From Polyangiaceae bacterium (lineage in GTDB: Bacteria; Myxococcota_A; Polyangia; Polyangiales; Polyangiaceae), in assembly GCA_947475525.1 (NCBI GenBank), contig CANJMI010000011.1, positions 1 to 64,000 of the forward strand: a stretch of 64,000 bases of DNA, given 5' to 3'. How positions within the stretch are numbered: the stretch's first letter is position 1; each line of letters opens with the position of its first letter. Positions 1-64,000 of the stretch are shown here, one piece after another. The notes beneath the pieces are model-generated. The model was not told the DNA's origin and searched no databases. It saw only the letters and a program-made list of their open reading frames with translations. Position numbers and translations under genes: made by a program.

Positions 1-607
1 CATGGGCGACGAAGCTGCCGCTGGAATGCGCCGCCACGAGGACGAACGTGCTCGTCGCATCCACGCGTGTGACGAGATGCGCTGCGAGCTTGGAATTGCC
101 TATCTCAAGTGTCGAATACGACGGGTCGGCCGGGCCTTTGACGCAATAAAGATGGCGCACGCCTCGGCTTCGAAGCGTCGCGTGGTAGAGCGCAGTCGTC
201 CAAGCACAGGCCTCATCGAGCGTGACGTCGTAGCCCCCATAACCGATGAAGGCGTTGTTCCCGAGCGGGTTTTGCGAGTCTTTCCGCGCGACACCAAAAC
301 CAACCTCGGCGGCGGTGTTCCACGGCAGCGAATCGAAGTCTGGCTCGAGGGCCGTGCCACCCGCGCCCGCGCTCGCCATGGCACCAGCCGCGCCGCTTCC
401 TCCGCCGCCGCCCGAGGGGCTCGTCCCTCCCGCGCCGGGATCGCCGCCGAAGCCCCCGGCGTGGGTGCCCGAAGGCGCAGGCGAGCCACCGCTCCCACCG
501 CTCCCGCCGTATCCACCGGGAACCTGACGGGCGTCGAGCTCGTCACTGCAAGCCAGGGCGCATCCTCCAAGAACGAGCAGACTCAGGCAGGTCTTGAAAC
601 GCGACAC
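1..607 (-). CDS. Partial lipoprotein with hydrolase-like segment (C-terminus outside window)
   Basis: Reading the minus strand from a GTG at 607 gives an open frame to the window edge, so the C-terminus is missing. The first 20 residues are Lys/Arg followed by a Leu-rich stretch ending in a Cys-Ala-Leu-Ala-Cys region, a plausible lipoprotein signal. A Gly/Ser/Ala-rich linker of about 65 residues follows, then a globular part starting near LEPDFDSLPWNTAAEVGFG. The last visible residues (LVAAHSSGSFVAH) look like the nucleophile turn of an alpha/beta hydrolase, but the catalytic context is cut off. No in-frame ATG lies upstream, so GTG is the best start, although no strong ribosome site precedes it. 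It is divergent from nothing nearby and lies downstream of another minus-strand lipoprotein gene. The lipoprotein call is seen in the sequence; the hydrolase idea is inference. Confidence 0.6.
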   Translation of the reverse strand, partial: MSRFKTCLSLLVLGGCALACSDELDARQVPGGYGGSGGSGGSPAPSGTHAGGFGGDPGAGGTSPSGGGGGSGAAGAMASAGAGGTALEPDFDSLPWNTAAEVGFGVARKDSQNPLGNNAFIGYGGYDVTLDEACAWTTALYHATLRSRGVRHLYCVKGPADPSYSTLEIGNSKLAAHLVTRVDATSTFVLVAAHSSGSFVAH

Positions 608-766
608 GAGGTGCGTTCTCGGACAACTTCGGGCTGGCCGCAAGTTCGTAACGTGTGGCTTTAGCCTGCAATTGAGGAAGAATACGTGTCCGCGTGAAGC
701 TAGGACGAGCAAGGCGCGCGTGGATGATGACGTTACGGTTCGAGGTTTTCTCGGGCACGCCGGGAG

Positions 767-1690
767 CTATTTCGGGTTTTCGACCGGTGCACATGTAGAC
801 ACGCCGGCTCCGACGATCTTGAAGGGGACCGTTGGGACTTTCATCACGACTTCTTTGCTAACCGGGTCGTAGCGCTCCACGCGTGAAGCGGTGCCGCTCG
901 GCGCGGTAAAGATCCAGAAACCTCCGCCCCAAAAGGCGAACGCAAACCCGGTCCCGATTTCCACCGAATCCAGTGGTTGCTCTGGCCCAAGGGCAGATGA
1001 CGCTTTATCCAGTTTCGCGATGTAGGGCGGAAACCCAAAAAAGAAACCGAACAGGTCACCCTGGCCGGTGCCCGTGAGCTCCGCGGCGGCCGAGAAGCCG
1101 AAACTTCCATGAGGACTCACCTTGAGGGTGGCGGTGTCGATCGACCCGAGTCCAAGCTCCTTGGCGACGAAGAGCGTCTCCTCGTTGCTGCCCGGCGCAT
1201 TCGCGACGAACCCCATGCCAAACTTCTTGAAGCCCCCTTGGTTCGGCACGAACTCGGTTGCGGAACAGGACGCGTCTATGGTCGAGGCTTGATAAAGTCG
1301 GCCATCGTTGTAGAGAATCCACGCCGTCCCCTTGCGATCCACCGACATGGAAAATGGCGTCGCGGTGCCGCCGCCTTGGGGGCAGGTGAGTGCGCCAACC
1401 TTGAAAAATTCGAGCGCGCTCGGATCGAAGCGATAGAGGTCGGTTTCCTTCGAGATGACGTAGATGTCCCCGGCTTCGATGCTGCAGTCGCCGCCGCTAC
1501 TGCCACCCCCGCCGCTTCCGACGCCGACGGTCACGTCCGCGCTCGTGGCGGTCGTGGTCGCCTGACTCCCGGTCGTCGAGCCGCCAGCGCCCGTCGTCGC
1601 GCCAGCATTGGCGCTCGAGTCCTTCACGGTCGCGCCTGCCGCGCAGCCAATGAAAAACAAACCAAGAAGGGCTGCCGAGTGCCGTTTCAT
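767..1690 (-). CDS. Lipoprotein with beta-propeller-like C-terminal region
   Basis: A 307-residue exported lipoprotein. The start at 1690 (MKRHSAALLGLF...) is preferred over the longer frame because it places a charged n-region and hydrophobic core directly before a FIGC lipobox; two more ATGs lie 9 and 18 bases upstream. About 45 residues of Ala/Gly/Thr/Ser linker follow, as is common in myxobacterial lipoproteins. The remaining 240 residues contain repeated short strand-like blocks (IYVISKETDLYRF, AWILYNDGRLYQA, LFVAKELGLGSIDTA, FWIFTAP) suggesting a small beta-propeller or sensor-like fold. No catalytic motif is visible. It is divergently transcribed from the secreted protein at 1934. The exact function is unknown. 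Confidence 0.75.
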   Translation of the reverse strand: MKRHSAALLGLFFIGCAAGATVKDSSANAGATTGAGGSTTGSQATTTATSADVTVGVGSGGGGSSGGDCSIEAGDIYVISKETDLYRFDPSALEFFKVGALTCPQGGGTATPFSMSVDRKGTAWILYNDGRLYQASTIDASCSATEFVPNQGGFKKFGMGFVANAPGSNEETLFVAKELGLGSIDTATLKVSPHGSFGFSAAAELTGTGQGDLFGFFFGFPPYIAKLDKASSALGPEQPLDSVEIGTGFAFAFWGGGFWIFTAPSGTASRVERYDPVSKEVVMKVPTVPFKIVGAGVSTCAPVENPK

Positions 1691-1933
1691 TGGGGGCATT
1701 GCAAACATGCCGTAGACGCTAACACACGGGCACAGCTCCCGGGGGGGCACGCTCCGCAGGGTGATGCCGTGGCGTACGACGGCGTCGGTTGCTTCGCGAT
1801 GGCTACCACGTGAGGGCCACCACGTGATAAAAGACACCCCCGCAAAGCCGACGAACACGCGGTCCCGGTTTCGGCGCACCCGGCGCACCCGACATACAAG
1901 CCCACGCGACTTTCCTGAAAGGTCTTTTGAGCA

Positions 1934-3082
1934 GTGATGAACTGGTTCCATGTTGCCATCGTTGTGATGTTCTCAATTGTGGGTACGGTGGAGTCCGTCC
2001 AGGCCGCAGATCCACCGCCGTGCCTGGTCTTGTCAAAAGAGCTCGCGCTTCCGCCATTGGATCGCACGAGTCGGTTCAGCACCCCCAAGTATGCCGACCC
2101 GTTGATCCGCAATACCGTCATCAATCGGGATTATCGAATGCAGGCGCTCGCGCTCAATGCCTATCTCGGTTATCCGAGCGGCACTTCTGGCGCCGCCAAT
2201 TGGTGGGCCCTCGCGCACTCGGCCTCGAACACGGCAGGGCGGACGATCGAAGTGGTTTCGGCGGCACTCAAAGTCCTCGATGATCTCATCGCCGGTAATC
2301 TGAACGACATCGAGGCCGATAAGGGTTACGCGAAGCTTCTGCTGGCGACGCCCGGGATGCCCGCGAACGCAGTCAGCTACGGCCGTGCGAAACTCGAGGA
2401 AGCGTACCGGACGAAGAACGTTGCGCTACTGAACGCAATCCGCGACGATTTCCGCAACATTTACGTCGGATTCGTCGCTGGGAACCTGGCGATCTATCGA
2501 GAAGTTGGCGAGTTGATGACGCCGTTTTTGACCGAAGCCGCGGCGTCCCCAACCTGCACGGTCAACGTAGACGGTCTGCGAAGCCCAAGCGCTTGGGCAG
2601 CTACCGACCCGTCCGGACTCGTCCGCGCGGGCCTGCAACTCCTCGTGCAAGCGCGGACGGTAGCCGACCCCGCGAAGCGAGCTGAGCTCGTTCACAAGTC
2701 CAGCCTTTTCATTGGGTTTCAGGAACAGTGGATGTTGCAGTTGAAGGTCTACGACAAGTTCAAGCTCGCGCCGATTTTCGAGTCGTTTCGCGTGGACTTG
2801 GTGGACGCCCACGGAGCCTTCAAGCTCGTCGACGAGAACTGGGCCGAGTTCACCGTTCGCATGGGCATTCGCAGCAAGGGAAAGGCGCTGACGCGTCTCG
2901 AGTTCGACAAGGCTTGGAAGCGAGTCGACAACACGTACAAATTCTCGCCGACGTCGTTGCCCAGCTTGATCGAAGGCGCCGGCGCTGGGACAATCCCCGC
3001 GTACTTTCGTGACCGCCTCGTCAAGGCACCAGCCTCGAAGATGTTCGAGACGCTCGAAGGGCCGAAGCGAATCTGGAACTGA
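1934..3082 (+). CDS. Secreted protein of unknown function
   Basis: A 382-residue protein that I cannot assign to a family. Residues 1-25 form a Sec signal peptide (hydrophobic AIVVMFSIVGTV core, cleavage near VQAADPP). The mature part is largely helical, with charged segments around 100-330 and a repeated basic/acidic pattern near its end; there is no transmembrane segment or metal motif. Two ATGs occur at the start (1934 and 1937). It is divergent from the lipoprotein at 767-1690 and is followed by 374 bases without a clear gene. It is likely periplasmic or extracellular. Codon use looks like that of the neighbours, so it is probably a resident gene. Confidence 0.7.
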   Translation: MMNWFHVAIVVMFSIVGTVESVQAADPPPCLVLSKELALPPLDRTSRFSTPKYADPLIRNTVINRDYRMQALALNAYLGYPSGTSGAANWWALAHSASNTAGRTIEVVSAALKVLDDLIAGNLNDIEADKGYAKLLLATPGMPANAVSYGRAKLEEAYRTKNVALLNAIRDDFRNIYVGFVAGNLAIYREVGELMTPFLTEAAASPTCTVNVDGLRSPSAWAATDPSGLVRAGLQLLVQARTVADPAKRAELVHKSSLFIGFQEQWMLQLKVYDKFKLAPIFESFRVDLVDAHGAFKLVDENWAEFTVRMGIRSKGKALTRLEFDKAWKRVDNTYKFSPTSLPSLIEGAGAGTIPAYFRDRLVKAPASKMFETLEGPKRIWN

Positions 3083-3456
3083 GGACGGGCCTTTCAGCAC
3101 GGCCTGCGGCAAACTCGTGGTGAGAAGTTGCCCCCGTTTTATGGGAGAGCGAGGCGCGCGTTTGCAGCGAGGAGGCCCGAAACTCCGGTAGAAGGTTCGG
3201 TCACCGTTTCGGTGGACCACGTTCCCGTCGAGAGCGGTTGGACCTATTTCGAAGAGTGAAACACGGTCATTTTCGAGGAAGGGTCGCGGTCGGAGATGGG
3301 CTCGAGCGTGTCGCTGGCGTATGCAAAAGTTTGCGAGGGGAAGTAGGGGCGCCCAGGCTGTGGAAAGCACCTGCACCTGCGGACGGTGGTCGAGGGGGAC
3401 GCCGCGGCGCGGGCGATCCGCTTGATGCCGGCAAGTATGCGGCTTAGCATATAAGT
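3083..3456. other. Intergenic stretch with a gene remnant
   Basis: No intact gene is visible in these 374 bases. On the minus strand, 3145-3190 can be read as a short peptide containing SGLLAANARLAL, which resembles the C-terminal helix of FAD-dependent carotenoid desaturases. The DNA at 3151-3180 matches 6887-6916 inside the crtU-like gene at 29 of 30 positions. This suggests a decayed fragment of a duplicated gene, but too little remains to prove it. The right end carries the upstream region of the vapB-like gene. Confidence 0.4.
3151..3180 (-). repeat. 30-bp copy of a crtU C-terminal coding segment
   Basis: Positions 3151-3180 and 6887-6916 match at 29 of 30 bases. The second copy lies in the crtU-like gene and encodes part of its SGLLAANALLA helix; the first copy lies outside any intact gene. 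Confidence 0.6.
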
Positions 3457-3462
3457 ATGCGT
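3432..3462 (+). promoter_or_regulatory. Candidate vapB autoregulatory operator
   Basis: The 9-base word AAGTATGCG occurs at 3432-3440 and again at 3454-3462, 22 bp (two helical turns) apart; the second copy covers the vapB ATG at 3457. Between them TATGC and GCATA form an inverted repeat. Direct or inverted repeats at the start of antitoxin genes are typical autoregulatory sites, but binding here is inference. Confidence 0.3.
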
Positions 3463-3669
3463 ACCACCGTAGACGTTGACGACGACCTCTTTGCTCGCGC
3501 CGCTCGGAAGCTTCCTCGCGGGACATCCAAGAAGGTGGTGTTCAACGAGGCGCTGCGTGTGTTCGCGGATCAGTCCAGTGCAGCGGTGCCGCTCATCGGT
3601 GCGCTCGCTCACATCCCCGTGCGCATGCACGCCGACTTCAATGATCCGGTGCCGGGCTTCGACCTGTGA
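3457..3669 (+). CDS. VapB-type antitoxin
   Basis: A 70-residue protein that begins MRTTVDVDDDLFARAARKL, the beta-strand/helix start of VapB-like (DUF2191-like) antitoxins that pair with PIN toxins. The N-terminal half should bind DNA as a dimer and the C-terminal half (LAHIPVRMHADFNDPVPGFDL) should wrap the toxin. It overlaps the downstream toxin gene by four bases (GTGA), which is typical of translationally coupled toxin-antitoxin pairs. It probably represses its own promoter through repeats around 3432-3462. The family is recognised from the N-terminal pattern and the neighbour. Confidence is high for the pair, lower for the exact subfamily. Confidence 0.8.
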   Translation: MRTTVDVDDDLFARAARKLPRGTSKKVVFNEALRVFADQSSAAVPLIGALAHIPVRMHADFNDPVPGFDL

Positions 3670-4055
3670 TTTTGCTGCTCGACACCTGCGCGTACCTCAT
3701 CGCGACCCACCAGCCCGAGCTGCTGCCCACTAAGGCCCGGCGCGCGATTCTTACCGCTCGCGTTCGGTATTGGAGCCCGGTTGGAACCTGGGAGATCGCG
3801 GTCAAGTCGGCGCTTGGCCGCTTCGAGCTTCCGGGCGAGGCGTTCGCATCGCTGGACGTCGGTCTAGCTGCCTTGTGCGTGACCCATCTGCCGCTAAGCC
3901 ACGCCCATGCGGCGCTTGTTCATGAGCTGCCGTCTCTTCATAAGGACCCGTTCGACCGCCTCCTGATCGCGCAGGCGCTCGCTGAGGGGCTCGTCGTGGT
4001 CACGTCTGACGAGATGATTCCCAACTACCCCGGCGTCACGGCGATCTGGGGGTAG
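3666..4055 (+). CDS. VapC-type PIN-domain ribonuclease toxin
   Basis: A 129-residue PIN-domain protein, normal length for this family. The acidic metal-binding residues are present: Asp6 in ILLLDTCAYL, Glu in the GTWEIAVKSALGR motif near residue 43, Asp in KDPFDRLLIAQA near residue 97, and Asp in VTSDEMI near 114. The pattern fits the Sll0205-like PIN subgroup. The start is GTG at 3666, overlapping the antitoxin stop. VapC toxins cleave RNA, often tRNA, when the antitoxin is lost. All catalytic residues are intact, so the pair appears functional, unlike the broken BrnT gene 0.7 kb away. Confidence 0.87.
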   Translation: MILLLDTCAYLIATHQPELLPTKARRAILTARVRYWSPVGTWEIAVKSALGRFELPGEAFASLDVGLAALCVTHLPLSHAHAALVHELPSLHKDPFDRLLIAQALAEGLVVVTSDEMIPNYPGVTAIWG

Positions 4056-4337
4056 GTCACGGGACTTTGGCCCCGCTCTGGATGTACACGGTATTTGCTT
4101 TTGTTGCTTCGAGGTCGCTCCCGCTGGCGCCGAACAGGAACTCCACGAGCCCCTCGCGCCGCAAGCAGTGCGAAAGCGAGGGTCGTTGTGGGCCTCCGCA
4201 GCTGAAGCCGCGTGAGAGGGCGCGTCAAAGGAGCAATAATTGTTACAAGGGTCATGGTCTGCGGCGAGCAGGGATTCAAACTTTCGCGATTTCTAGGTAA
4301 ATTTAAGGGGATCTGTCAGCTTGCGCAGACGTTCTCC

Positions 4338-4601
4338 TTAACAACGGGCAAGCACCACAAAGTCGTCGGCGTATCGAACGAGCCGGGCTTTGGCCCAGTT
4401 CGCAGGTGCGGCGGGTCCGTGAACGGCCTTGTCGAACCAGTGCAGATACACGTTCGCTACGAGCGGAGAGAGGACTCCGCCCTGCGGCGTTCCCTGCTTA
4501 TTGGCTCGAGGCGGCCCTTTTTCGCGCTCTTCCTTTACAGTTGCCGGCAGCCAGAGGCGGAGCAGACGCAGAGCCGGCGTCTGCGTGTGAACGCGAATAT
4601 G
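4338..4601 (-). pseudogene. Group II intron reverse transcriptase fragment
   Basis: On the minus strand an 87-codon frame between stops reads [11 protein letters not shown], then [19 protein letters not shown], then [15 protein letters not shown] and a stop. QGTPQGG and YADD are hallmark motifs of group II intron reverse transcriptases; YADD is the catalytic motif. The fingers, the rest of the palm, and the thumb, X and endonuclease regions are all missing, and no start codon precedes it, so this is a remnant. A full-length protein would be about 400-500 residues. No intron ribozyme domain V was recognised nearby. It marks past mobile-element activity between two toxin-antitoxin loci. Confidence 0.85.
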
Positions 4602-4690
4602 TTAGCGCGGCGCGAGAGCCGAGAAGAAACACGCCGTTGACTTAGTTAGTCAGCCGTTGACTTAGTCAGCCATTGGCGTAGTCTTCTCGG

Positions 4691-4985
4691 GTGGAGGTCA
4701 CGTGGGACCCAGCAAAGAATCTCGCCAACCAGAGGAAGCACGGCATCTCTTTCGAGGAGGCCTCGCAGCTCTTTACCTCAGGCGCGAGCTACCTCGAGCT
4801 GTTCGACGAAGCTCACTCCGAGACCGAGTGACCGGTTTCTCGCGATCGGACCGATCAAGCGGGGGCTCGTCCTGGTCGTCCTGACCGAACAGGACGAAGG
4901 CACCATTCGCATCATCAGCGCGCGCTGGGCCACCAAGAACGAGCGCGCCCTTTTCCTGGTCAACCTGGACAACACCCATGACTGA
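4691..4985 (+). pseudogene. brnT: BrnT-family toxin with +1 frameshift
   Basis: A GTG at 4691 starts a typical BrnT N-terminus (EVTWDPAKNLANQRKHGISF) that runs to a stop at 4829-4831 just after DEAHSETE. The remaining half continues in another frame as DRFLAIGPIKRGLVLVV, TIRIISARWATKNERALF, ending at 4983-4985. Removing the single T at 4829 restores HSETEDRFLAIG, the conserved BrnT junction. The gene is therefore inactivated by one inserted base, or the base is a sequencing error. BrnT toxins are small ribonucleases of the RelE-like fold; the His and Arg-rich core is present but split. The downstream antitoxin overlaps its end and is intact. Confidence 0.82.
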
Positions 4986-5268
4986 CATCCCGGAACTCAC
5001 GCAGCAAGACTTCGCCAGGGCCATTCCCGCGCGCGTTCGAAAGCGCCTCGCCGCCGGCATCTTCGAGTCCGGGGATGACGTTGCCGCGCTGAGGCGGTTT
5101 GTCGCTCTCACTCAGGCCCAGTTCGCTCAGGCCATGGGTATCAGCATTCACACGCTTCGGAATTGGGAGCAGGGACGGCGACACCCCGAGGGCCCCGCCA
5201 TCGCCCTCCTCCGGATCGCGGCTCGTCACCCCAGAATCATCCGCGAGAACCTCCACTCGGCCGCTTGA
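4978..5268 (+). CDS. HTH (XRE-type) antitoxin partner of BrnT
   Basis: A 96-residue protein with a central Xre/HTH domain, roughly residues 38-75 (ALTQAQFAQAMGISIHTLRNW). The N-terminus (TDIPELTQQDFARAIPARVRK) and the C-terminal RHPRIIRENL match the helix-turn-helix antitoxins that commonly follow brnT in place of a classic BrnA. It overlaps the last codons of the broken brnT by eight bases, so the two were translationally coupled. It likely bound the toxin and repressed the operon. Its persistence beside a frameshifted toxin suggests either a very recent mutation or retention as a DNA-binding regulator. Confidence 0.8.
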   Translation: MTDIPELTQQDFARAIPARVRKRLAAGIFESGDDVAALRRFVALTQAQFAQAMGISIHTLRNWEQGRRHPEGPAIALLRIAARHPRIIRENLHSAA

Positions 5269-5271
5269 GGG

Positions 5272-5697
5272 CGCGGGATCGCGACTCCGGATTGCGAGCC
5301 GTTTCCCTGCACGACGCCGAGCACCGATGGCGACGGCATCATGCCGTTCGGTGCGCCGGGCGAGCAACATCGCGTCGCGTCGCCGGACCGTGGGTTCGTG
5401 CAGTCGGTGCCGGACACGATCGCGCTGCTTCGCGGGTTGCTCGCAGCGGGGTACGGTGCCGACGCGTCCGCCGCCCAGACGATGATCGGCACGCACACGG
5501 TCCAGCGCACCACGACGTTCGGCGGTGACGCCGTCGAGCTGCGCGTACTCGTTACCGAGGGTGGTGCCCATCAGACCGCCGGGACGCGGGGCGAGTTCGC
5601 GAGCGAGCCGCGGCAGTGGCAGTTCCTCGCGGGCTTCCGTCGCAGCGCGACGGGCGTCGTGCGGCGCGCGGGCTCATCCGTCACCGGGACATACTGA
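5272..5697 (+). pseudogene. 3' fragment of a secreted esterase (PHB-depolymerase/LpqC-like)
   Basis: An open frame in phase with, and directly after, the antitoxin stop encodes about 140 residues. An ATG occurs only at 5341, and no good ribosome site is seen. The peptide carries a TDGDGIMPFGAPG segment, SVPDTIALLRGLLAAG, and then VLVTEGGAHQTAG. These look like the acid (Asp) and His parts of alpha/beta-hydrolase esterases such as LpqC/PHB depolymerases, whose C-terminal halves contain D-x-x-x-P-x-x-G and EGG-x-H-x-x-x-G. The nucleophile half is absent, so it appears to be a 5'-truncated gene, perhaps cut when the toxin-antitoxin DNA arrived. The family call is tentative. Confidence 0.4.
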
Positions 5698-5945
5698 GCG
5701 GAACCACTTCGCCACGTCACCTTCGCGCGGACTCTCGCCGTGAGCGCGCACGATTGCTCGCGCGCGATCCGACTACTTCCCGCGGTGCACGTCGCTGGTG
5801 AAGTTGCGTTTCACAACATTCGACCATTCCACCGCGAACGCCACGCGGTAGCCAAGCGCCACCTCGAGTACAGGCGCGCCGAGCCCTGCCACCTCGGGAA
5901 CCTGCCTTGCTCGGTTTATTCTCTCACTCAGTGTACAATAAACTC
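5698..5945. other. Intergenic region upstream of a lipoprotein gene
   Basis: No gene is seen. A TACAAT box at 5934-5939 lies only seven bases before the ATG at 5946, so transcription could give an almost leaderless message; no well-spaced -35 box is obvious. Confidence 0.3.
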
Positions 5946-6452
5946 ATGAGCCACAAGCACTTGCAATGCGCGTTGGCCGTTACGGTAGTTTTGGTGGCGG
6001 CTGGTTGCAGTTTCATATTCGAGGCCTTGGATCCGCGAGGTCCGGTTGTGGCTAAGGCAGAGTTGACTCAGCCCGGAACAGCGGAAACGCGATTTGTCCA
6101 CCAAAGCGGGGCAGGCTACATTCTTTGGGCAACTCTGAGCGGCAAGCACCGTTCAAACCACGGTCGTGCGAGTTCGACCATGCCGATCATCTACGACGTC
6201 GACGTGGTGGAGCCGGGCAAACCCGTTGTTCGAATTTCGTGCGACGCGCGAAGTACGACCATGGCCGTTTGCGGCTCCCAGACCAACCTTTTTGGCGAGC
6301 TGGACGCTGAGTGCGAAGTGAAGCTTCCGTGTACTCTCCCGCCGCTCGGTTCAAGCGAGGTGGTGCTGCGCGTAGCGGGTCGCGCCGCGGAGCCCGCCCG
6401 AATCCTACTCATCCGCGACATGTCTGTGGTGGTGCGCGAGGAGAAAAAGTAA
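5946..6452 (+). CDS. Small lipoprotein of unknown function
   Basis: A 168-residue protein starting at the ATG at 5946 (MSHKHLQCALAV). A hydrophobic stretch leads to VAAGC, a good lipobox, so the mature protein begins with the Cys at about residue 21. The mature part is rich in beta-strand-like sequence with four further Cys (SCDA, VCGS, ECEV, PCTL) that could form disulfides in the periplasm. No family was recognised. It stands alone: upstream lies the esterase fragment, and downstream the carotenoid cluster converges on it. A longer frame upstream (from 5907) lacks a signal and is not preferred. Confidence 0.65.
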   Translation: MSHKHLQCALAVTVVLVAAGCSFIFEALDPRGPVVAKAELTQPGTAETRFVHQSGAGYILWATLSGKHRSNHGRASSTMPIIYDVDVVEPGKPVVRISCDARSTTMAVCGSQTNLFGELDAECEVKLPCTLPPLGSSEVVLRVAGRAAEPARILLIRDMSVVVREEKK

Positions 6453-6754
6453 CAGACGCCCGCTGCACTTCAGCCAGAAACACGGTGATGACTTCGTTGA
6501 GCGCTGGGGTGGTTCGTTCGGCCAAAAGCTCGGCACGCCGAAGGGGGCATCGTCGCGCTCGATGGTCACTCGCGCCAGAGCTTCCGGCGCCGCCTTCGTG
6601 ACAAGCGTTTCCCCAGCAAATTGTCGCGTTTACGCACGCGTCATGGCCAGGGAGGGTGGCTCCTCGAGGTCAACGCTGCTTTCACTTCGAGTGGCGCTTT
6701 GGCCCGTGCTGCGTCGCGCCAAAAGGCGTCGTTCACGCCGGAAGAAACGTGGGA
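6453..6754. other. Intergenic stretch, no gene supported
   Basis: About 300 bases between convergent genes. Several frames are open in this GC-rich DNA but none shows a recognisable domain or ribosome site. No clear terminator was seen. Confidence 0.4.
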
Positions 6755-8452
6755 TCACCCGGGCTTTGCGAGGCTCGGAGCGGAGCTCGCGCCGCGATCT
6801 TCGGTCGGTCGCGGTCGGACGCGGGAAGGCATCAGCCCTTTCGTCGGGACCGTGTAGACGGGCTCTTCTTGCAGGCCCTCGCGTGCGAGGAGCGCGTTTG
6901 CAGCGAGGAGGCCCGAGGTGGCGGCAGCTTCCATCAACATCGCCGGGCAGGGCAGCTTCACCCAGTCACCGGCGAGGACGAGACCGTCGGCCTCGGTCAC
7001 GGTGCCGGGCCTTCGGGCGTAGAGTCCGCAGTGAAACGCCGTAAAATCGTCCTTCAATTGAAAGGCCTCGTGCACCATGGTGGCGCCTGAGAGCTCTGGA
7101 AAATAGCGCTCCAGCTCCGCTCGGAAAGCAGCCTTCACCGCGCTCTCATCCGCCAGTTCGTCGGGCACGGCGTAGGAATGCAACTCCACCACCGAGCCGT
7201 GATGGCGAGCCGCCCAAGCGCGCGCCTGCGGTGTAATCCGGTGGTACATCGACACCGAGTCGAGCAACCGATAGCGCTCCGTGTTGACGAACACGGGCAC
7301 GTCATCCCGAACGGGACGGTCGAGCCAGAGCCGCCACACCGAATAGCGCTGCGACGATTTGACTGCGGCGAGCGCTTGCGACAGCGAAGGGTGCTTTTGA
7401 GCGAGGAGGGGCGAGCTTTCGATCACGCGCCGTACCCCCGATACGTCCGCGGCGAGCACGAGCGCGTCGAAGCGTGTGCCATCCACCTCGAAGCCCGTGC
7501 TGAGCGGCGCTATGGCGTTCACTCCACGACCGAGCTCGACATGCACGCCGAGCCCTTGCATGTGCGCACGCCATGGGCCGAGGATCGCGGTCTCGTGATG
7601 CTCGACGGGGTAGTCGTAGAGAAGCCCGGAGTCGTTCGATAAGTAATAGAAGTGGAAGCTCTTCACGAGCTCCGCGAGGGAGATGCGGTCGTGTTCGCTG
7701 AAGAACGCTCGGGCAAACGTGTTGAACACGATTTGGAGCTTCGGCGGCAGCTGCGCCTCTTCGGCGAACGCGCTGAAGGGGACGTCGTCGTAGAGCTCAA
7801 ACGTCTTCTCGGGGTGGTACTCGAGAAAGACCCCCATCTCGTCGCGCGCTCGCGTGAAAAGGATCTCGCCGAGGCGAAAGAGTCCCTTCCGCTGCAGATC
7901 GAGGAGGTTCAAAAGCGGCGTCCGAACTCGATCGTCGAAGGAGAGCCGTTCGTGGCTGTGAGTGACGATCAAATAGTCATCGATGGCGGCGAAGTTCTTC
8001 CGAACGTCAATCTTTTTGAGGAGCCCGTCGAGATTGTAATAATGCCGAAAAAAGGCATGAAATCCGTGCTCGACCTCGAGTTCTTCACCGCTCTCCTGTC
8101 GCTCCGTCCAGGCTCCGAGTTTGCCCCCGAGGTAGGGGTTCTTGTCTCGTAGCGTGACCTCGAAACCACGCTCCGCGAGCGTCGTGGCGGCGCTCATTCC
8201 CGCGATGCCCGCTCCCACGACGAGGACCGACCTCGGGACGTCGAGCTTGTGCGGAGCCAAGGCGTTTTGGTGGTCGATGCGCTGGCGATAACCGCCGAGC
8301 CGCCGCTCGATGGCTGGTGCCAAGCAGGCCGAGAGGGCCGAGTCATGGCGGGCAGGCAGCCCCCTTCGTGCGCCGCCCCTTTGAACCCCGAGGAGCAGCC
8401 GAAGGCCCGCCGCGCCCAACCAAAGCGCACCGAATACCAGCGCGGGATTCAC
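6755..8452 (-). CDS. crtU: CrtU-like carotenoid desaturase/methyltransferase (aryl-ring forming family)
   Basis: A 565-residue FAD-dependent protein of the CrtI/CrtU superfamily. The start chosen is the GTG at 8452, which overlaps the upstream stop (GTGA). This gives an N-terminal hydrophobic segment (residues 4-22) before the FAD-binding VLVVGAGIAG at 76-85. Diagnostic CrtU/CruE features are GFHAFFRHYYNL near 130, FARAFFSEHDRISLAELV in the middle, DSGLLYDYPVEHH, and a C-terminal AGDWVKLPCPAMLMEAAATSG followed by EPVYTVP. CrtU enzymes convert beta-ionone ends of beta- or gamma-carotene to aromatic phi or chi rings. It is the last gene of the left arm of the carotenoid cluster. The alternative is another carotenoid oxidoreductase in the same superfamily. 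Family membership is strong; the exact reaction is inferred. Confidence 0.68.
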   Translation of the reverse strand: MNPALVFGALWLGAAGLRLLLGVQRGGARRGLPARHDSALSACLAPAIERRLGGYRQRIDHQNALAPHKLDVPRSVLVVGAGIAGMSAATTLAERGFEVTLRDKNPYLGGKLGAWTERQESGEELEVEHGFHAFFRHYYNLDGLLKKIDVRKNFAAIDDYLIVTHSHERLSFDDRVRTPLLNLLDLQRKGLFRLGEILFTRARDEMGVFLEYHPEKTFELYDDVPFSAFAEEAQLPPKLQIVFNTFARAFFSEHDRISLAELVKSFHFYYLSNDSGLLYDYPVEHHETAILGPWRAHMQGLGVHVELGRGVNAIAPLSTGFEVDGTRFDALVLAADVSGVRRVIESSPLLAQKHPSLSQALAAVKSSQRYSVWRLWLDRPVRDDVPVFVNTERYRLLDSVSMYHRITPQARAWAARHHGSVVELHSYAVPDELADESAVKAAFRAELERYFPELSGATMVHEAFQLKDDFTAFHCGLYARRPGTVTEADGLVLAGDWVKLPCPAMLMEAAATSGLLAANALLAREGLQEEPVYTVPTKGLMPSRVRPRPTEDRGASSAPSLAKPG

Positions 8453-9228
8453 TCTGGATCCAGCGTTGCCGCAACGGCAGTCGAGCAGCTTGCGCTCGCA
8501 TCGAGGCGCACGAGCCGAAAGTGGCTGCGCGCGAGCTCCGGCGCCGCAGCGGGTGGCGAGCTCAGCATCGATGAGGTCGCCTCCAGCACCACCTGCTCGT
8601 TGCCAAAGCGGAGCGCCCCTTCGATGCGATCGCTCGTGACCCGTTTCGCCACGAGCTCGGTCCAGGTCCGTTGAACGACGCGAATGTCGCCGTTCACGAT
8701 GCCACGAACGTTGACCGTCACGCCGGGGTGGCCATCCTCGTCCTGATCGTAGATCCGCGGGTCGCTGATGACGCTCGGTAACGGGTCGGTTTCGAGCCGC
8801 TCGAGCTTCGCACCGAGAACAATCGTCTGCCGGGCCTGGGTGAACGTCATCACGCCATCTTTTTCGATGAGCCGGCCGTTCACCCGCGGCGGTGGCAAAG
8901 CCCCGCGAAGCGCCTGCGGGAGGATGGTCCTCACGAACGAGCTGCCACTGTCCAACTCGAGCTTGCAGATGCGCCCTTTGCCCTTCAGACGTTCTCCCCG
9001 TTGCTTCAGGCTGTGAATGGACACGGCCGTGGTGGTCGCATACACGCGGCCTATGACGGGCACGTTCGCGACCGTGGTGGTCACTTGAAGAAGCGCCCAT
9101 CGTCCGCTGTACGGACCGAGCGGCTCAGCGTGGGCCGAGCCCGTCCCGAGAAGCGAAGCCAGGCTCACGGAAAAAACGACGACGCGCCGTATTCTTTGTA
9201 AAAAACCTAGGTGAACGGTGTTTCTCAT
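8449..9228 (-). CDS. Secreted protein of unknown function within the carotenoid operon
   Basis: A 259-residue protein with a clear signal peptide (arginines, then VVVFSVSLASLLGTGSAHAEP, cleavage near Ala-His-Ala). The mature part is about 220 residues and rich in beta-strand-like sequence, with a DQDEDGHPG acidic loop that could bind calcium. No family was recognised. It starts 8 bases after the crtD stop and its TGA overlaps the GTG start of the crtU-like gene, so it is translated as part of the pigment operon. An exported protein is unexpected here: carotenoid enzymes work in the inner membrane, so this one could help move, store or bind carotenoid glycosides in the periplasm or outer membrane. 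That role is speculation based on position. Confidence 0.72.
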   Translation of the reverse strand: MRNTVHLGFLQRIRRVVVFSVSLASLLGTGSAHAEPLGPYSGRWALLQVTTTVANVPVIGRVYATTTAVSIHSLKQRGERLKGKGRICKLELDSGSSFVRTILPQALRGALPPPRVNGRLIEKDGVMTFTQARQTIVLGAKLERLETDPLPSVISDPRIYDQDEDGHPGVTVNVRGIVNGDIRVVQRTWTELVAKRVTSDRIEGALRFGNEQVVLEATSSMLSSPPAAAPELARSHFRLVRLDASASCSTAVAATLDPE

Positions 9229-9236
9229 GGGTCGGC

Positions 9237-10700
9237 TCAAGGCGCTCCGAGGTCGTCGAGGGCTTCGCGAGCGGCGGCGCGGCCGGACAAGGCCGCGAGT
9301 GGCATGCCGCCGCCTGGGTGGGCGCTGCCGCTTGCGAGATAGAGCCCCGGCTGGATGCGGTTCGCCGGTCGCTTGAACGCCGCCATGGAGCTGTTCGATG
9401 CCGCGCCATAGAGGCTGCCGCGGCTCCCCGGGAAGCGCGCCGCAAGGTCGGCTGGCGTGCGCGACCAGAGCACTCTCGAAGCGGGACTCAGCAGTCCACG
9501 CACACGCGCGCGTTCGAGCACTTCTTCGCCGAGCACCCGCCATTCGTCGCGTGGGCTCTCGCCGTTGGGCGCAAGTGCTGGTGCGTTGGCCATCAGAAAC
9601 ATCGGAGCTTCGTCTCCCCACGTGTCGAACTCGTGGCAGAGCCCGAGGTCACAGAGGTAGACCGTGGGCTCGCGCGGCGGGCGCTTGTTGTCGAAGAGGT
9701 CGCGAAACTCATCGAGGTAATTATCAGGAAAAAGCACGGTATGCGCGGCGCGCGTGGCGAGTTTCTGCGTCCGCACGATGGCGTTGTAGCCCGACGTCGA
9801 TGGGGCGTCGTCCTTCGGCGCACCCCGCAGCGAAGGCGCGAGCTCACGGTAGAGGTGCTGAGCTTCCGTGTTGGCCACGACGAGGTCGGCGCCAAGTGTG
9901 CCCGCGTCCGTACGTACGCCGGTGACCCGTTTGCCGTCGAACATCACTTCGCGCACCGGCTCGTCGAAACGGTAGCCGACTCCGAGTCGCTCACCTGCGC
10001 GGACGAGGGCGCGTATCAGCTCGTGGATCCCGCCCTTCACGCCGAAGCCACCGAGTCCGAGCTCCACGTGAGCGATGCAGTTCAAGGTGGCCGGGGCGCT
10101 GCGGGTATCGGAGCCGTTGTACGTCGCGTAACGCGCGAAGAGCCACTGCAGCTGCTGCGATTTTACGCGCTTGCGAATGGCGCTCCACATTTTGCTCAAG
10201 CCATCGATCTTGGCGAGCTGAGCGATGGCGCGTGGTCCCTGCATCACGAGCTGACCAATCGTGGGGCTCGGTCCGTACACGAACGCGGGGGAGGCGGTGT
10301 CCCAGATGACCTTGGAATAGTCCATGAAAGCCGCAAATTCACTGGCTGCGGTGCTTCCTAGTGTGCGAGCCACGCTCTCCTCGGTACGCCGAAGCTCGTG
10401 GAACACGTCGAGGACGACGCCGTCCGGGAAGAGGTAACGGAATGCCGGATCGGGGCGCGTCAGCGTCACCTCGGCGGCGAGGCTCGAGCCCGAAAGGCGA
10501 AAGAGCTCGTCGAAGACGTCCGGCATGGTGAGCACGCTTGGGCCGGTGTCGAGCGTGAGGCCATCGAGCTCGACCGTGGCCGCCTTGCCGCCTGCGTTCG
10601 GTCCTGCCTCGATGACAGTGACGTGGACCCCTTCGCTCGCGAGCACGATGGCCGCGCTCAGGCCGCCTATCCCGGCTCCGACCACAATCGCTTGTTTCAT
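9237..10700 (-). CDS. crtD: CrtD-like carotenoid 3,4-desaturase
   Basis: A 487-residue phytoene-desaturase-family flavoprotein of normal length. It begins KQAIVVGAGIGGLSAAIVLA, the FAD-binding Rossmann motif, followed by EAGPNAGGKAATVELDGL and LDTGPSVLTMP, and ends with LYLASGSAHPGGGMPLAALSGR, the C-terminal FAD motif. The GPSVLTMPDVFDELF segment and the overall pattern suit CrtD (1-hydroxycarotenoid 3,4-desaturase) more than the CrtI at 16193. Its presence beside crtC supports this, since CrtD acts after CrtC in the same end group. Its ATG overlaps the acyltransferase stop by four bases. It could also be a second CrtI, as in the CrtIa/CrtIb pair of Myxococcus. Confidence 0.75.
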   Translation of the reverse strand: MKQAIVVGAGIGGLSAAIVLASEGVHVTVIEAGPNAGGKAATVELDGLTLDTGPSVLTMPDVFDELFRLSGSSLAAEVTLTRPDPAFRYLFPDGVVLDVFHELRRTEESVARTLGSTAASEFAAFMDYSKVIWDTASPAFVYGPSPTIGQLVMQGPRAIAQLAKIDGLSKMWSAIRKRVKSQQLQWLFARYATYNGSDTRSAPATLNCIAHVELGLGGFGVKGGIHELIRALVRAGERLGVGYRFDEPVREVMFDGKRVTGVRTDAGTLGADLVVANTEAQHLYRELAPSLRGAPKDDAPSTSGYNAIVRTQKLATRAAHTVLFPDNYLDEFRDLFDNKRPPREPTVYLCDLGLCHEFDTWGDEAPMFLMANAPALAPNGESPRDEWRVLGEEVLERARVRGLLSPASRVLWSRTPADLAARFPGSRGSLYGAASNSSMAAFKRPANRIQPGLYLASGSAHPGGGMPLAALSGRAAAREALDDLGAP

Positions 10701-11482
10701 GTTCGGACTGCGCCTTTTTGTCGCGCGCTCGTGGCCGAGTTTGCGGCTTCTTTGCCAAAAGGTTTAAGGAGCTTCGCGGCGCGTGGTTCGGCTGCGTTCG
10801 CGCTCGGTGCCGAGAGCTCTTCAAAGTCACCTTCGGCTCGGGTGGCGAAGGCGTCGATGCGTCCGAGTGCGCTCTCGAGCCCGGCTTCGAGCGCACCGAG
10901 GAGGGCACGCCGGCTCAAGCCTCGCGGCTCGATCGGTTGGCCAAAAGAAGCGAACGCTGCGGGCTTCTCCGTCCGCCGATACAGGTAATTCAACGCGAGG
11001 GGGATGACCGGCATTCCACCGGCTTCTGCGAGCACGGCGACCCCGCTTTTCAGGCCGAGCGGACGCAAGTGAGCGGGCCGCTGTTCGCCCTGCGGAAAAA
11101 TCCACAGTGCCTTTCCAGGACCGTCGAGCAAGGCCACCGATGCGTGGAGCTGCCCCAACGCTTCGCGCGGATTTTTCCGATCGATCGCGATGGCGCCGAG
11201 CCAGCCGAAAAATGGCAGGCGTGTCAGGTTGTCTCGTTCCATGAGCGCATAACTATGGGCGCCGAGCGCTTCGTCGATCCGCACCGCGAACAGCGGGTCC
11301 CACCAAGCCACGTGGGTGGGAGCGAGAATGACCGGCCCTGCCTGCAAGAGTCGTCGCAGCGCGGGGGCGCCTTCGAGGTACACCCCGTCGAAATTCTTTT
11401 TCATGCGCGAGCGCACATACCAGCGTGCAAGCCTCAAGAAGCCTGGACGACGGGTGACCAAGGGACCGCTCTGTGGGCTCAT
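10697..11482 (-). CDS. PlsC-like acyltransferase, probable carotenoid-glycoside acyltransferase (CruD-like)
   Basis: A 261-residue protein of the 1-acyl-glycerol-3-phosphate acyltransferase family. The catalytic H-x4-D motif is in PTHVAWWDPLF near residue 60, and the second block is GWLGAIAIDR with LWIFPQGEQR, matching the usual F-P-E-G-like motif as F-P-Q-G. The start at 11482 and the stop at 10697 both overlap neighbours by four bases (ATGA), so it is firmly in the operon. The nearby glycosyltransferase suggests it esterifies the sugar of a carotenoid glycoside with a fatty acid, as CruD does in green sulfur bacteria; myxobacteria are known for carotenoid glucoside esters. The C-terminal 50 residues are Ala-rich and low complexity. 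The substrate is inferred from context. Confidence 0.72.
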   Translation of the reverse strand: MSPQSGPLVTRRPGFLRLARWYVRSRMKKNFDGVYLEGAPALRRLLQAGPVILAPTHVAWWDPLFAVRIDEALGAHSYALMERDNLTRLPFFGWLGAIAIDRKNPREALGQLHASVALLDGPGKALWIFPQGEQRPAHLRPLGLKSGVAVLAEAGGMPVIPLALNYLYRRTEKPAAFASFGQPIEPRGLSRRALLGALEAGLESALGRIDAFATRAEGDFEELSAPSANAAEPRAAKLLKPFGKEAANSATSARQKGAVRT

Positions 11483-12630
11483 GCTTTGAGGCGCTCCTGG
11501 CGCGAGGCGTAGGTTCGGCCACGCCAGCGCAGACGGTTTTCGATCGACCAACGCCGCGAGTTGAAGGCCACACAGAGGAGCCCGATGACCGCCAACGGCT
11601 GCAGCAGGATCCCACTCGCCGGCTGAGAAAAACGAGCCGCCAGGAGCGAACGTAGGAGCACATTGCAAGCGACTCCGAGCGCGCCTGAGTAGAGTTGCGC
11701 GGCGTCGCCAGTGAGCAGTCCGCTGACGAGAAAAACGTACGGCATGAGAAAGCAGGCGGCGTAGAGAACGACCACTGCGCCGAGCGCCAACGCAGTCCCG
11801 CCAATGCCTTCGTAGAGGTTCTTCGAGAAGCCATCCCACACCTCTTGGGCCCCCGTGTACATGCGGCATCGCGCGATACGAAAACCATCCGCGAACACCA
11901 GCTGCTGACCGCTGACCTTCAAGCGCCGGCAAAAGGCCATGTCGTCGACGAGCTCGTTCTTCACACTCTCAAATCCGCCGATCGCATCGTAAGCCGTCCG
12001 TCGCACGGCGAGCAGCTGCCCGTTCGCCGCGAGAAAACGTGGGTCGCGACTCCGCTGCACGAGCAGGAGAGGGAACCAACTCGTGTAGGTGAGGATCAGC
12101 AACGGCACAATCAGGCGTTCAGCGAAGCTCACGACCTCCTGCCGTGGAACGGCCGTGACGGCGGCCAGAGCGGGACTTTTTTCAGGCGCTAGAAGCGAAA
12201 GTACCCGCGCCACGCCTTCGGCCTCGAGTGCGGTGTCGGCGTCGATGAAGAAGAGCACCTCGCCGGTGGCCGCGAGGGCGAGTTGATGGCAAGCGTGTGG
12301 CTTCCCTATCCACCCGTCCGGGAGTGGCGCGCCCGAGATGAGGCGGACACGTCGATCTTCGAGGCTGAGTTGCTGCACCTTTCGGGCGGTGTCGTCACTC
12401 GACTGGTCATCGTAGACGAGGACCTCCAGGACGCGTGTGGCGTCGGCCAGCGCGGCGCGAACCGAGTGCTCGATGTGGTGGGCTTCGTTGCGCGCGGGGA
12501 TGAGCACGCTCACCGATGGGTGCCCGATTCGGTTCTGAACGGTGCCGCGAGGCCACGTCACGAGGTTGAAGAGCGTCAGCCCGAGTGGCAAACAGGCCGG
12601 GAGCGCGAAGGTCCAGAGCGCGTCGCTCAT
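11479..12630 (-). CDS. GT2 glycosyltransferase, probable carotenoid glycosyltransferase (CruC-like)
   Basis: A 383-residue membrane glycosyltransferase. An N-terminal anchor (residues 5-25) precedes the GT2 fold: VSVLIPARNEAHHIEHSV, VLVYDDQSSDDT, a catalytic FIDADTALE (DxD), and ELVDDMAFCRRLK as the later acidic motif. Three or four transmembrane helices follow at roughly 275-360. The layout resembles CruC, CrtQ and HpnB-type enzymes that transfer sugars to lipid or carotenoid acceptors. It sits between crtC, which supplies the tertiary hydroxyl acceptor, and the acyltransferase, with four-base ATGA overlaps at both ends. The role in carotenoid glycosylation is therefore well supported by context, though not proven by sequence. 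Confidence 0.76.
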   Translation of the reverse strand: MSDALWTFALPACLPLGLTLFNLVTWPRGTVQNRIGHPSVSVLIPARNEAHHIEHSVRAALADATRVLEVLVYDDQSSDDTARKVQQLSLEDRRVRLISGAPLPDGWIGKPHACHQLALAATGEVLFFIDADTALEAEGVARVLSLLAPEKSPALAAVTAVPRQEVVSFAERLIVPLLILTYTSWFPLLLVQRSRDPRFLAANGQLLAVRRTAYDAIGGFESVKNELVDDMAFCRRLKVSGQQLVFADGFRIARCRMYTGAQEVWDGFSKNLYEGIGGTALALGAVVVLYAACFLMPYVFLVSGLLTGDAAQLYSGALGVACNVLLRSLLAARFSQPASGILLQPLAVIGLLCVAFNSRRWSIENRLRWRGRTYASRQERLKA

Positions 12631-13739
12631 GGGCCCGCTCCTGGAGCACGCGAGACTCCGAACCAGTGGCGCAAGAGCCGCATCGCTCGCCCGCTTCGAG
12701 GGCCGTTGAAGAGCGGCACCCAGGCCGAGTTCGGGCCGCTCGCTCGATGCGTGCGCATGCGCACAAAGGGACGCTGCCAGGGGCGATCGATCCGCGCGAC
12801 ATCGACGAGCTCCGCGAAGCCACGGCCCGTCTCACCCGTGGCTTCGCAGCGGGCCTCGATCAAGAAACGCAGGTAAAAAGGGCCCTTTTCGACGACGTGA
12901 AGCACTTTGACGCAGACGACGTGCCCCAGCGGACAACGCAGCGTCACGCTTTCGTGCCAGGTGAGCCCGTAGCGCTGGTGCCGTTTCGGCCCCCACGCGA
13001 ACGGCGTCTTTTCGTCGAGCATCGCGGGTTGTCCAGGCCGTACCGAAAGGACCAGCGGCTCCTCGGGTCCCCCACTTTCGGGAGTCATGGCGTAGAAGAT
13101 GAGCTCGCGCTCCGGAAACGCGATCCGCCCCCATTGCCACGAGGAGAGACCGAGCTGGCTGAGCGGCACTCGGCTCGTGTTCGCGTCGAGGTAGGCGCGC
13201 CCCTCGAGCGCCCAGCCCGCGTCGGAGCCCGTGTCCACCGTCACATGTCCGGTCGCGGTCGGGGCTATCGGGCACCAGTGGTGGCGCGGGTCCCCGTCGG
13301 TGGCTGCGATGCGGCTCGCCGGTCCGGTGACGTCGAGAGCCACGCGGCACCGTTCGCGAGAGCCTGGCACCTTGAGGTCGAGAGCGGCGGTCAGGGTCAC
13401 GTCGTCTCCCTTCCATTCGAGCCTGAGTCGCGACTCGCCGAACTCCCACAGCCACTCATGCGGGAGCAGCGTCACGTTCGCGTGCTCGTGTTCTTGCAGC
13501 AGATAGAACGTCGGCTTGCCGCCTCGGTAGACGACGAAGTTCAGGCCCGGGCGATCGCACGGACGGTCACGTCCCTCGTGGTAGCCCGCAAGGAAGGGCA
13601 AGCCCATGAACGCGATGAGCACCACCCCGTCACCCTGTGCATCGACAAGGTCGCAGTACCACCAGGCAAACGCGCCAGGCGCGGTGAGGTCCACGGCCCC
13701 TGGCAGGTCGTGAGCAGCCCCGATGCTCAGAATGCCCAT
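12627..13739 (-). CDS. crtC: CrtC carotenoid 1,2-hydratase
   Basis: A 370-residue protein of the hydroxyneurosporene synthase family. CrtC adds water across the terminal double bond of an acyclic psi end, giving a 1-hydroxy end group. Recognisable parts are AFAWWYCDLVD, FMGLPFLAGY, DPRHHWCPIAPTATG, the GRAYLDANTSRVPLSQL block and SSWQWGRIAF. The ATG at 13739 (MGILSIGAAHDL) is preferred over a start at 13847, because that one would cross the shared promoter and the divergent crtY-like start. It is the first gene of the left arm and overlaps the glycosyltransferase by four bases. The product is the substrate for glycosylation and for CrtD. No signal peptide is seen; it probably associates with the membrane through lipid substrate. 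Confidence 0.85.
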   Translation of the reverse strand: MGILSIGAAHDLPGAVDLTAPGAFAWWYCDLVDAQGDGVVLIAFMGLPFLAGYHEGRDRPCDRPGLNFVVYRGGKPTFYLLQEHEHANVTLLPHEWLWEFGESRLRLEWKGDDVTLTAALDLKVPGSRERCRVALDVTGPASRIAATDGDPRHHWCPIAPTATGHVTVDTGSDAGWALEGRAYLDANTSRVPLSQLGLSSWQWGRIAFPERELIFYAMTPESGGPEEPLVLSVRPGQPAMLDEKTPFAWGPKRHQRYGLTWHESVTLRCPLGHVVCVKVLHVVEKGPFYLRFLIEARCEATGETGRGFAELVDVARIDRPWQRPFVRMRTHRASGPNSAWVPLFNGPRSGRAMRLLRHWFGVSRAPGAGP

Positions 13740-13779
13740 GATCGGTTCTTCTGTTTGCGCGCGTTCACGAGCGAACCCC

Positions 13780-13797
13780 TTGCAAACCTCTTGCAAA
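13780..13797. promoter_or_regulatory. 11-bp direct repeats, candidate CarH operator
   Basis: TTGCAAA occurs at 13780-13786 and at 13791-13797, exactly 11 bp apart, and a weaker third copy (4 of 7) fits at 13769-13775. The structurally studied Thermus CarH binds tandem 11-bp direct repeats overlapping the -35 region, with a core like TnTACA. Read on the minus strand, the repeats here give TTTGCA, which matches that core at four of five fixed positions. The second repeat overlaps the -35 box of the right-arm promoter and the -10 box of the left-arm promoter. Binding by the CarH-like protein encoded at 18662 is inferred. Confidence 0.5.
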
Positions 13798-13819
13798 GAG
13801 TACACAGCCCGTCTACTGT
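13791..13819 (+). promoter_or_regulatory. Sigma70-type promoter of the right arm (crtY-like to carH)
   Basis: TTGCAA (13791-13796), a 17-base spacer and TACTGT (13814-13819) predict a start near 13826, 20 bases before the crtY-like ATG. An AAAGG ribosome site follows at 13834-13838. Confidence 0.6.
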
Positions 13820-13825
13820 AAGCAA
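13797..13825 (-). promoter_or_regulatory. Sigma70-type promoter of the left arm (crtC to crtU)
   Basis: On the minus strand TTGCTT (13825-13820), a 17-base spacer and TACTCT (13802-13797) predict a start near 13790, about 50 bases before the crtC ATG. It shares almost all of its DNA with the right-arm promoter, so the two polymerases could not bind at the same time. Confidence 0.55.
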
Positions 13826-13845
13826 GCTGTTTGAAAAGGTCGCGC

Positions 13846-15096
13846 ATGCAAAACGCAACAACCCTTCACTGCGACGTGGCCGTCCTCGGTAGCGGTCCTG
13901 CCGGTCTCGCTCTCGCGGCGGCCTTGGCGGAGCGTGGACTGGCGGTCGTTTGCGTCGCGCCCGAACCGCGACGCCCCTGGCTCCCCACCTACGGGATGTG
14001 GGCCGATGAAGAGTCGCTCTTGCCCGCGGGGGCGGTGGCGGCTCGCTACCCAAAGCCGCGTGTGTGGCTTCGAGATGACGAGGGCCTGACGCTCTCCCGT
14101 GGCTACTTGAAACTGGATACGCCGCTCCTGCAGCGGGGGTTGCTCGATCGAGCCGACGCTGCCGGAGTCCGCTTTCTCGACGCGTGGGCCTTCGGAATAG
14201 AACACGTTCCATCGGGAAGCCACTTCGCGACAAGCGCCGGGGTTACCACGCACGCGGCGATCGTCGTGGACGCGTCGGGAGCCGGCTCGACGGCCCTCCT
14301 CCGAGATGGCGCGGACATCGACGCGCATCAGACGGCCTACGGGGCCGTGGTCGAGGTCGTCGAGCATCCGTACCGAGAAGGCGAGATGTCGTTCATGGAT
14401 TTTCGCTGTGTCCCTGGTGCCGATGCGCACGGTGCCCCGTCTTTTCTCTACGTTTTGCCGATCGACGCCCACCGACTCTTCGTTGAAGAGACCTCCCTCG
14501 TGCGCGTCCCCGCTCTTCCGATGGGCGCTCTGAAGGTCCGTCTTGAGGCGCGCCTTCGCCACCTTGGAATTCGCGTTCTCACGGTTCACGAAGAGGAGCA
14601 CTGCTCGATAGCGATGGGCCGTGCGCTACCCACGAGGACGCAACGTCTCTTTGGCTACGGGGCCGCGGCTGCCATGGTGCATCCAGCCACCGGGTACCAG
14701 CTTGCGACCGCGTTGAGGCTCGCTCCCGAGGTCGCGGACGCCCTCCGCGAGGGGCTCGACAGCGGCTCACCTCATGCCGCAGTTCGGTTCGCTTGGGACG
14801 CTCTCTGGTCTTCGCATCGAGTCCGCTCCTGGCACCTGCACCGTTTTGGAATGGCCGCGATGTGCACCCTCGACCTGGCCAACACACAACTTTTTTTCGA
14901 GACCTTCTTCGCCCTCCGACCGAGCGACTACGAGCGCTACCTGGATGGAACGGCGAGCCCGGGCGAACTTTCAATGATGATGCTGCGGCTCTTTCGCTCC
15001 GCGGCCAAACCAACCCAATGGCAGCTGTTCAAACACGGCGTGGGAGCCGGTCGAGCGGCGCTGTGGAACGCCGCCTGGCAAGGAGCATCCGCATGA
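13846..15096 (+). CDS. crtY: CrtL/CrtY-type FAD lycopene cyclase
   Basis: A 416-residue flavoprotein of the lycopene cyclase family. It starts with an FAD-binding VAVLGSGPAGLALAAALAERG (residues 10-30), then has the TYGMWADEE motif near 48, the cyclase-family counterpart of N-Y-G-V-W. FMDFRC, FLYVLPIDAHRLFVEET (residues 205-222) and HPATGYQLATAL (near 280) follow, all in the order expected for CrtL/CrtY cyclases. It forms beta-ionone rings from lycopene ends. The ATG at 13846 is chosen for the AAAGG site upstream; an in-frame TTG lies 15 bases earlier. It begins the right arm and overlaps crtE by four bases. This differs from the heterodimeric CrtYc/CrtYd cyclase of Myxococcus xanthus. Whether it cyclises one or both ends cannot be read from sequence. 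Confidence 0.82.
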   Translation: MQNATTLHCDVAVLGSGPAGLALAAALAERGLAVVCVAPEPRRPWLPTYGMWADEESLLPAGAVAARYPKPRVWLRDDEGLTLSRGYLKLDTPLLQRGLLDRADAAGVRFLDAWAFGIEHVPSGSHFATSAGVTTHAAIVVDASGAGSTALLRDGADIDAHQTAYGAVVEVVEHPYREGEMSFMDFRCVPGADAHGAPSFLYVLPIDAHRLFVEETSLVRVPALPMGALKVRLEARLRHLGIRVLTVHEEEHCSIAMGRALPTRTQRLFGYGAAAAMVHPATGYQLATALRLAPEVADALREGLDSGSPHAAVRFAWDALWSSHRVRSWHLHRFGMAAMCTLDLANTQLFFETFFALRPSDYERYLDGTASPGELSMMMLRLFRSAAKPTQWQLFKHGVGAGRAALWNAAWQGASA

Positions 15097-16199
15097 GCCG
15101 GTCCTACGGTGGTCTGCAACATTCGCCTGAAACGGCCTGGTGCGAAAGCCCCAAGGCTCCGTCTTCCGAGTCTTCCGATCCGCTCGCCGAGGTCGAAAAG
15201 AGAATGCAAGATGCCGCTCTCGCCGTCAGCGCAGATCTCACCAGTGAGATGGCGGTCGAGCATTTGTCGACGGGCGGAAAACGTTTTCGGGCCCGGCTCG
15301 TCATCGACGCCGCCGACGCGCTCGGTGCCCCTCGGCAAGCGGCCATCGGCTGGGCGGCAGCGGTCGAGCTGCTTCACAACGCCACGCTCGTCCACGATGA
15401 CATCCAGGACGGGGACCGGGTGCGTCGCGGCAAAGCCACCGTATGGGCGCGCTACGGCGTCGAGCAGGCGATCAACGCCGGCGACTTTTTGCTCATGCTG
15501 CCCTACCTCGTCGTCACGGAGTTGCCCGTCGAGCCTTCGCTGAAGGCCAGCTTGACGCGCGTTCTCGCTCAGTCGGCGGTGGCCTGCGTGCGCGGCCAGG
15601 TGTCGGAGCTGCAGTTGAAGTCGCTCGAGTTCGTGCCCTGGCCTCGTTACCTCGAAGCGGTCCGCGGTAAGACGGGTGCACTCCTGGCGATGGCCATCGA
15701 AGGCAGCGCGCTCCTGGCGGGACGCTCGTCGAGCGAAGCGGCCGACATCGCGGCTTGTTTTCTGCCCCTCGGGGAGCTCTTCCAGATGCAGGATGACGTG
15801 CTCGACCTTTACGGCGAGAAGGGCCGCTCCGAGCCGGCGAGCGACATCTACGAAGGAAAAATCAGCGCACTCGTGGTGGCTCATCTCGTGCGCTACCCGG
15901 GGGACACCCGCTGGTTACGCGCCCTTCTGAACGCGCCGCGCTACGCCACAAGCTCGAAGGATGCGCAAGAGGCCGTCCAGAGAATTCGAGTCGGTGGTGC
16001 GCTCGCTGACGTCCTTGACCACATCTCCACCATCGAGCGCAAAACTCGCGACTCGTCCGTCCTCGAGCGGGAGCCCGCCCTTAAAAAAACTGCGCTCGAG
16101 CTCTGCCAGTTGGCGCTCAAGCCCATCGCCCACTTGACCGACGTGAGCCTGGCTCACGATGATTCCAAAAAACTTCCGAAGGGTCTTCGTCCATGTTGA
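15093..16199 (+). CDS. crtE: Geranylgeranyl diphosphate synthase
   Basis: A 368-residue trans-isoprenyl diphosphate synthase that makes the C20 precursor of phytoene. The first Asp-rich motif is HDDIQD at 101-106, and the second is QDDVLD further on. GGKRFRARL near 61 and RRGKATVWARYG are further substrate-binding signatures. The N-terminal 30 residues (Ser/Pro/Glu-rich) are an unconserved extension. The ATG at 15093 overlaps the cyclase stop (ATGA) and has AGGAG seven bases upstream. It overlaps crtI by seven bases at its end. The residues before the first Asp motif (NATLV) are small, in line with a chain length of about C20, but that is inference. Confidence 0.88.
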   Translation: MSRSYGGLQHSPETAWCESPKAPSSESSDPLAEVEKRMQDAALAVSADLTSEMAVEHLSTGGKRFRARLVIDAADALGAPRQAAIGWAAAVELLHNATLVHDDIQDGDRVRRGKATVWARYGVEQAINAGDFLLMLPYLVVTELPVEPSLKASLTRVLAQSAVACVRGQVSELQLKSLEFVPWPRYLEAVRGKTGALLAMAIEGSALLAGRSSSEAADIAACFLPLGELFQMQDDVLDLYGEKGRSEPASDIYEGKISALVVAHLVRYPGDTRWLRALLNAPRYATSSKDAQEAVQRIRVGGALADVLDHISTIERKTRDSSVLEREPALKKTALELCQLALKPIAHLTDVSLAHDDSKKLPKGLRPC

Positions 16200-17749
16200 A
16201 TTCATCCAAGGCTCCAGCTGTCGTCGTCGGTGCGGGACTCGGCGGCCTCGCTGCGGCCATTCGATTACGGGCGATGGGGCATCGCGTGGTCGTGCTCGAA
16301 GCGGGCTCTTCGCCGGGCGGCCGCGCGCGCTCGTTCGATCGTGACGGTTACTCCTTCGATGCCGGTCCGACGGTGATCACGGCGCCATACCTCCTGCACG
16401 AACTGTTCGAACTCGTCGGTCGTGATTCGCGGGATTACTTCAAGCTCGTCCCGGTCGATCCTTTTTACCGCGTGCTCTTTTCTGAGGGTGGACACTTCGA
16501 TTACGTGGGCGACGAAGAGCGCTTGCTCGCTCAGATCGAGGACGTGAATCCAGCCGACGTGGACGGCTACCGGCGCATGGTCGCGCACTCGCAGCGGATC
16601 TTCGATGTTGGCTACACTCAGCTCGCCGACAAGCCGTTTACGAGGCTGTCCGACATGCTCCGCATCATGCCCCAGATGGCGCGCTTGAACGCGTACCGCA
16701 GCGTCTACTCGCTCGTATCGAAGTACATCAAGGACGAACGGCTCCGTCAGGTTTTCACTTTTCAACCGCTCCTCGTCGGCGGGAATCCTTTCCATACACC
16801 AGCGATTTACCTGTTGATCCATTGGCTCGAGCGCAAATGGGGTGTCCATTTTGCGATGGGTGGGACGCAATCGATCGTGCGCGGCATGGTGAAGCTCCTC
16901 GAGGAACTCGATGTCGAGGTGAGGCTCGAGACGCCGGTGGAACGGCTCGAGGTCACGGGGCATAACGTCACGGCGGTAGTGACCGCTGACGGCAAGCGAA
17001 CTCCGGCCGCGTTCGCCGTCTGCAACGCGGATCCGTCCACGGTGTACACCCGCCTTCTGGACGCCAAGGACCGCTCGCGGCACTCGGACAAAGCGGTCCT
17101 CGGCAAGCGTCAGTCGATGGGCCTTTTCGTCGGGTACTTCGGAGCTAAAAAAACCTTTCCGGATGTCGCCCACCACACCATCGTCCTCGGCCCGCGTTAC
17201 AAGGGGCTGCTGCACGACGTGTTCGAGAAGAAGACCCTCGCGGATGACTTCTCGCTCTACCTTCACGCCCCGACGCGCACCGATTCGAGTCTCGCACCGG
17301 CCGGCCACGAGAGCTTCTACGTGCTCTCACCCGTGCCCAATCAAAAGAGCGGAATCGATTGGTCGAAGCAGGCGCCCGAGTATCTGGACCGGGTGCTCAC
17401 GCATCTCGAAGCGCGTTGTCTTCCGGGCTTGAAAGCGAATCTCACGACGTCATTTTCGGTCGACCCGCGTTACTTTGAGACGGAGCTTCGCTCGATGGAC
17501 GGCGCGGCGTTTGGCCTTGAACCGCGGCTCACACAATCGGCGTACTTTCGCTATCACAACGTCTCCGAAGACGTCGGGGGGCTGTATTTCGTTGGTGCCG
17601 GCACGCATCCGGGCGCCGGAGTGCCGGGAGTTTTGTCCTCGGCGCGGGTGCTCGAGCGCGTCGTGCCTCGGGGCTCGGAAGCGGTGGCGCGTGAGCTCGT
17701 ACGGCCGTCTACGATTCGCGCGGCTGCAGTCGAACACGGGCTCCCGTGA
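16193..17749 (+). CDS. crtI: Phytoene desaturase CrtI
   Basis: A 518-residue CrtI-type desaturase that converts phytoene to neurosporene or lycopene with FAD. The N-terminal Rossmann motif VVVGAGLGGLAAAIRLRAMG and EAGSSPGGRARSF are intact, DAGPTVITAPYL follows, and the C-terminal motif is LYFVGAGTHPGAGVPGVLSSA. Length and motifs are those of the main bacterial CrtI. Compared with the CrtD-like gene, this one carries the canonical VGAGTHPGAGVPG ending. It starts inside the crtE end and its TGA overlaps the GTG of crtB, so crtE, crtI and crtB are translated as a unit. Confidence 0.9.
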   Translation: MLNSSKAPAVVVGAGLGGLAAAIRLRAMGHRVVVLEAGSSPGGRARSFDRDGYSFDAGPTVITAPYLLHELFELVGRDSRDYFKLVPVDPFYRVLFSEGGHFDYVGDEERLLAQIEDVNPADVDGYRRMVAHSQRIFDVGYTQLADKPFTRLSDMLRIMPQMARLNAYRSVYSLVSKYIKDERLRQVFTFQPLLVGGNPFHTPAIYLLIHWLERKWGVHFAMGGTQSIVRGMVKLLEELDVEVRLETPVERLEVTGHNVTAVVTADGKRTPAAFAVCNADPSTVYTRLLDAKDRSRHSDKAVLGKRQSMGLFVGYFGAKKTFPDVAHHTIVLGPRYKGLLHDVFEKKTLADDFSLYLHAPTRTDSSLAPAGHESFYVLSPVPNQKSGIDWSKQAPEYLDRVLTHLEARCLPGLKANLTTSFSVDPRYFETELRSMDGAAFGLEPRLTQSAYFRYHNVSEDVGGLYFVGAGTHPGAGVPGVLSSARVLERVVPRGSEAVARELVRPSTIRAAAVEHGLP

Positions 17750-18657
17750 CGAGCGCCGTCAACGCGCTTCAGCATGGGCGTGAGAGCCTGCGACGGCACG
17801 CGCGAACGTTCCGCGTGGCGTCGTGGTTTTTGCCCCAGGCGAGCCGTGACGATGCGTCGCTCGTGTACGCCTATTGCCGCGAGCTGGACGATGCGGTCGA
17901 TGAGGCGCCGAATCCCGAAGTCGCGCGGGTGCGCGTTCAGCTCGTCGAACGAGGCGAAGTCGCAGAGGCTTTTCGCGAGGTCGCGGCCAGACGCGGGTTC
18001 GCTCCGGGCATAGCGCAGCACCTGGTGGCGGGGATTCAGTCGGATCTCGGGCTGGTTCGGATCGCCGACGACGCGGCGCTGCTCCGTTACTGCTACCAGG
18101 TGGCCGGCACCGTCGGCGTGATGATGTGCGGCGTCCTCGGAGTGAAAGAGCCGTGCGCGCTGCCACACGCGGTGGACCTGGGCGTGGGCATGCAGTTGAC
18201 GAACATCTGCCGGGACGTGCTCGAAGATGCACGTCTTGGTCGCGTCTACTTACCGGCGAGCCGTCTTCACGCGGTGGGACTCACTCAGGAACAGCTGCTG
18301 GCGGGAACGGCCGAGCCGGCCTCGCTGTCACGCCTCGTGGATGGGCTCCTCGTGCTCGCCGACCGCTATTATCAGAGCGCTGACGCGGGAATGCCCTTCA
18401 TCCCCGCGCGATCACGGCTCGCCATCGTCGTTGCGAGCAAGCTTTACCGGGGGATCGGCGTGCGCCTGAGAAGGCACCATGGTTCGAATCCCCTGCATGG
18501 TAGAACGCGCGCTTCGTTTGCCGACAAGGTGGTCGGCGTGTGCTCAGCGCTCGGTTTCTGGTTCTGGATGAGTTTGTTTTGGCGTCCCGGTTCGCGCCCG
18601 CACGAGCGCGCACTTCATCAGCATTTGACTCAGTTTCCGGGCGTTTCTGTCGATTAA
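17746..18657 (+). CDS. crtB: Phytoene synthase
   Basis: A 303-residue squalene/phytoene synthase that joins two geranylgeranyl diphosphates. The first Asp-rich motif lies in YCRELDDAVDE (residues 43-53), and the second in LTNICRDVLEDARLGRVYLP near 150. RTFRVASWFLP at the N-terminus is also conserved. The GTG start at 17746 overlaps the crtI stop (GTGA); no ATG in frame gives a better start. A hydrophobic C-terminal segment (VVGVCSALGFWFWMSLFW) suggests membrane attachment. The stop is four bases before the carH-like gene. Confidence 0.9.
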   Translation: MTSAVNALQHGRESLRRHARTFRVASWFLPQASRDDASLVYAYCRELDDAVDEAPNPEVARVRVQLVERGEVAEAFREVAARRGFAPGIAQHLVAGIQSDLGLVRIADDAALLRYCYQVAGTVGVMMCGVLGVKEPCALPHAVDLGVGMQLTNICRDVLEDARLGRVYLPASRLHAVGLTQEQLLAGTAEPASLSRLVDGLLVLADRYYQSADAGMPFIPARSRLAIVVASKLYRGIGVRLRRHHGSNPLHGRTRASFADKVVGVCSALGFWFWMSLFWRPGSRPHERALHQHLTQFPGVSVD

Positions 18658-18661
18658 AAAT

Positions 18662-19546
18662 ATGGGCTATCGCATCAAGACCGTGTCCGATTTGACCGGC
18701 ATCCCGAAGAACACGCTCATCGCGTGGGAGCGCCGGTACGGAATCGTCGCCCCCGAGCGGCACGGGAACCAGTACCGAAGCTATTCCGATGATGACCTCG
18801 CCGTTTTGAAGCGGCTGAAGCGGCTCACGGAAGAGGGTTACAAAATAAGCGAAGCGGTCCTGATTGTCCGTCGCCCGGGCCTTGCGTCCGAGGGAGGGCC
18901 GAGCGCGCTCAGCGATCGTTCCGAGTCGGCCTCGCTCGAGCCCGCTCGACGGGACCTCCTGCAGGCGCTGCTCGCTTTTTCGCCACTCCGTGCCGAAGAG
19001 GTGCTCCAGCGCTACGCTTCGTTGCCGTACACGCGGCTCATCGAGGAACTCTATTATCCCGTTCTGCGCGCCGTCGGCGAAGGCTGGATAGCGGGGAATG
19101 TCTCGATGGCTCAGGAACACTATGTGACAGCGTTCTGTCGCGAGCGCTTCATGGCGATGTTGATGCAACTCGGCGCCGTGCGCGGCACTGGACCTCACGC
19201 GATCTGCACGACGTATCCCGGTGATTTGCACGAGCTTGGTGCCATCGGGACGGCGGTGCAGTTGGCGATTTCGGGATGGCGCATCACCTACCTCGGCCCC
19301 AATCTTCCCGCGAGCGAGCTTCACAAGACGAGTCATGCTGTGAAACCCGACTGGGTCTGTGTGTCGATGGTTGTCTCGGCGCCCGAAGCCGCTCTCAGCG
19401 CCTACATCGAGGAGGTCAGTTGTGCGCTCCCGAAGCGCAGTTGGCTGGTGGTCGGTGGTGCGGGCACGAGCGGCTACCAGGGACCGGTGCCGAAGCGTGT
19501 TCTGGTCACCCAGGACTGGCGCGAGTTGATGCCCGAGCCCGCCTGA
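18662..19546 (+). CDS. carH: CarH-like MerR-family B12-dependent light regulator
   Basis: A 294-residue regulator. Residues 3-65 are a MerR-type winged helix (VSDLTGIPKNTLIAWERRYG), and residues 95-290 a helical bundle plus Rossmann-like cobalamin-binding domain. The B12-binding DxHxxG motif is D188-L-H190-E-L-G193, and the adenosyl-cap motif W-x9-E-H is W142...E152-H153, so it should bind adenosylcobalamin. In characterised CarH the dark tetramer represses carotenoid genes and light breaks the Co-C bond to release DNA. The residue after W142 is Ile, where Thermus CarH has His132, the light-state upper ligand. It ends the right arm four bases after crtB, which gives autoregulation, probably through the repeats at 13780-13797. 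Confidence 0.87.
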   Translation: MGYRIKTVSDLTGIPKNTLIAWERRYGIVAPERHGNQYRSYSDDDLAVLKRLKRLTEEGYKISEAVLIVRRPGLASEGGPSALSDRSESASLEPARRDLLQALLAFSPLRAEEVLQRYASLPYTRLIEELYYPVLRAVGEGWIAGNVSMAQEHYVTAFCRERFMAMLMQLGAVRGTGPHAICTTYPGDLHELGAIGTAVQLAISGWRITYLGPNLPASELHKTSHAVKPDWVCVSMVVSAPEAALSAYIEEVSCALPKRSWLVVGGAGTSGYQGPVPKRVLVTQDWRELMPEPA

Positions 19547-19604
19547 GGGGCCATCCTCTCGCCTCGTGCCACGAAAGTTCGCTTGGACATTCGACCCGTC
19601 GAAC

Positions 19605-20618
19605 TCAGAACCAGCCGCTGCGCGAGGGCTCGAGCGCGCCGGCGGCCCACTGCGAATTGAAGAGGCGAATTCCCGTCGAGAACGTGAACTCCGCGAGAAC
19701 CTTCGTGTCCGGGACGAAGGGCATGATGAGCGTGGCCGCGTTGCTCTCCATGAACGCGAAGACGCCGGGTTTGTCGGAACCGGTGAGCACGCGAATTGCT
19801 GTCGCCGCGCCACGTGCAGAGTTGGTCCCGTAGCACCGCACGCGGAGCCACTCGCGAACCTTCTTCGTCTCGCACTGAAGCAGCGTCGAGTTCGTTACGG
19901 TTACCTCTCTGTACTGCCGCTGGTACTCATCCTCGGTGGGGACGTTCGAGCGATCGGGAACCGACGTGCCGTAGGGCGGCTCGCCGGCGACTGCTGGAGC
20001 GGCAGCGGCACCGGACGGCGGCGCCTCGAGGACCACCGAGCCACCGTCGAAGAAACCCTTCACCTCCGACTCCTCGGCGCCCTCGGCCCAGCGCGTCTCG
20101 AAGACGTGCTCGCCGGTCGAGAATCGGAAGATGGCCTTGAGATCGACGCCCGGCTCGAGGCGCATGACGAGGCTCGTGACGTCACCGCTCGAGAACACGT
20201 GGAACGTGTGCTGCATCGTGTCACCCTTGACGACCGTGACCAATTCCGCCGTTCCACGCGCGGCGTTCGTGCCGCGGCAGCTGACGCGCAGCCACTCGCG
20301 GACGAGCCGCGTCTCGCAGTCGAGCTCTTTCGCGCCGATGACGTTGGCCGGGGTAAACTGCGACTTGTACTCCTCGACCGTGGGGACGTTCGAGTGCACC
20401 CCCTTCTTGATGAGCTGCGGCTCCGCGGCCTTTGCCTGGAGGTCGCCCTTGGGCACCTTCGTGGCCGGAGCCGCAGAGCCCGAGGGCGCTTTGCCCGCGG
20501 ACATGGCTGAAAACGCCGGTTTCGCTCCGTCGTTGGAGGCGTCGCTGGTCGACTTTCCCTTTTCCTCGCAACCAAACGCGCCGGCGGCAAGGACGAGAAG
20601 AATGAACTTGTTTTTCAT
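19605..20618 (-). CDS. Lipoprotein with two tandem ~110-residue repeats
   Basis: A 337-residue lipoprotein starting at the ATG at 20618 (MKNKFILLVLAAGAFGC, lipobox AFGC). After a linker rich in Ala/Ser/Pro/Lys, two homologous domains follow: the first from NVPTVEEYKSQF (about residue 75), the second from NVPTEDEYQRQY (about residue 225). Each has Cys-Glu-Thr, V-R-E-W-L-R-V, Cys-x-G-T-N-x-A-R-G and a late FSTG block, so an internal duplication is evident. The paired Cys in each unit may form disulfides. The function is unknown. It converges on carH from the other side. Confidence 0.75.
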   Translation of the reverse strand: MKNKFILLVLAAGAFGCEEKGKSTSDASNDGAKPAFSAMSAGKAPSGSAAPATKVPKGDLQAKAAEPQLIKKGVHSNVPTVEEYKSQFTPANVIGAKELDCETRLVREWLRVSCRGTNAARGTAELVTVVKGDTMQHTFHVFSSGDVTSLVMRLEPGVDLKAIFRFSTGEHVFETRWAEGAEESEVKGFFDGGSVVLEAPPSGAAAAPAVAGEPPYGTSVPDRSNVPTEDEYQRQYREVTVTNSTLLQCETKKVREWLRVRCYGTNSARGAATAIRVLTGSDKPGVFAFMESNAATLIMPFVPDTKVLAEFTFSTGIRLFNSQWAAGALEPSRSGWF

Positions 20619-20854
20619 CAAGGCGAAGCGGGTAACACGAGCATTTGTGTAGGGCAATCTCCCGAGCTTCACCACGAAGACCAGCCAAAGCCTGGCGGTC
20701 GTCGAACAAAACTCTGGAAATCCTTGAAAATCACTCGAAAACCCACACGATCGTCGTCACGGGCTTCGCCAAGCCACGCGGCCTCGCGATGCCGGCCCGC
20801 GATGCCAGTCCGCGAGGTTCCAGCGTGCGCGCCGCTTGTCGGGCGGACGCTCGG
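20619..20854. other. Short intergenic region between two lipoprotein genes
   Basis: About 240 bases between two minus-strand genes; it must hold the promoter of the repeat lipoprotein. No well-formed promoter or terminator was recognised. Confidence 0.3.
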
Positions 20855-21520
20855 CTACTTCGCGGGGGTGAGGCTGTCGACGAGCGCGTCGAAATCTTTG
20901 CGCGCCGCCTCGATGGTCTTCTTCGGTCCGGTCATCTTGAAGAAGTAGTGCTGCCCCGCGTTGATCGAAGCGATCGCGCCGAGGAGCATCCAGCCCGTCT
21001 TCTTTTCGCTCGAGCCGCCCATCATCGGTCCGCCGCCAGCCGAATCCCCTTCGATCTCGACGAGCGTGACCGCGACGTTGTGCGGGTTTCTTTGGCCGGT
21101 CTTCGCCTTCGCTCCCCCGAACTGTCCCTCCCAGCGCTCGATGTTGGCTTGCGCGGAGCCGCCGGCCACAATCACGCTGAGCTCGGCGTCGTCGGTGTCT
21201 CCTTCGGCCCGCGCGATGACGTACGTCGCTTTGCGCATGGCGCTCGCGCTCTTGCCGTCTGTCCACGTGCCCGGCTTCGTCCAGGTGAACTCCGAAGCGT
21301 TCGCTCCGGGGGTCGCGGCAGCGGCAGGTGTTCCGGTCGCGGCTGGATTCGCGTTGGCAGCGTTTGGACTCGCGGGCGGAGCGTTTGGGCTCGCGGGCGG
21401 AGCGTTCGAACTCGCGGGCTCTTTCGGTCGGTCGTCGCATGCGAAGGGCAGTACGGCCGCGGCGCCAATCGCGAGGACGAGTGCGCCGAGTTTGATGCGG
21501 TTTGGAGTTTCTTCAGCCAT
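20855..21520 (-). CDS. Lipoprotein of unknown function
   Basis: A 221-residue exported protein. The N-terminus has a hydrophobic segment (LGALVLAIGAAAVLPFAC) ending in a lipobox-like FAC, then a Pro/Ala/Asn linker with short SPNAPPA repeats, then about 140 residues of globular sequence (FTWTKPGTWTDGKSASAMRKATYVIA ... AELSVIVAGGSA). This part resembles hypothetical proteins in which the protein stability or quality of a sample is assessed by a small alpha/beta domain, but no named family is certain. Its start overlaps the acyl-CoA dehydrogenase stop by eight bases, so the two are co-translated. Why a lipoprotein is coupled to a fatty-acid enzyme is unclear. Confidence 0.68.
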   Translation of the reverse strand: MAEETPNRIKLGALVLAIGAAAVLPFACDDRPKEPASSNAPPASPNAPPASPNAANANPAATGTPAAAATPGANASEFTWTKPGTWTDGKSASAMRKATYVIARAEGDTDDAELSVIVAGGSAQANIERWEGQFGGAKAKTGQRNPHNVAVTLVEIEGDSAGGGPMMGGSSEKKTGWMLLGAIASINAGQHYFFKMTGPKKTIEAARKDFDALVDSLTPAK

Positions 21521-22667
21521 CGTATCGCTCCGTTTTCGAGATGATCTCGTTCATGATTTCGCGTGTGCCGCCGCCTATCGGAAAGAGGCGCGCATCGCGG
21601 TAGAGGCGCTCGACCACCGTCTCGCGCATGTAACCGTATCCACCGAAAAGCTGCACAGCGCTGTCGCAAACGAAGGTGCACATGTCGCTCGCGGCGTTCT
21701 TGGCCATCGCGGCCTGCGACGGCGTGGCTTCGCCGCGTAAGTGTCGGACGAGGACCTCGCTCGTCAGTGCGCGTGCGGCAGCGAGGCGGGTGGCCATGTC
21801 GGCGAGTTTGTGACGCGTCACCTGAAAGCCGTCGATGGTGCGTCCGAACGCGGTGCGCTCGCGTGTGTAGCGGGCGGCTTCGGCGAGGGCGAGCGTCCCG
21901 ATGGCGACGCAGTTGGATGCGAGGGCGAGGCGTTCGGCGACAAAATTCTTCACGATCGCGAGAAATCCCTCATTTTCCGCGCCGATTAAGTTCGCCACCG
22001 GCACGCGGCAACGGTCGAACGTGAGCTCCGCCGTGTCGCTCGCCCACCAGCCCGTCTTCTTGAGCTTCTTCGATACCGCGAAGCCGGGCGTGCCACTCTC
22101 GATGACGAGCAGCGAAATTCCGCCGTGGCCAGGTCCTCCCGTGCGCACCGCGGTCGTCACGAAATTCGCGCGTGTACCCGAGGTGATGAACGTCTTGGCG
22201 CCGGTGACGAGGTAGTGCTGACCGTCGCGCTCGGCCCGCGTCGTTATCGACGCGACGTCGCTGCCGCATCCGGGCTCCGTAATTGCGAGGGCCGCAACCG
22301 CGTCGCCACGCAGGACCGGCCGAACGAAGCGCGCTTTCTGCTCGTCGGTCCCGAACGCGAGGATTGGCGGCAGCGCAATGCCGTGACTTCCGAGCCCGAC
22401 GACGACGCCGACATTGGTGCCGTGCACGACAAGCTCTTCCGCGCACGCGAGGGCGTGCGACAGATCACCGCCACCGCCACCGTAAGCCTCGGGGTAGGCG
22501 AGCCCCAAAAGGCCGCTATCGGCGAGTTGCGTGTAGAGCTCGCGCGGAAAGGCCTCGGCTTCATCCCAAGCGTAGGCGAAAGGCGCGATGTGTTCGCGTG
22601 CAAACCGTCGGGCCTGCTGGCGTAGCGTGGCGTGCTCGGAGGTCTCGTGAAGTGCTGCGGGAAACAT
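21513..22667 (-). CDS. Acyl-CoA dehydrogenase
   Basis: A 384-residue flavoenzyme of fatty-acid beta-oxidation, standard length. Signatures are ALAITEPGCGSDVASITT (substrate and FAD contact), YLVTGAKTFITSGT, RTAFGRTIDGFQV, QLFGGYGYMRE with the C-terminal FPIGGGTREIMNEII. The catalytic base of most family members is the Glu in the last helix region, which here falls in the YMRETVVERLYRDAR block or in GGGTREIM. The start at 22667 (MFPAALHETSEH) gives the normal N-terminus; the longer frame adds only low-complexity residues. It lies between a small lipoprotein gene (20-base gap) and another lipoprotein gene that it overlaps, forming a three-gene operon. Acyl-chain specificity is not readable. Confidence 0.9.
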   Translation of the reverse strand: MFPAALHETSEHATLRQQARRFAREHIAPFAYAWDEAEAFPRELYTQLADSGLLGLAYPEAYGGGGGDLSHALACAEELVVHGTNVGVVVGLGSHGIALPPILAFGTDEQKARFVRPVLRGDAVAALAITEPGCGSDVASITTRAERDGQHYLVTGAKTFITSGTRANFVTTAVRTGGPGHGGISLLVIESGTPGFAVSKKLKKTGWWASDTAELTFDRCRVPVANLIGAENEGFLAIVKNFVAERLALASNCVAIGTLALAEAARYTRERTAFGRTIDGFQVTRHKLADMATRLAAARALTSEVLVRHLRGEATPSQAAMAKNAASDMCTFVCDSAVQLFGGYGYMRETVVERLYRDARLFPIGGGTREIMNEIISKTERYDG

Positions 22668-22687
22668 AGGCCGACTCTCGACGCAGC

Positions 22688-22960
22688 TCAGTGCTCGGCG
22701 GGTCGCGGCGAGCGCTCGACCTTTTCGCCGGCCATCACGGCTTTGCCCGCGTTGGGTGTTCCTGGCGGGTGGAGGCGCGGCAAGGCGACGGGTTTTCCGT
22801 CCGCGCCGGGGATCCGGACCAGGTTGTCGGGTGCGACGGCGAGCTGGTCGGCGGTGCCGGCCGGATCCTTGCTGACGCGGAACGTGCTCGGGCGCGTGAG
22901 GTCGGAGCAGCCCGTGAGCGCGAAAGCTGCGGTGAGCCCGGCGAGTGCGGCGGTCTTCAT
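22688..22960 (-). CDS. Small lipoprotein
   Basis: A 90-residue lipoprotein with MKTAALAGLTAAFALTGC, a textbook signal and lipobox (LTGC). The remaining 70 residues are Pro/Ala/Lys-rich (VAPDNLVRIPGADGKPVALPRLHPPG) and probably unstructured. No family was recognised. It is first in an operon with the acyl-CoA dehydrogenase 20 bases downstream. It is divergent from the rhomboid gene, with a 108-base shared upstream region. Confidence 0.6.
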   Translation of the reverse strand: MKTAALAGLTAAFALTGCSDLTRPSTFRVSKDPAGTADQLAVAPDNLVRIPGADGKPVALPRLHPPGTPNAGKAVMAGEKVERSPRPAEH

Positions 22961-23068
22961 GCGGGTGGACCCTAGCACAGTGAGGCGTGGCGTGAATGGC
23001 CCGAGCCCGCGGGTTTTGAGGGCGCAACAGTTGACGATGGGCCTATTCGTCCCCACGTTCCGCCCACG

Positions 23069-24085
23069 ATGAGGTGGCCTACGACCGACGCGAATGGGGG
23101 CGAGCAGGTTCCGACCTTCGCCGAGCTTGCAGACGCAGACGCAGCCGGTGACGGCGAGTTCCATTCGTACCTCGGGCCCGTTCGCGACCGCGGGGTCGCG
23201 CGTGAGTGGGGACTCGTCCTCGCGTCGCAGGGGGTCCCCCACGCGATGGTGTTCACCTTCGATGGGTGGGTCCTGCAAATTCCGCGGGCCGACGCCGCCA
23301 GAGCGACGGATGCCGTGCGTCTCTACCAGGATGAAAATCGTGATTGGCCGCCGGTGGTGAAACGCGACGTGCCTCGGCATCGTTCGACGTACGCGGTGGC
23401 GGTAGCGTTTGCTCTCTTGTTTCTATTTTTCGCCGCAGTGACGGGCCCTGCAATCCGCGGCGGCGAATGGTTCGTGCACGGCCGCGCCGATGCTCGCGTC
23501 CTCTTGTCCGAACCGTGGCGCATGGTGACCGCGCTCACGCTGCACGGCGATTCACAGCACGTGCTCGGCAACGTGGTAAGCGGGACGATTTTCGGCACGG
23601 CCGTGAGCCGCCGCATCGGACCTGGCGGTGCGCTGTTCGCGGTCGCATCGGCAGGTGCGCTCGGCAACGCCTTGAACGCGCTCGCGCACTACCGCACCGG
23701 ACATCTGTCAATCGGGGCGTCGACGGCCGTGTTCGCCGCGATCGGAATTCTCGCGGGCTTCCAGACGGTGCTCGTGCTCGCACGAAAAAACGAGCCAAAA
23801 CCCCCGAAATTGACACTGACGGCGGTCGCAGGTCCCCTCGCGGGAGGGCTCACACTGCTCGGTTCACTTGGCGCGGGCGGCGAAACGACCGACCTCGGCG
23901 CGCATGGTTTCGGTTTCCTGATGGGCGTCGTCACCGGGCTCGCGGTTGCGGCGGTGATGCTGAAGCGCGGCGATGCGTCACGCCCGTCAACCTGGCTTCA
24001 GGTGTCCCTCGGTACCGCGACGGCGGCGCTCGTCGGCGGCTCGTGGGCGCTCGCCATGCGTGGAGCTCCAGGGCTCTTCGGCTGA
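23069..24085 (+). CDS. Rhomboid-family intramembrane serine protease
   Basis: A 338-residue membrane protein. About 110 N-terminal residues are cytosolic, followed by six or so hydrophobic helices. The rhomboid signature is HGDSQHVLGNVVSGTIFG in helix 2, the likely nucleophile Ser in GASTAVFAAIG, and the catalytic His in LGAHGFGFLMGVVTG. The usual GxSG is GAST here, so the residue after Ser differs from the common Gly. LSEPWRMVTALTLHG fits loop 1. Rhomboids cut transmembrane helices of other proteins. The ATG at 23069 is the first in frame. It converges on the phosphatase gene. Confidence 0.82.
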   Translation: MRWPTTDANGGEQVPTFAELADADAAGDGEFHSYLGPVRDRGVAREWGLVLASQGVPHAMVFTFDGWVLQIPRADAARATDAVRLYQDENRDWPPVVKRDVPRHRSTYAVAVAFALLFLFFAAVTGPAIRGGEWFVHGRADARVLLSEPWRMVTALTLHGDSQHVLGNVVSGTIFGTAVSRRIGPGGALFAVASAGALGNALNALAHYRTGHLSIGASTAVFAAIGILAGFQTVLVLARKNEPKPPKLTLTAVAGPLAGGLTLLGSLGAGGETTDLGAHGFGFLMGVVTGLAVAAVMLKRGDASRPSTWLQVSLGTATAALVGGSWALAMRGAPGLFG

Positions 24086-24101
24086 CCCGGCGTCCATTCG
24101 C

Positions 24102-24125
24102 GTGAACACCGTTCACCGAGCTTTT
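24102..24125 (+). terminator. Possible terminator after the rhomboid gene
   Basis: GTGAAC and GTTCAC (24102-24107 and 24111-24116) form a perfect six-base stem with a three-base loop, followed by CGAG and CTTTT. The U-run is short and the site lies at the end of a convergent gene pair, so this is weak evidence. Confidence 0.3.
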
Positions 24126-25107
24126 ACTCGGACAGCACGCGCACGCGATTTTCTGAAAGTTCCAGCACGGCCGGCTTGCCGCCATACGCCGCCGCGAGTC
24201 CGACATCGATGCGCCACAGCCTCTCGTCGCATGCGGGTGCGATGCCCGACTTCATGACCGTGTGACCGACGACCATCCGCTTCGCGCCCACCAGCGTAAG
24301 GGCGCGCGCGAGCTCGGCGCAACCCGCCTCGTCCGGGTTCTCGGCGTAGCGGCGCGACCAGACGGGGCTGTCTTGCTCGGTGAGCACGCGCCCACCCGCC
24401 GCGGAACCCCCGGCGAGCCAGGTGCTCACCTCGGCGTTGAGCGCTTCGGGATCGCGCGCCCACTTCGACAACAGGCCGCCATGGACGAACACCGTGTCAC
24501 CTACCACTGCGATGACCGGATGCTTCGCAAAGCGCTGCGCGTAGTACCCGCCGGCAAAAAATGCCGCCGCGCGCCCGCGCTGCGCCGGAGGGACACTCGC
24601 GAGCAAGTCGGCCTCGGCGTCTCCCTTCGCGTGCCCGTGAAAGTCCGCGAACCCGCCCGGCGTCACGTAGCGAAAGTCCCCCGCTGCGTTCATGAGCTCA
24701 TGGTTGCCGTTGAGCGCGATGAGTTCGCCGCCGGCGGCGCGCGCTTCTCCCTCCAGGCGGTCCAAGAGCTCGAGGATCTCGGGCTCTTCATCTCCACGGT
24801 CGAGCACGTCGCCCGTCTGCACGAGGAGCGTCTCGCCGCCCGACCAGTGCTCGCCTTTCAGCACCAAAGCGAGCGTGAGGGCGCGGCGCGTTGCTTGAAT
24901 GTCGCCGTGCAAGTCACCAACCGCGACGACGCGCGCGCGTGCGGTCCAACGGGTCTGCACCGCGAGAACGGCAGGCTTGGGCGTCGCGCTCGCGGACGAA
25001 ACGAGCGCCTTCGTCGGGGCCTTCGAGCTCGGCGCTTGGGCGTCGCACCCCGCGGCAAAAAAAAGAAGTGCCGCGACAAACGGGGCGACCCTCGAAGCCT
25101 CCGCCAT
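24124..25107 (-). CDS. Lipoprotein metallophosphatase (PPP/Shewanella-like type)
   Basis: A 327-residue metallophosphoesterase with a lipoprotein signal (VAALLFFAAGC). Metal-binding motifs are complete: VVAVGDLHGD near residue 62, TGDVLDRGDEE near 97, LNGNHELM near 130, a later VFVHGGLL, and VVGHTVMKSG. The order fits the PPP phosphatase family, the Shewanella-like branch, which acts on phosphoproteins or small phosphates. Lipidation implies action at the periplasmic side. Its ATG shares one base with the clpA stop (TGATG), so it is the third gene of a clpS-clpA operon. An extracytoplasmic phosphatase tied to a cytosolic protease is an unusual partnership. Confidence 0.83.
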   Translation of the reverse strand: MAEASRVAPFVAALLFFAAGCDAQAPSSKAPTKALVSSASATPKPAVLAVQTRWTARARVVAVGDLHGDIQATRRALTLALVLKGEHWSGGETLLVQTGDVLDRGDEEPEILELLDRLEGEARAAGGELIALNGNHELMNAAGDFRYVTPGGFADFHGHAKGDAEADLLASVPPAQRGRAAAFFAGGYYAQRFAKHPVIAVVGDTVFVHGGLLSKWARDPEALNAEVSTWLAGGSAAGGRVLTEQDSPVWSRRYAENPDEAGCAELARALTLVGAKRMVVGHTVMKSGIAPACDERLWRIDVGLAAAYGGKPAVLELSENRVRVLSE

Positions 25108-27503
25108 CAGCTCGCGTCGTCGACGCCCGACGGTTCCGTTGCGCCCGGGTTGCTCGCGCGAAGCTGCGGTCGTTTGCCCGAGCCGCCGTCTTCGAGGAGC
25201 TTCGCGTCTTCGGTCAGCGGGACGATGAGGAATGCGAGCTCCTTTTTCGTCTTGCCCTCGTCGACCGTCTCATCGACCGCGATCGTCACGCGGCCGCCGT
25301 GTCGCAGTTCACCAAACAAAATCGCGTCGGAGAGCTTGCGCTTGATCTCCTGTTCGATGACACGGGCGAGTGGTCGGGCGCCCATCAGCCGGTCGTAACC
25401 CTTCTCGGCGAGGTACGTCCGCGCCTCGTCGGAGAGGCCAATCGAAATCTTACGCTCGGCGAGCTGCGTGCCAAGCTCGCCGATAAACTTCATCACGATC
25501 GACTCCATCACGTGCGGTTCGAGCGGCTGGAACCGAATGCGCGCGTCGAGCCGGTTGCGGAACTCGGGGCTGAAGGTCGACTTGAACGCACGCTCCTCGT
25601 CGCCGGTGTTCGTGCCACGTTCACCGAAGCCAACCTGCGAAGCCGCGATGGCATGGGCGCCGACGTTGCTCGCCATCACGAGCACGGTGTGCCGAAAATC
25701 CGTCGCTCGCCCGTTGTTGTCGGTCAGGGTGCCGTGGTCCATGATCTGGAGCAGCAGATTGTACACGTCACGATGCGCCTTCTCGATCTCGTCCAGCAAG
25801 AGCACGGCGTGCGGGGTCTTGCTTATCGCCTCGGTGAGCAGGCCGCCCCGGTCGTAGCCGACGTAGCCGGGCGGGGCGCCGATCAGGCGCGCGACCGAGT
25901 GCGCTTCCTGATACTCGCTCATGTCGATGCGGATGAACTCGATGCCGAGGACCTTGGCGAGTTGTTTTGCGAGTTCGGTCTTGCCCACGCCGGTCGGGCC
26001 GGTAAAGAGGAAGCTCCCGATAGGCTTATTGGGTGAACGCAGTCCCGCTCGCGAGAGCTTTACCGCGCTTGCGAGTTGCTCGACAGCATCGTCCTGCGCG
26101 AAAACGACGGCTTTCAGCTCGCTCTCGAGGTTTTTCAAGGACTCACGGTCGTCCGTCGATACTTGCTTCGGCGGGATCTGCGCGATGCGGGCGACGACCT
26201 CTTCGATGTCCGTCTCGGTGATCACATGGCCTTCACCGTGTGTGAGCTTCGCGCGTGCGCCGGCTTCGTCGAGCAGATCGATCGCCTTGTCTGGCAATTT
26301 GCGGTCTTGCAGGTAGCGAACGCTGAGCGACACCGCGGCTTTGAGCGCTTGCGAATCGTAAGTCACCTTATGGAACTCCGCGTAGCGCCCGACGAGCCCC
26401 TCCAAGATCTGCACGCACTCGGCTTCGCTAGGCTCGCCAATCTCGACCTTCTGAAAACGGCGGGCGAGGGCGCGGTCGCGCTCGATGTGGCTGCGGTATT
26501 CCTGGTGCGTGGTCGATCCCATGACGCGCAACCGACCCGTCACTAGGGCGGGCTTCAGCATGTTCGATGCGTCCATGGCGCTGCCTGAGGCCGAGCCCGC
26601 GCCCATGATGTTGTGCATCTCGTCGATGAAGAGGACCGCTCCGGGCTTGCCCTCGATCTCCTTCACGACGGCTTTCAGGCGGCTCTCGAAATCACCGCGG
26701 TAGCGCGTCCCAGCGAGGAGCGCTCCAAGGTCGAGCGAGTAGACGACGGCGTCCTTCACTTGCGCTGGGACCTCTCCGGCGTGCACCTTCAGCGCAAGAC
26801 CTTCGGCGATCGCGGTCTTGCCTACGCCCGCGTCACCGACGAGCATCGGGTTGTTTTTGCGGCGTCGGCAAAGCACCTGGATGACGCGCTCTATCTCCCG
26901 TTCGCGCCCGATCAGCGGATCGATAAGTCCCTTGGCGGCCTGCTCGTTCAGGTTGACGGCGAACTGCTCCAGGGCGCTTGCCGCGGGCTTTTCACCTCCG
27001 TCTTCGCTTTCGGCACCTTCGAGCGAATCGCGTGCGGAGAGGGAACCGCCGTTTGCGCCGTCAGGGCCGAGCTTGCTCACCCCGTGGCTGATGAAGTTGA
27101 CCACGTCGATGCGGCGAACTCCGCCCTCTTCCAGCGTCGCGCGCGCGAACGATTCGGCCTCGGCGAAGAGAGCCACAAGGATGTTCGCGCCCGTGACTTC
27201 TTTCTCGCCGGAAGACTGCACGTGTGCAAGGGCCCGCGAGAGGACGCGCTGAAACCCGAGAGAAAGCGACGGAGCGGCGTCGAACTCCTCGGGGATGGTG
27301 GAGGTCTCGGCGTCGAGGTGAATCTCGAGGCGCTTCTTGAAGGCTGGGACATCGCCACCCGAATTCTTGAGGACCCGCTCGACGGCGGGGTCGAACAAGA
27401 GCGCGTAGAGGAGATGCTCGACGGTCACGTATTCGTGGCGACGACGCATCGCCTCGCGGGTTGCGAGCGTAACGGCGATTTCGACTTCAGGACTTATACG
27501 CAT
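25107..27503 (-). CDS. clpA: ClpA, ATPase subunit of the ClpAP protease
   Basis: A 798-residue AAA+ unfoldase. The N-domain spans about 1-145 (two Clp repeats). The first AAA module has Walker A GDAGVGKT (near 225) and Walker [11 protein letters not shown], and the second has GPTGVGKTE (near 500) with [11 protein letters not shown]. The VGF loop in [11 protein letters not shown] corresponds to the IGL/IGF loop that docks on ClpP, so a ClpP partner is expected elsewhere. The C-terminus is extended by an acidic/basic tail. It is coupled upstream to clpS and downstream to the phosphatase by single-base TGATG overlaps. It degrades N-degron and other substrates presented by ClpS. Confidence 0.95.
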
Positions 27504-27826
27504 CAGGTGGGCTCGGTAGTGAGTCGCAGGGGCATCCCGCTGTCTTGAGAAAACTCGGTGACCTCGTGGACCTTCGTCTCGGCCACGTCTTTGCTGTAAA
27601 CCCCCGCGACGCCCGAGCCCTTGTGGTGGACGGTGAGCATGACGTGCATCGCTTCCGTTTCGGTCTTCTGGAAGAAGCGGACGAGCACCATCACCACGAA
27701 CTCCATCGTCGTGTAGTGATCATTGTGCAAGAGCACCTTGTGTTGGCGGGGCTTGTCGGTGGTCTTGTCCTTCTCGAGGACGAGCTCCCCCGCGTCGTCT
27801 CGGTCGTGTTTCTTTTCCTCGCCCAT
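27503..27826 (-). CDS. clpS: ClpS, N-degron adaptor of ClpAP
   Basis: A 107-residue adaptor with an acidic/basic flexible N-terminus (about 25 residues) and the ClpS core: HKVLLHNDHYTTMEFVVMVL, MLTVHHKGSGVAGVY and AETKVHEV. The Asn-Asp-His-Tyr-Thr segment and the His-His-x-G motif form the pocket for N-terminal Leu, Phe, Tyr or Trp. It stops in a TGATG that begins clpA. No unusual features. Confidence 0.95.
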   Translation of the reverse strand: MGEEKKHDRDDAGELVLEKDKTTDKPRQHKVLLHNDHYTTMEFVVMVLVRFFQKTETEAMHVMLTVHHKGSGVAGVYSKDVAETKVHEVTEFSQDSGMPLRLTTEPT

Positions 27827-27850
27827 TGCGTTTCGTCCTCAGGATAGCGG

Positions 27851-30388
27851 TCAGCGTGATTCACGAGCGGCGGAGTCGGTATGCACGGGCACCGGACTGA
27901 CAGCCCAAATCTCGCGTGCGTATTCGCGAATCGTTCGGTCGGATGAGAATCCGCCGAGACGGGCAATGTTGCGCGCCGCCATCCGTTGCCACGTCGGTTG
28001 TTGGCTGTACGTGCTCGAAACTTCGCGCTGGCACGCCGAATAAGCGTCGAAGTCTCCCATGACCATGTACTCGTCGTGTTCGAGCAAGGCGTTCATCAAG
28101 GGGCGGTAGCGCTCCGGCTCATCGGGGTTGAAGAAGCCTTCCGAGATAAGGTCGACGACGGCACGCAGCTCGGGCGATGCCAGGTACGCGGTGCGGCCGG
28201 CGACATCTTTCGCGAGGCGCTCGGTGACCTCGTCGACCGTCATGCCGAAGAGAAAGAAATTGTCGGGACCCACGGCGTCGCGGATCTCGATGTTGGCGCC
28301 GTCGAGGGTGCCGACTGTGACCGCGCCGTTCAGGCCGAGCTTCATGTTGCCGGTTCCGCTCGCTTCTTTGCCAGCCGTCGAGATCTGTTCGGAGACGTCG
28401 GCCGCAGGGATGATGCGCTCGGCGAGCGTCACGCGGTAATTCGGAAGGAACGCGATACGCACCTCGGTTACGCGCGGGTCGGCGTTCACGACGTGCGCGA
28501 CATCGTGGATGAGGCGGATGATGCGCTTCGCTTGCCGGTAGCCGGGGGCGGCCTTCGCGCCGAACACGAACAAGCGCGGGAGCACGACCTCGCCACTCTT
28601 CGCGCGGAGGTAGAGCGCCACGATGTGCAGCAGATTCAGAAGCTGCCGCTTGTACTCGTGCAAACGTTTGATCTGCACGTCGAACAGGTAGGACTCGTCC
28701 ACGTGGAACGCGAGTTGCTGCCGTACGAGACTCGCGAGGTCGCGCTTGTGGTGCGCTTTCACCTCGGCGAGTCGCCCCAAGAAATTCGGGTTCTCGGTGT
28801 GAGGGTCGAGCTCTCGCAGCAGCTCCGTGTCTCCGATCCATCGGTCGTGTCCGAGGGTGTCGGTGATCAGGGTGCAGAGCTGTGGGTTGCAGGCAAGGAG
28901 CCAGCGCCGCGGCGTGACCCCGTTGGTCTTGTTCGAGAAGCGATTCGGAAAAAACTGCGAGAAATCGCTCATTACGTGAGCTTTCAAGAGCGACGTGTGG
29001 AGCTCGGCGACCCCATTGACGGCGTGCGATCCGACGACCGCGAGCCGCGCCATGTGGATTTGCCGGGGCTCATCGTGATCGATGATCGCCATGCGTTCGA
29101 CACGCTCACGATCCTGGGGATACGCCGTCATGACCTCCCGAACGAAGCGGCGATCGATCTCGCGGATGAGGTCGAGGTGGCGCGGCAAGAGCTTCTCGAA
29201 GGTCGTGACCGGCCAGCGCTCGAGCGCTTCGGGCATCAGGGTGTGGTTCGTGTAGCCGAACGTGGCGACGGTCTGCTTCCACGCCTCCTCCCAGGTCATC
29301 CGGTGGTCGTCGATAAGCACGCGCAGGAGCTCGGCGATGGCGACCGCGGGATGGGTGTCATTGAGCTGAATTGCAGCTTTTTCTGAAAGATTGTCGAGCC
29401 GACCGTGCTTGAGCAGGTGCTTCTGCACGATGTCTTGAATCGAGCACGCGACGAAAAAGTACTCTTGGCGGAGACGTAGCTCGCGACCGGCCTCGAAGCT
29501 GTCGTTCGGGTAGAGGACCTTGGAGATGACCTCAGACGCGTTCTTGCTCTCGACGGCGTCGACGTAATCGCCTTCGTTGAAGAGCGCGAAGTCGAACTCC
29601 CGTGAAGCTTTCGCGGCCCAAAGCCGGAGCGTGTTGACCGTGTCGTTGCGAAAGCCCGCGACCGGCACGTCGTGAGGCACGCCGACAACGGTGTGGCCTG
29701 GGGTCCATACGACGCGGAAGCCTCCGTCGCCGTCCGGGACGTTGTGCGTCGTGCCTCCGAAGCCGACGAGCACCGAGTGCTCCGGTCGAGCGATCTCCCA
29801 CGGATTTCCGAAACGCAGCCACTCGTCGGCGCGCTCGAGCTGCTGGCCGTTCTTGAACTCTTGCTCGAAGATCCCGAACTCGTAGCGGATGCCATAACCC
29901 TGACCCGGGATGGACAACGTTGCCATGGATTCGAGAAAGCACGCGGCGAGGCGACCGAGGCCACCGTTGCCAAGGCCGGGCTCCGGTTCTTGGTCGATAA
30001 GGTCGTCCAGGTCGATGGACAGTTCGGCGAGAACCGCGCGCATCGGCGCCTCGACGTCGAGGGCCTGCAGGTTGCAGAGCAGGGCACGACCGGTAAGAAA
30101 TTCGGCCGACAAGTAGAAGACGCGTTTGCAGTGGCTGCGGGTGTACTCCCGCTCGGTGGCGATCCAGCGCTCCATCAGTCGATCGCGGATCGTCAAAGCG
30201 AGGGCGCTGTAGCGGTCGAGGGCCGTCGACACGTCGACCTCATGGCCGCGCGTGAACTTTACGTGGTCGACGAAGGCGCGCGAGAGGGCATCGGGGCGCA
30301 TGCTCGTGCGATCCCCCTCCACGGCGTGATTCGAGCGATGGGCGACATCGTTCATGTTGAGGAGACCATTCGGATAAACGGCCCCCAC
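27851..30388 (-). CDS. glgP: Glycogen/alpha-glucan phosphorylase
   Basis: An 845-residue PLP enzyme releasing glucose-1-phosphate from glycogen, normal length. The PLP-lysine motif is EASGTGNMKLGLNGA (near 675), followed by VGTLDGANIEI. Other marks are EPGLGNGGLGRLAACFLES, YGIRYEFGIF, QLNDTHPAVAI and IKRLHEYKRQLLN. The start is taken as a GTG at 30388, preceded by GAGG; an ATG 33 bases downstream is an alternative without a ribosome site. It is 24 bases upstream of nothing related: the next minus-strand gene is clpS, a 24-base gap away. It supplies energy from stored glycogen, important in myxobacterial development. Confidence 0.93.
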   Translation of the reverse strand: MGAVYPNGLLNMNDVAHRSNHAVEGDRTSMRPDALSRAFVDHVKFTRGHEVDVSTALDRYSALALTIRDRLMERWIATEREYTRSHCKRVFYLSAEFLTGRALLCNLQALDVEAPMRAVLAELSIDLDDLIDQEPEPGLGNGGLGRLAACFLESMATLSIPGQGYGIRYEFGIFEQEFKNGQQLERADEWLRFGNPWEIARPEHSVLVGFGGTTHNVPDGDGGFRVVWTPGHTVVGVPHDVPVAGFRNDTVNTLRLWAAKASREFDFALFNEGDYVDAVESKNASEVISKVLYPNDSFEAGRELRLRQEYFFVACSIQDIVQKHLLKHGRLDNLSEKAAIQLNDTHPAVAIAELLRVLIDDHRMTWEEAWKQTVATFGYTNHTLMPEALERWPVTTFEKLLPRHLDLIREIDRRFVREVMTAYPQDRERVERMAIIDHDEPRQIHMARLAVVGSHAVNGVAELHTSLLKAHVMSDFSQFFPNRFSNKTNGVTPRRWLLACNPQLCTLITDTLGHDRWIGDTELLRELDPHTENPNFLGRLAEVKAHHKRDLASLVRQQLAFHVDESYLFDVQIKRLHEYKRQLLNLLHIVALYLRAKSGEVVLPRLFVFGAKAAPGYRQAKRIIRLIHDVAHVVNADPRVTEVRIAFLPNYRVTLAERIIPAADVSEQISTAGKEASGTGNMKLGLNGAVTVGTLDGANIEIRDAVGPDNFFLFGMTVDEVTERLAKDVAGRTAYLASPELRAVVDLISEGFFNPDEPERYRPLMNALLEHDEYMVMGDFDAYSACQREVSSTYSQQPTWQRMAARNIARLGGFSSDRTIREYAREIWAVSPVPVHTDSAARESR

Positions 30389-30446
30389 GTCAAGCCTCGA
30401 CGGTGCGAATCGCAGAAGGCGCGCGCGCGGGCCCGGTGGCGCCGCA

Positions 30447-31187
30447 TCAGAGGGGACCGTCGACGAGGCCTCTCACGAACTGCCGCACCATGGGCTCGTC
30501 ACTCGCCTTCGCTTCTTCGGTCGTGCCGTCGAATACGAGGCGGCCGCGGTAGAGCATGCCGACGCGATCGGTCACGCTGAGCATGCGGTCGAGATCGCTC
30601 GAGACCATGATGACGGTGGCGCCGCTGGTCCGCTGTTCCTCCTTCAAGAGCTCAAAGATGCGTTGCGAGGTGACCGGGTCAAGGCCCGCGGCCGGTTCGT
30701 CGTAGAGGACGATCTCGGCACCGGACATCACCGCGGCGCGCGCGACTCCGACGCGTTTTTTCTGGCCGCCTGAGAGGCCGGCGCAGAGTCGGTCCTCGAA
30801 CCCCGGCAGCGAGACGGCTTTGAGTCGGTCGAGCACGCGCGCTTGGATTCTCTCCTCGCTCCAGTCGGTCAAGCGCCGGAGTGGAAACGCGATGTTCTCG
30901 CCTACGGTCAGGTAGTCGAAGAGCGCGTTGTTCTGAAACAGCATGCCAAACCGTACGCGAAATTGCTGCAATTCAAGCTCGCTCAGTGACGCGAGGTCGG
31001 TGCCGTCGATGACGACGCGGCCGCGGTCGGGGAGCACGAGCCCCGCGACCATTTTGAGCAGCACGCTCTTGCCGGCGGCGCCGGGCCCGATCAGGCCGTA
31101 GAGGCAGCCGCGCGGCACGCTTAACTCCACGTCCATGAGCACGGGCGCAGAGCGGTAGGACTTCGAGGCGCGCTCGAGACGAATCAC
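30447..31187 (-). CDS. MlaF-like ABC transporter ATPase (orphan)
   Basis: A 246-residue ATP-binding subunit. Walker A is GPGAAGKSVLLK (near 37), the signature LSGGQKKRVGVARA, and Walker B IVLYDEPAAGLDP, followed by MVSSDLDRML with the switch position occupied by Ser-Asp instead of the usual His. FGMLFQNNALFDYLTVGENIAFPLR is typical of the MlaF/MkL branch that powers lipid transport with MlaE permeases. No permease or MCE gene lies nearby, so its partner is elsewhere. The GTG at 31187 overlaps the pseudokinase stop (GTGA), giving a physical link between the two genes. The H-loop His appears to be replaced by Ser-Ser-Asp; activity should be checked. Confidence 0.78.
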   Translation of the reverse strand: MIRLERASKSYRSAPVLMDVELSVPRGCLYGLIGPGAAGKSVLLKMVAGLVLPDRGRVVIDGTDLASLSELELQQFRVRFGMLFQNNALFDYLTVGENIAFPLRRLTDWSEERIQARVLDRLKAVSLPGFEDRLCAGLSGGQKKRVGVARAAVMSGAEIVLYDEPAAGLDPVTSQRIFELLKEEQRTSGATVIMVSSDLDRMLSVTDRVGMLYRGRLVFDGTTEEAKASDEPMVRQFVRGLVDGPL

Positions 31188-32866
31188 TGTCCGGCGAAAG
31201 TCGTGGTGGAGACGTCGAGTCGCGGGTGCGACGGGAACGGCAGGCTGCGGACTTGCCCGGAGACGCAACGTGCGATTCCGCCATTGGGCGGGTTCGTGCT
31301 CACGGTGACGCCGGCTGCGTGCCCGTTCTGTACCGCCGCGCAAATCGTCACCGACATCGATGGCGGGACGCCGCATGCGTTCAAGTAGTCGCCGCGGTTC
31401 AGGACGGCACCGTAGGACCCCGCGGTGAGATCCGGGGGGACTTCCTTCGAATAGTCCTCGATGTACTTCGCACGTGCGCTCTCGCAGCTGAGTCCGTCGG
31501 GCACGATCGGGTGCACGGCGCCGCCGCTCTCGGATGGCGCGTCGGTGTCCCCCGAGCCATCGCCGTCGTTCTTGCTTCCCCCGAGCGCGCGGCCGCCGAG
31601 GCCTTTGCCGCCCGGCCCTTTGCCGCCGCCTTTGCCCTTCGCGACGTCGCCGTCAAAGTCCACGTTCTGCGAGCGGTCGCCCTTCACGCCACCTTCGTCG
31701 GACCGCGCCTTGCCATATCGAAAATAGAATCCGGCAAGTGCCGCGAGCCCGAGGACGGCGATGCTTGCGGTTACCAGTGTCTTGACGCGCGTGCGGTCGC
31801 TCTCGGCGCTTACCGAGGCTGCGCGTTGTTTGCGCTCGAGCTGCGCGTCGACCCCTCGCTGTGCCTGTTCGGCAAAGGGCGCAAATTCTGGCCACTCCGA
31901 GATCGGGCGCTCCTCTTTGCTGAACGTGTCGAGGAGGTCGTGAGAGGCGGCAAAGCTGCGCGTCGCGATTTGGTGCAAGAGCTCGACCGCGCTGAAAGGG
32001 CCGTGGTCCATCCCGTCTTTGATCACGACGTAGCGCGGGCGCGGATCGGCTTCGAGGCGGGCTTTCAGCTCCGCGAGGCGCTCCGTGGCGCCTTTCGGGG
32101 CTCCGTGGCCCGAGCGGGGGAGCGGCGCCGACACTGCAGCGCGGGGGGATTGCGCTCCGTTGTCGCCCGCTGTCGCCGCGCGCGTCGACCGTGTGGCGGG
32201 CTCGTCGGGCTCATGTGCCGCGTGCGTCACCGCCTTTGCGCGGGCGATGCTGATGTCGACCAGGGATTGACGCACGGCGCTTGTGAGCGGCGGCAGGAGC
32301 GACATCGAGACGTCGAAGTCGATATCGAGGCTCTCGTCCATCGCGTCATCGGCGACCGCGGGGGGAGCGTTCGAGTCCGACGGGGCGCAGCGGTGGAGGG
32401 CTTGGGCGAGCGCCCGCAAATCGCTTGGGCGCTGGTCCGGGTCGGTGACGAGTGCCTTGCCGAGCAAGAGTTCGAACGCCTCAGAAACTTCGGGGGCGCG
32501 CTCGCTCGGGCGGAGCATGCTCGGACCCACGGCCTCGCCAGTGAGCATTTCGTAGAGGATCGCGCCGCACGAAAATACGCTCGCGGCCGGGCCACCTTCA
32601 GGGCTCTCGCGCTCTTCGGGAGCCAAGCACGCGCGGTCGGTGGGCAACGTAGGCATGTCCGCTGCGGCATCCAGATCGATCGTGCACACGTTCGCGCGGA
32701 ACCGGAGCGAGCTTGGATGCACGAAAAGCGGAATGCCCGCGCTGTGGTGCTCCGCGAGCGAGCCGATGAGGGGGACCATCGCGGCCACCGCCTCGTCCAA
32801 TGTGAAGTAGCCGCCTACGGCGTAGCGGCGCGCGAACTCGTCTCTCAGTGATTCTCCGCGCTTCAT
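31184..32866 (-). CDS. Membrane pseudokinase with GYF-type domain and AgmX/PglI-like tail
   Basis: A 560-residue multi-domain protein. Residues 1-165 resemble the C-lobe of Ser/Thr kinases (APEE near 80, VFSCGAILYEMLTG, DPDQRPSDLRALAQAL), but the Gly-rich loop, the catalytic HRD and the DFG are missing or replaced (FVHPSSLRF, IDLDAAAD), so it should not phosphorylate. Residues about 265-325 look like a GYF_2 domain (YVVIKDGMDHGPFSAVELL). One transmembrane helix follows (LVTASIAVLGLAALAGFYF), then a Gly/Lys-rich linker and a C-terminal domain with Cys-Val-x-x-Gln-Val-Arg and FPSHPRLDVSTTTF, as in AgmX/PglI-type proteins of myxobacteria. It is translationally coupled to the MlaF-like ATPase. 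It is likely a scaffold or envelope signal protein; the function is unknown. Confidence 0.72.
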   Translation of the reverse strand: MKRGESLRDEFARRYAVGGYFTLDEAVAAMVPLIGSLAEHHSAGIPLFVHPSSLRFRANVCTIDLDAAADMPTLPTDRACLAPEERESPEGGPAASVFSCGAILYEMLTGEAVGPSMLRPSERAPEVSEAFELLLGKALVTDPDQRPSDLRALAQALHRCAPSDSNAPPAVADDAMDESLDIDFDVSMSLLPPLTSAVRQSLVDISIARAKAVTHAAHEPDEPATRSTRAATAGDNGAQSPRAAVSAPLPRSGHGAPKGATERLAELKARLEADPRPRYVVIKDGMDHGPFSAVELLHQIATRSFAASHDLLDTFSKEERPISEWPEFAPFAEQAQRGVDAQLERKQRAASVSAESDRTRVKTLVTASIAVLGLAALAGFYFRYGKARSDEGGVKGDRSQNVDFDGDVAKGKGGGKGPGGKGLGGRALGGSKNDGDGSGDTDAPSESGGAVHPIVPDGLSCESARAKYIEDYSKEVPPDLTAGSYGAVLNRGDYLNACGVPPSMSVTICAAVQNGHAAGVTVSTNPPNGGIARCVSGQVRSLPFPSHPRLDVSTTTFAGQ

Positions 32867-32951
32867 TCCAAAACCCCGCGCAGGATACTCCGCTCCGAGC
32901 GAGCGCGAGGGCCGAACTCGCTCGTTATCGCGTGATCGCGAGTGCGCCCGG

Positions 32952-33506
32952 TCACGGCGTTGCCGTCCCGACGGGAGCAGGGGCGCCGTCGCCGGTCAAG
33001 CAGGCGGCCTCGGGCGGCGATTGCCAAGGAATGCGTCGCGTGGCGGGTTTTCCTTTTTTTACAACGACCGCAATTTCCTTGAAGAGCTTGCCCTCGCCGC
33101 ACTCGTAGCTCGTGTGGTCGTCGCGTAGCCTCGCCTCCTTTTCGACGACGGCATCGAGTGGCTGCGGCGCGAATTCATTGCCGCACTGCGCGAAACGAAC
33201 CGTGTAGGTCTCGTTCTCGTCCTGGACGACCAGCACGCTTGCCGGGTCGCTCGCGTTTCGCTTTCCTAGCGCGACGCGCTCCGAGACCGTGGTTTTACCG
33301 TCGAGGACGGTCACCTTGACGGGGTGCTTCAATGCGCCTTTCCGTTTGGAATGCGTTCCGCGGAGCTCGAAGTCCGGGCACACCGGCTCGTCGTCGAGCG
33401 TGGCTGTGACGCGGGCAGAGGTACAGCCGAGGAGGAGTACGACGGCGGAGAGGAGCAAGACGGATCGCACGACCGGATTGGTAGATGTTCCGCCGACCCG
33501 GTGCAA
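32952..33506 (-). CDS. Lipoprotein of unknown function
   Basis: A 184-residue lipoprotein. The signal is VRSVLLLSAVVLLLGC (lipobox LLGC near residue 28). The mature part is beta-rich with Cys at VCPDF, AQCGNE, YECGEG and ACLTG, which may form two disulfides. A stretch reading LKHPVKVTVLDGKTTVSERV suggests a small immunoglobulin-like or sandwich domain. No named family was recognised. It sits between rmlD (33 bases) and the pseudokinase start. A second in-frame ATG was not needed. Confidence 0.65.
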   Translation of the reverse strand: MHRVGGTSTNPVVRSVLLLSAVVLLLGCTSARVTATLDDEPVCPDFELRGTHSKRKGALKHPVKVTVLDGKTTVSERVALGKRNASDPASVLVVQDENETYTVRFAQCGNEFAPQPLDAVVEKEARLRDDHTSYECGEGKLFKEIAVVVKKGKPATRRIPWQSPPEAACLTGDGAPAPVGTATP

Positions 33507-33539
33507 GTCCGCGGAGCGCGAGTCGATGCGCGAGTCGCC

Positions 33540-34421
33540 TTACAAGGAGGCGAGTGCCCGTTCGAGGGCGTCGCGCCAGTCGGGCAGGGCAACCCCGAAC
33601 GTGCGCTGCACCTTCGAGCAGTCAAGTGGCGTGCGCAGGGGTCGACGGGCGGGTAGCGGCATCGCATCGCTCGGGATCGCGGATAGCGTCCGGACCTTGA
33701 GCGTCTCGCGGCGGGGGTGGCGTTCCACGGTGAGCTTCGCGAGCTCGTAGCGCGAGGCGACGCCGCTGCCTGCGAGATGGTAGACGCCACGGTGCGCCGT
33801 TGCCGCTCCGAAGGGATCGGGCCGGAGTATCGTCGCGATGGCGGCAATTCCATTCGATAAATCGCGGCAAAACGTTGGGTTTCCAAACTGGTCGTCAACG
33901 ACGGAGAGCTCCGAGCGCTCACTCGCGAGACGCACGATCGTCGCAACGAAGCTCTTGCGCCGAAGGCCATACACCCAGGCTGTTCGGAGCACGATGGCAG
34001 GCGCTTCGAGCGCTTTGAGGGCTTGCTCACCGGCAAGCTTGCTCACGCCGTAGGCGTTGACCGGCGCCGTCGCGTCGTCCTCGCGGTAAGGGGCGCGGGC
34101 TTCGCCGTCGAAGACAAAGTCGGTCGACACGTGGATAAGGCCGAACCGCTCGGCATTGGCGAGTCGCCCGAGCTCGGCGACCGCCGCACCGTTGATGGCG
34201 TGCGCCGGGCTGCCGACCGCTTCGGAGCCATCGACGTCTGTGTACGCTGCGGCGTTGACAAGCAGGTCGGGCGCGTACGCCCGTACGACCTGCTCGAGTG
34301 ATTCGGGGCGGGCGAGGTCGCACTCGGCGCGCCCTAGGGCCGTCAGGCTGCCGATGCAGCCGAGGGAGCCACGCAGCTCAAAGCCGAGCTGCCCTTCAGC
34401 CCCGAGGAGAAGGATTTTCAT
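33540..34421 (-). CDS. rmlD: dTDP-4-dehydrorhamnose reductase
   Basis: A 293-residue short-chain dehydrogenase of the RmlD family, catalysing the last step to dTDP-L-rhamnose for surface polysaccharide. The NAD(P) motif is GAEGQLGFEL (residues 7-16), the middle INGAAV, HVSTDFVFDG with catalytic Thr/Asp, and YGVSKLAGE with the active Tyr and Lys. DWRDALERAL closes it. The ATG at 34421 is unambiguous. No other rml genes lie adjacent, so it is a stand-alone copy. It is divergent from yhbY across 122 bases. Confidence 0.9.
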   Translation of the reverse strand: MKILLLGAEGQLGFELRGSLGCIGSLTALGRAECDLARPESLEQVVRAYAPDLLVNAAAYTDVDGSEAVGSPAHAINGAAVAELGRLANAERFGLIHVSTDFVFDGEARAPYREDDATAPVNAYGVSKLAGEQALKALEAPAIVLRTAWVYGLRRKSFVATIVRLASERSELSVVDDQFGNPTFCRDLSNGIAAIATILRPDPFGAATAHRGVYHLAGSGVASRYELAKLTVERHPRRETLKVRTLSAIPSDAMPLPARRPLRTPLDCSKVQRTFGVALPDWRDALERALASL

Positions 34422-34543
34422 CTGTCGATTATGGTCGATGTCGGAAAAAGGGGAAGCTCCCCGGGGTCGCGGTTGTGAGTGGAACGAACGGCCAAAGCGG
34501 CTTCTCGCTTGTGCGCCGAACCACGGCACTGTATCGACCGCTC

Positions 34544-34855
34544 GTGGATCAGAAGCCAGCACTGACCGGGAAGCAGCGCCGTCACTTGCGTGCGCTCGCG
34601 CATCACCTTGAGCCTCTCGTGCTCCTCGGTAAGAACGGCGTCGTCGATGGTGTGATCGTGGCCACGCGTGCCGCGCTCGAGACCCACGAGCTCGTAAAGG
34701 TGAAGCGCAGCAAGGAGTGCCCGGCGACGTGCGAGGAAGTCGCGGCACAACTCACCGAGGCAATTGGGGCGCAGCTCGTAGGCACGATTGGCCACACGGC
34801 GATCTTGTACCTGCGGCACCCCTCAGAGCCAAAGCTCAACCTGCCGCGAGGTTGA
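34544..34855 (+). CDS. yhbY: YhbY-type CRM-domain RNA-binding protein
   Basis: A 103-residue CRS1/YhbY domain protein. The GTG at 34544 (MDQKPALTGKQRRHLRALAHHLEPLVLLG) is chosen because it gives the usual length of about 100 residues; the open frame extends upstream without family similarity. The GxxG loop is GKNGV, followed by LETHELVKVK and CEEVAAQLTEAIGAQLVGTIGHTAILY. E. coli YhbY binds pre-50S ribosomal RNA. The stop falls inside a perfect 10-base inverted repeat. Confidence 0.85.
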   Translation: MDQKPALTGKQRRHLRALAHHLEPLVLLGKNGVVDGVIVATRAALETHELVKVKRSKECPATCEEVAAQLTEAIGAQLVGTIGHTAILYLRHPSEPKLNLPRG

Positions 34856-34858
34856 GCT
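34833..34858. terminator. Perfect inverted repeat over the yhbY stop codon
   Basis: AGCTCAACCT (34833-34842) and AGGTTGAGCT (34849-34858) form a ten-base stem with a six-base loop GCCGCG; the yhbY stop at 34853-34855 lies in its right arm. A second hairpin, GGGGGC/GCCCCC, follows at 34862-34878. Neither has a U-tract, so termination is only likely if helped by Rho or by base pairing alone. Confidence 0.4.
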
Positions 34859-34930
34859 CGCGGGGGCATGCCGCCCCCATCGCCGCAAGAACTCCGGGGC
34901 GCGTCAAGCGCCGCGTGTTCGGCTGAGCCG

Positions 34931-36088
34931 TCAGCGGCGATTGGCTCGTGGGGCTGGCGGCCGGCGAGAGTCTGAAGCCGCCGCTCGTGGGGCTGACGGC
35001 CGGCGAGAGTCTGAAGCCGCCGCTCGTGGAGCTGACGGCCGGCGAGAGTCTGAAGCCGCTGCTCGTGGGGCTGACGGCCGGCGAGAGTCTGAAGCCGCCG
35101 CTCGTGGGGCTGACGGCCGGCGAGAGTCTGAAGCCGCCGCTCGTGGGGCTTGCGCCCGGTCGGAGTCTGAAGCAGCCGCTCGTGGGGCTTGGGCCCGGTC
35201 GGAGTCCAACGACGGCGCGCGCGATCGCGTGCGGCCTTCGGTGTGCGCGGCCACGGGCGTCGAGGAATGGGGCGCGGCGGATTCGCCGTCCGTGCGACGA
35301 ACCGTTCGTGGCTTCGGAGGTTTGGTCAACGGCCCGATCAGGTGATCTTGCACGCGCACGCTGGTGGGTACGCCGAACGCCTTTTTCATGAGCTTTTGCT
35401 CGTCGATGGTCAACGCGCGCCACTGTCCGGGGCGCAAATTCGTCCCCTCGATGCCGGCGAATGAGACTCGGGCAAGTCGCATCACGATGTACCCGCGCGA
35501 GTCCGCCATTCGACGGATCTGATTGTTGCGTCCTTCGAACAGCGTGATCTCGAGCCAGGTCTTGCCGGCCTCGTAACGAAGCAGGCGCACGTCGGCGGGG
35601 AGGGTCTTGCCGTCGTCGAGCTCGATGCCTTCGCGCCAGCGGCCGATTTCGTCCTCTTGCATCTGGCGGTCGAGCTTCACGACGTAGGTTTTCGGCACCT
35701 TTCCCTTGGGGTGGAGCAGCGCCTGGGTGAACTCGCCGTCGTTCGTGAGGAGGAGGACGCCGCTCGTGGCGTAGTCGAGCCGCCCGACGGGGTAGAGCCG
35801 CGCCGGAATCGCCTTCACGTAGTCTTTTACCGTCGGGCGATCCTCGGGATCGCTCAGCGTACTGACGACGTTCCGCGGCTTGTGGAGCACGATGTAGACG
35901 GGCTTCTCGCGAGCGAGCCGCCGACCGTCGACTTCAATTCGATCGTTGCGTTGGTCGGCTTTCGCGCCGAGCTCGGAGATCACGCGGCCGTTCACGCGGA
36001 CGCGGCCCGCGGCGATCATTTCTTCGGATGCGCGACGGGATGCGACTCCGGCTTGCGCGAGGATTTTCTGGAGACGTTCGGTTGTCAT
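34931..36088 (-). CDS. rluB: RsuA/RluB-type pseudouridine synthase with repeat tail
   Basis: A 385-residue enzyme. Residues 3-65 form an S4 RNA-binding domain (ERLQKILAQAGVASRRASEEMI), and 66-245 the catalytic domain with the active Asp in GRLDYATSGVLLLTNDG, plus FEGRNNQIRRM. It should modify 23S rRNA (RluB type) or 16S rRNA (RsuA type). The last 90 residues are a basic low-complexity tail of seven 13-residue units like SDSRRPSAPRAAA, encoded by a 39-bp tandem repeat, absent from the enzymes of model bacteria and possibly an RNA- or ribosome-binding extension. It starts 6 bases after the upstream lipoprotein stop. Confidence 0.88.
   Translation of the reverse strand: MTTERLQKILAQAGVASRRASEEMIAAGRVRVNGRVISELGAKADQRNDRIEVDGRRLAREKPVYIVLHKPRNVVSTLSDPEDRPTVKDYVKAIPARLYPVGRLDYATSGVLLLTNDGEFTQALLHPKGKVPKTYVVKLDRQMQEDEIGRWREGIELDDGKTLPADVRLLRYEAGKTWLEITLFEGRNNQIRRMADSRGYIVMRLARVSFAGIEGTNLRPGQWRALTIDEQKLMKKAFGVPTSVRVQDHLIGPLTKPPKPRTVRRTDGESAAPHSSTPVAAHTEGRTRSRAPSLDSDRAQAPRAAASDSDRAQAPRAAASDSRRPSAPRAAASDSRRPSAPRAAASDSRRPSAPRAAASDSRRPSAPRAAASDSRRPPAPRANRR
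34945..35217 (-). repeat. 39-bp minisatellite, seven copies, in the rluB-like tail
   Basis: Seven consecutive 39-base units begin at 34945, 34984, 35023, 35062, 35101, 35140 and 35179. Copies 2, 4 and 5 are identical and copies 1 and 3 nearly so; copies 6 and 7 are more diverged. Being a multiple of three, the array can change copy number without frameshift. Confidence 0.92.
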
Positions 36089-36094
36089 CGGGCG

Positions 36095-37003
36095 CTACTT
36101 GCTCTTTCCGCCCTTGGAGCCCTTAACGCTCTTCGCTGGCTTTTTATCCTTCGCGTCGCTGCCCGTTGGCGGGTCGTCTGCGATCTTTTTTGGCGGCACG
36201 GGACTCTTGGGTAAAGCACCGTCGGCGGCTTTCCCCTCGGCGCTCCCGTCACCGATCTTCGCCGCGGCCTCTTCGGCCTCCTTCTGGCGTTTCTCGCCAT
36301 CGACCTGGCGCTGTTTGTCGATTTCGTCCTGCTTTTTCTGCTCAGTCTGGGCGAGTTTTTTCAGCCACTCGGTGTCGCGATCCCAGCGGTCAACCCGCTC
36401 GTCGCCGTCGAAATCGACTCCGATTCGCTCGAGCCGACCGTTCCGGTACATCTCCCAATGGTCGGGTTTCTTGTCGAAGTTGCCGTCGCGCTTCACGCGG
36501 CTAAGTTTCCCCTCGATGTAGACTTTCCACTCATCGGGCTCGCCATCGAAGTTCGTGTCGAGCCGCACTTCGGCGAGACGTCCGCGCGAAAAAATGTTCC
36601 ACGTGTCGATCTTCGCGTCGTAGTTGGTGTCGGCCCGCTCTTCTTTGCTCTGGCCGTCGTCCGTATAAAAACGCACGACGTCCTTGAGCCCGTCGAGGTT
36701 CGTGTCCGCCTCGCGGCACGCCAGTACCTTGCGGCTGTCGCTACCCGTGCCGCGCAGCTTCCACACTCGGCGGACGTTCGGCTGCATGGCACCCGGTCCC
36801 GCAGTCTCGCTGACCTCGACATCCTTTTTCCCTTTGAAGTCGCAAAGAGAATTGTCGTTGGAGGTCGTCTCCGTCGCGCGCCCCGGGCTGGCACCGCGTT
36901 CCTGAGCCTGCGCTGTTTTGGCAGTTTTTACTGTGTTCGACGAGCACCCCACTTGGGTGAGGAGCAGGGCGCATAGCAACGACGCGGCGGTCGGGCGGCT
37001 CAT
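36095..37003 (-). CDS. Lipoprotein with D-x-N-x-D-G repeats and coiled-coil tail
   Basis: A 302-residue lipoprotein (LLCALLLTQVGCSS, lipobox QVGC). The middle (residues about 100-195) holds five short repeats of the kind DTNLDGLKDVV, DTNYDAKIDTW, DTNFDGEPDEW, DGNFDKKPDHW and DFDGDERVDRW, resembling calcium-binding loops of EF-hand or thrombospondin-3 type. A Lys/Glu/Gln-rich segment (about 200-250) is a probable coiled coil, followed by a Lys/Pro-rich tail. The ATG at 37003 overlaps the upstream lipoprotein stop by four bases. Metal binding is inferred from Asp spacing. Confidence 0.75.
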   Translation of the reverse strand: MSRPTAASLLCALLLTQVGCSSNTVKTAKTAQAQERGASPGRATETTSNDNSLCDFKGKKDVEVSETAGPGAMQPNVRRVWKLRGTGSDSRKVLACREADTNLDGLKDVVRFYTDDGQSKEERADTNYDAKIDTWNIFSRGRLAEVRLDTNFDGEPDEWKVYIEGKLSRVKRDGNFDKKPDHWEMYRNGRLERIGVDFDGDERVDRWDRDTEWLKKLAQTEQKKQDEIDKQRQVDGEKRQKEAEEAAAKIGDGSAEGKAADGALPKSPVPPKKIADDPPTGSDAKDKKPAKSVKGSKGGKSK

Positions 37004-37821
37004 CCGTGGTCTCCCTTCGGTTGCGGCGTGGCAGGACTTGAAGCTGGCGGCACCGCAGGCGCCGCAGGGGGGGCTCCGGTCGCGGGTGGTGGCGAGACCG
37101 GGGCGGCCGGCTTGCCAGGAGCGGGCTTTGTGGCGGTCGGCCGCACGGGTCGCGCGTCGTCGGCGGCGCACAGGTCGATCTGGCTGTCGGGATCGGGCTT
37201 CGTGTCGCTGTTGTTGTCGCTGACGACGATTGCGCACTCCGCACGCTGGGGGTCCGGGAACGTCCACCACTGGTTGATGAAGCCGTCGCCCGCGGAGTCG
37301 CGCTCTTCGCGGATGAGTCGCCCTCCTTCGTAGAAATCCCACGTGTCGAGCTTGCCGTCGTTGTTCGTCTCGCGTTCCTTGCGTACGATTTGGCCGTTCA
37401 CGTAGTACGAGATCTCGTCGGGGAGTGCGTCCCGATCGAAGCCGGATTCTCGGCGTCGTATCGCGCCGGAAGGATCGAAGTAAGTGAAGACGTCGATCGT
37501 GCCGTCGAGGTTGATGTCGGCGGCCCGACAGTAGGCGTGCCCACCGTCGAACACGGTGACGATCTCTGGGCGACCATCGACATTCGCGTCGAGAACTTGG
37601 ATATTCTTCGAGCCGAGGTCACACGCCTCGTGCTTGAGCTCGACGTCGCGGCGCTCGACGCCGATGGCGGCTCGCCCATCCTTCGCTCCGAGCGAATCGG
37701 TGGCGCCGCAGCCCATGACGATCAGCCCGCAACACGCGAGCACGGTGGCGCGGGTACGCGCGCCGGGAAGCCCACGGCCGGAAGGAAGAATTCGACGTTG
37801 CATGACGAAGTTCGAGAGCAT
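37000..37821 (-). CDS. Lipoprotein with D-x-N-x-D-G repeats, paralog of the next gene
   Basis: A 273-residue lipoprotein; the lipobox is VMGC near residue 38, and the n-region is long, so the alternative start MQRRILPSG (37803) is plausible. Repeats include DANVDGRPEIV, DINLDGTIDVF, ETNNDGKLDTWDFYEGG and a following Trp-rich unit. The C-terminal 60 residues are Pro/Ala-rich (KPAAPVSPPPATG). The shared loop pattern and adjacency to the gene at 36095 point to duplication. It is the first gene of an operon ending in the RluB-like gene. Its role may be in envelope assembly or cation binding, but no function is known. Confidence 0.74.
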   Translation of the reverse strand: MLSNFVMQRRILPSGRGLPGARTRATVLACCGLIVMGCGATDSLGAKDGRAAIGVERRDVELKHEACDLGSKNIQVLDANVDGRPEIVTVFDGGHAYCRAADINLDGTIDVFTYFDPSGAIRRRESGFDRDALPDEISYYVNGQIVRKERETNNDGKLDTWDFYEGGRLIREERDSAGDGFINQWWTFPDPQRAECAIVVSDNNSDTKPDPDSQIDLCAADDARPVRPTATKPAPGKPAAPVSPPPATGAPPAAPAVPPASSPATPQPKGDHG

Positions 37822-37949
37822 TCGAGAGCAGGAGCGAAGTCGGAGGGCAGGCCCAAGACCGAGAGGGCACGCCGGTTTTATTTAGTTTAGTCGACGCGTT
37901 ACCACTTCAGCAACTACGACCGTCGCCGGGGCAAACCCAAGCGAGCCTA

Positions 37950-37978
37950 TTGACAACACACGTACGTTCATCTAGCGT
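37950..37978 (+). promoter_or_regulatory. Sigma70-type promoter of the RHH gene
   Basis: TTGACA (37950-37955), a 17-base spacer and TAGCGT (37973-37978); the start would be near 37985, 26 bases before the ATG, which has AAAGG upstream. Confidence 0.5.
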
Positions 37979-38010
37979 CACGAGTGGTCATTTGCGGGTA
38001 AAGGCGGGCG

Positions 38011-38259
38011 ATGTCGCGCAAGAAAATATCGACGACGATTTACATCACGCCCGGTCAAGCCGAGAGCCTCAAGATGCTCCACGACCGAACGAAGGTTCCG
38101 GTCGCCGTGTACATCCGTGAAGGCATCGATCTCGTGCTTCGTCACTACGACCACCTGCTGCCTGGCCAGTTGACGCTCGAGGAGCGCGCGCCGGGAGACA
38201 TCGCGCCCCAATACCGCGGGCTGGAGCTGCCGGGCTTGTCGGGTCGTTCGCCCAAGTAG
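38011..38259 (+). CDS. Ribbon-helix-helix DNA-binding protein
   Basis: An 82-residue protein. The first 50 residues (KKISTTIYITPGQAESLKMLHDRT then VPVAVYIREGIDLVLRHY) are a ribbon-helix-helix domain of the CopG/Arc type: beta strand, helix, turn, helix. A 25-residue tail follows. No toxin gene lies next to it, so it is probably a stand-alone regulator rather than an antitoxin. A near-consensus promoter at 37950-37978 precedes it. Its target is unknown. Confidence 0.75.
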   Translation: MSRKKISTTIYITPGQAESLKMLHDRTKVPVAVYIREGIDLVLRHYDHLLPGQLTLEERAPGDIAPQYRGLELPGLSGRSPK

Positions 38260-38430
38260 CGCGTTCCGCTGCGTGCCCTGCTGCGTGCCCTGATTGGGGC
38301 TCGGTTTCCTTCAACTGCCTGCGGCGGAGGGCTCGTCACGCGGCGCGTTGTGTACGCTCGATGACGATGCGTAGCGCCCGCGTTCCGATCGTACTATGTC
38401 GCCTTCGCTCAGAAAAAGACGCCAGGAACG

Positions 38431-40236
38431 ATGCCTCACGACCCCAAGTTCATCCGAAATTTTGCGATCATTGCGCACATCGATCACGGCAAAAGCACGC
38501 TCGCCGATCGTATCCTTGAGGTCACCGGCGCGCTGAGCGAGCGTGAGCAGCGTGCCCAGTTCCTCGATAATCTGGATATTGAGCGCGAACGCGGGATCAC
38601 GATCAAGGCTCAGACCGTTCGCCTTCCGTACGTGCAGGACGGGGTCGAGTATCAGATCAATCTGATCGATACGCCTGGACACGTCGACTTCAATTACGAG
38701 GTGTCGCGAAGCCTGCAGGCCTGCGAAGGCGCCATCCTCGTCGTCGATGCGACCCAGGGCGTCGAGGCGCAAACCCTCGCGAACGTGTACCTAGCGATCG
38801 AGAACGATCTCGCGATCATTCCGGTGCTGAACAAGGTCGACCTCCCCAGCGCACAGCCGGAGGAGGTTGCACGTCAAATTGAGCAAGTGGTCGGTATCGA
38901 CGCAACGGGTGCAGTCCAGGCCAGCGGAAAAACCGGCATCGGGGTCGACAAGATCCTCGAAGCGGTCGTCGCGCGGATCCCCGCGCCCAAGGGCAATCCG
39001 GACGCTCCGTTGCGTGCACTCGTCTTCGACAGTTGGTACGACCCCTACCGTGGCGCGGTCGTCATGGTCCGCGTGATCGATGGCGTGCTCAAGAAGGGCC
39101 AGCGCGTTCGGTTCATGTCCACGGGTCGCGACTACGACGTGACGGATCTCGGGGTTTTCGCTCCTCATCCTTCCGCTCTGAAGGATCTCGGCGTGGGCGA
39201 GGTCGGCTTTTTCGCCGCCGCGATCAAGAGCGTTCACGAAACGAAGATCGGCGACACGATCACCGACGGCGTGCATCCTTCGACGGACGCGCTGCCGGGC
39301 TTCAAAGAAGTGAAGCCCATGGTGTTCGCGGGCATTTTTCCGACGGACTCGGTTGAGTACGAGATGCTGCGGGACGCGCTCAGCAAGCTCAACATGAACG
39401 ATTCGGCGTTCGTGTTCGAGCCCGACACCTCCGAAGCGCTCGGCTTCGGCTTTCGGTGCGGATTCCTCGGGCTTCTCCACATGGAGATCATCCAGGAGCG
39501 ACTCGAGCGCGAGCACAACCTCGACCTCATCACGACCGCTCCGAGCGTCGTTTACCAGGTTTACTTAAAGACCGGCGAGCAGCGCACCGTAGAGAATCCG
39601 TCGCGGCTACCGGAGGTGGGTCTCATCGATCACATCGACGAGCCGATCTACCGCGTGACCATCCATGTGCCGGCCGCGTACGTCGGCGCGGTGCTTGGCC
39701 TGTGCCAGGGACGCCGTGGCGTGCAAAAGGGTATTCAGTATGCGGCGAGCGACCGCGTGATCATCAGCTACGACCTTCCGCTCGGCGAGGTTTTGTTCGA
39801 CTTTCACGACAAACTGAAGAGCGTCTCGCGGGGCTACGCCTCGATGGACTACGAGCTTGAAGGCTATCAGACGGCCGATCTTGTGAGGGTGGACATGCTC
39901 GTCAACGGTGAGCCGCTCGATGCGCTCAGCGTGATCATCCACCGCGAGAATTCCGCTTTTCGTGGGCGTCAGTTGGCGAGCAAACTCAAGGATCTGATCC
40001 CGCGCCAGCAGTACGAAGTGGCCGTTCAGGCCGCGATCGGCGCTAAAGTCATCGCGCGGACCAACATCCGAGCGCTCCGCAAGGACGTCACGGCGAAGTG
40101 TTACGGCGGTGACATCAGCCGAAAACGCAAGCTCCTCGAGAAGCAGAAAGACGGCAAGCGTCGGATGAAAAAAGTGGGTCGCATCGAGCTGCCGCAGGAG
40201 GCGTTCCTCGCCATCCTCAAGATTGACGAAACATGA
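38431..40236 (+). CDS. lepA: LepA/EF4 translation GTPase
   Basis: A 601-residue GTPase, typical length. The GTP motifs are AHIDHGKST (G1), DTPGHVDF (G3) and NKVD (G4), followed by domains II, III and V with the EF4-specific C-terminal domain ([29 protein letters not shown]). EF4 back-translocates or remobilises stalled ribosomes. The ATG at 38431 has AGGA upstream. Its stop overlaps the first M16 peptidase gene (ATGA), an unusual coupling. Confidence 0.96.
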
Positions 40237-41564
40237 ACAGTCCTCTGCTCGTTCGAACCCACGCTTTCGGACCGCATCTCTCGATCGAGCGTTACCGTTT
40301 TGATAACGGGCTCACGCTGCTCTTCTGCCCGGACCACACGGCACCTGTCTTCAGCTTCCAGACGTGGTTTTCGGTCGGCTCGCGTCACGAATACGAGGGA
40401 AAAACGGGGCTCGCGCACTTGCTCGAGCACCTCATGTTCAACGAGACGAAGAACGTGCCACACGGCGAGTTCGACCGGCGGGTCGAGGGCGCCGGCGCGG
40501 AGAGCAACGCGGCCACGTTCCTCGACTGGACCTTCTACATGATCAACGCGCCCGCTGATGCGCTCGAGCTCGTGGTCGGCCTTGAGAGCGACCGCATGCA
40601 GCATCTCGTCCTGCGTGACGAGCTCGTCGCGAGCGAGCGCGAGGTCGTTAAAAATGAGCGGCTGCAATGTGTCGACGACGATGTCGATGGCGCGGTCGGT
40701 GAGCGTCTTTTCCGCGAGGCCTTCAGCACGCACGGATACGGGCGTCCCACGATCGGCTGGATGGCGGACATCGAGGGCCTGACAGCGGCCGACTGCCGTG
40801 AATTTTACTCGACGTACTACGCTCCAAACAACGCGACGATCGCGGTTGTCGGTGACGTGCAGCGCGAGGTCCTGCTGTCGCTTATCGAACGCTGCTACGG
40901 CGCGATCGCTGCCAGCGAACTTCCCATTGAGGATGTGCATCCCGAGCCGCTCCAGGTGACCGAGCGACACGCGTCGATGGAGCAGCCGACGCCCACGTTG
41001 AAGCTCGCCATTGGCTACAAGAGCCCCGCGATGGGCGACGTCGATCACCCGGCGCTCGTGCTTTTGTGTGACGTTGTGTTCAGTGGCCGTTCGTCGCGTG
41101 GGTACCGGCGTCTCGTTCACGAGCTCGAGTTTGCGAGTGAGTTCGGCGGGCAAGCGGGCCATTTTCGGGACCCGTCGATCGTCGACATTTCGATAACGGC
41201 GCACGAGGGGATCGCGGCTGAGCGAATTCTCGCCGAGCTCGACGAACTCTTCGCGGAGCTGCGACGCGAGCCTCCAACGCAAGAGGAACTCGAGCGCGTC
41301 AAGGCGCGGGTCGAGCTCTCGACCATTCAGGGAATGCAGTCCTCGAGTGGTAAGGCTGAGCAGATAGGCTTCTGCGAACTCGTCCTTGGCGACCCTGCGG
41401 CATTGTGGACGAGGCTTGATGCGTTCGCTCGGGTGACGCGCTCGGACTTGCTGCGGGTCGCACGCCGTTACTTTGTTCCCGAAGGTCGTACGGTGTTGAT
41501 TGTCGAGCCCGGTGGCGATCCTCCCGACTCATCGCCAGACGGCGCGTCGGGAGTCGAAGCGTGA
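40233..41564 (+). CDS. M16-family zinc peptidase, active subunit
   Basis: A 443-residue M16B-type peptidase. The inverted zinc motif HxxEH is [10 protein letters not shown] (near residue 68), and the distal Glu lies in the E-x-x-x-x-x-N-E-R-L-Q stretch near 145 (VKNERLQ). [26 protein letters not shown] and [15 protein letters not shown] are typical. Its ATG overlaps lepA and its stop overlaps the next gene. No signal peptide is seen, so it acts in the cytoplasm or is exported by other means. Zinc ligands are intact. Confidence 0.9.
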
Positions 41565-42835
41565 AGCTTCTTTTCGAGGCGAGTCGAGAACTGCCGCTCG
41601 TGCAGCTCGTGGCGACGTTCCGTGCAGGCGGTGTGAGCGATCCCGTCGGGCTCGAGGGCTTGTCGCGGATCACCGCGCGGATGCTGCGGCGCGGCTCGCG
41701 CACCATGACGGGCGAACAGCTTGAAGGCCGCGTTGACTCGCTCGGGGCGGATCTCGCGGCGAGCGTCGGGCTCGGCTCGACGACGGTCGGCGTTGAGGTG
41801 GTGTCGCGTTCGCTCGAAAAGGCTGTGGCTCTTGCCGCCGAGGTGATCGCGGAGCCGGCATTCGATGAGGATGAACTCGAAAAATTGAAGCGCCAGGTGG
41901 AGGCGGAGATCGTGGCGTCGCGAGACGAAGACGAGGGCCTCGCCGCACGTGCGCTCCGGCGCCGACTGTTCGCGGGGCACCCGCACGGACGGCGCGTCCA
42001 GGGCACAATAGCTTCGGTGCGTGCGATCACACGGGAGGACGTCATCGCGCACCATCGGCGAGCATTTTCTCAAGAGAACGCGATCGTGGCGATTGGTGGA
42101 GACGTCAGCGGGGAGCAAGCTACAGACTTCGCGGTGCAGTTGACCGAGCGGTTGCCGAAAGGGGAGCGACTCCCTTATGCAGTGGGCGCGCCGGTGCCTC
42201 CGGTGGGCCGACGACTCGTCATCGTCGACAAGCCCGAGCGCAGCCAGTGCCAGCTCGGCATCGGCACCCTCGGCGCCGATCTCGCCGACGAGGACTACGT
42301 CGCGCTGCTGCTCGCCAACGCTGTGTTCGGTGGCATGTTCACTTCCCGCCTCAATCAAGAGGTGCGTGTCAAGCGTGGGTGGTCGTACGGGGCGAGTTCG
42401 GGACTCGCGACGGGACCCGTGCGGGAGGCCTTCACGGTGTGGTCCGCACCGTCGGTCGACGACGCGGTCGCCTGTTTCGAACTGGAACTCGGCCTGCTCG
42501 AAGCGTTTTGCGCACACGGGATCGACGAGGCCGAACTCGGGTTCGCGCGCGAGTTCATGCGGCGCTCGTACGCCTTCGAGATCGACACCGGAAAAAAACG
42601 ACTTCAACAAAAACTCGACTGCTTGCTGCTCGGGTTGCCGGATGACTTTCACGCGCAAATCATCGAGCGCATGGGTGCGGTGACGGCTGTCGATGCGAGC
42701 CGGTCGGTCGCTCGACGGCTCGACCCGAAGGGGATGTGGGTCTCCGCGGTGCTCGACGCGGAAGATGTCGGCTCGGACCTACGCGAGGCGATTGCCTGGG
42801 ACGAAGTCGTCGTCGAACCTTTCAATTGCGACTAG
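41561..42835 (+). CDS. M16-family subunit lacking the zinc motif
   Basis: A 424-residue M16 homolog. At the place of the HxxEH motif it reads GLSRITARML, so it cannot bind zinc and is the non-catalytic partner. The Arg/Tyr pair used for substrate binding in such partners is present in VKRGWSYGASSG. The GTG start at 41561 overlaps the active subunit stop (GTGA). Heterodimers of active and inactive M16 proteins are known from YmxG/PqqF-like and mitochondrial enzymes. The two products probably form one chamber. Confidence 0.87.
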   Translation: MKLLFEASRELPLVQLVATFRAGGVSDPVGLEGLSRITARMLRRGSRTMTGEQLEGRVDSLGADLAASVGLGSTTVGVEVVSRSLEKAVALAAEVIAEPAFDEDELEKLKRQVEAEIVASRDEDEGLAARALRRRLFAGHPHGRRVQGTIASVRAITREDVIAHHRRAFSQENAIVAIGGDVSGEQATDFAVQLTERLPKGERLPYAVGAPVPPVGRRLVIVDKPERSQCQLGIGTLGADLADEDYVALLLANAVFGGMFTSRLNQEVRVKRGWSYGASSGLATGPVREAFTVWSAPSVDDAVACFELELGLLEAFCAHGIDEAELGFAREFMRRSYAFEIDTGKKRLQQKLDCLLLGLPDDFHAQIIERMGAVTAVDASRSVARRLDPKGMWVSAVLDAEDVGSDLREAIAWDEVVVEPFNCD

Positions 42836-43067
42836 TAATCCGAATCCATCGAAACGATGGGTAACGCGACGCCCCTGATTTGGCGAGGACATCGAGTCAC
42901 GTATCGACGTGCCATGCGAGTGACTCGGGCACTGCTGGTTACTTATCCCTCGATTCGAATGAAGCGAGGTACGAGTGCTTGGCGACACGGAATGTGTCCG
43001 TGGCGCATTCTCGTTCCAACGCGCCCGCGGCTCCACTAGGGTGCCAGCGCCTCTAGGGGCAATGACC
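42836..43067. other. Intergenic region before yceD
   Basis: About 230 bases with two hairpin candidates: CCATCG/CGATGG at 42846-42860 and CGAGTCAC/GTGACTCG at 42893-42927. No U-tract is present. The promoter of yceD-rpmF should lie here, but no good box pair was recognised. Confidence 0.3.
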
Positions 43068-43886
43068 ATGAGCGCAACCCTGCAATTCGTCGCGAACGAC
43101 ATCCAGCTCGAGGGCCATGAGGTGGACGTTCGACTGACTGCCGACTGGCTCGACGGCCAGTTCGCTGAGGCGGGCTTGCGCGGGCAGCGAGGTGCGAACG
43201 AGGGGGCCCGGGTCTTCGGGCGGCTCTCCCGTTCGGACGACGATATCGTCGTTCGGTGTCGGATCGCCGCTGCGGTCGACGCGGAGTGTGTGCGGTGCCT
43301 CGACCCCGCGCACCTCATCATCGACGCCGATCTCTCGTTGCTGCTTCGGCTCGTTCAGCGAGGTGGCGGTGCGAGGGCCGCTGGTGCGCGAAGTGGAGCC
43401 GCGCGAAGCGGCCTCGCGAAGGTGGCCGGTTCAAAAGGCATCGCCTCAAAAGGCATCGCCTCAAAAGGCATCGCCTCAAAAGGCGCGAGCGCCGGCTCCA
43501 GCAAGGCCTCGGTGCCTCGGGCGCGAGGCGGAGAATCAACCGAAGAGTACGAATTTGCTGCGAATGAAGCCGAAATCGACTCGTACGACGGTGAGACCGT
43601 GGTGCTCGACGCGTTTGTCCGAGAGGCGATTTTGCTCGAGATACCCAACTTCCCCTTGTGCTCGGACGCCTGCCCGGGTATCCGTCCGGGCCCCGCGCCC
43701 CGCGAGCGGTTGGAACTTCCAACCCCCGTGGACCCCCGACTGGCGCCACTAGGCGCATTCAAAAAGCAGCTGGGTGGGGCCACCACTCTCGATGAGTTGG
43801 TGGCGGCGGCGGCCGAGCGATCGGCCGCAATGGGCAGGCCGGTGTTGCGCACGAATGCCCACCCGACCAACAAAAAAAAGAAGTAA
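43068..43886 (+). CDS. yceD: YceD/DUF177 family protein, long form
   Basis: A 272-residue protein of the YceD family, linked to 23S rRNA handling and large-subunit assembly. It has the typical Cys pair in AECVRCLDPA (near 82) and the second motif in IPNFPLCSDACPG (near 205). Normal members are 160-190 residues; here an insertion of about 50 residues with Ser-Lys-Gly-Ile-Ala repeats lies after LLLRLVQRGGG, and the C-terminus ends in Lys-rich residues. The ATG at 43068 is preferred over 43062 because AGGGG lies 8 bases upstream. It is followed by rpmF in 24 bases, the usual order. Confidence 0.85.
   Translation: MSATLQFVANDIQLEGHEVDVRLTADWLDGQFAEAGLRGQRGANEGARVFGRLSRSDDDIVVRCRIAAAVDAECVRCLDPAHLIIDADLSLLLRLVQRGGGARAAGARSGAARSGLAKVAGSKGIASKGIASKGIASKGASAGSSKASVPRARGGESTEEYEFAANEAEIDSYDGETVVLDAFVREAILLEIPNFPLCSDACPGIRPGPAPRERLELPTPVDPRLAPLGAFKKQLGGATTLDELVAAAAERSAAMGRPVLRTNAHPTNKKKK
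43431..43490 (+). repeat. 15-bp tandem repeat within yceD
   Basis: Three identical 15-base units (43431-43445, 43446-43460, 43461-43475) and a fourth partial unit encode Ser-Lys-Gly-Ile-Ala. The period is a multiple of three, so copy changes keep the frame. Confidence 0.88.
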
Positions 43887-43910
43887 TACTCACCCCGTAG
43901 GAGAGTTTCC

Positions 43911-44096
43911 GTGGCCGTACCGAAGCGAAAGACGACGCCGAGCAAGCGCGATATGCGCCGTGCTCAGAACACCAAGATTATCCCCGTGCAGTACATCAAC
44001 TGCGCCAATTGCGGGGACGTAGCGCTGCCGCACCGCGCGTGCGGAGCGTGCGGTTTTTACAAGGGCCGCCTGGTCATCGCGAAGACGAGCGCCTGA
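43911..44096 (+). CDS. rpmF: 50S ribosomal protein L32
   Basis: A 61-residue ribosomal protein: AVPKRKTTPSKRDMRRAQ at the start, then a zinc-ribbon-like CANCGDVALPHRACGACG with two Cys-x2-Cys pairs, and KGRLVI at the end. The GTG at 43911 has GGAG upstream. The Cys-rich, zinc-binding form is the one seen here, not a Cys-free paralog. It is conserved next to yceD. Confidence 0.96.
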   Translation: MAVPKRKTTPSKRDMRRAQNTKIIPVQYINCANCGDVALPHRACGACGFYKGRLVIAKTSA

Positions 44097-44116
44097 GTTG
44101 ATGCGGCACAGCGGCT

Positions 44117-44163
44117 GACGTCAGATGGCAGGGTTTCCTTCGGGAGACCTTGCCTCTGACGTC
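44117..44163. other. Long UUCG-capped hairpin between rpmF and fabH
   Basis: GACGTCAGA...TCTGACGTC at the base, GGCA/TGCC, then GGGTTTCC/GGAGACCT pair to give 21 base pairs with one bulged T, closed by a C(TTCG)G tetraloop. No U-run follows, so it may stop Rho-free transcription poorly and could instead be an RNase III site or an mRNA stabiliser. An ATG at 44125 in it is not used as the fabH start. Confidence 0.7.
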
Positions 44164-44190
44164 GTTGCCACGAGTCACCGGAGACCCAAA

Positions 44191-45219
44191 GTGCACGTCT
44201 TGGAAAAAGAGCCCAGGACACGCTTTCTTGGTACCGGCAGCTACGCGCCCGCGCGCGTCGTGCCAAATGCGGAACTCGAGGCGATCGTCGAGACGTCTGA
44301 CGAGTGGATCGCAACGCGCACGGGCATCCGTAGGCGTCACTTTGCGGCCGATGACGAGACGACCAGCGACATGGCGGCTGAGGCAGGCCGTCGGGCTCTC
44401 GATGCGGCCGGACTGAGCGTAGCCGACCTCGATCTCATCATCGTGGCGACGGTCACGCCTGACCAGCCATCCCCGAGCTGCGCGACCGCAGTCCAGCGAA
44501 AGCTCGGCGCATCGGATATCCCGGCGTTCGACATCGCGGCCGCGTGCGCGGGCTTCGTGTACGGCATCACAATCGCCGACCAGTTTATCGCTACGGGAGC
44601 TGCGCGCTGCGTCCTTGTGATCGGCGTCGAGCTCCTCTCCCGCGCTTTGAATTGGCAGGACCGCACGACGTGTGTGCTCTTCGGCGATGGTGCGGGCGCG
44701 GTCGTTCTAGGCCCGGCTTCAATGCCGCATCCTCGCGACGTGCCGGACGGCCCACGTCCGGGCATCCTCGCGACCCAAATCTTCACGGATGGTTCGCTGG
44801 CTGACGCCTTGCGAATCCCGGCCGGCGGCGCGACGCTCCCCGTCACGCTCGAAGGGCTCGAGACGCGGCAGAACAAAGTTCATATGGACGGCCATGACGT
44901 CTTCCGAACGGCAGTGAAGCAACTGACCGCCTCGTCCGCGCAGGTGATGAAAGCGGCGGGTCTTGTCAGCCGCGACCTCGACTGGGTCGTGCCGCACCAG
45001 GCCAACCTGCGGATCATCGCTCAGGTCTCGCAGCGACTTGGATTTTCCCTCGATAAATTCATTTTAAACCTCGATGAGTACGGCAACACCTCGAGCGCCT
45101 CGATTCCAATTGCCCTTGACGAAGGGGTGCGCGACGGCCGCATCCGACCGGGACAGCAAGTGTTGATGTGCGCGCTCGGTGCCGGCATCTCTTGGGGCGC
45201 GGCTGTTGTTCGGCTTTGA
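44191..45219 (+). CDS. fabH: 3-oxoacyl-ACP synthase III
   Basis: A 342-residue condensing enzyme that starts fatty-acid chains from acetyl- or branched acyl-CoA and malonyl-ACP. The catalytic Cys is in DIAAACAGFVYG (near 118), His in WVVPHQANLRII (near 268), and Asn in DEYGNTSSASI (near 298). The GTG at 44191 is preferred to the ATG at 44125 because GGAGA lies six bases upstream and the ATG lies in a hairpin. In many genomes plsX sits between rpmF and fabH; here a hairpin occupies that place. Iso-branched primers are typical for myxobacteria. Confidence 0.93.
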   Translation: MHVLEKEPRTRFLGTGSYAPARVVPNAELEAIVETSDEWIATRTGIRRRHFAADDETTSDMAAEAGRRALDAAGLSVADLDLIIVATVTPDQPSPSCATAVQRKLGASDIPAFDIAAACAGFVYGITIADQFIATGAARCVLVIGVELLSRALNWQDRTTCVLFGDGAGAVVLGPASMPHPRDVPDGPRPGILATQIFTDGSLADALRIPAGGATLPVTLEGLETRQNKVHMDGHDVFRTAVKQLTASSAQVMKAAGLVSRDLDWVVPHQANLRIIAQVSQRLGFSLDKFILNLDEYGNTSSASIPIALDEGVRDGRIRPGQQVLMCALGAGISWGAAVVRL

Positions 45220-45232
45220 CCGAGCATCATGC

Positions 45233-45261
45233 TTGCGCTGAACGGCTGTGCCTGGTAGAAG
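45233..45261 (+). promoter_or_regulatory. Possible promoter of the histone-like gene
   Basis: TTGCGC (45233-45238), a 17-base spacer and TAGAAG (45256-45261), followed by the ATG at 45291 with AAGG upstream. Confidence 0.35.
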
Positions 45262-45290
45262 ACCGTTCCCTAAAAAAGGCGCAACGAACC

Positions 45291-45785
45291 ATGAGCACGC
45301 CGCAAACCAAGCTGAAGTCGAAGTTCGAATCCAAGGAAAAGCTCGTGGCTGCCGTAAAGGCGCTGACGACCGATGAGCTGTGGATTCCGCGTCTCAACCA
45401 GGATCGCGGTGGCAATAAGGGCCTCGATCAGGTTTCCAATTCGAAGCTCCTCCGGTTGCATGAGACCTTGTCCACCGTGAAGGCGAAGTTTGGGACCCGC
45501 GTGAAGCTCGTCGACGCCGTGCTGGAAGCCGAGGGTCGCGTCAAGGACACCGGTTACCGCAGCCGCCTTGAAGCCTACACGGTTCCGCGCCTCTTCGATC
45601 TTTACACGGCGAAGAACCGCAAGGCCACTGCCGCGAAGAAGGCCGCTACCGCGAAGACCCCCGCTGCTGCAAAGGCCGCTACCGCGAAGAAGCCCGCTGC
45701 CGCGAAGGCCGCTGCAAAGAAGCCTGCTGCTGCTGCTGCGAAGGCTCCCGCGAAGAAGACGACCGCGAAGAAGTCCTCGAAGTAG
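45291..45785 (+). CDS. Histone-H1-like protein with Lys/Ala-rich tail
   Basis: A 164-residue protein. Residues 1-105 are a compact helical domain (KFESKEKLVAAVKALT, LRLHETLSTVKAKFGTRVKL, GYRSRLEAYTVPRLFDLY); residues 106-164 are Ala/Lys/Pro repeats (KKPAAAKAAAKKPAAAAAK) like eukaryotic H1 and bacterial nucleoid proteins. It should bind DNA non-specifically or, less likely, RNA. The stop TAG at 45783-45785 is followed in frame by seven more codons of the same type (ASKKSAK) and a second TAG, so the tail was recently shortened. Confidence 0.72.
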   Translation: MSTPQTKLKSKFESKEKLVAAVKALTTDELWIPRLNQDRGGNKGLDQVSNSKLLRLHETLSTVKAKFGTRVKLVDAVLEAEGRVKDTGYRSRLEAYTVPRLFDLYTAKNRKATAAKKAATAKTPAAAKAATAKKPAAAKAAAKKPAAAAAKAPAKKTTAKKSSK

Positions 45786-45959
45786 GCTTCGAAGAAGTCT
45801 GCGAAGTAGGCGGAGCGTGGCTCTCGCGCTGTCGTTTTCGGCTAGTCTTCTTAGCCTCTTGAGTCCTTCGGCGCGTCGCGTGGCCTGAGGGCTCATCGTG
45901 GCGTCCGATGGCTCGGTTGCGTGTCCATTCGGGCGCGATTCGATGTGGTAGGGTCCGCT

Positions 45960-46658
45960 GTGGTGACGAATCGAGTCGGCTGGGGGCGTCAAGCCTGGCT
46001 CATTTTCAAGAAGGACCTTGCCGTCGAACTCGCGACTGGCGAGGTCGTGACGACGAGCGGATTCTTCGCGTTGCTCGTTGTGATCATCGCGTCGCTTTCC
46101 TTTTTCGCTGGGCCTCAGTCTCGTACCGAGGTGGCCCCGGGTGTGATTTGGGTGGCGATCGCGTTCGCATCGGTGCTCGCACTGTCGCGCACCTGGCAAC
46201 GGGAACGCGAGCTCGATGCCCTGAGCGGCCTGCTCGTCCTACCGATCGACAGGAGCGCAATTTTCGCGGGTAAGGCCCTCGGGGTGTTGGCTTTCACCTT
46301 CGTTATCGAGCTCGTCGTCGTGCCGGTGACCGCGCTCTTATTCGACCTCTCGCTCACCGAGGACAATCTCGGAATCGGGCTCGCAGCGTTTTGCCTCTGT
46401 GCGACGCCGGGCATCGCGGCGGCCGGCACCTTGTTCGGAGCGATGACCGTTCGCACGAGCGCGCGCGATCTCGTCCTCGCAGTCGTGCTTTTTCCCTTAC
46501 TGCTGCCGACACTGCTGGCGGCGGTTGCGGGCACGCGTGAGCTCGTCGCGGGTGCTCCGCTCGCGTCGTTGGGCGACTACTTCGCGCTGATGGCCGTCTT
46601 CGGCGTGGTGTTCGTCGCGGGGGGGCTTGGGATGTTCGCTCCACTGATTGAGGCATGA
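45960..46658 (+). CDS. ccmB: CcmB, heme-exporter membrane subunit
   Basis: A 232-residue membrane protein with six hydrophobic helices (VVIIASLSFFAG, LGVLAFTFVIELVVVPVT, GIGLAAFCLCATPGIAAAG, LVLAVVLFPLLLPTLLAAV, YFALMAVFGVVFVAGGLG). The ARDLVLAVVLFPLLLPTL motif is characteristic of CcmB, the permease of cytochrome c maturation. The start at GTG 45960 has AGGG six bases upstream; an earlier GTG (45921) would add 13 residues. No ccmA, ccmC or other maturation gene lies within the window, so it is isolated. It is followed 29 bases later by nadD. Confidence 0.82.
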   Translation: MVTNRVGWGRQAWLIFKKDLAVELATGEVVTTSGFFALLVVIIASLSFFAGPQSRTEVAPGVIWVAIAFASVLALSRTWQRERELDALSGLLVLPIDRSAIFAGKALGVLAFTFVIELVVVPVTALLFDLSLTEDNLGIGLAAFCLCATPGIAAAGTLFGAMTVRTSARDLVLAVVLFPLLLPTLLAAVAGTRELVAGAPLASLGDYFALMAVFGVVFVAGGLGMFAPLIEA

Positions 46659-46687
46659 CCCTGCGCGTCAGCGAGGAAGAGAGTGCG

Positions 46688-47251
46688 ATGAGCCGCACCG
46701 TGGCGATTTTCGGCGGCAGCTTCAATCCGCCGCACGTTGGGCACGTGCTCGCCGTGGCGTACGTTCTGTCGGCGCACGACGTTGACGCTGTGCTCGTCGT
46801 GCCTGCGTTTCGTCACCCATTTCACAAAGACCTATGTCCGTTCGAGCATCGACTCGCGATGGCACGGCTCGCGTTTCAGGACCTCGCCCGAGCCGATGTG
46901 AGTGAGATCGAGCGCGACCTTGGCGCGCAGGTAAGCCGAACGGTCGATACGCTTGAGGCGCTCGCCGAGCGTCACCCGCAATGGCGTTTGCGCCTCGTGA
47001 TTGGCGCGGATGTTCTGCACGACCGCGCGAAGTGGCATCGCTTCGACCGCGTCGTCGAACTCGCGCCGCTGATTGTGCTCGGAAGGGCGGGCGTGGCGCA
47101 CGCCGAGGCCCCGCGAGCGGTGTTGCCCGAGGTGTCTAGCTCCGGGATCCGCAAGGCCTTTGCGTCGTGCGATGAGGGTGCGCTCGAGGGGCGGCTGCCG
47201 CGAACGGTCCGCGACTACATTGCGCGTGAAGGGCTCTACCGGTCGCTATGA
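46688..47251 (+). CDS. nadD: Nicotinate-nucleotide adenylyltransferase
   Basis: A 187-residue enzyme of NAD synthesis. It carries the nucleotidyltransferase motif GGSFNPPHVGH at 8-18 and the C-terminal SSSGIRKA motif that binds ATP. An ATG at 46655 overlaps ccmB, but the ATG at 46688 has AGGAAGAG upstream and gives the standard N-terminus (SRTVAIFGG). The stop overlaps the next gene (ATGA). Confidence 0.92.
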   Translation: MSRTVAIFGGSFNPPHVGHVLAVAYVLSAHDVDAVLVVPAFRHPFHKDLCPFEHRLAMARLAFQDLARADVSEIERDLGAQVSRTVDTLEALAERHPQWRLRLVIGADVLHDRAKWHRFDRVVELAPLIVLGRAGVAHAEAPRAVLPEVSSSGIRKAFASCDEGALEGRLPRTVRDYIAREGLYRSL

Positions 47252-48126
47252 AGCGCGTCGACGTCGTCGTGCTCGGTCGCGGTAAGGTTGGGTGCACGCT
47301 GGCACGGGCATGGCGGGCGCGCGGATGGAAGGTCGCACTGCGCAAGGGGACTAGCCGAACGGTGCCACCGGCCGATCTTCTCGTGATGGCTGTTCCCGAT
47401 GGGGCGATTGAAGCGTGCGCGGTGCGTGTTGCCGAGTCGGCGGCATCGGCGGGCGTGACGGCGGCCGTCCATTGCGCGGGGGCGCTCTCGGCAGCGGCAC
47501 TCCGGGCGCTCGCGGGCCGGGGGATCCCCGTCGCGCAGATGCACCCGCTCGTATCGTTCGCTCGCCGCGGAGCCCGTTTGCCTGAACACGGGGCCGTGCT
47601 CGTCCAGGGGGATAGAGTCGCCGTCGCGCAGGCGAAGCGGGCGGTTCGTGTACTCGGCCTCGTCCCGATTTCAGGCCCGGTCGATCCAGGCGCGTACCAT
47701 GCGGCCGCGGCGCTTGTGTCGAACGGTGCGGTCGCGCTCGTAGCCGCGGCGGCAAACCTGCTCGTTGCGGCCGGCTTGCGTCGCTGCGATGCAGGAAAAT
47801 GGCTCGGCCCGCTGCTCGCGAGTACCGGGAACAATGTGACGTCGGAAGGGCTGCCAGGCGCCTTGACGGGTCCGGTCCGGCGCGGGGATGCCGCAACGGT
47901 CGCGCGGCATCGGGACGTCATCGCGGCGACATGCCCGGAGCAGCTCGCGCTCTTCCGTGAGCTCGTCGTCACGCAGCTCGATGTCGCACGTTTAATTCCC
48001 GCGGACGAGCGGGCTCCACGGGCCGCTCTTGAGGCCATCGCCACTCTGATGGCGACGTCCGGCGGGCTCACCGTCAGCGTTGGATCGGGGCGAAGAACGA
48101 AACCGGCGGCGCGTTCCCGGATTTAA
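47248..48126 (+). CDS. Rossmann-fold DUF2520 protein
   Basis: A 292-residue protein. An N-terminal NAD(P)-binding motif VVVLGRGKVGCTLARAW (residues 5-21) is followed by DLLVMAVPDGAIEACA and VHCAGALSA, and the C-terminal half (GPVDPGAYHAAAALVSNG, ALTGPVRRGDAATVARH) is a DUF2520 domain. Relatives are annotated as putative NADP oxidoreductases or pantothenate-pathway-like reductases; the reaction is unknown. It is translationally coupled to nadD by an ATGA overlap, so a link to NAD(P) supply is possible. Confidence 0.82.
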   Translation: MKRVDVVVLGRGKVGCTLARAWRARGWKVALRKGTSRTVPPADLLVMAVPDGAIEACAVRVAESAASAGVTAAVHCAGALSAAALRALAGRGIPVAQMHPLVSFARRGARLPEHGAVLVQGDRVAVAQAKRAVRVLGLVPISGPVDPGAYHAAAALVSNGAVALVAAAANLLVAAGLRRCDAGKWLGPLLASTGNNVTSEGLPGALTGPVRRGDAATVARHRDVIAATCPEQLALFRELVVTQLDVARLIPADERAPRAALEAIATLMATSGGLTVSVGSGRRTKPAARSRI

Positions 48127-48164
48127 CGTAAAGTGAAGGGGATCTTTCTTCGTGAGGCGCGCCG

Positions 48165-51100
48165 TTGACTTCGCATCGACTCGCATCCAACGCACCGACG
48201 ACCGAACGAGAGCCCGACATCGCTCGGCTCGATCCGTTTCTCGCGCTCGACGACCGACTGACCCTGCGCGAATCGAAGGGTGTCGTTTGGGTTGAAGCGC
48301 GGCCCGAGTCTTGGCCTGCGCTTGAGGCTCACGTCGCGAGGCGCTCGGAAGCCATCGGTCGGCGCGTCGTTCGCGCACGCCCGAGCGAAGGGCGCGGCGA
48401 ACCGTGGCGCGACATCGTGCTGATGCGCGGGGCTTTGGGCTCGCAGGATCCGCTCGCCGTAGCGCTCGCGTTGACTGCCGGCGCCGAAAATACAGTGTTC
48501 GTCGTTGCCGGTGCCAGGGCGACGGCGTGGGGGCGAGCGGTTGCCTGCGCGCTGAGTTCGGTGGCTCACTTGAACGTAGGCGTGCTCGTGATTGCACTCG
48601 AGCGCCCGGGTGGCGAAGCGGAACTCTCGCGGTGGGGCATGCCAACGTTTCTGGGCGATGAGGATGCCACCAGCGCCGACGTGCGGGTGTGCATCGACGA
48701 GCTGAGCGACCGGGCACGCCAGCGCTTTTGGGATGCCATCGTCGTGCACGAGTCATTCGCGGTCGCGCCGTTCGCAACGCGCATCGAAGAACTCGAAGAC
48801 GCGTGGCGTCGCGCGCGAGTCAATGTGCCGCCGCGGTCTGTCGCCGGAGCCGCCGGCGCGCAGCCGGTGGTCGCGGAAAAATTCGTGTCGGCTGACCCAT
48901 GGACGCGAATGTGCGCGGCGGAATCCGCGGCGCAGGAGGGCTGCGCTTCGGCCGCTTTGGCGCGGGCGCTCGAGGCTATCAGGGCTGCGACAGACGCTCA
49001 TCTGCGCTGCGACCTTTGGGCGCGGTGGGACGCGTGCCTCGCATGGCTCGAGCCGACGCCAGGGGCCGTTGAGCGCCTCGTCGCATCGGCCGAATTGGCG
49101 TTCGTATTTGGCGACAGCGAACGGGCCGAACGGTACGCGACCGAGGCGATGCGGCGCGAGGCGTCGCGCTTCGATGTGCTCGTGATTCGTGGGCGGGCGG
49201 CGACCGTGCGAGGCGATGTGGTCGATGCGACACTCCTGCTGCGGCGCGCAGTCCAGGTTGCGGAGACGATCGAGCACCAGGCTTGGGCTTCGGCGATGCT
49301 CGCTGAGACGCGTTACGTGGCGGGCGATCCAGCGGATGCGAGCGCGCACGCACAACGTGCACTGGACGCGCTGGGGCAAGCGAGGCCTGTGGCCGACGGA
49401 CGGCTTGGACCGTTGGCGACAGAGGCGCACCTCGCGGCACGCAACGTCTTCGGTAAACTTCTCCTAGCGAAGGAGTGTTGGACCGAAGCCGAGGAGCATT
49501 TTGCGATCGATGCTCTCGATGCGTCGATCGCGGGGCTCCTCGAGGAGGAGCTTCGAGCGCGGTTGAATCGCGCCGTGGCAGTGCTCTCGGACGGACGCCG
49601 CGACGAAGCTCGACGGCAGTTTTCAGAAGTCCTCGCGCAAGGTGCGGCGCTCGGCAATGAGCGAGCGAAGGCGTATGCAACCTCGAATCTTGCGGCGATT
49701 GCGATTCTCGAACATCGCTACGAGGATGCCCTCGATCTTTCCGAGAGGGCTATCGCCTTGCGCCGTCGAATGGGCGAACGCGTCCTTTTGGTGCTGCCGG
49801 TCACGAACCTGGCCGAGTTGCGGCTCCGCCTCGGACTGATCGACGAGGCCGCACAAGCGCTGCGCTTCGGCGTTCAAGCGTGCGGTGACGCGTTGCCGTT
49901 ATCGCGCCGTGCGTATTTTTCCAAAATGGTTGCGCTGATTCGGCTCGAGCGTGGCGAGCTCGTCGAGGCGGCTCGTGAACTCGCGTTGGCGCGCGCAGGT
50001 GCCATGGCCGCCGCAGATTCGGGTCTGCTCGGACAGATCGAGAGGATCGCCGCTCGAATCGCACTCGAGGACGGGGACGTGGTCGCGGCGCGGCGGGCGC
50101 TCGACGCCGCGGCGCCGTGCCGTAACACCCCGAGCGGCCGCGCTGAAGTGGCTTGGCTCGAGGCCGAGCTCGCGCGTGCGCTGGGCGAGCCGGATGCGTT
50201 AACGCGGGTCGCGCTTGCGGCCACGCTCGCCGAACGCGCCGATGATGCCGAACTCTTACGTGAGATTTACGTTTTGCGTTCGCAGCTCGAACTCGCTTCG
50301 GGTGATGCCGCACGGGCGCGAGACAGCCTCCTCCGCGCTGCGTCGGAGCGCGACCGCGTTGCTGCGGCGTTGTCGCAGGAGCGGGGGCGCAGCTACCGTG
50401 CGCGGGGCCGCGTCGCCTTGGTGGATGACTTGCTCGCCGCGCTAGACGGCGCACGAACATCGACCGCGCCCGCCTGCACCGCGTTGCCGGGTACCCGCTC
50501 GAAGGAGGCACGCCCGCTGATTGGCGACTCCGCCGCAATACGAGGTCTCCTGTCGGCAGTCGCGCGTGTCGCACGAACGAACGCCACGGTGCTCGTGTGC
50601 GGGCCCACCGGCTCCGGCAAAGAACTCGTCGCGGAGGCGATCCATGCCGCGAGTGCCCGAGCACGTGGGCCGCTCGTGACGGTCAACTGCGCGGCGCTCG
50701 TCGACACGCTGCTGTTGAGTGAGCTCTTCGGGCACGAACGCGGGGCGTACACCGGAGCGATGACGCGGCGGCTAGGGCGCTTTGAGCTTGCCGCTGGCGG
50801 CACCCTTTTTCTCGATGAAATCGGCGATATTTCGCCTCGCACGCAAGCGGCGCTGCTGCGCGTGCTTCAGGACGGGACGTTCGAGCGGGTCGGCGGGAGC
50901 GCGCAGCTTCAGTGCGACGTGCGAGTCGTGTGCGCAACCCACCGCGATTTGCGTGCGTCCGTCGCGCGCGGGGAATTTCGAGAGGATCTCTACTTCCGAT
51001 TGTGCGGCGTCGCGCTCGATGTGCCACCTCTGCGCGATAGGCTCGATGACCTCCCGGCACTTTGCACCCACCTCCTCGCGCGGGTCGCCGCGTCGGCAGG

Positions 51101-51608
51101 CGTTCCGGTACGCCCATTGACGAGCGACGCGCTCGCGCTCCTTGCCCAACACGACTGGCCGGGGAATGTCCGCGAGCTCGAGAACGTCCTGCGGGCGGTT
51201 GTCGTCCTCGGGTGCGGCCCACGCGTGGATGCCGCCGACCTCATCGAGTTCATGCCTGGGCGCAAGCCCATTGCGGTGTTGCCCTCCGCGCTTTTGGGCG
51301 CGACCGGGGGCCCGACTTCTGGCGATGCCGAGTTCAATTCCAAGTCACGCGGGGCGGCTTGCGATCCGTCTCCCACTTTCGCGAGCGGCTATAGCTCGGC
51401 GGATGTCGTGTATGCGGAGATTCGGAATGGAACGGGTCTCGCCGACATCAAGCGCAAACTCGAGCGCGATTGCATCACACGCGCCCTCGTCGAGGCGGGG
51501 GGCAACATCACCCACGCGGCGGAGTTGCTCGGGATGAAGCGGCCGCGTTTATCCCAGTTGGTCAAAGAGTACCGCCTTGCGGTCATGTTGGAGGAGTCGA
51601 CCGGATGA
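48165..51608 (+). CDS. Large TPR sigma54-dependent transcription activator without receiver domain
   Basis: A 1147-residue protein. Residues 1-230 are an unrecognised alpha/beta domain, about 230-760 are helical TPR-like repeats (e.g. [31 protein letters not shown]). The AAA+ domain has Walker A GPTGSGKE near 812, the sigma54-contacting GAYTGA near 860 (a Tyr variant of GAFTGA), and [10 protein letters not shown] Fis-type helix-turn-helix lies at 1105-1130 ([22 protein letters not shown]). The TTG start at 48165 has GAGG upstream. It lacks a receiver domain, so input likely comes through the TPR region or its neighbours, a small lipoprotein and a histidine kinase. Confidence 0.85.
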
Positions 51609-51910
51609 GGCCCAAGATCACGGTGCTCGGCAGGTGTGTGTTCGTTCTCGCGTTCGCGATGGCCTCTGGCTGCGGGGGTGGGACAATCGAACAGCCTCAA
51701 GAGCGGGTAGGGACGCGCGACGTCGACCTCCTCGTGGAGAGTGACGCACAGCCTCCCGAGGACGACGACCCGGCCGGTCCGGCAGGCTCGTCCGGCGAGC
51801 CGACGCTCGAGACCGACGCGCCATTCGATGCTCGCGTGACGGATCCGGATCCCGAGCCGTGGCATGGCGTCGATGGCGTCGACGAAACCACGCCGACGCG
51901 GCACGACTGA
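51605..51910 (+). CDS. Small acidic lipoprotein
   Basis: A 101-residue lipoprotein starting at the ATG at 51605, which overlaps the activator stop (ATGA). [15 protein letters not shown] gives a signal and lipobox; the mature part is acidic and Pro-rich ([17 protein letters not shown]). No family was recognised. Lying between a sigma54 activator and a membrane kinase, it may be a signalling accessory, but that is only inferred from position. Confidence 0.6.
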
Positions 51911-51917
51911 GCACGCT

Positions 51918-54137
51918 ATGGATCTCGCGTTCGACTTGCGTCTCCGTACGACGCTCGTTTGCGGGGCGCTCGCCCTAGCGATCGCGGCGAGTGCCGTCCT
52001 TCGCACGGGTGTGAGCAAGCGGCACGTGCTCTTCGCGGCGTTCGCGGCAGATATCGGACTTTGGTATCTCTCGCAGTCGCTCTTCGGATTGTATCGAGTG
52101 CCTATTCTCGCGCGCATGCGCGTGGCGCTCCCGGTGCTGTTGCCGGTGCTCGCGGTCAACTTGTTCGAGGCGCTCGTGGCCGAGGAGGGCCGAGGAGGCT
52201 CCCACGCACGGGCGGGAAAAGTGACGCTGCTGCTGGCATTGCCAACGCTGGTGCTGGTGTCCAGTCCGTACAACGAGCTGTCGTGGGTCCGCGGCGCTCT
52301 GCTTCTTTACGCCTGCGCGATGGTGGTGTGGGGCTTGGTTGAGCTGTCGCGCCGCGGACGCACGAGTCGCTCGCGCGCGGTGCAGCGGCGCGTGCGATTT
52401 CTCGTCGTGATCGCCGCCTGCGCGGGCTTCTTCACCGTCGTCGATCTGGGTTGGGTGCTCGGCTACACGAGCGGGTATCAACCGCCTCCGGTTGGAGTGG
52501 TCCTCTCCGTGGTGTTCCTCTTCGTGCTTGCGCAGGGGCTGCGTCATGAGCGCCTGCTCGACCTTTATGAAATGTTCGGGCGCCTGGTCGTAGCGACGGC
52601 GGTCGCCTTCCTAATCGCCGGACTTTTTTACGTACTCATCACGGTCGTCGGTCAGTTCAACACGATGTGGCTGAACGCGATCGTCGTCGCGATCGTGGTT
52701 CTCGTCCTCTTCAATCCACTGCGAGATTGGACGGAGCTGCAGGTTCAACGGTACGTGCTGCGCGAGCGCCGCAAGCTCGAGGACTCCCTCGCCGATGCGC
52801 GCCGTCGACTCGCGCACACCCTCGAAGTCGATGATCTCTCCGATGTTGTCATGCGGGCGCTCGAGGAATCGCGCAGCGTGACGACGGCGGCGCTCTACTT
52901 CCTTACCGACGATGGCTCCATGCTCGACAGCCGCGCGGGTTTCGGGAGCAAGTTGCCTTCGCTCATCGATGTCGCATCGGCGAGTGCGCTCCTCGACCAG
53001 CTTCACCTGACGCCGGTCGTACTCGAGCAGCTCGAGCGCGATGTTCGCGAGGGGCGTCCCCAACCTCGAAAGCACGTACCCGGCGAGGCCGTGCTCGCGG
53101 CGGCAGCTGTGCTCGGACCGCTGTCGCAACAGGCGGTCGTGCTCGGCGTACGCGCCGAGGAGGGGGAGCTTGTCGGCGTGCTGGTACTCGCCGATGAACG
53201 CATCGGGGACGCTTTCAGCCCCGAGGACATCGCACTTTTCGAGCAGCTCACCGCCCACGTCGGCGTCAAGGTTGTCAGCTCTCGCGTGTACGCGAAGATG
53301 AAGGAGCGCGATCGTCTGGCGGTGCTCGGACAGATGGCTGCGGGGCTCGCCCACGAGATCCGCAATCCGCTCGGCGCCATAAAAGGGGCGGCGCAGTTGC
53401 TCGGTGAGTCGAGCCCGGATGGGCGCGAACCGGATGCGGCGGCGCGCGAGTTTATCGGCATCATTCTCGAGGAGGTCGAGCGGCTCGATGGCGTGGTCGG
53501 CTCGGTGCTCGACCTCGCGCGCGAGAGTCCTGGCGCGGTGGCGCCCATTGACATCAACACCGTCGTGCGGCGGACGATTCAGGTCCTCGGCGTGGAGTGG
53601 GCGAGCGTGGATCTGACGGTGGAGGATGATCTGGCGGAGGACCTACCAAGGGTTTCCGTCGCATCTGAACAGCTCCGGCAAGTTCTGATGAACCTCCTTC
53701 GAAATGCCGCGCAGGCTGTCGGCGGACCAGGCAAGGTCGTCGTCCGGTCGCGCCTGCGCAAGCGTGACCGCGCGCACGCCGTCGAGGACGGTGGGGCCAA
53801 GCTCGTGGCTGAACGGTTCGTGGTCATCAGCGTCACCGACGATGGGCCCGGGATCCCCCAGTCGGTGTTGAAAAAGCTGTTTTTGCCGTTTTTTACAACA
53901 AAAGAGCACGGGACCGGCCTCGGGCTCGCGATCTGCCAACGCATCGTTCAGGGCGTAGGCGGCCGCATCGACGTGCGAACGCGCGAGGGGGAGGGCACGA
54001 CCTTTGACGTCGTGTTGCCGGCGGCGATGGAGGCGTTGGGGACGCCACAGCCGGCTCCGGTCTCGGAGCGCGTGCCGACAGATGACGTCCGCCTCAGGCG
54101 CGCACTTGACCCTCATCCGCTTCGCCAACTACGCTGA
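51918..54137 (+). CDS. Membrane histidine kinase with GAF domain
   Basis: A 739-residue sensor kinase. About eight hydrophobic helices cover residues 10-275, then a coiled linker, a GAF-like domain (about 290-455), the phospho-acceptor H479 in GLAHEIRNPLGAIKGA, and an HATPase domain with N box MNLLRNAAQAV, G1 TDDGPGIP and G2 HGTGLGLAI. The H-box is NtrB-like. The ATG at 51918 gives the first helix directly. No response regulator lies next to it, and the upstream sigma54 activator lacks a receiver domain. It starts 7 bases after the small lipoprotein stop. Confidence 0.88.
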   Translation: MDLAFDLRLRTTLVCGALALAIAASAVLRTGVSKRHVLFAAFAADIGLWYLSQSLFGLYRVPILARMRVALPVLLPVLAVNLFEALVAEEGRGGSHARAGKVTLLLALPTLVLVSSPYNELSWVRGALLLYACAMVVWGLVELSRRGRTSRSRAVQRRVRFLVVIAACAGFFTVVDLGWVLGYTSGYQPPPVGVVLSVVFLFVLAQGLRHERLLDLYEMFGRLVVATAVAFLIAGLFYVLITVVGQFNTMWLNAIVVAIVVLVLFNPLRDWTELQVQRYVLRERRKLEDSLADARRRLAHTLEVDDLSDVVMRALEESRSVTTAALYFLTDDGSMLDSRAGFGSKLPSLIDVASASALLDQLHLTPVVLEQLERDVREGRPQPRKHVPGEAVLAAAAVLGPLSQQAVVLGVRAEEGELVGVLVLADERIGDAFSPEDIALFEQLTAHVGVKVVSSRVYAKMKERDRLAVLGQMAAGLAHEIRNPLGAIKGAAQLLGESSPDGREPDAAAREFIGIILEEVERLDGVVGSVLDLARESPGAVAPIDINTVVRRTIQVLGVEWASVDLTVEDDLAEDLPRVSVASEQLRQVLMNLLRNAAQAVGGPGKVVVRSRLRKRDRAHAVEDGGAKLVAERFVVISVTDDGPGIPQSVLKKLFLPFFTTKEHGTGLGLAICQRIVQGVGGRIDVRTREGEGTTFDVVLPAAMEALGTPQPAPVSERVPTDDVRLRRALDPHPLRQLR

Positions 54138-54175
54138 CGCTGGCTGTGCGCCGTGCGCCGGTCGGAGGATCGACT

Positions 54176-55081
54176 TTGGGCGAGCGCTTTCACTCCCTGC
54201 GATTTTTGACCGGCAAGTCTCAGGGAAATGAGCTCGCCATTCCGGACCCGTCGGCGCTCGTTGTCGGGCGTTCGGGCAATGCCGGCGTCATCCTCCTCGA
54301 TGGAATGGTTTCGCGGACGCACGCGCGCTTTAGCTTGAACGCGGGCTCGATGACCGTCGAAGATCTCGGCTCGGCGAACGGCACGTTCGTCAACGGGCAG
54401 AAAATTCGGACGCTCGTTTCGCTCAAGCCTGGCGATCGCATTCTGCTCGGCGCGACCATCTTGAAGTTGTCTTCGGCTGCGGTGTCGGCCGGCACCGAGC
54501 CCACCATCGAGGTGACGGAGGAGGTCCCTGCGCGCGAGCCCGGTGACCTGTCGGGAGACCTCTCTGAAGTCTCCGTAGTGAAGCTCCTCGAGACGTATGC
54601 TCTCGCAACTTCGGACGTCTTTCTCGACCTGCGCTTCGACGGCGTGGCGGGCTTCATCGCCGTCTACCGCGGCCGCATTTGGGACTGCGGACTCGATTCG
54701 CTCCCCGCGGCCCCGCCGCTCAAGACGCTCCTGCGGATGCTCAATGCCGCGCGCGGTGAATACTACGTGCGGCCTGGTGGTCCTCCAGAATCGCGACGCG
54801 TCGATTTGGACATCGCAGCACTCCTGGTTGAGGCAAAGCGGGGGATGGATGAGCTCGACATCCTGCGTCAGCGCCTCCCCGATGTCGGAGCTTCGCTGGT
54901 CTTGTCACGCCCCCTCGTCGCGCCGCTGGTCGCTCTCGATGAGACAGACCTCTCCCTCGTGCAGTTGTCCCACAACCTTGGCGGCGTGGAGCGAATCCTC
55001 GATCAGTCGCGGCTCACCGATGTCGAAGCCGTGCGCCGACTTCTCGGGCTGATCGATCGCGGCTATCTGCGCAAGGGGTAA
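54176..55081 (+). CDS. FHA-DUF4388 protein
   Basis: A 301-residue protein. Residues 5-95 are an FHA domain: VVGRSGNAGVILLDGMVSRTHARF and DLGSANGTFVNGQKI carry the phosphothreonine-binding Gly-Arg, Ser-x-x-His and Asn-Gly residues. From about 118 a DUF4388 (PATAN-like) domain follows (GDLSGDLSEVSVVKLLETYA, GFIAVYRGRIWDC). The TTG at 54176 is chosen over the GTG at 54146 because GGAGGA lies six bases upstream. FHA-DUF4388 combinations are common in myxobacterial signalling, downstream of Ser/Thr kinases. Confidence 0.85.
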   Translation: MGERFHSLRFLTGKSQGNELAIPDPSALVVGRSGNAGVILLDGMVSRTHARFSLNAGSMTVEDLGSANGTFVNGQKIRTLVSLKPGDRILLGATILKLSSAAVSAGTEPTIEVTEEVPAREPGDLSGDLSEVSVVKLLETYALATSDVFLDLRFDGVAGFIAVYRGRIWDCGLDSLPAAPPLKTLLRMLNAARGEYYVRPGGPPESRRVDLDIAALLVEAKRGMDELDILRQRLPDVGASLVLSRPLVAPLVALDETDLSLVQLSHNLGGVERILDQSRLTDVEAVRRLLGLIDRGYLRKG

Positions 55082-55116
55082 GGCGGTTGACGCCAGGGCG
55101 CTCTCTGATGGGCGCG

Positions 55117-55755
55117 TCACGGCTCGGCGGGTGTCGCGGCCGACGTTCGGATGCGGTCGAGCAGCGCGAGGTAGTCTGCGCGCGTGACTTCGACGCAATC
55201 GCCTTCTCCTCCTACAAGCCCGAGGGCGAGGTCCTCGTCCCGTGCCTCGGCGAGCGTGCCGATCTCAAGTAGCGAAGGGCTGCCTCGCAGCGTCATGCGG
55301 GCGCGCACGGACAGACGACGCTCGCGCCAAGCCCCAAGTCGCCCGCTGTAGACGTCGACCATCCGCTCCGAGACTTCCGCCCCGGGGAGGACGACGCTTT
55401 GTCCGTAGCCTCGACCCCAGAGACGTAGCTCGCCACTCGCGGTGACGTCGAGGGTGATGCCCCGCGCGTGCTGGCCGCCACGCCGATGCCGGTGGGTGAG
55501 CGACCATGTCAACGCCCCCGGCAACACGAGCCCGAGGAGCAGGGCGATGGCTGCTCGCTCGCCGCGGTGCCCTTCCATGATCAGCTGCTGGGCGTCGGTG
55601 CCGCGATCCCGCTCGGGAATCACTGGTCGCCGAAACGCTGAAACGACGACGGCTGCAAAGAGGCAGGCGCACCACAGCGCGAACACCTTCACCTGCCGAC
55701 CGGTCTCGCCCGGTACGTCGAGCTCGGCTCGCACCTCCAGTACGACTTCGGACAT
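55117..55755 (-). CDS. Membrane protein of unknown function
   Basis: A 212-residue protein with two hydrophobic helices (VFALWCACLFAAVVVSAF and AAIALLLGLVLPGALTWSL) separated by a charged loop, then a soluble domain of about 115 residues (LDVTASGELRLWGRGYG, GRLGAWRERRLSVRARM, ALLDRIRTS). The start at 55755 (MSEVVLEVRAEL) is preferred; the longer frame lacks any ribosome site and crosses a terminator. Not assigned to a family. It lies convergent to the FHA gene. Confidence 0.6.
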   Translation of the reverse strand: MSEVVLEVRAELDVPGETGRQVKVFALWCACLFAAVVVSAFRRPVIPERDRGTDAQQLIMEGHRGERAAIALLLGLVLPGALTWSLTHRHRRGGQHARGITLDVTASGELRLWGRGYGQSVVLPGAEVSERMVDVYSGRLGAWRERRLSVRARMTLRGSPSLLEIGTLAEARDEDLALGLVGGEGDCVEVTRADYLALLDRIRTSAATPAEP

Positions 55756-55857
55756 CCAGCATCCGATAGCATCGACCCCCCCCGCGTTCCAACGGTAACG
55801 GTCACGCTCTTGCGCCGACCGCGCGCGTACCGCGAGGCAGCCTGCCCAGGTGGGCCT

Positions 55858-55897
55858 ACAAAAAGCGAAAGGCCCAGTCCTTATCGGACCAGGCCTT
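55858..55897 (-). terminator. Intrinsic terminator of the metalloprotease gene
   Basis: On the minus strand AAGGCC and GTCC pair with GGAC and GGCCTT around a 2x2 internal loop, followed by TCGCTTTTTG. It lies about 30 bases beyond the stop at 55925. Confidence 0.7.
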
Positions 55898-55924
55898 CCT
55901 AGTGACGAACCCAGCGTCAGAGCA

Positions 55925-58900
55925 TCAGTTGTAGATGCCCTTTTCGCCGAGCGGGAACTGCCAGAAGCGGTGCCCTGCCTTGCGGAGGTAATCCACAACG
56001 GACACGTAGCGCGTTAGGTCGGCGCACGCTCCGTTGTCCTCGCATTTGCAGCCCGTGTTGTCGGTGGCGCTGCAGTCTTCCGGCAGAGGACCCGACGCCG
56101 ACTTCTTCGTCGGATCGAATTTCACGAGCGGCTGGTTGTTGCTGTAGACGGGCAAGTACCAGTCCGGCTTTCCGTCGTCGTCGAGGTCCGGTCCTTCCGT
56201 CGTATCGTAGGCCTTGACGAGCAGTTCGTTCGCCCACTCGAGCACGCGAGCCGAGACGCCCTTCTGGACGATCTTTGCGGGCGAGACGTGAGTCAGCGAT
56301 TCTTTTCCGAACGTCTGGGCGACCCAGATGCGGCCAGCCGGATCGTGGAACTCGATGCGATTCGGGATTTGGGGATCCGAATCACTGCCGTACTGCCAGA
56401 GCTTCATCATGTCGACCCAGTCTTGTTTCTGGTTCTCCGGGATGTAGATCATCGTGTACGCGATCAGGAACTTCTGCTGTTCCCAGCCGACTTCGCTGTC
56501 GAGTGGGATGACCTTCGCAGGAGCCGCCGAACCAAACTCGCTCGGGTTTCCGGGAGCGGTGCACAATGCCGTGCCCTCTGCCGGGAAGCAGAGCTTCGTT
56601 TCGGGAGTCCACCACTGGACGTGACCAAGCGAGCCCTTCGGCCACTTGTTGCCGTCCTTGTCCTGTTCGACAAGGATCTTGCCAGCCGCATCCGCAGCCA
56701 CGCCCCAACCCTTCACGGCAGCGTCGCCCGTGAGCATGTTGGCGACGAAGCGGCGGTAGCCATCCTGGAACAGGTCGGCAAGCGACACGGCGCGGTAGCG
56801 CGAATCCAGGAAGTCCGTACGCGACGAGCTGATGAAGTTGTCGGCCGATTCCGCCATCAGGTAGGGGACCGACACCTTGTCGTAGTACGAGCCGGCGTTG
56901 ATCGTGTACTCCGAGTCGTACTCGCCCTTGGTTTCAGCAAGTCGGTTTTCGAGCAACTTGCCGTTGTAGGTGACCGTTCCGAAAGCACCGAGGCTGGCCC
57001 CGTCCGGAATGGCGATTTCGCGAGGAACCGTCGCGTAGGCGTCATCCTCCGAGACGAGCACGCCGTTCACGCGGCCATGCCAACCGACCTGGGGTCGGGC
57101 GAACATACGCGTGAAGTGATCGAACACTTCGCTCGATGCCAGCAGCTGGTCGGCGAACGACTCAGCACCAAGGTAACCCCACAGGCTTGTGAAGTTGTAG
57201 CCCTGCTCCTTCGCGAAGTCCTTGTAGATGTTCTTCAGAAGAGCGAGGCCCTTCGCGCCGTCACGAGCCTTCTCGTTGTAGCGACCCAGGATTCGACCCG
57301 AGGCGGCACGCACGCTGAAGGTGTTTCGGTTGCGACGGTAGTCGTCGAAGATGTGGTTGGTTTCCTGCTGTGAGAGGAAGAAGTCGAACACCTCGTAGTT
57401 GTCGGCACCGTTGTCGTGGCGGTAGACCGCCGCGTTGCCAAGGTCGGCCCAACGATCGGTCGCGAAGCCGTAAGGCACCCGCACGTGTTTGGTCGAGTCT
57501 TGGACTGCCGGACCACCGCGGTAGTAGGCATCCGGCGAGCCGAGCGTCTGAGTGAGCTCCTGCTTGTTCGGGGCACGCAGACCCTTCCACTGAACGTAGT
57601 CGACCTGTTGCTGGCGGCACTTGGTTGCCTTGCCGCCGACGGTCACGATCAAACCGTCGAGCATCGGATCCCAGACGCCCTGGGCCGCCTCGTCCCACGA
57701 CGCGGGTCGCCATGCGTTGACGTCGGTCACGTCCGCGCAGCCGGAGATCAGGTCGTAGTTCTTCTGGTATTGGGAATAGTGGATGGGGGCTCCGTCGTAC
57801 TGCGGGCGGAAGCCGAGCAGACCGCCGAAGTTGTCCATCTTCTCGAGCATCCACTTCGAGCGTGCCTTGCCGAGCTTGTAGCTCTCGTCGGCGAAGACCG
57901 CGACGTTGTCACCGTAGAACATACGGTGAGCGGCGAAGTCGTAGGTACCGAGGCCGAGCATGTCTTGGGTGTACTCGCCCGCGTAATCCATCACCGAAGA
58001 ATGCATCCACATCCAAATGAGGTTGTCTTTCTCCTCCTTGGTGGTGGGGTCGAAATAACGCGGACCGACGCAGCCGCCGCTGGCGTCGTAGTCGGTGCAC
58101 GCGGTCTTGTTTTTGCCGTCCGAGGTGCGGAGCTGCCAGTACTGCGGGCGGTAGTGGAGCGCGTCCGAGGAGCTCACGAAGTTGTGGCGCTCGCCGACCG
58201 AGTGCCCCATCTCATGAACGATGACCGCGTAGTGTGCGCGTTGCGCGATGTACTTGCGCATTGCGTCGGCACGGTTCGCCTTGAACTGCACCGCGTTGAT
58301 CGTTTCATCGCTCGGCGAGGTGCCGAACTTGCCCCAGGTGTACTTGCAGCCGGCGCCTTCCTTGACCGCGCAGGCGTTCTCGAACTTGCGCTCGAGGATG
58401 TCGGCGAGACCGGTGAGAGACATCGGTGCCGGCGCCTCATTGATCATGCACATGCCGCGTTGAGCGAGCCCGTTTTGCAGCATGTTCTGCATCTGACGGG
58501 TGCGCTGCGGCGACATGCCACGGAGCGGCGACGCTCGATCGAGAACCGAGCCGTTGAGGGGCATGCCCTCGACGCCAGCGATTCGCTGCATTTGAGCGGT
58601 CATCAGCTCGGCCTCCTCGGGGGTGCCGAGAGCCGCGTTGCGGGTTGCATCGTACATCGCCGCGTGAGTCCCCACCGCATCGGCCGAGGCCATCACGCCA
58701 GTGACTTGGTTCGTCAGGTGGCGGATTTTCTCGTCGAGCACCTTGTCGGGCTGCTGACGCATCTTGGCGATTTCTTCCGCAGGAAGCTGCGTGAAGTCGC
58801 CAATGCGCTTGTCGAGTTCCTTGCGGGTGACGCGCGAGGCCATGCCCTGGCCACCGGCGGCAGCTTCGGCCGTCTGCGCCCAGTCGCGGATGAACGTGCC

Positions 58901-60991
58901 GTCGGTGACTTCCGCCGTCGACAGCTCGCCCTTGATGTAGCGGATGCGGTCGATGACGCCCTGGCTCCAGAGGTCATTGACGTGGGACCAAACGTTGATC
59001 GATGCGGCGAAGTCTTCGCCGGTCAGGGGATCGCGCGAGTCGACGTAGATGCCCCACGGGGAGGGCGTCTGCGGCGCTTGTATGACGTTGACTTGGTGGA
59101 AACGGAGGTCGCCGCGTCGGGCGTTCACCGCGGCGTGGCACACCGTGAGAGTGGCCGTGTCGTGGTTCTTGGTGGCCTCGTTGCAATCCGCCGCGGTCAT
59201 GCCGGCGGGGAGACGCATGTCAGCCGGGGCGCAGATCGCAGGATCGTTGGCTTGAACGGGGCTGTGGCAAAGCACGAGCTGTTCGGGCATCCGCGCGAGT
59301 GCGCCGATAGCCGTGTCGATGGTCGCGCCGGCGCTCCTGCGCGCGAGGAGAACGCTCGAGGGATCGTCTTCGCTTGCGAGCGCCTGGCACTTCTTTTCGC
59401 GGTCCGCCGAGTTGATGGCACCGAAATCGGAGTGGCTGAGGCCGTGGCGGCAGTCGTCGACTTCTTCGGCCAATTGCTTGGCTTCGAGCTGGTCGTCCAT
59501 TTGGCCGAAGTACACGGGGTACGCCTCGGAGACCGGCGCGTTCGTGGTTGGGTCGACGCCGGTGAGGCAGACGGGCTTGTTGCCGTTCGTCGTGGCCATG
59601 CACTCCGCGTAGCGAGCGGTCATCACCGCTTGGCGCATCGCGACGTCATGGTCGTGGGTCGCCCATTCGCTGCCGTCGAAGTACTCGGCATTCGAGCCGT
59701 TGCTGAAGTACCAAGCGAGCGGCTTCGACTTGCGGCCGCGGTAGGGAAGGGTGCAGGCCTGACGGAAGGTGTCGCACTTCGAGCCGCCGAACTTCCAGTT
59801 CGTGTCGGTGTAGCACTTGACGAGATCGTCAGGATTCGTTGACGCTTTGCAGGCGCCGGCTTCGATCGCCAGGTTGACCGACACGAGCCAGCAACGGTCT
59901 TCGGTGCCGTCCGCGTTGCTGTCGGTGTGCGCGTCTTCGCCGTAGGCCAGGTTTTCGGGCGTGAAGCACGCGACTTCACCCTTCATGGCCGCCGGGTCGG
60001 CGTAGTAGTGGCTGCGCTCCCAGATGTTGTAGCGGTTGATGAAACGGTGCCAATTTTGGTCCGTCATTCCGTAGTTGCGGGAGTAGCCGAGGCGCTCGGT
60101 GTAAAATGCACCGAAGGCCTGGAAGCGGTAGCCGTCCCAGTCTTCCGGCTGGTAATCGCTGTCGACAACCTTGCGGAAAGACTGACGGATGGTGAGCTCC
60201 ACCGCGTTGCAGTTGCCGACCGGCTGGCTGCCGCCGAAGAGCTCGTCGGGCAGCATGCACGCCGGGAACTTGTCGATGCCCCAGCCGAGGTGGCTGAGGT
60301 CGATCATCTTCGGCGTGGCGAAGGCTTTGGTCGTGACGTCGAAGTAGCCGCCGTCCACATCGAAGTGGGGGGCGTCCTCGTCCTGGGGGTCCGTGACGTA
60401 GTACGAGAGCGAGCTGTACTCGACCCCGCCGTACAGGCCGAGAAGCGACAGGGTGTCGAAGTCGTAGGCGTGAGTGTTGAGGTTCTCGGACCAGTCGACA
60501 CGGAAGTATTCGCGGTCGTACCAAGGACGGTCGCTGCCGTTTTCCTCGATGACGTTGAGCTCTTCACCCGTGCTCGGGTTGTACGCATTTTGGATGTCGA
60601 AGTGGTTCGAGATCCGATAGGCAGCAACAACCTGACCGTCGGTCGAGGACGGGCCGGCACCCTTGCCGTCGCTGTTGTTGATGCGCTCGTAGGTGAGGCG
60701 AGCGACGAGCAGGTTCTCGGTGACCTGCCACTTCACTCGCGCAACAGCCTGCGCGTAAGTCGACGTGAAGAGGCCGTCTTGCGACGCACCGTATCCGACG
60801 TCGATGAGGCTCCCCTGGGTCCAGAACTCGGGGTCGTCTTGCGTCCCCTTCAGGTCTGCGCCCACAAAGAACGATTTCGCAAGCGCGTTGGCTTGCACGC
60901 GATTGATCGGTGCTCGCTCCTCCGCGCAACCCATCGACAGGGCGCCGACCCCAGCAACCGCCAGGCCGGTTCGTAACCACTTCCAGTTCAT
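55925..60991 (-). CDS. Giant lipoprotein metzincin-like zinc protease
   Basis: A 1688-residue lipoprotein (GLAVAGVGALSMGC, lipobox SMGC at about 22). The zinc site is H926-E-M-G-H930-S-V-G-E-R-H936 (HExxHxxGxxH) with a Met-turn at SSVMDY (M1001), the metzincin arrangement. The overall pattern resembles bacterial DUF5117-type zinc-dependent metalloproteases, which are usually near 800 residues, so this one is about twice as long. Many Cys and aromatic residues suit an extracellular fold. AAGGAGG lies seven bases before the ATG. A 17-base palindrome (61096-61112) and a sigma54-like box lie upstream, and an intrinsic terminator follows. It is likely a surface protease for prey or nutrient digestion. 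Confidence 0.86.
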   Translation of the reverse strand: MNWKWLRTGLAVAGVGALSMGCAEERAPINRVQANALAKSFFVGADLKGTQDDPEFWTQGSLIDVGYGASQDGLFTSTYAQAVARVKWQVTENLLVARLTYERINNSDGKGAGPSSTDGQVVAAYRISNHFDIQNAYNPSTGEELNVIEENGSDRPWYDREYFRVDWSENLNTHAYDFDTLSLLGLYGGVEYSSLSYYVTDPQDEDAPHFDVDGGYFDVTTKAFATPKMIDLSHLGWGIDKFPACMLPDELFGGSQPVGNCNAVELTIRQSFRKVVDSDYQPEDWDGYRFQAFGAFYTERLGYSRNYGMTDQNWHRFINRYNIWERSHYYADPAAMKGEVACFTPENLAYGEDAHTDSNADGTEDRCWLVSVNLAIEAGACKASTNPDDLVKCYTDTNWKFGGSKCDTFRQACTLPYRGRKSKPLAWYFSNGSNAEYFDGSEWATHDHDVAMRQAVMTARYAECMATTNGNKPVCLTGVDPTTNAPVSEAYPVYFGQMDDQLEAKQLAEEVDDCRHGLSHSDFGAINSADREKKCQALASEDDPSSVLLARRSAGATIDTAIGALARMPEQLVLCHSPVQANDPAICAPADMRLPAGMTAADCNEATKNHDTATLTVCHAAVNARRGDLRFHQVNVIQAPQTPSPWGIYVDSRDPLTGEDFAASINVWSHVNDLWSQGVIDRIRYIKGELSTAEVTDGTFIRDWAQTAEAAAGGQGMASRVTRKELDKRIGDFTQLPAEEIAKMRQQPDKVLDEKIRHLTNQVTGVMASADAVGTHAAMYDATRNAALGTPEEAELMTAQMQRIAGVEGMPLNGSVLDRASPLRGMSPQRTRQMQNMLQNGLAQRGMCMINEAPAPMSLTGLADILERKFENACAVKEGAGCKYTWGKFGTSPSDETINAVQFKANRADAMRKYIAQRAHYAVIVHEMGHSVGERHNFVSSSDALHYRPQYWQLRTSDGKNKTACTDYDASGGCVGPRYFDPTTKEEKDNLIWMWMHSSVMDYAGEYTQDMLGLGTYDFAAHRMFYGDNVAVFADESYKLGKARSKWMLEKMDNFGGLLGFRPQYDGAPIHYSQYQKNYDLISGCADVTDVNAWRPASWDEAAQGVWDPMLDGLIVTVGGKATKCRQQQVDYVQWKGLRAPNKQELTQTLGSPDAYYRGGPAVQDSTKHVRVPYGFATDRWADLGNAAVYRHDNGADNYEVFDFFLSQQETNHIFDDYRRNRNTFSVRAASGRILGRYNEKARDGAKGLALLKNIYKDFAKEQGYNFTSLWGYLGAESFADQLLASSEVFDHFTRMFARPQVGWHGRVNGVLVSEDDAYATVPREIAIPDGASLGAFGTVTYNGKLLENRLAETKGEYDSEYTINAGSYYDKVSVPYLMAESADNFISSSRTDFLDSRYRAVSLADLFQDGYRRFVANMLTGDAAVKGWGVAADAAGKILVEQDKDGNKWPKGSLGHVQWWTPETKLCFPAEGTALCTAPGNPSEFGSAAPAKVIPLDSEVGWEQQKFLIAYTMIYIPENQKQDWVDMMKLWQYGSDSDPQIPNRIEFHDPAGRIWVAQTFGKESLTHVSPAKIVQKGVSARVLEWANELLVKAYDTTEGPDLDDDGKPDWYLPVYSNNQPLVKFDPTKKSASGPLPEDCSATDNTGCKCEDNGACADLTRYVSVVDYLRKAGHRFWQFPLGEKGIYN

Positions 60992-61095
60992 CGGAGGACC
61001 TCCTTAAAAGACAACACGCGCATCGTTTTACTCCATCGGATCGGTCGGCTGGCCCAAAAGGGGCGAGACGGCTCGATCCGAAAACTCCACGGCTG

Positions 61096-61112
61096 TCCTG
61101 CATCATGCAGGA
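61096..61112. promoter_or_regulatory. 17-bp palindrome upstream of the metalloprotease gene
   Basis: TCCTGCAT and ATGCAGGA flank a single C, a perfect inverted repeat typical of dimeric repressor sites. It lies about 105 bases upstream of the protease ATG. Confidence 0.4.
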
Positions 61113-61121
61113 ACGGGGCCA
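61106..61121 (-). promoter_or_regulatory. Possible sigma54-type promoter
   Basis: The minus strand reads TGGCCCC-GTTC-CTGCA. GG and GC are ten bases apart as required, and three of the twelve consensus positions differ. A start near 61094 would serve the protease gene. Confidence 0.3.
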
Positions 61122-61454
61122 ATGATGGAGTCGTATTATTTCAATGGTTTACTCACGAATGCGAGTCCGATCCCCATCACGACGTGAGCCGATTGACTGC
61201 ACGGGCGTTACGGAAAATTCGGCCGCTCGGGAATACCCGTGTAGGGGGGGCACGTCAACGGGCCTCAAGCAGGAGGAACGACGAAATGTTCGGCGGCAGA
61301 GCTCGCCGCGGCGCGGAGGGGGCTCGACTTTTGGGCAAGCCTGCGGTGCCCTGCGGCCGCTTGAAGTTCGCAGCGCAAACGGCTGCGCTAGGCTGCGACC
61401 TTCGGAGGGTATAAGGAGAGCCCAGCGCCAGACCCCGGGGGCGTAGAGAAGTAC

Positions 61455-62270
61455 ATGATCGACATCGCCTACTTGACGAGCAACTTCCGACCCTCCGAGC
61501 TCGAGCACGCCTACGGTGGCAATGTTCACGTGCAGGATGACCCCGTCGCGTGGTCCCTCCTTAGCCGACTCGGTTCACCGGATACGAAGCAGCCTGAGTT
61601 CGGTCGCCTCGTCAATCGGCTCTACGATGGCCTCGCGCGAACGGTGGTCGCGGCGGAGCTGCCTCGGGAGCGGGTCGACTCACCGACGCGGATGGCGGCG
61701 AGCCATCGGGAGGCCGTTTATCGCGGACTCGTCGTGCATCCGAGAACCCGCGCGGTGACCGTCGCGATTGCGCGTGCGGGTACGATGCCTTCGCAAATTG
61801 TCTTCGAGCTCTTGAATGAGGTGCTCGAGCCCGAGTGCGTTCGGCAGGATCACTTGTTCATGAGTCGCCAGACCAACGCGGCGGGGGAGGTCATCGGTGC
61901 GATGTGGCACGACGCGAAGATCGGCCGCGACATCGGAGGCCGCTTCGTGTTGTTTCCCGATCCGATGGGCGCGACGGGCTCATCGATGATCAGCGCGATC
62001 GAGCATTACAAGCGCGCGCTCGACGGCACCCCGGCGAAGTGCATTGCGATGCATTTGATGATAACGCCCGAGTACGTGCGCAACATGCAGAAGGCGCACC
62101 CCGACGTCGTCATCTACGCATTGCGTCTCGACCGAGGTCTCTCGACCCCGCGAGCGCTCGCGACGATCCCCGGCACGCACTGGGATGAGGAGCGCGGGCT
62201 GACCGATACGCAGTACATCGTGCCCGGGGCCGGGGGCATCGGTGAACTCTTGAACAACGCCTGGGTGTAG
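61455..62270 (+). CDS. Uracil phosphoribosyltransferase-like protein
   Basis: A 271-residue protein with a PRPP-binding loop VLFPDPMGATGSSMISAI (near 172-190) and a C-terminal GLTDTQYIVPGAGGIGEL as in uracil phosphoribosyltransferases, which recycle uracil to UMP. It is longer than E. coli Upp (208), with about 60 extra N-terminal residues. AASHREAVYRGLVVHPRTRAV resembles the middle of the fold. The ATG at 61455 is the first after a 463-base gap. It may act on uracil or a related base; substrate specificity is not certain. Confidence 0.78.
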   Translation: MIDIAYLTSNFRPSELEHAYGGNVHVQDDPVAWSLLSRLGSPDTKQPEFGRLVNRLYDGLARTVVAAELPRERVDSPTRMAASHREAVYRGLVVHPRTRAVTVAIARAGTMPSQIVFELLNEVLEPECVRQDHLFMSRQTNAAGEVIGAMWHDAKIGRDIGGRFVLFPDPMGATGSSMISAIEHYKRALDGTPAKCIAMHLMITPEYVRNMQKAHPDVVIYALRLDRGLSTPRALATIPGTHWDEERGLTDTQYIVPGAGGIGELLNNAWV

Positions 62271-62307
62271 CCGCGCGGTGTGTCGGTTGCCGGGGAGCCC
62301 GCGGCGC

Positions 62308-63324
62308 TCAGCGGCGCACCTTTTTTCGGCGCGGGTTGTGGTCGGCGATCAAGGCTTCGTAGTCGATCACTCGAGGTGACGGTCGCGCGGCTGCGGCTAC
62401 GTCGTGGGCATGCGCGCCGAGCTCGCCAATCATCACGGAGAGTTCGCTCGCGGCGACGACACGGCGGCCTTCTTGGAAGTTTCCGTACTCAGCCACGATC
62501 TCCGCGATGCCGCGACCATCGACATGACCGCGGCGCGCGAGTTCGAGGTAGCTCCGCGCGAGGGCGCCGCCATCGAAGTGGTGGCGCGAGGCCAACTCCA
62601 AGGCGATGCGCAGCACCGCGCGGGCCGTCAAGCGGCCGTCTTCGTAGAGGACGAAGGCCGCTTGGAGGTAGTTGAAGAAGGGGACGACGCGCGCGCCGAA
62701 GTGGTCGAAGGTGGAGGGCGCGGACTGGAGGTCGAGGTGAATGAGAATTCGCTCGACGGTGGGTCCAGTGGGTAGGTAGGAGGCGATGCGGACCGTGTCG
62801 GCGATGTCGTCTTCGTAGCAATGGCCCGCTCGCAAGAGGGCGGCCAGGCGGTCGCCGCGGACCTCGCCTGCGCACACGTCCGCGTAGAGCGAATAGACGA
62901 ACGCGTCGGCTTCGGCGTCGTCACCGAGCAGCGCCTCCTGGATCAGCGCGCCCGTGTCGTCGTGGTAGGCCGCAAGCTCGCACCTACGCCGCAGCAACGC
63001 GGGCAATTTATAGCCGAGCTGGCCTCGTACCGCGCGCAGCCGCAAGCGCAGGATGTTCTGCAAATTCGGCTTCAGCGTGAGGCTCGCGAATCGGACGCCA
63101 TCGAGCTCGAGTTTCTCGACGACGCGGCGGCGGAGCTGCTCGGGGCTGCCCGAGAGAATGTGAATCTCGGTGTCGGCGTCGGCCAGCTCGCGCATCAACG
63201 CGGCCGCGCCGGGAACGGTCCGTTTTTGATCGGGGCGCTCGAGTGCCGTGCGCAGGAGATCGCGAACCGTGTCGAAGTCCGTACGCAAATACGTCTTGTC
63301 GAGGTCCCAACGAGCGACGAACAC
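62308..63324 (-). CDS. App1-like phosphatidate phosphatase domain protein
   Basis: A 338-residue protein. Its first 150 residues resemble App1/DUF2183: WDLDKTYLRTDF (DxD-type HAD nucleophile motif near residue 7), HILSGSPEQLRRRV, and LKPNLQNILRLRLRAVRGQLGYKLPALL. The second half is helical with no clear domain. App1-type enzymes hydrolyse phosphatidate. The GTG at 63324 is taken as start. It lies 17 bases downstream of the next minus-strand gene's stop (63342) and may be co-transcribed. Confidence 0.72.
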   Translation of the reverse strand: MFVARWDLDKTYLRTDFDTVRDLLRTALERPDQKRTVPGAAALMRELADADTEIHILSGSPEQLRRRVVEKLELDGVRFASLTLKPNLQNILRLRLRAVRGQLGYKLPALLRRRCELAAYHDDTGALIQEALLGDDAEADAFVYSLYADVCAGEVRGDRLAALLRAGHCYEDDIADTVRIASYLPTGPTVERILIHLDLQSAPSTFDHFGARVVPFFNYLQAAFVLYEDGRLTARAVLRIALELASRHHFDGGALARSYLELARRGHVDGRGIAEIVAEYGNFQEGRRVVAASELSVMIGELGAHAHDVAAAARPSPRVIDYEALIADHNPRRKKVRR

Positions 63325-63341
63325 GCGCGGCGACGATACGG

Positions 63342-64000
63342 CTAAAAGGACCAGCTTGCCAACATCCGCTCGATGGAGTCGGCGAGTTCTTCTCGGTGAT
63401 CGACACGCGCCGCCCGCAAGGCTTCGTCAAGTCGCTCCCGCGCGACGGAACTACCCCCGCATTCGTGGCTCGCTCGCGCGCGTGATGCGAGCAGACGCGG
63501 ACGCTCGGGCGCATTCGGAGGAGCGAGCGCCAGCGCGTCTTCGAGCACCGCGATCGCGCCGGTTGGGTTGTCGAAGTCGAGCAGAGCGTCAGCGAGCTTG
63601 CCGGCGAGCTCGAGGCCGTTCGGCGACGCCGCGGCCTCGCCTGGGGATGAGCCCGAGGGCGACGAGCCTGAGACCATTCTCCGGCGCGCGAGCTCAAGGG
63701 CGCAGGAGAGGGCGATCACGCGACCGTCGTGGTCGCCGAGTTCGGCCGCGGTGGCTGCGACGCGCTCGAGTAGGCGGGGCGCATCGTCGACGTCGTCGGC
63801 GTGGTAGGCGTGCCATGCAAGCGCCTCGATGGGCACGTGGGTCGATTCTTCCCCGAAGTCACGTCGGGCGCGGGAGTGCAGCAACCGTTTTTCAGTTTCG
63901 GGAATCGAACGGAGGAGTTGCGTGCGCCATAGCGGATGCGCGAGCATATGCTCACCGCCGCGCGTGACGATGAACCTTCCTTCCCGGAGCCGCGCGAGTT
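63342..64000 (-). CDS. C-terminus of a TPR/helical protein (cut by window edge)
   Basis: The frame is open to the right edge, reading LARLREGRFIVTRGGEHMLAHPL and onward, so the start is outside. The visible 219 residues are helical TPR-like repeats (ALAWHAYHADDVDDAPRLLERVAATAAELG, AGKLADALLDFDNPTGAIAVLEDAL) as in the C-terminal regions of large myxobacterial ATPase or Ser/Thr-kinase signalling proteins. A Ser/Pro/Gly linker lies near 63635-63670. It is 17 bases upstream of the App1-like gene. Confidence 0.7.
   Translation of the reverse strand, partial: LARLREGRFIVTRGGEHMLAHPLWRTQLLRSIPETEKRLLHSRARRDFGEESTHVPIEALAWHAYHADDVDDAPRLLERVAATAAELGDHDGRVIALSCALELARRRMVSGSSPSGSSPGEAAASPNGLELAGKLADALLDFDNPTGAIAVLEDALALAPPNAPERPRLLASRARASHECGGSSVARERLDEALRAARVDHREELADSIERMLASWSF

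Follow-up and report, generated by a model that had tools for sequence, protein, structure and literature searches.

The gap between the divergent carotenoid genes crtC and lycopene cyclase is probably an operator for CarH that spans two face-to-face sigma-A promoters and through which light would control transcription in both directions. The overlap of the promoters had been recognized in the original prediction of a compact bidirectional promoter, which overlooked both the probable operator lying over them and the near-palindrome whose arms they form.

Two carotenoid operons and their probable regulator

The window, by which we mean the whole 64,000-nucleotide stretch of DNA that was analysed, carries carotenoid genes on either side of the gap, as follows.

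9237–10700, minus strand: crtD, 1-hydroxycarotenoid 3,4-desaturase type (NF045637, E 4e-108, below cut-off)
10697–11482, minus strand: acyltransferase, PlsC-like (PF01553), its start provisionally placed at the ATG at 11482
11479–12630, minus strand: family 2 glycosyltransferase, CruG/HpnB-like
12627–13739, minus strand: crtC, carotenoid 1,2-hydratase type, which opens the minus operon (NF045922, E 1.6e-16, below cut-off; no Pfam match)
13846–15096, plus strand: lycopene cyclase (lcy), CrtL/CrtY family (PF05834, E 7e-84; TIGR01790 above cut-off)
15093–16199, plus strand: crtE, geranylgeranyl diphosphate synthase type (PF00348, E 7e-53), its start overlapping the lcy stop
16193–17749, plus strand: crtI, phytoene desaturase (TIGR02734, 597 bits)
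17746–18657, plus strand: crtB, phytoene synthase (PF00494, E 2e-60)
18662–19546, plus strand: carH, MerR-type regulator with a B12-binding domain, last gene of the plus operon

The genes from lcy to carH probably form a single operon, since each start overlaps the stop before it or follows that stop by no more than 5 bp. Judged from the pathway, the right arm would provide synthesis of the C40 backbone, its cyclisation and the regulator, and the left arm would modify the other end group, with a chemistry as in glycosylated, acylated hydroxycarotenoids. A predicted secreted protein is encoded at 8449–9228 on the minus strand, between crtD and a second amine-oxidase-like desaturase of the minus cluster. 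The divergent order of crtC (minus) and lcy (plus) is found again in a same-genus genome (G003), in two paralogous clusters, as well as in further genera of the family (G072, G066, G092, G094 and G096), and is widespread in Myxococcota and Gemmatimonadota records.

The carH product has the domain set of a CarH protein (PF13411, PF02607 and PF02310, the last just under its gathering score) and aligns with Thermus thermophilus CarH (5c8d, E 1.5e-27). Its B12-ligand residues are intact, with Wx9EH (W142, E152, H153), DLHELG and the lower-ligand histidine H190. The NCBIfam CarH equivalog NF052513 is still its best family, at 136.8 bits against a cut-off of 400, the protein being too distant to reach it. 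A second MerR regulator with a B12-binding domain, 29% identical to CarH, is encoded elsewhere in the genome (G000:C16:14726–15577, or L068:6727–7578) and has no carotenoid gene from the searched set beside it. In 'Sorangiineae bacterium NIC37A_2' (L065:1117–1968, with the same locus in L129), the B12-ligand residues of the CarH homologue have been replaced (EH by GQ, and the ligand histidine by W), and the protein may accordingly be B12-independent like CarA, which is reported only from Cystobacterineae (PMC9304148).

A predicted promoter pair inside a conserved symmetric core

Between the start codons of crtC (13739) and lcy (13846) lie 106 bp, at 13740–13845, one fewer than the 107 bp first given. 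The hexamer pairs originally predicted there, with their 17-bp spacers, are present on both strands.

13791–13819, plus strand: promoter TTGCAA-17-TACTGT (−35 at 13791–13796, −10 at 13814–13819), best plus-strand candidate
13797–13825, minus strand: promoter TTGCTT-17-TACTCT (−35 at 13825–13820, −10 at 13802–13797), best minus-strand candidate
13834–13839, plus strand: AAAAGG, possible ribosome-binding site of lycopene cyclase, from the sequence
13783–13833, no strand assigned: dyad-symmetric core, CAAACCTCTTGCAAA...GCAAGCTGTTTG, 51 bp, its length and position kept in orthologous gaps

The plus promoter, with a predicted start near 13826, would serve lcy-crtE-crtI-crtB-carH, and the minus promoter, with a predicted start near 13790, would serve crtC, the glycosyltransferase, the acyltransferase and crtD. 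The two −10s are separate and 11 bp apart, and the predicted starts are 36 bp apart. Each promoter is weak alone, matching TTGACA/TATAAT at 7 of 12 positions (plus) or 6 of 12 (minus), and neither was listed by a strict consensus scan, which is too strict for a GC-rich genome. With a weight matrix, itself approximate, each ranked first on its own strand within 13725–13860 and no better promoter was found in the gap on either strand; better candidates occur in 1.2% (plus) and 3.9% (minus) of window stretches of equal length. The opposed pattern TTGNNN-A...TA-11-TA...T-NNNCAA occurs once in the 64 kb, where a mean of 0.02 is expected, a value that stays at about 0.02 under two ways of writing the pattern. 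A looser regular expression, composed after the aligned relatives had been seen, matched 0 of 2000 shuffles of the window gap and 0–2 of 2000 for the gaps of relatives. An RNA element or riboswitch in the gap was considered and dropped, as Rfam gave no match there at E up to 1.

The core is common to six loci of the family (the window, G003a, G003b, G094, G072 and G066), always between crtC and lycopene cyclase, and measures 51 bp in all of them except G072, where it is 50 bp. Mean identity between loci is 67% in the core, compared with 31% and 37% in the 22-bp flanks, and 25 core columns are invariant, the identity of the central 11 bp being only 0.33. The invariant positions include the outer CAAAC and GTTTG, the TTGCAA that forms the plus −35 and the A after it, GCAA in the minus −35 and, inside the otherwise variable centre, the TA of both −10s. 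The minus and plus −10s read TACTCT and TACTGT in the window, TATGCT and TAGCTC in G003a, TAGTGT and TACACA in G003b, TATGGT and TAAGGT in G094, TAGGTT and TATACT in G072, and TATCCT and TATGCT in G066, so that the last T is present in 6/6 minus and 4/6 plus hexamers. The promoter spacer is fixed at 17 bp across loci, with 16 in one. Two overlapping divergent promoters for the two operons, as had been proposed, are thus well supported by conservation across loci.

The symmetry of the core is likewise conserved across the six loci. In the window 18 of 25 pairs are complementary, and over all loci 105 of 150 paired positions are, falling to 17–31% when the arms are slid by 1–4 bases. The paired positions 8 and 44 show a change from C-G to G-C, and positions 6 and 46 one from C-G to A-T. 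Permuting the right arms among loci still gave 102 complementary pairs against the 105 observed, such that compensation specific to a locus is not significant. Among 183 genomes of the order, a search with the core pattern found it in five, solely at the crtC/lcy gap, and the reversed control pattern had no match in the same genomes; the search misses G072 owing to its 1-bp deletion. Single-mismatch matches to the CAAAC-TTGCAAA arm at G000:C5:6314, in the window's own genome, and at G001 C57:10979 have no carotenoid gene adjacent and were set aside as chance. The near-identical genome G001 contributes no gap, its contig beginning inside crtE. G003 has two copies of the crt-carH cluster (L058 and L059, on contigs C60 and C49), each with its own symmetric core, and the end of contig C60 truncates its copy beyond crtC, within the glycosyltransferase gene. 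The plus operon ends with carH in the window as well as in those mapped relatives that bear the core (G003 in both copies, G072, G066 and G094).

The candidate CarH operator and its alternatives

The CarH proteins of Thermus and Bacillus bind 11-bp repeats of the form nnnnTnnACAn arranged in tandem; in myxobacteria, CarH also binds operators in which one repeat is full and two are degenerate (PMC9304148). In the window, units with this spacing make up two candidate half-operators, the one mirroring the other.

13779–13806, plus strand: left half-operator (candidate), with CTTGCA at 13779, CTTGCA at 13790 and TACACA at 13801
13810–13837, minus strand: right half-operator (candidate), mirrored, with TTTTCA at 13837–13832, CTTGCT at 13826–13821 and TAGACG at 13815–13810

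Together with their mirrors, the units at 13790 and 13801 overlap the hexamers of the promoters, whose start sites are predicted; in each half, a TTGCA unit forms the −35 of one promoter and is followed by a unit whose TA lies inside the −10 of the other. Only TACACA at 13801 is a full TnnACA in the window, the other in-register units being degenerate, and the literature motif is marginal there (p ~0.05), so the operator reading leans on relatives. The left-half register reads TTGACA, CTTGCA and TAGACA in G066, and the right-half register reads TAGACA in G094 and G072. Across 29 crtC/lcy gaps, some of them from close relatives, tandem TnnACA is most enriched at period 11 of the periods 8–14 (13 gaps at p<0.05, Fisher 1e-13). 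Period 9 comes second (8 gaps, 8e-10; e.g., L084, L088, L094 and L125), for which partly palindromic units are the sole explanation offered, and not a firm one. The same gap holds near-perfect arrays of four units in L103 (canonical, 15/16 positions) and L099 and of three units in L127, L130 and L129. The Sorangium-type crtD/crtE gap has three perfect tandem units at 11-bp spacing, TGAACA-TAAACA-TAGACA, which agrees with the published footprinted operator, and its array has a 13-mer, CAAAGTATAGACA, in common with the half-operator of G072. The 14.78-Mb genome of the family that carries this crtD/crtE array is, we presume from its gene order, a Sorangium strain.

In the mechanism that we propose, two sigma-A-type promoters would point outward from a common 35-bp stretch, the −10 of each abutting the −35 of the other, with their parts inside a dyad-symmetric operator whose units are spaced by 11 bp. 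CarH, encoded by the last gene of the right operon, would in the dark carry B12, probably sit on both halves and shut RNA polymerase out in both directions. In the light, photolysis of AdoCbl would break the B12 bond and release CarH, both operons would be transcribed and CarH, encoded within the plus operon, would be made anew as feedback. The promoter overlap would allow only one polymerase to initiate at a time. Against this mechanism stand the last T of the plus −10, missing in two of the six loci, the single full TnnACA among the window units and the marginal motif there, the additional enrichment at period 9, and the mirrored layout, since published CarH operators are tandem arrays in one direction. 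Our more specific proposal is a tentative one, namely that two inverted arrays of 11-bp units, made of the promoter hexamers themselves, form a mirrored operator with which CarH locks two nested promoters together.

The simplest alternative, and the one first put forward, is a plain bidirectional promoter whose directions compete for polymerase without a dedicated operator. The conserved, opposed and overlapping hexamers fit it, as do the bidirectional promoters of E. coli, at which one bound polymerase sterically excludes another; competition was detected there only under strong activation of one direction, and at basal activity none was seen at the five promoters tested (PMC12825309). Conservation that reaches past the hexamers into the CAAAC/GTTTG outer repeats, the linked carH and the canonical CarH arrays that other species have in this gap make this alternative unlikely. 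A lower probability still is given to a palindrome that serves a different dimeric regulator, with CarH acting elsewhere: the mirrored 51-bp form, unlike the published tandem CarH operators, and the second MerR-B12 homologue at G000:C16:14726 would suit it, but the core co-occurs with a linked carH, has the 11-bp periodicity, contains the 13-mer also present in the CarH array of Sorangium type and is found nowhere else in the genomes searched. That the operator alone is conserved, the hexamers being by-products and transcription starting elsewhere in the gap, is highly improbable, for while TTGCA is part of the repeat unit and the hexamers are weak, both −10s keep an invariant TA step in a variable centre, the spacing is 17 bp in all loci but one and the gap offers no better promoter.

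For the preferred reading of a CarH operator over both promoters, exclusion of one polymerase by another is very likely, given the geometry and the published E. coli promoters, and this part of the original prediction stands. The competition between the arms that it had suggested is, with hexamers this weak, no more than possible, and a probable CarH operator predicts joint on/off control of the two operons more than competition.

Relation to known promoters and operators

If the mirrored operator is real, it would extend the known CarH operator designs, which are tandem and in the same direction, to a dyad-symmetric one. As far as the literature examined shows, neither such a geometry of CarH on DNA nor a mirrored arrangement of 11-bp units nested exactly with two promoters has been described. 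A single 60-bp element, of a geometry fixed across genera, would balance carotenoid backbone synthesis against decoration by light, as a compact, natural, light-gated two-way promoter at which polymerase chooses a direction with each firing. It would also be a natural test case for when overlapping promoters truly compete.

The bidirectional promoters of E. coli (Warman et al. 2026, PMC12825309) likewise make two divergent mRNAs from pseudo-symmetric DNA, and the pair in the window would work alike with a different layout. The starts of the five E. coli promoters tested are 10–23 bp apart around a common −10 region, unlike the separate −10s and more distant predicted starts here. The CarA/CarH operator at Pcrt (PB) of Myxococcus xanthus resembles the core, as it is read here, in its length of ~55 bp, its 11-bp repeats, one of which contains the −35, its inverted-repeat character and its linked carH; it differs in serving a promoter of one direction with a TTGACA −35, in being used by CarA as well and in its CarS antirepressor.

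The closest likeness is to the CarH operators PcrtSc1 and PcrtSc2 of Sorangium cellulosum (Perez-Castano et al. 2022, PMC9304148), a member of the same bacterial family, judged from relatives. Divergent carotenoid operons and a linked carH are found there too, and a shared intergenic site of 11-bp repeats over both promoters is bound by CarH, as proposed for the window; both divergent gene pairs are under B12- and light-dependent control, and the overlap of divergent promoters was remarked upon. Each S. cellulosum site consists of three repeats (DR or dr) in one tandem array of a single direction, between carH and crtI or crtD and crtE, whereas the window has two mirrored candidate arrays of mostly degenerate repeats in a crtC/lycopene cyclase gap. 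The region most likely belongs to the known crtE/crtD kind of divergent, CarH-controlled region of S. cellulosum, differently arranged.
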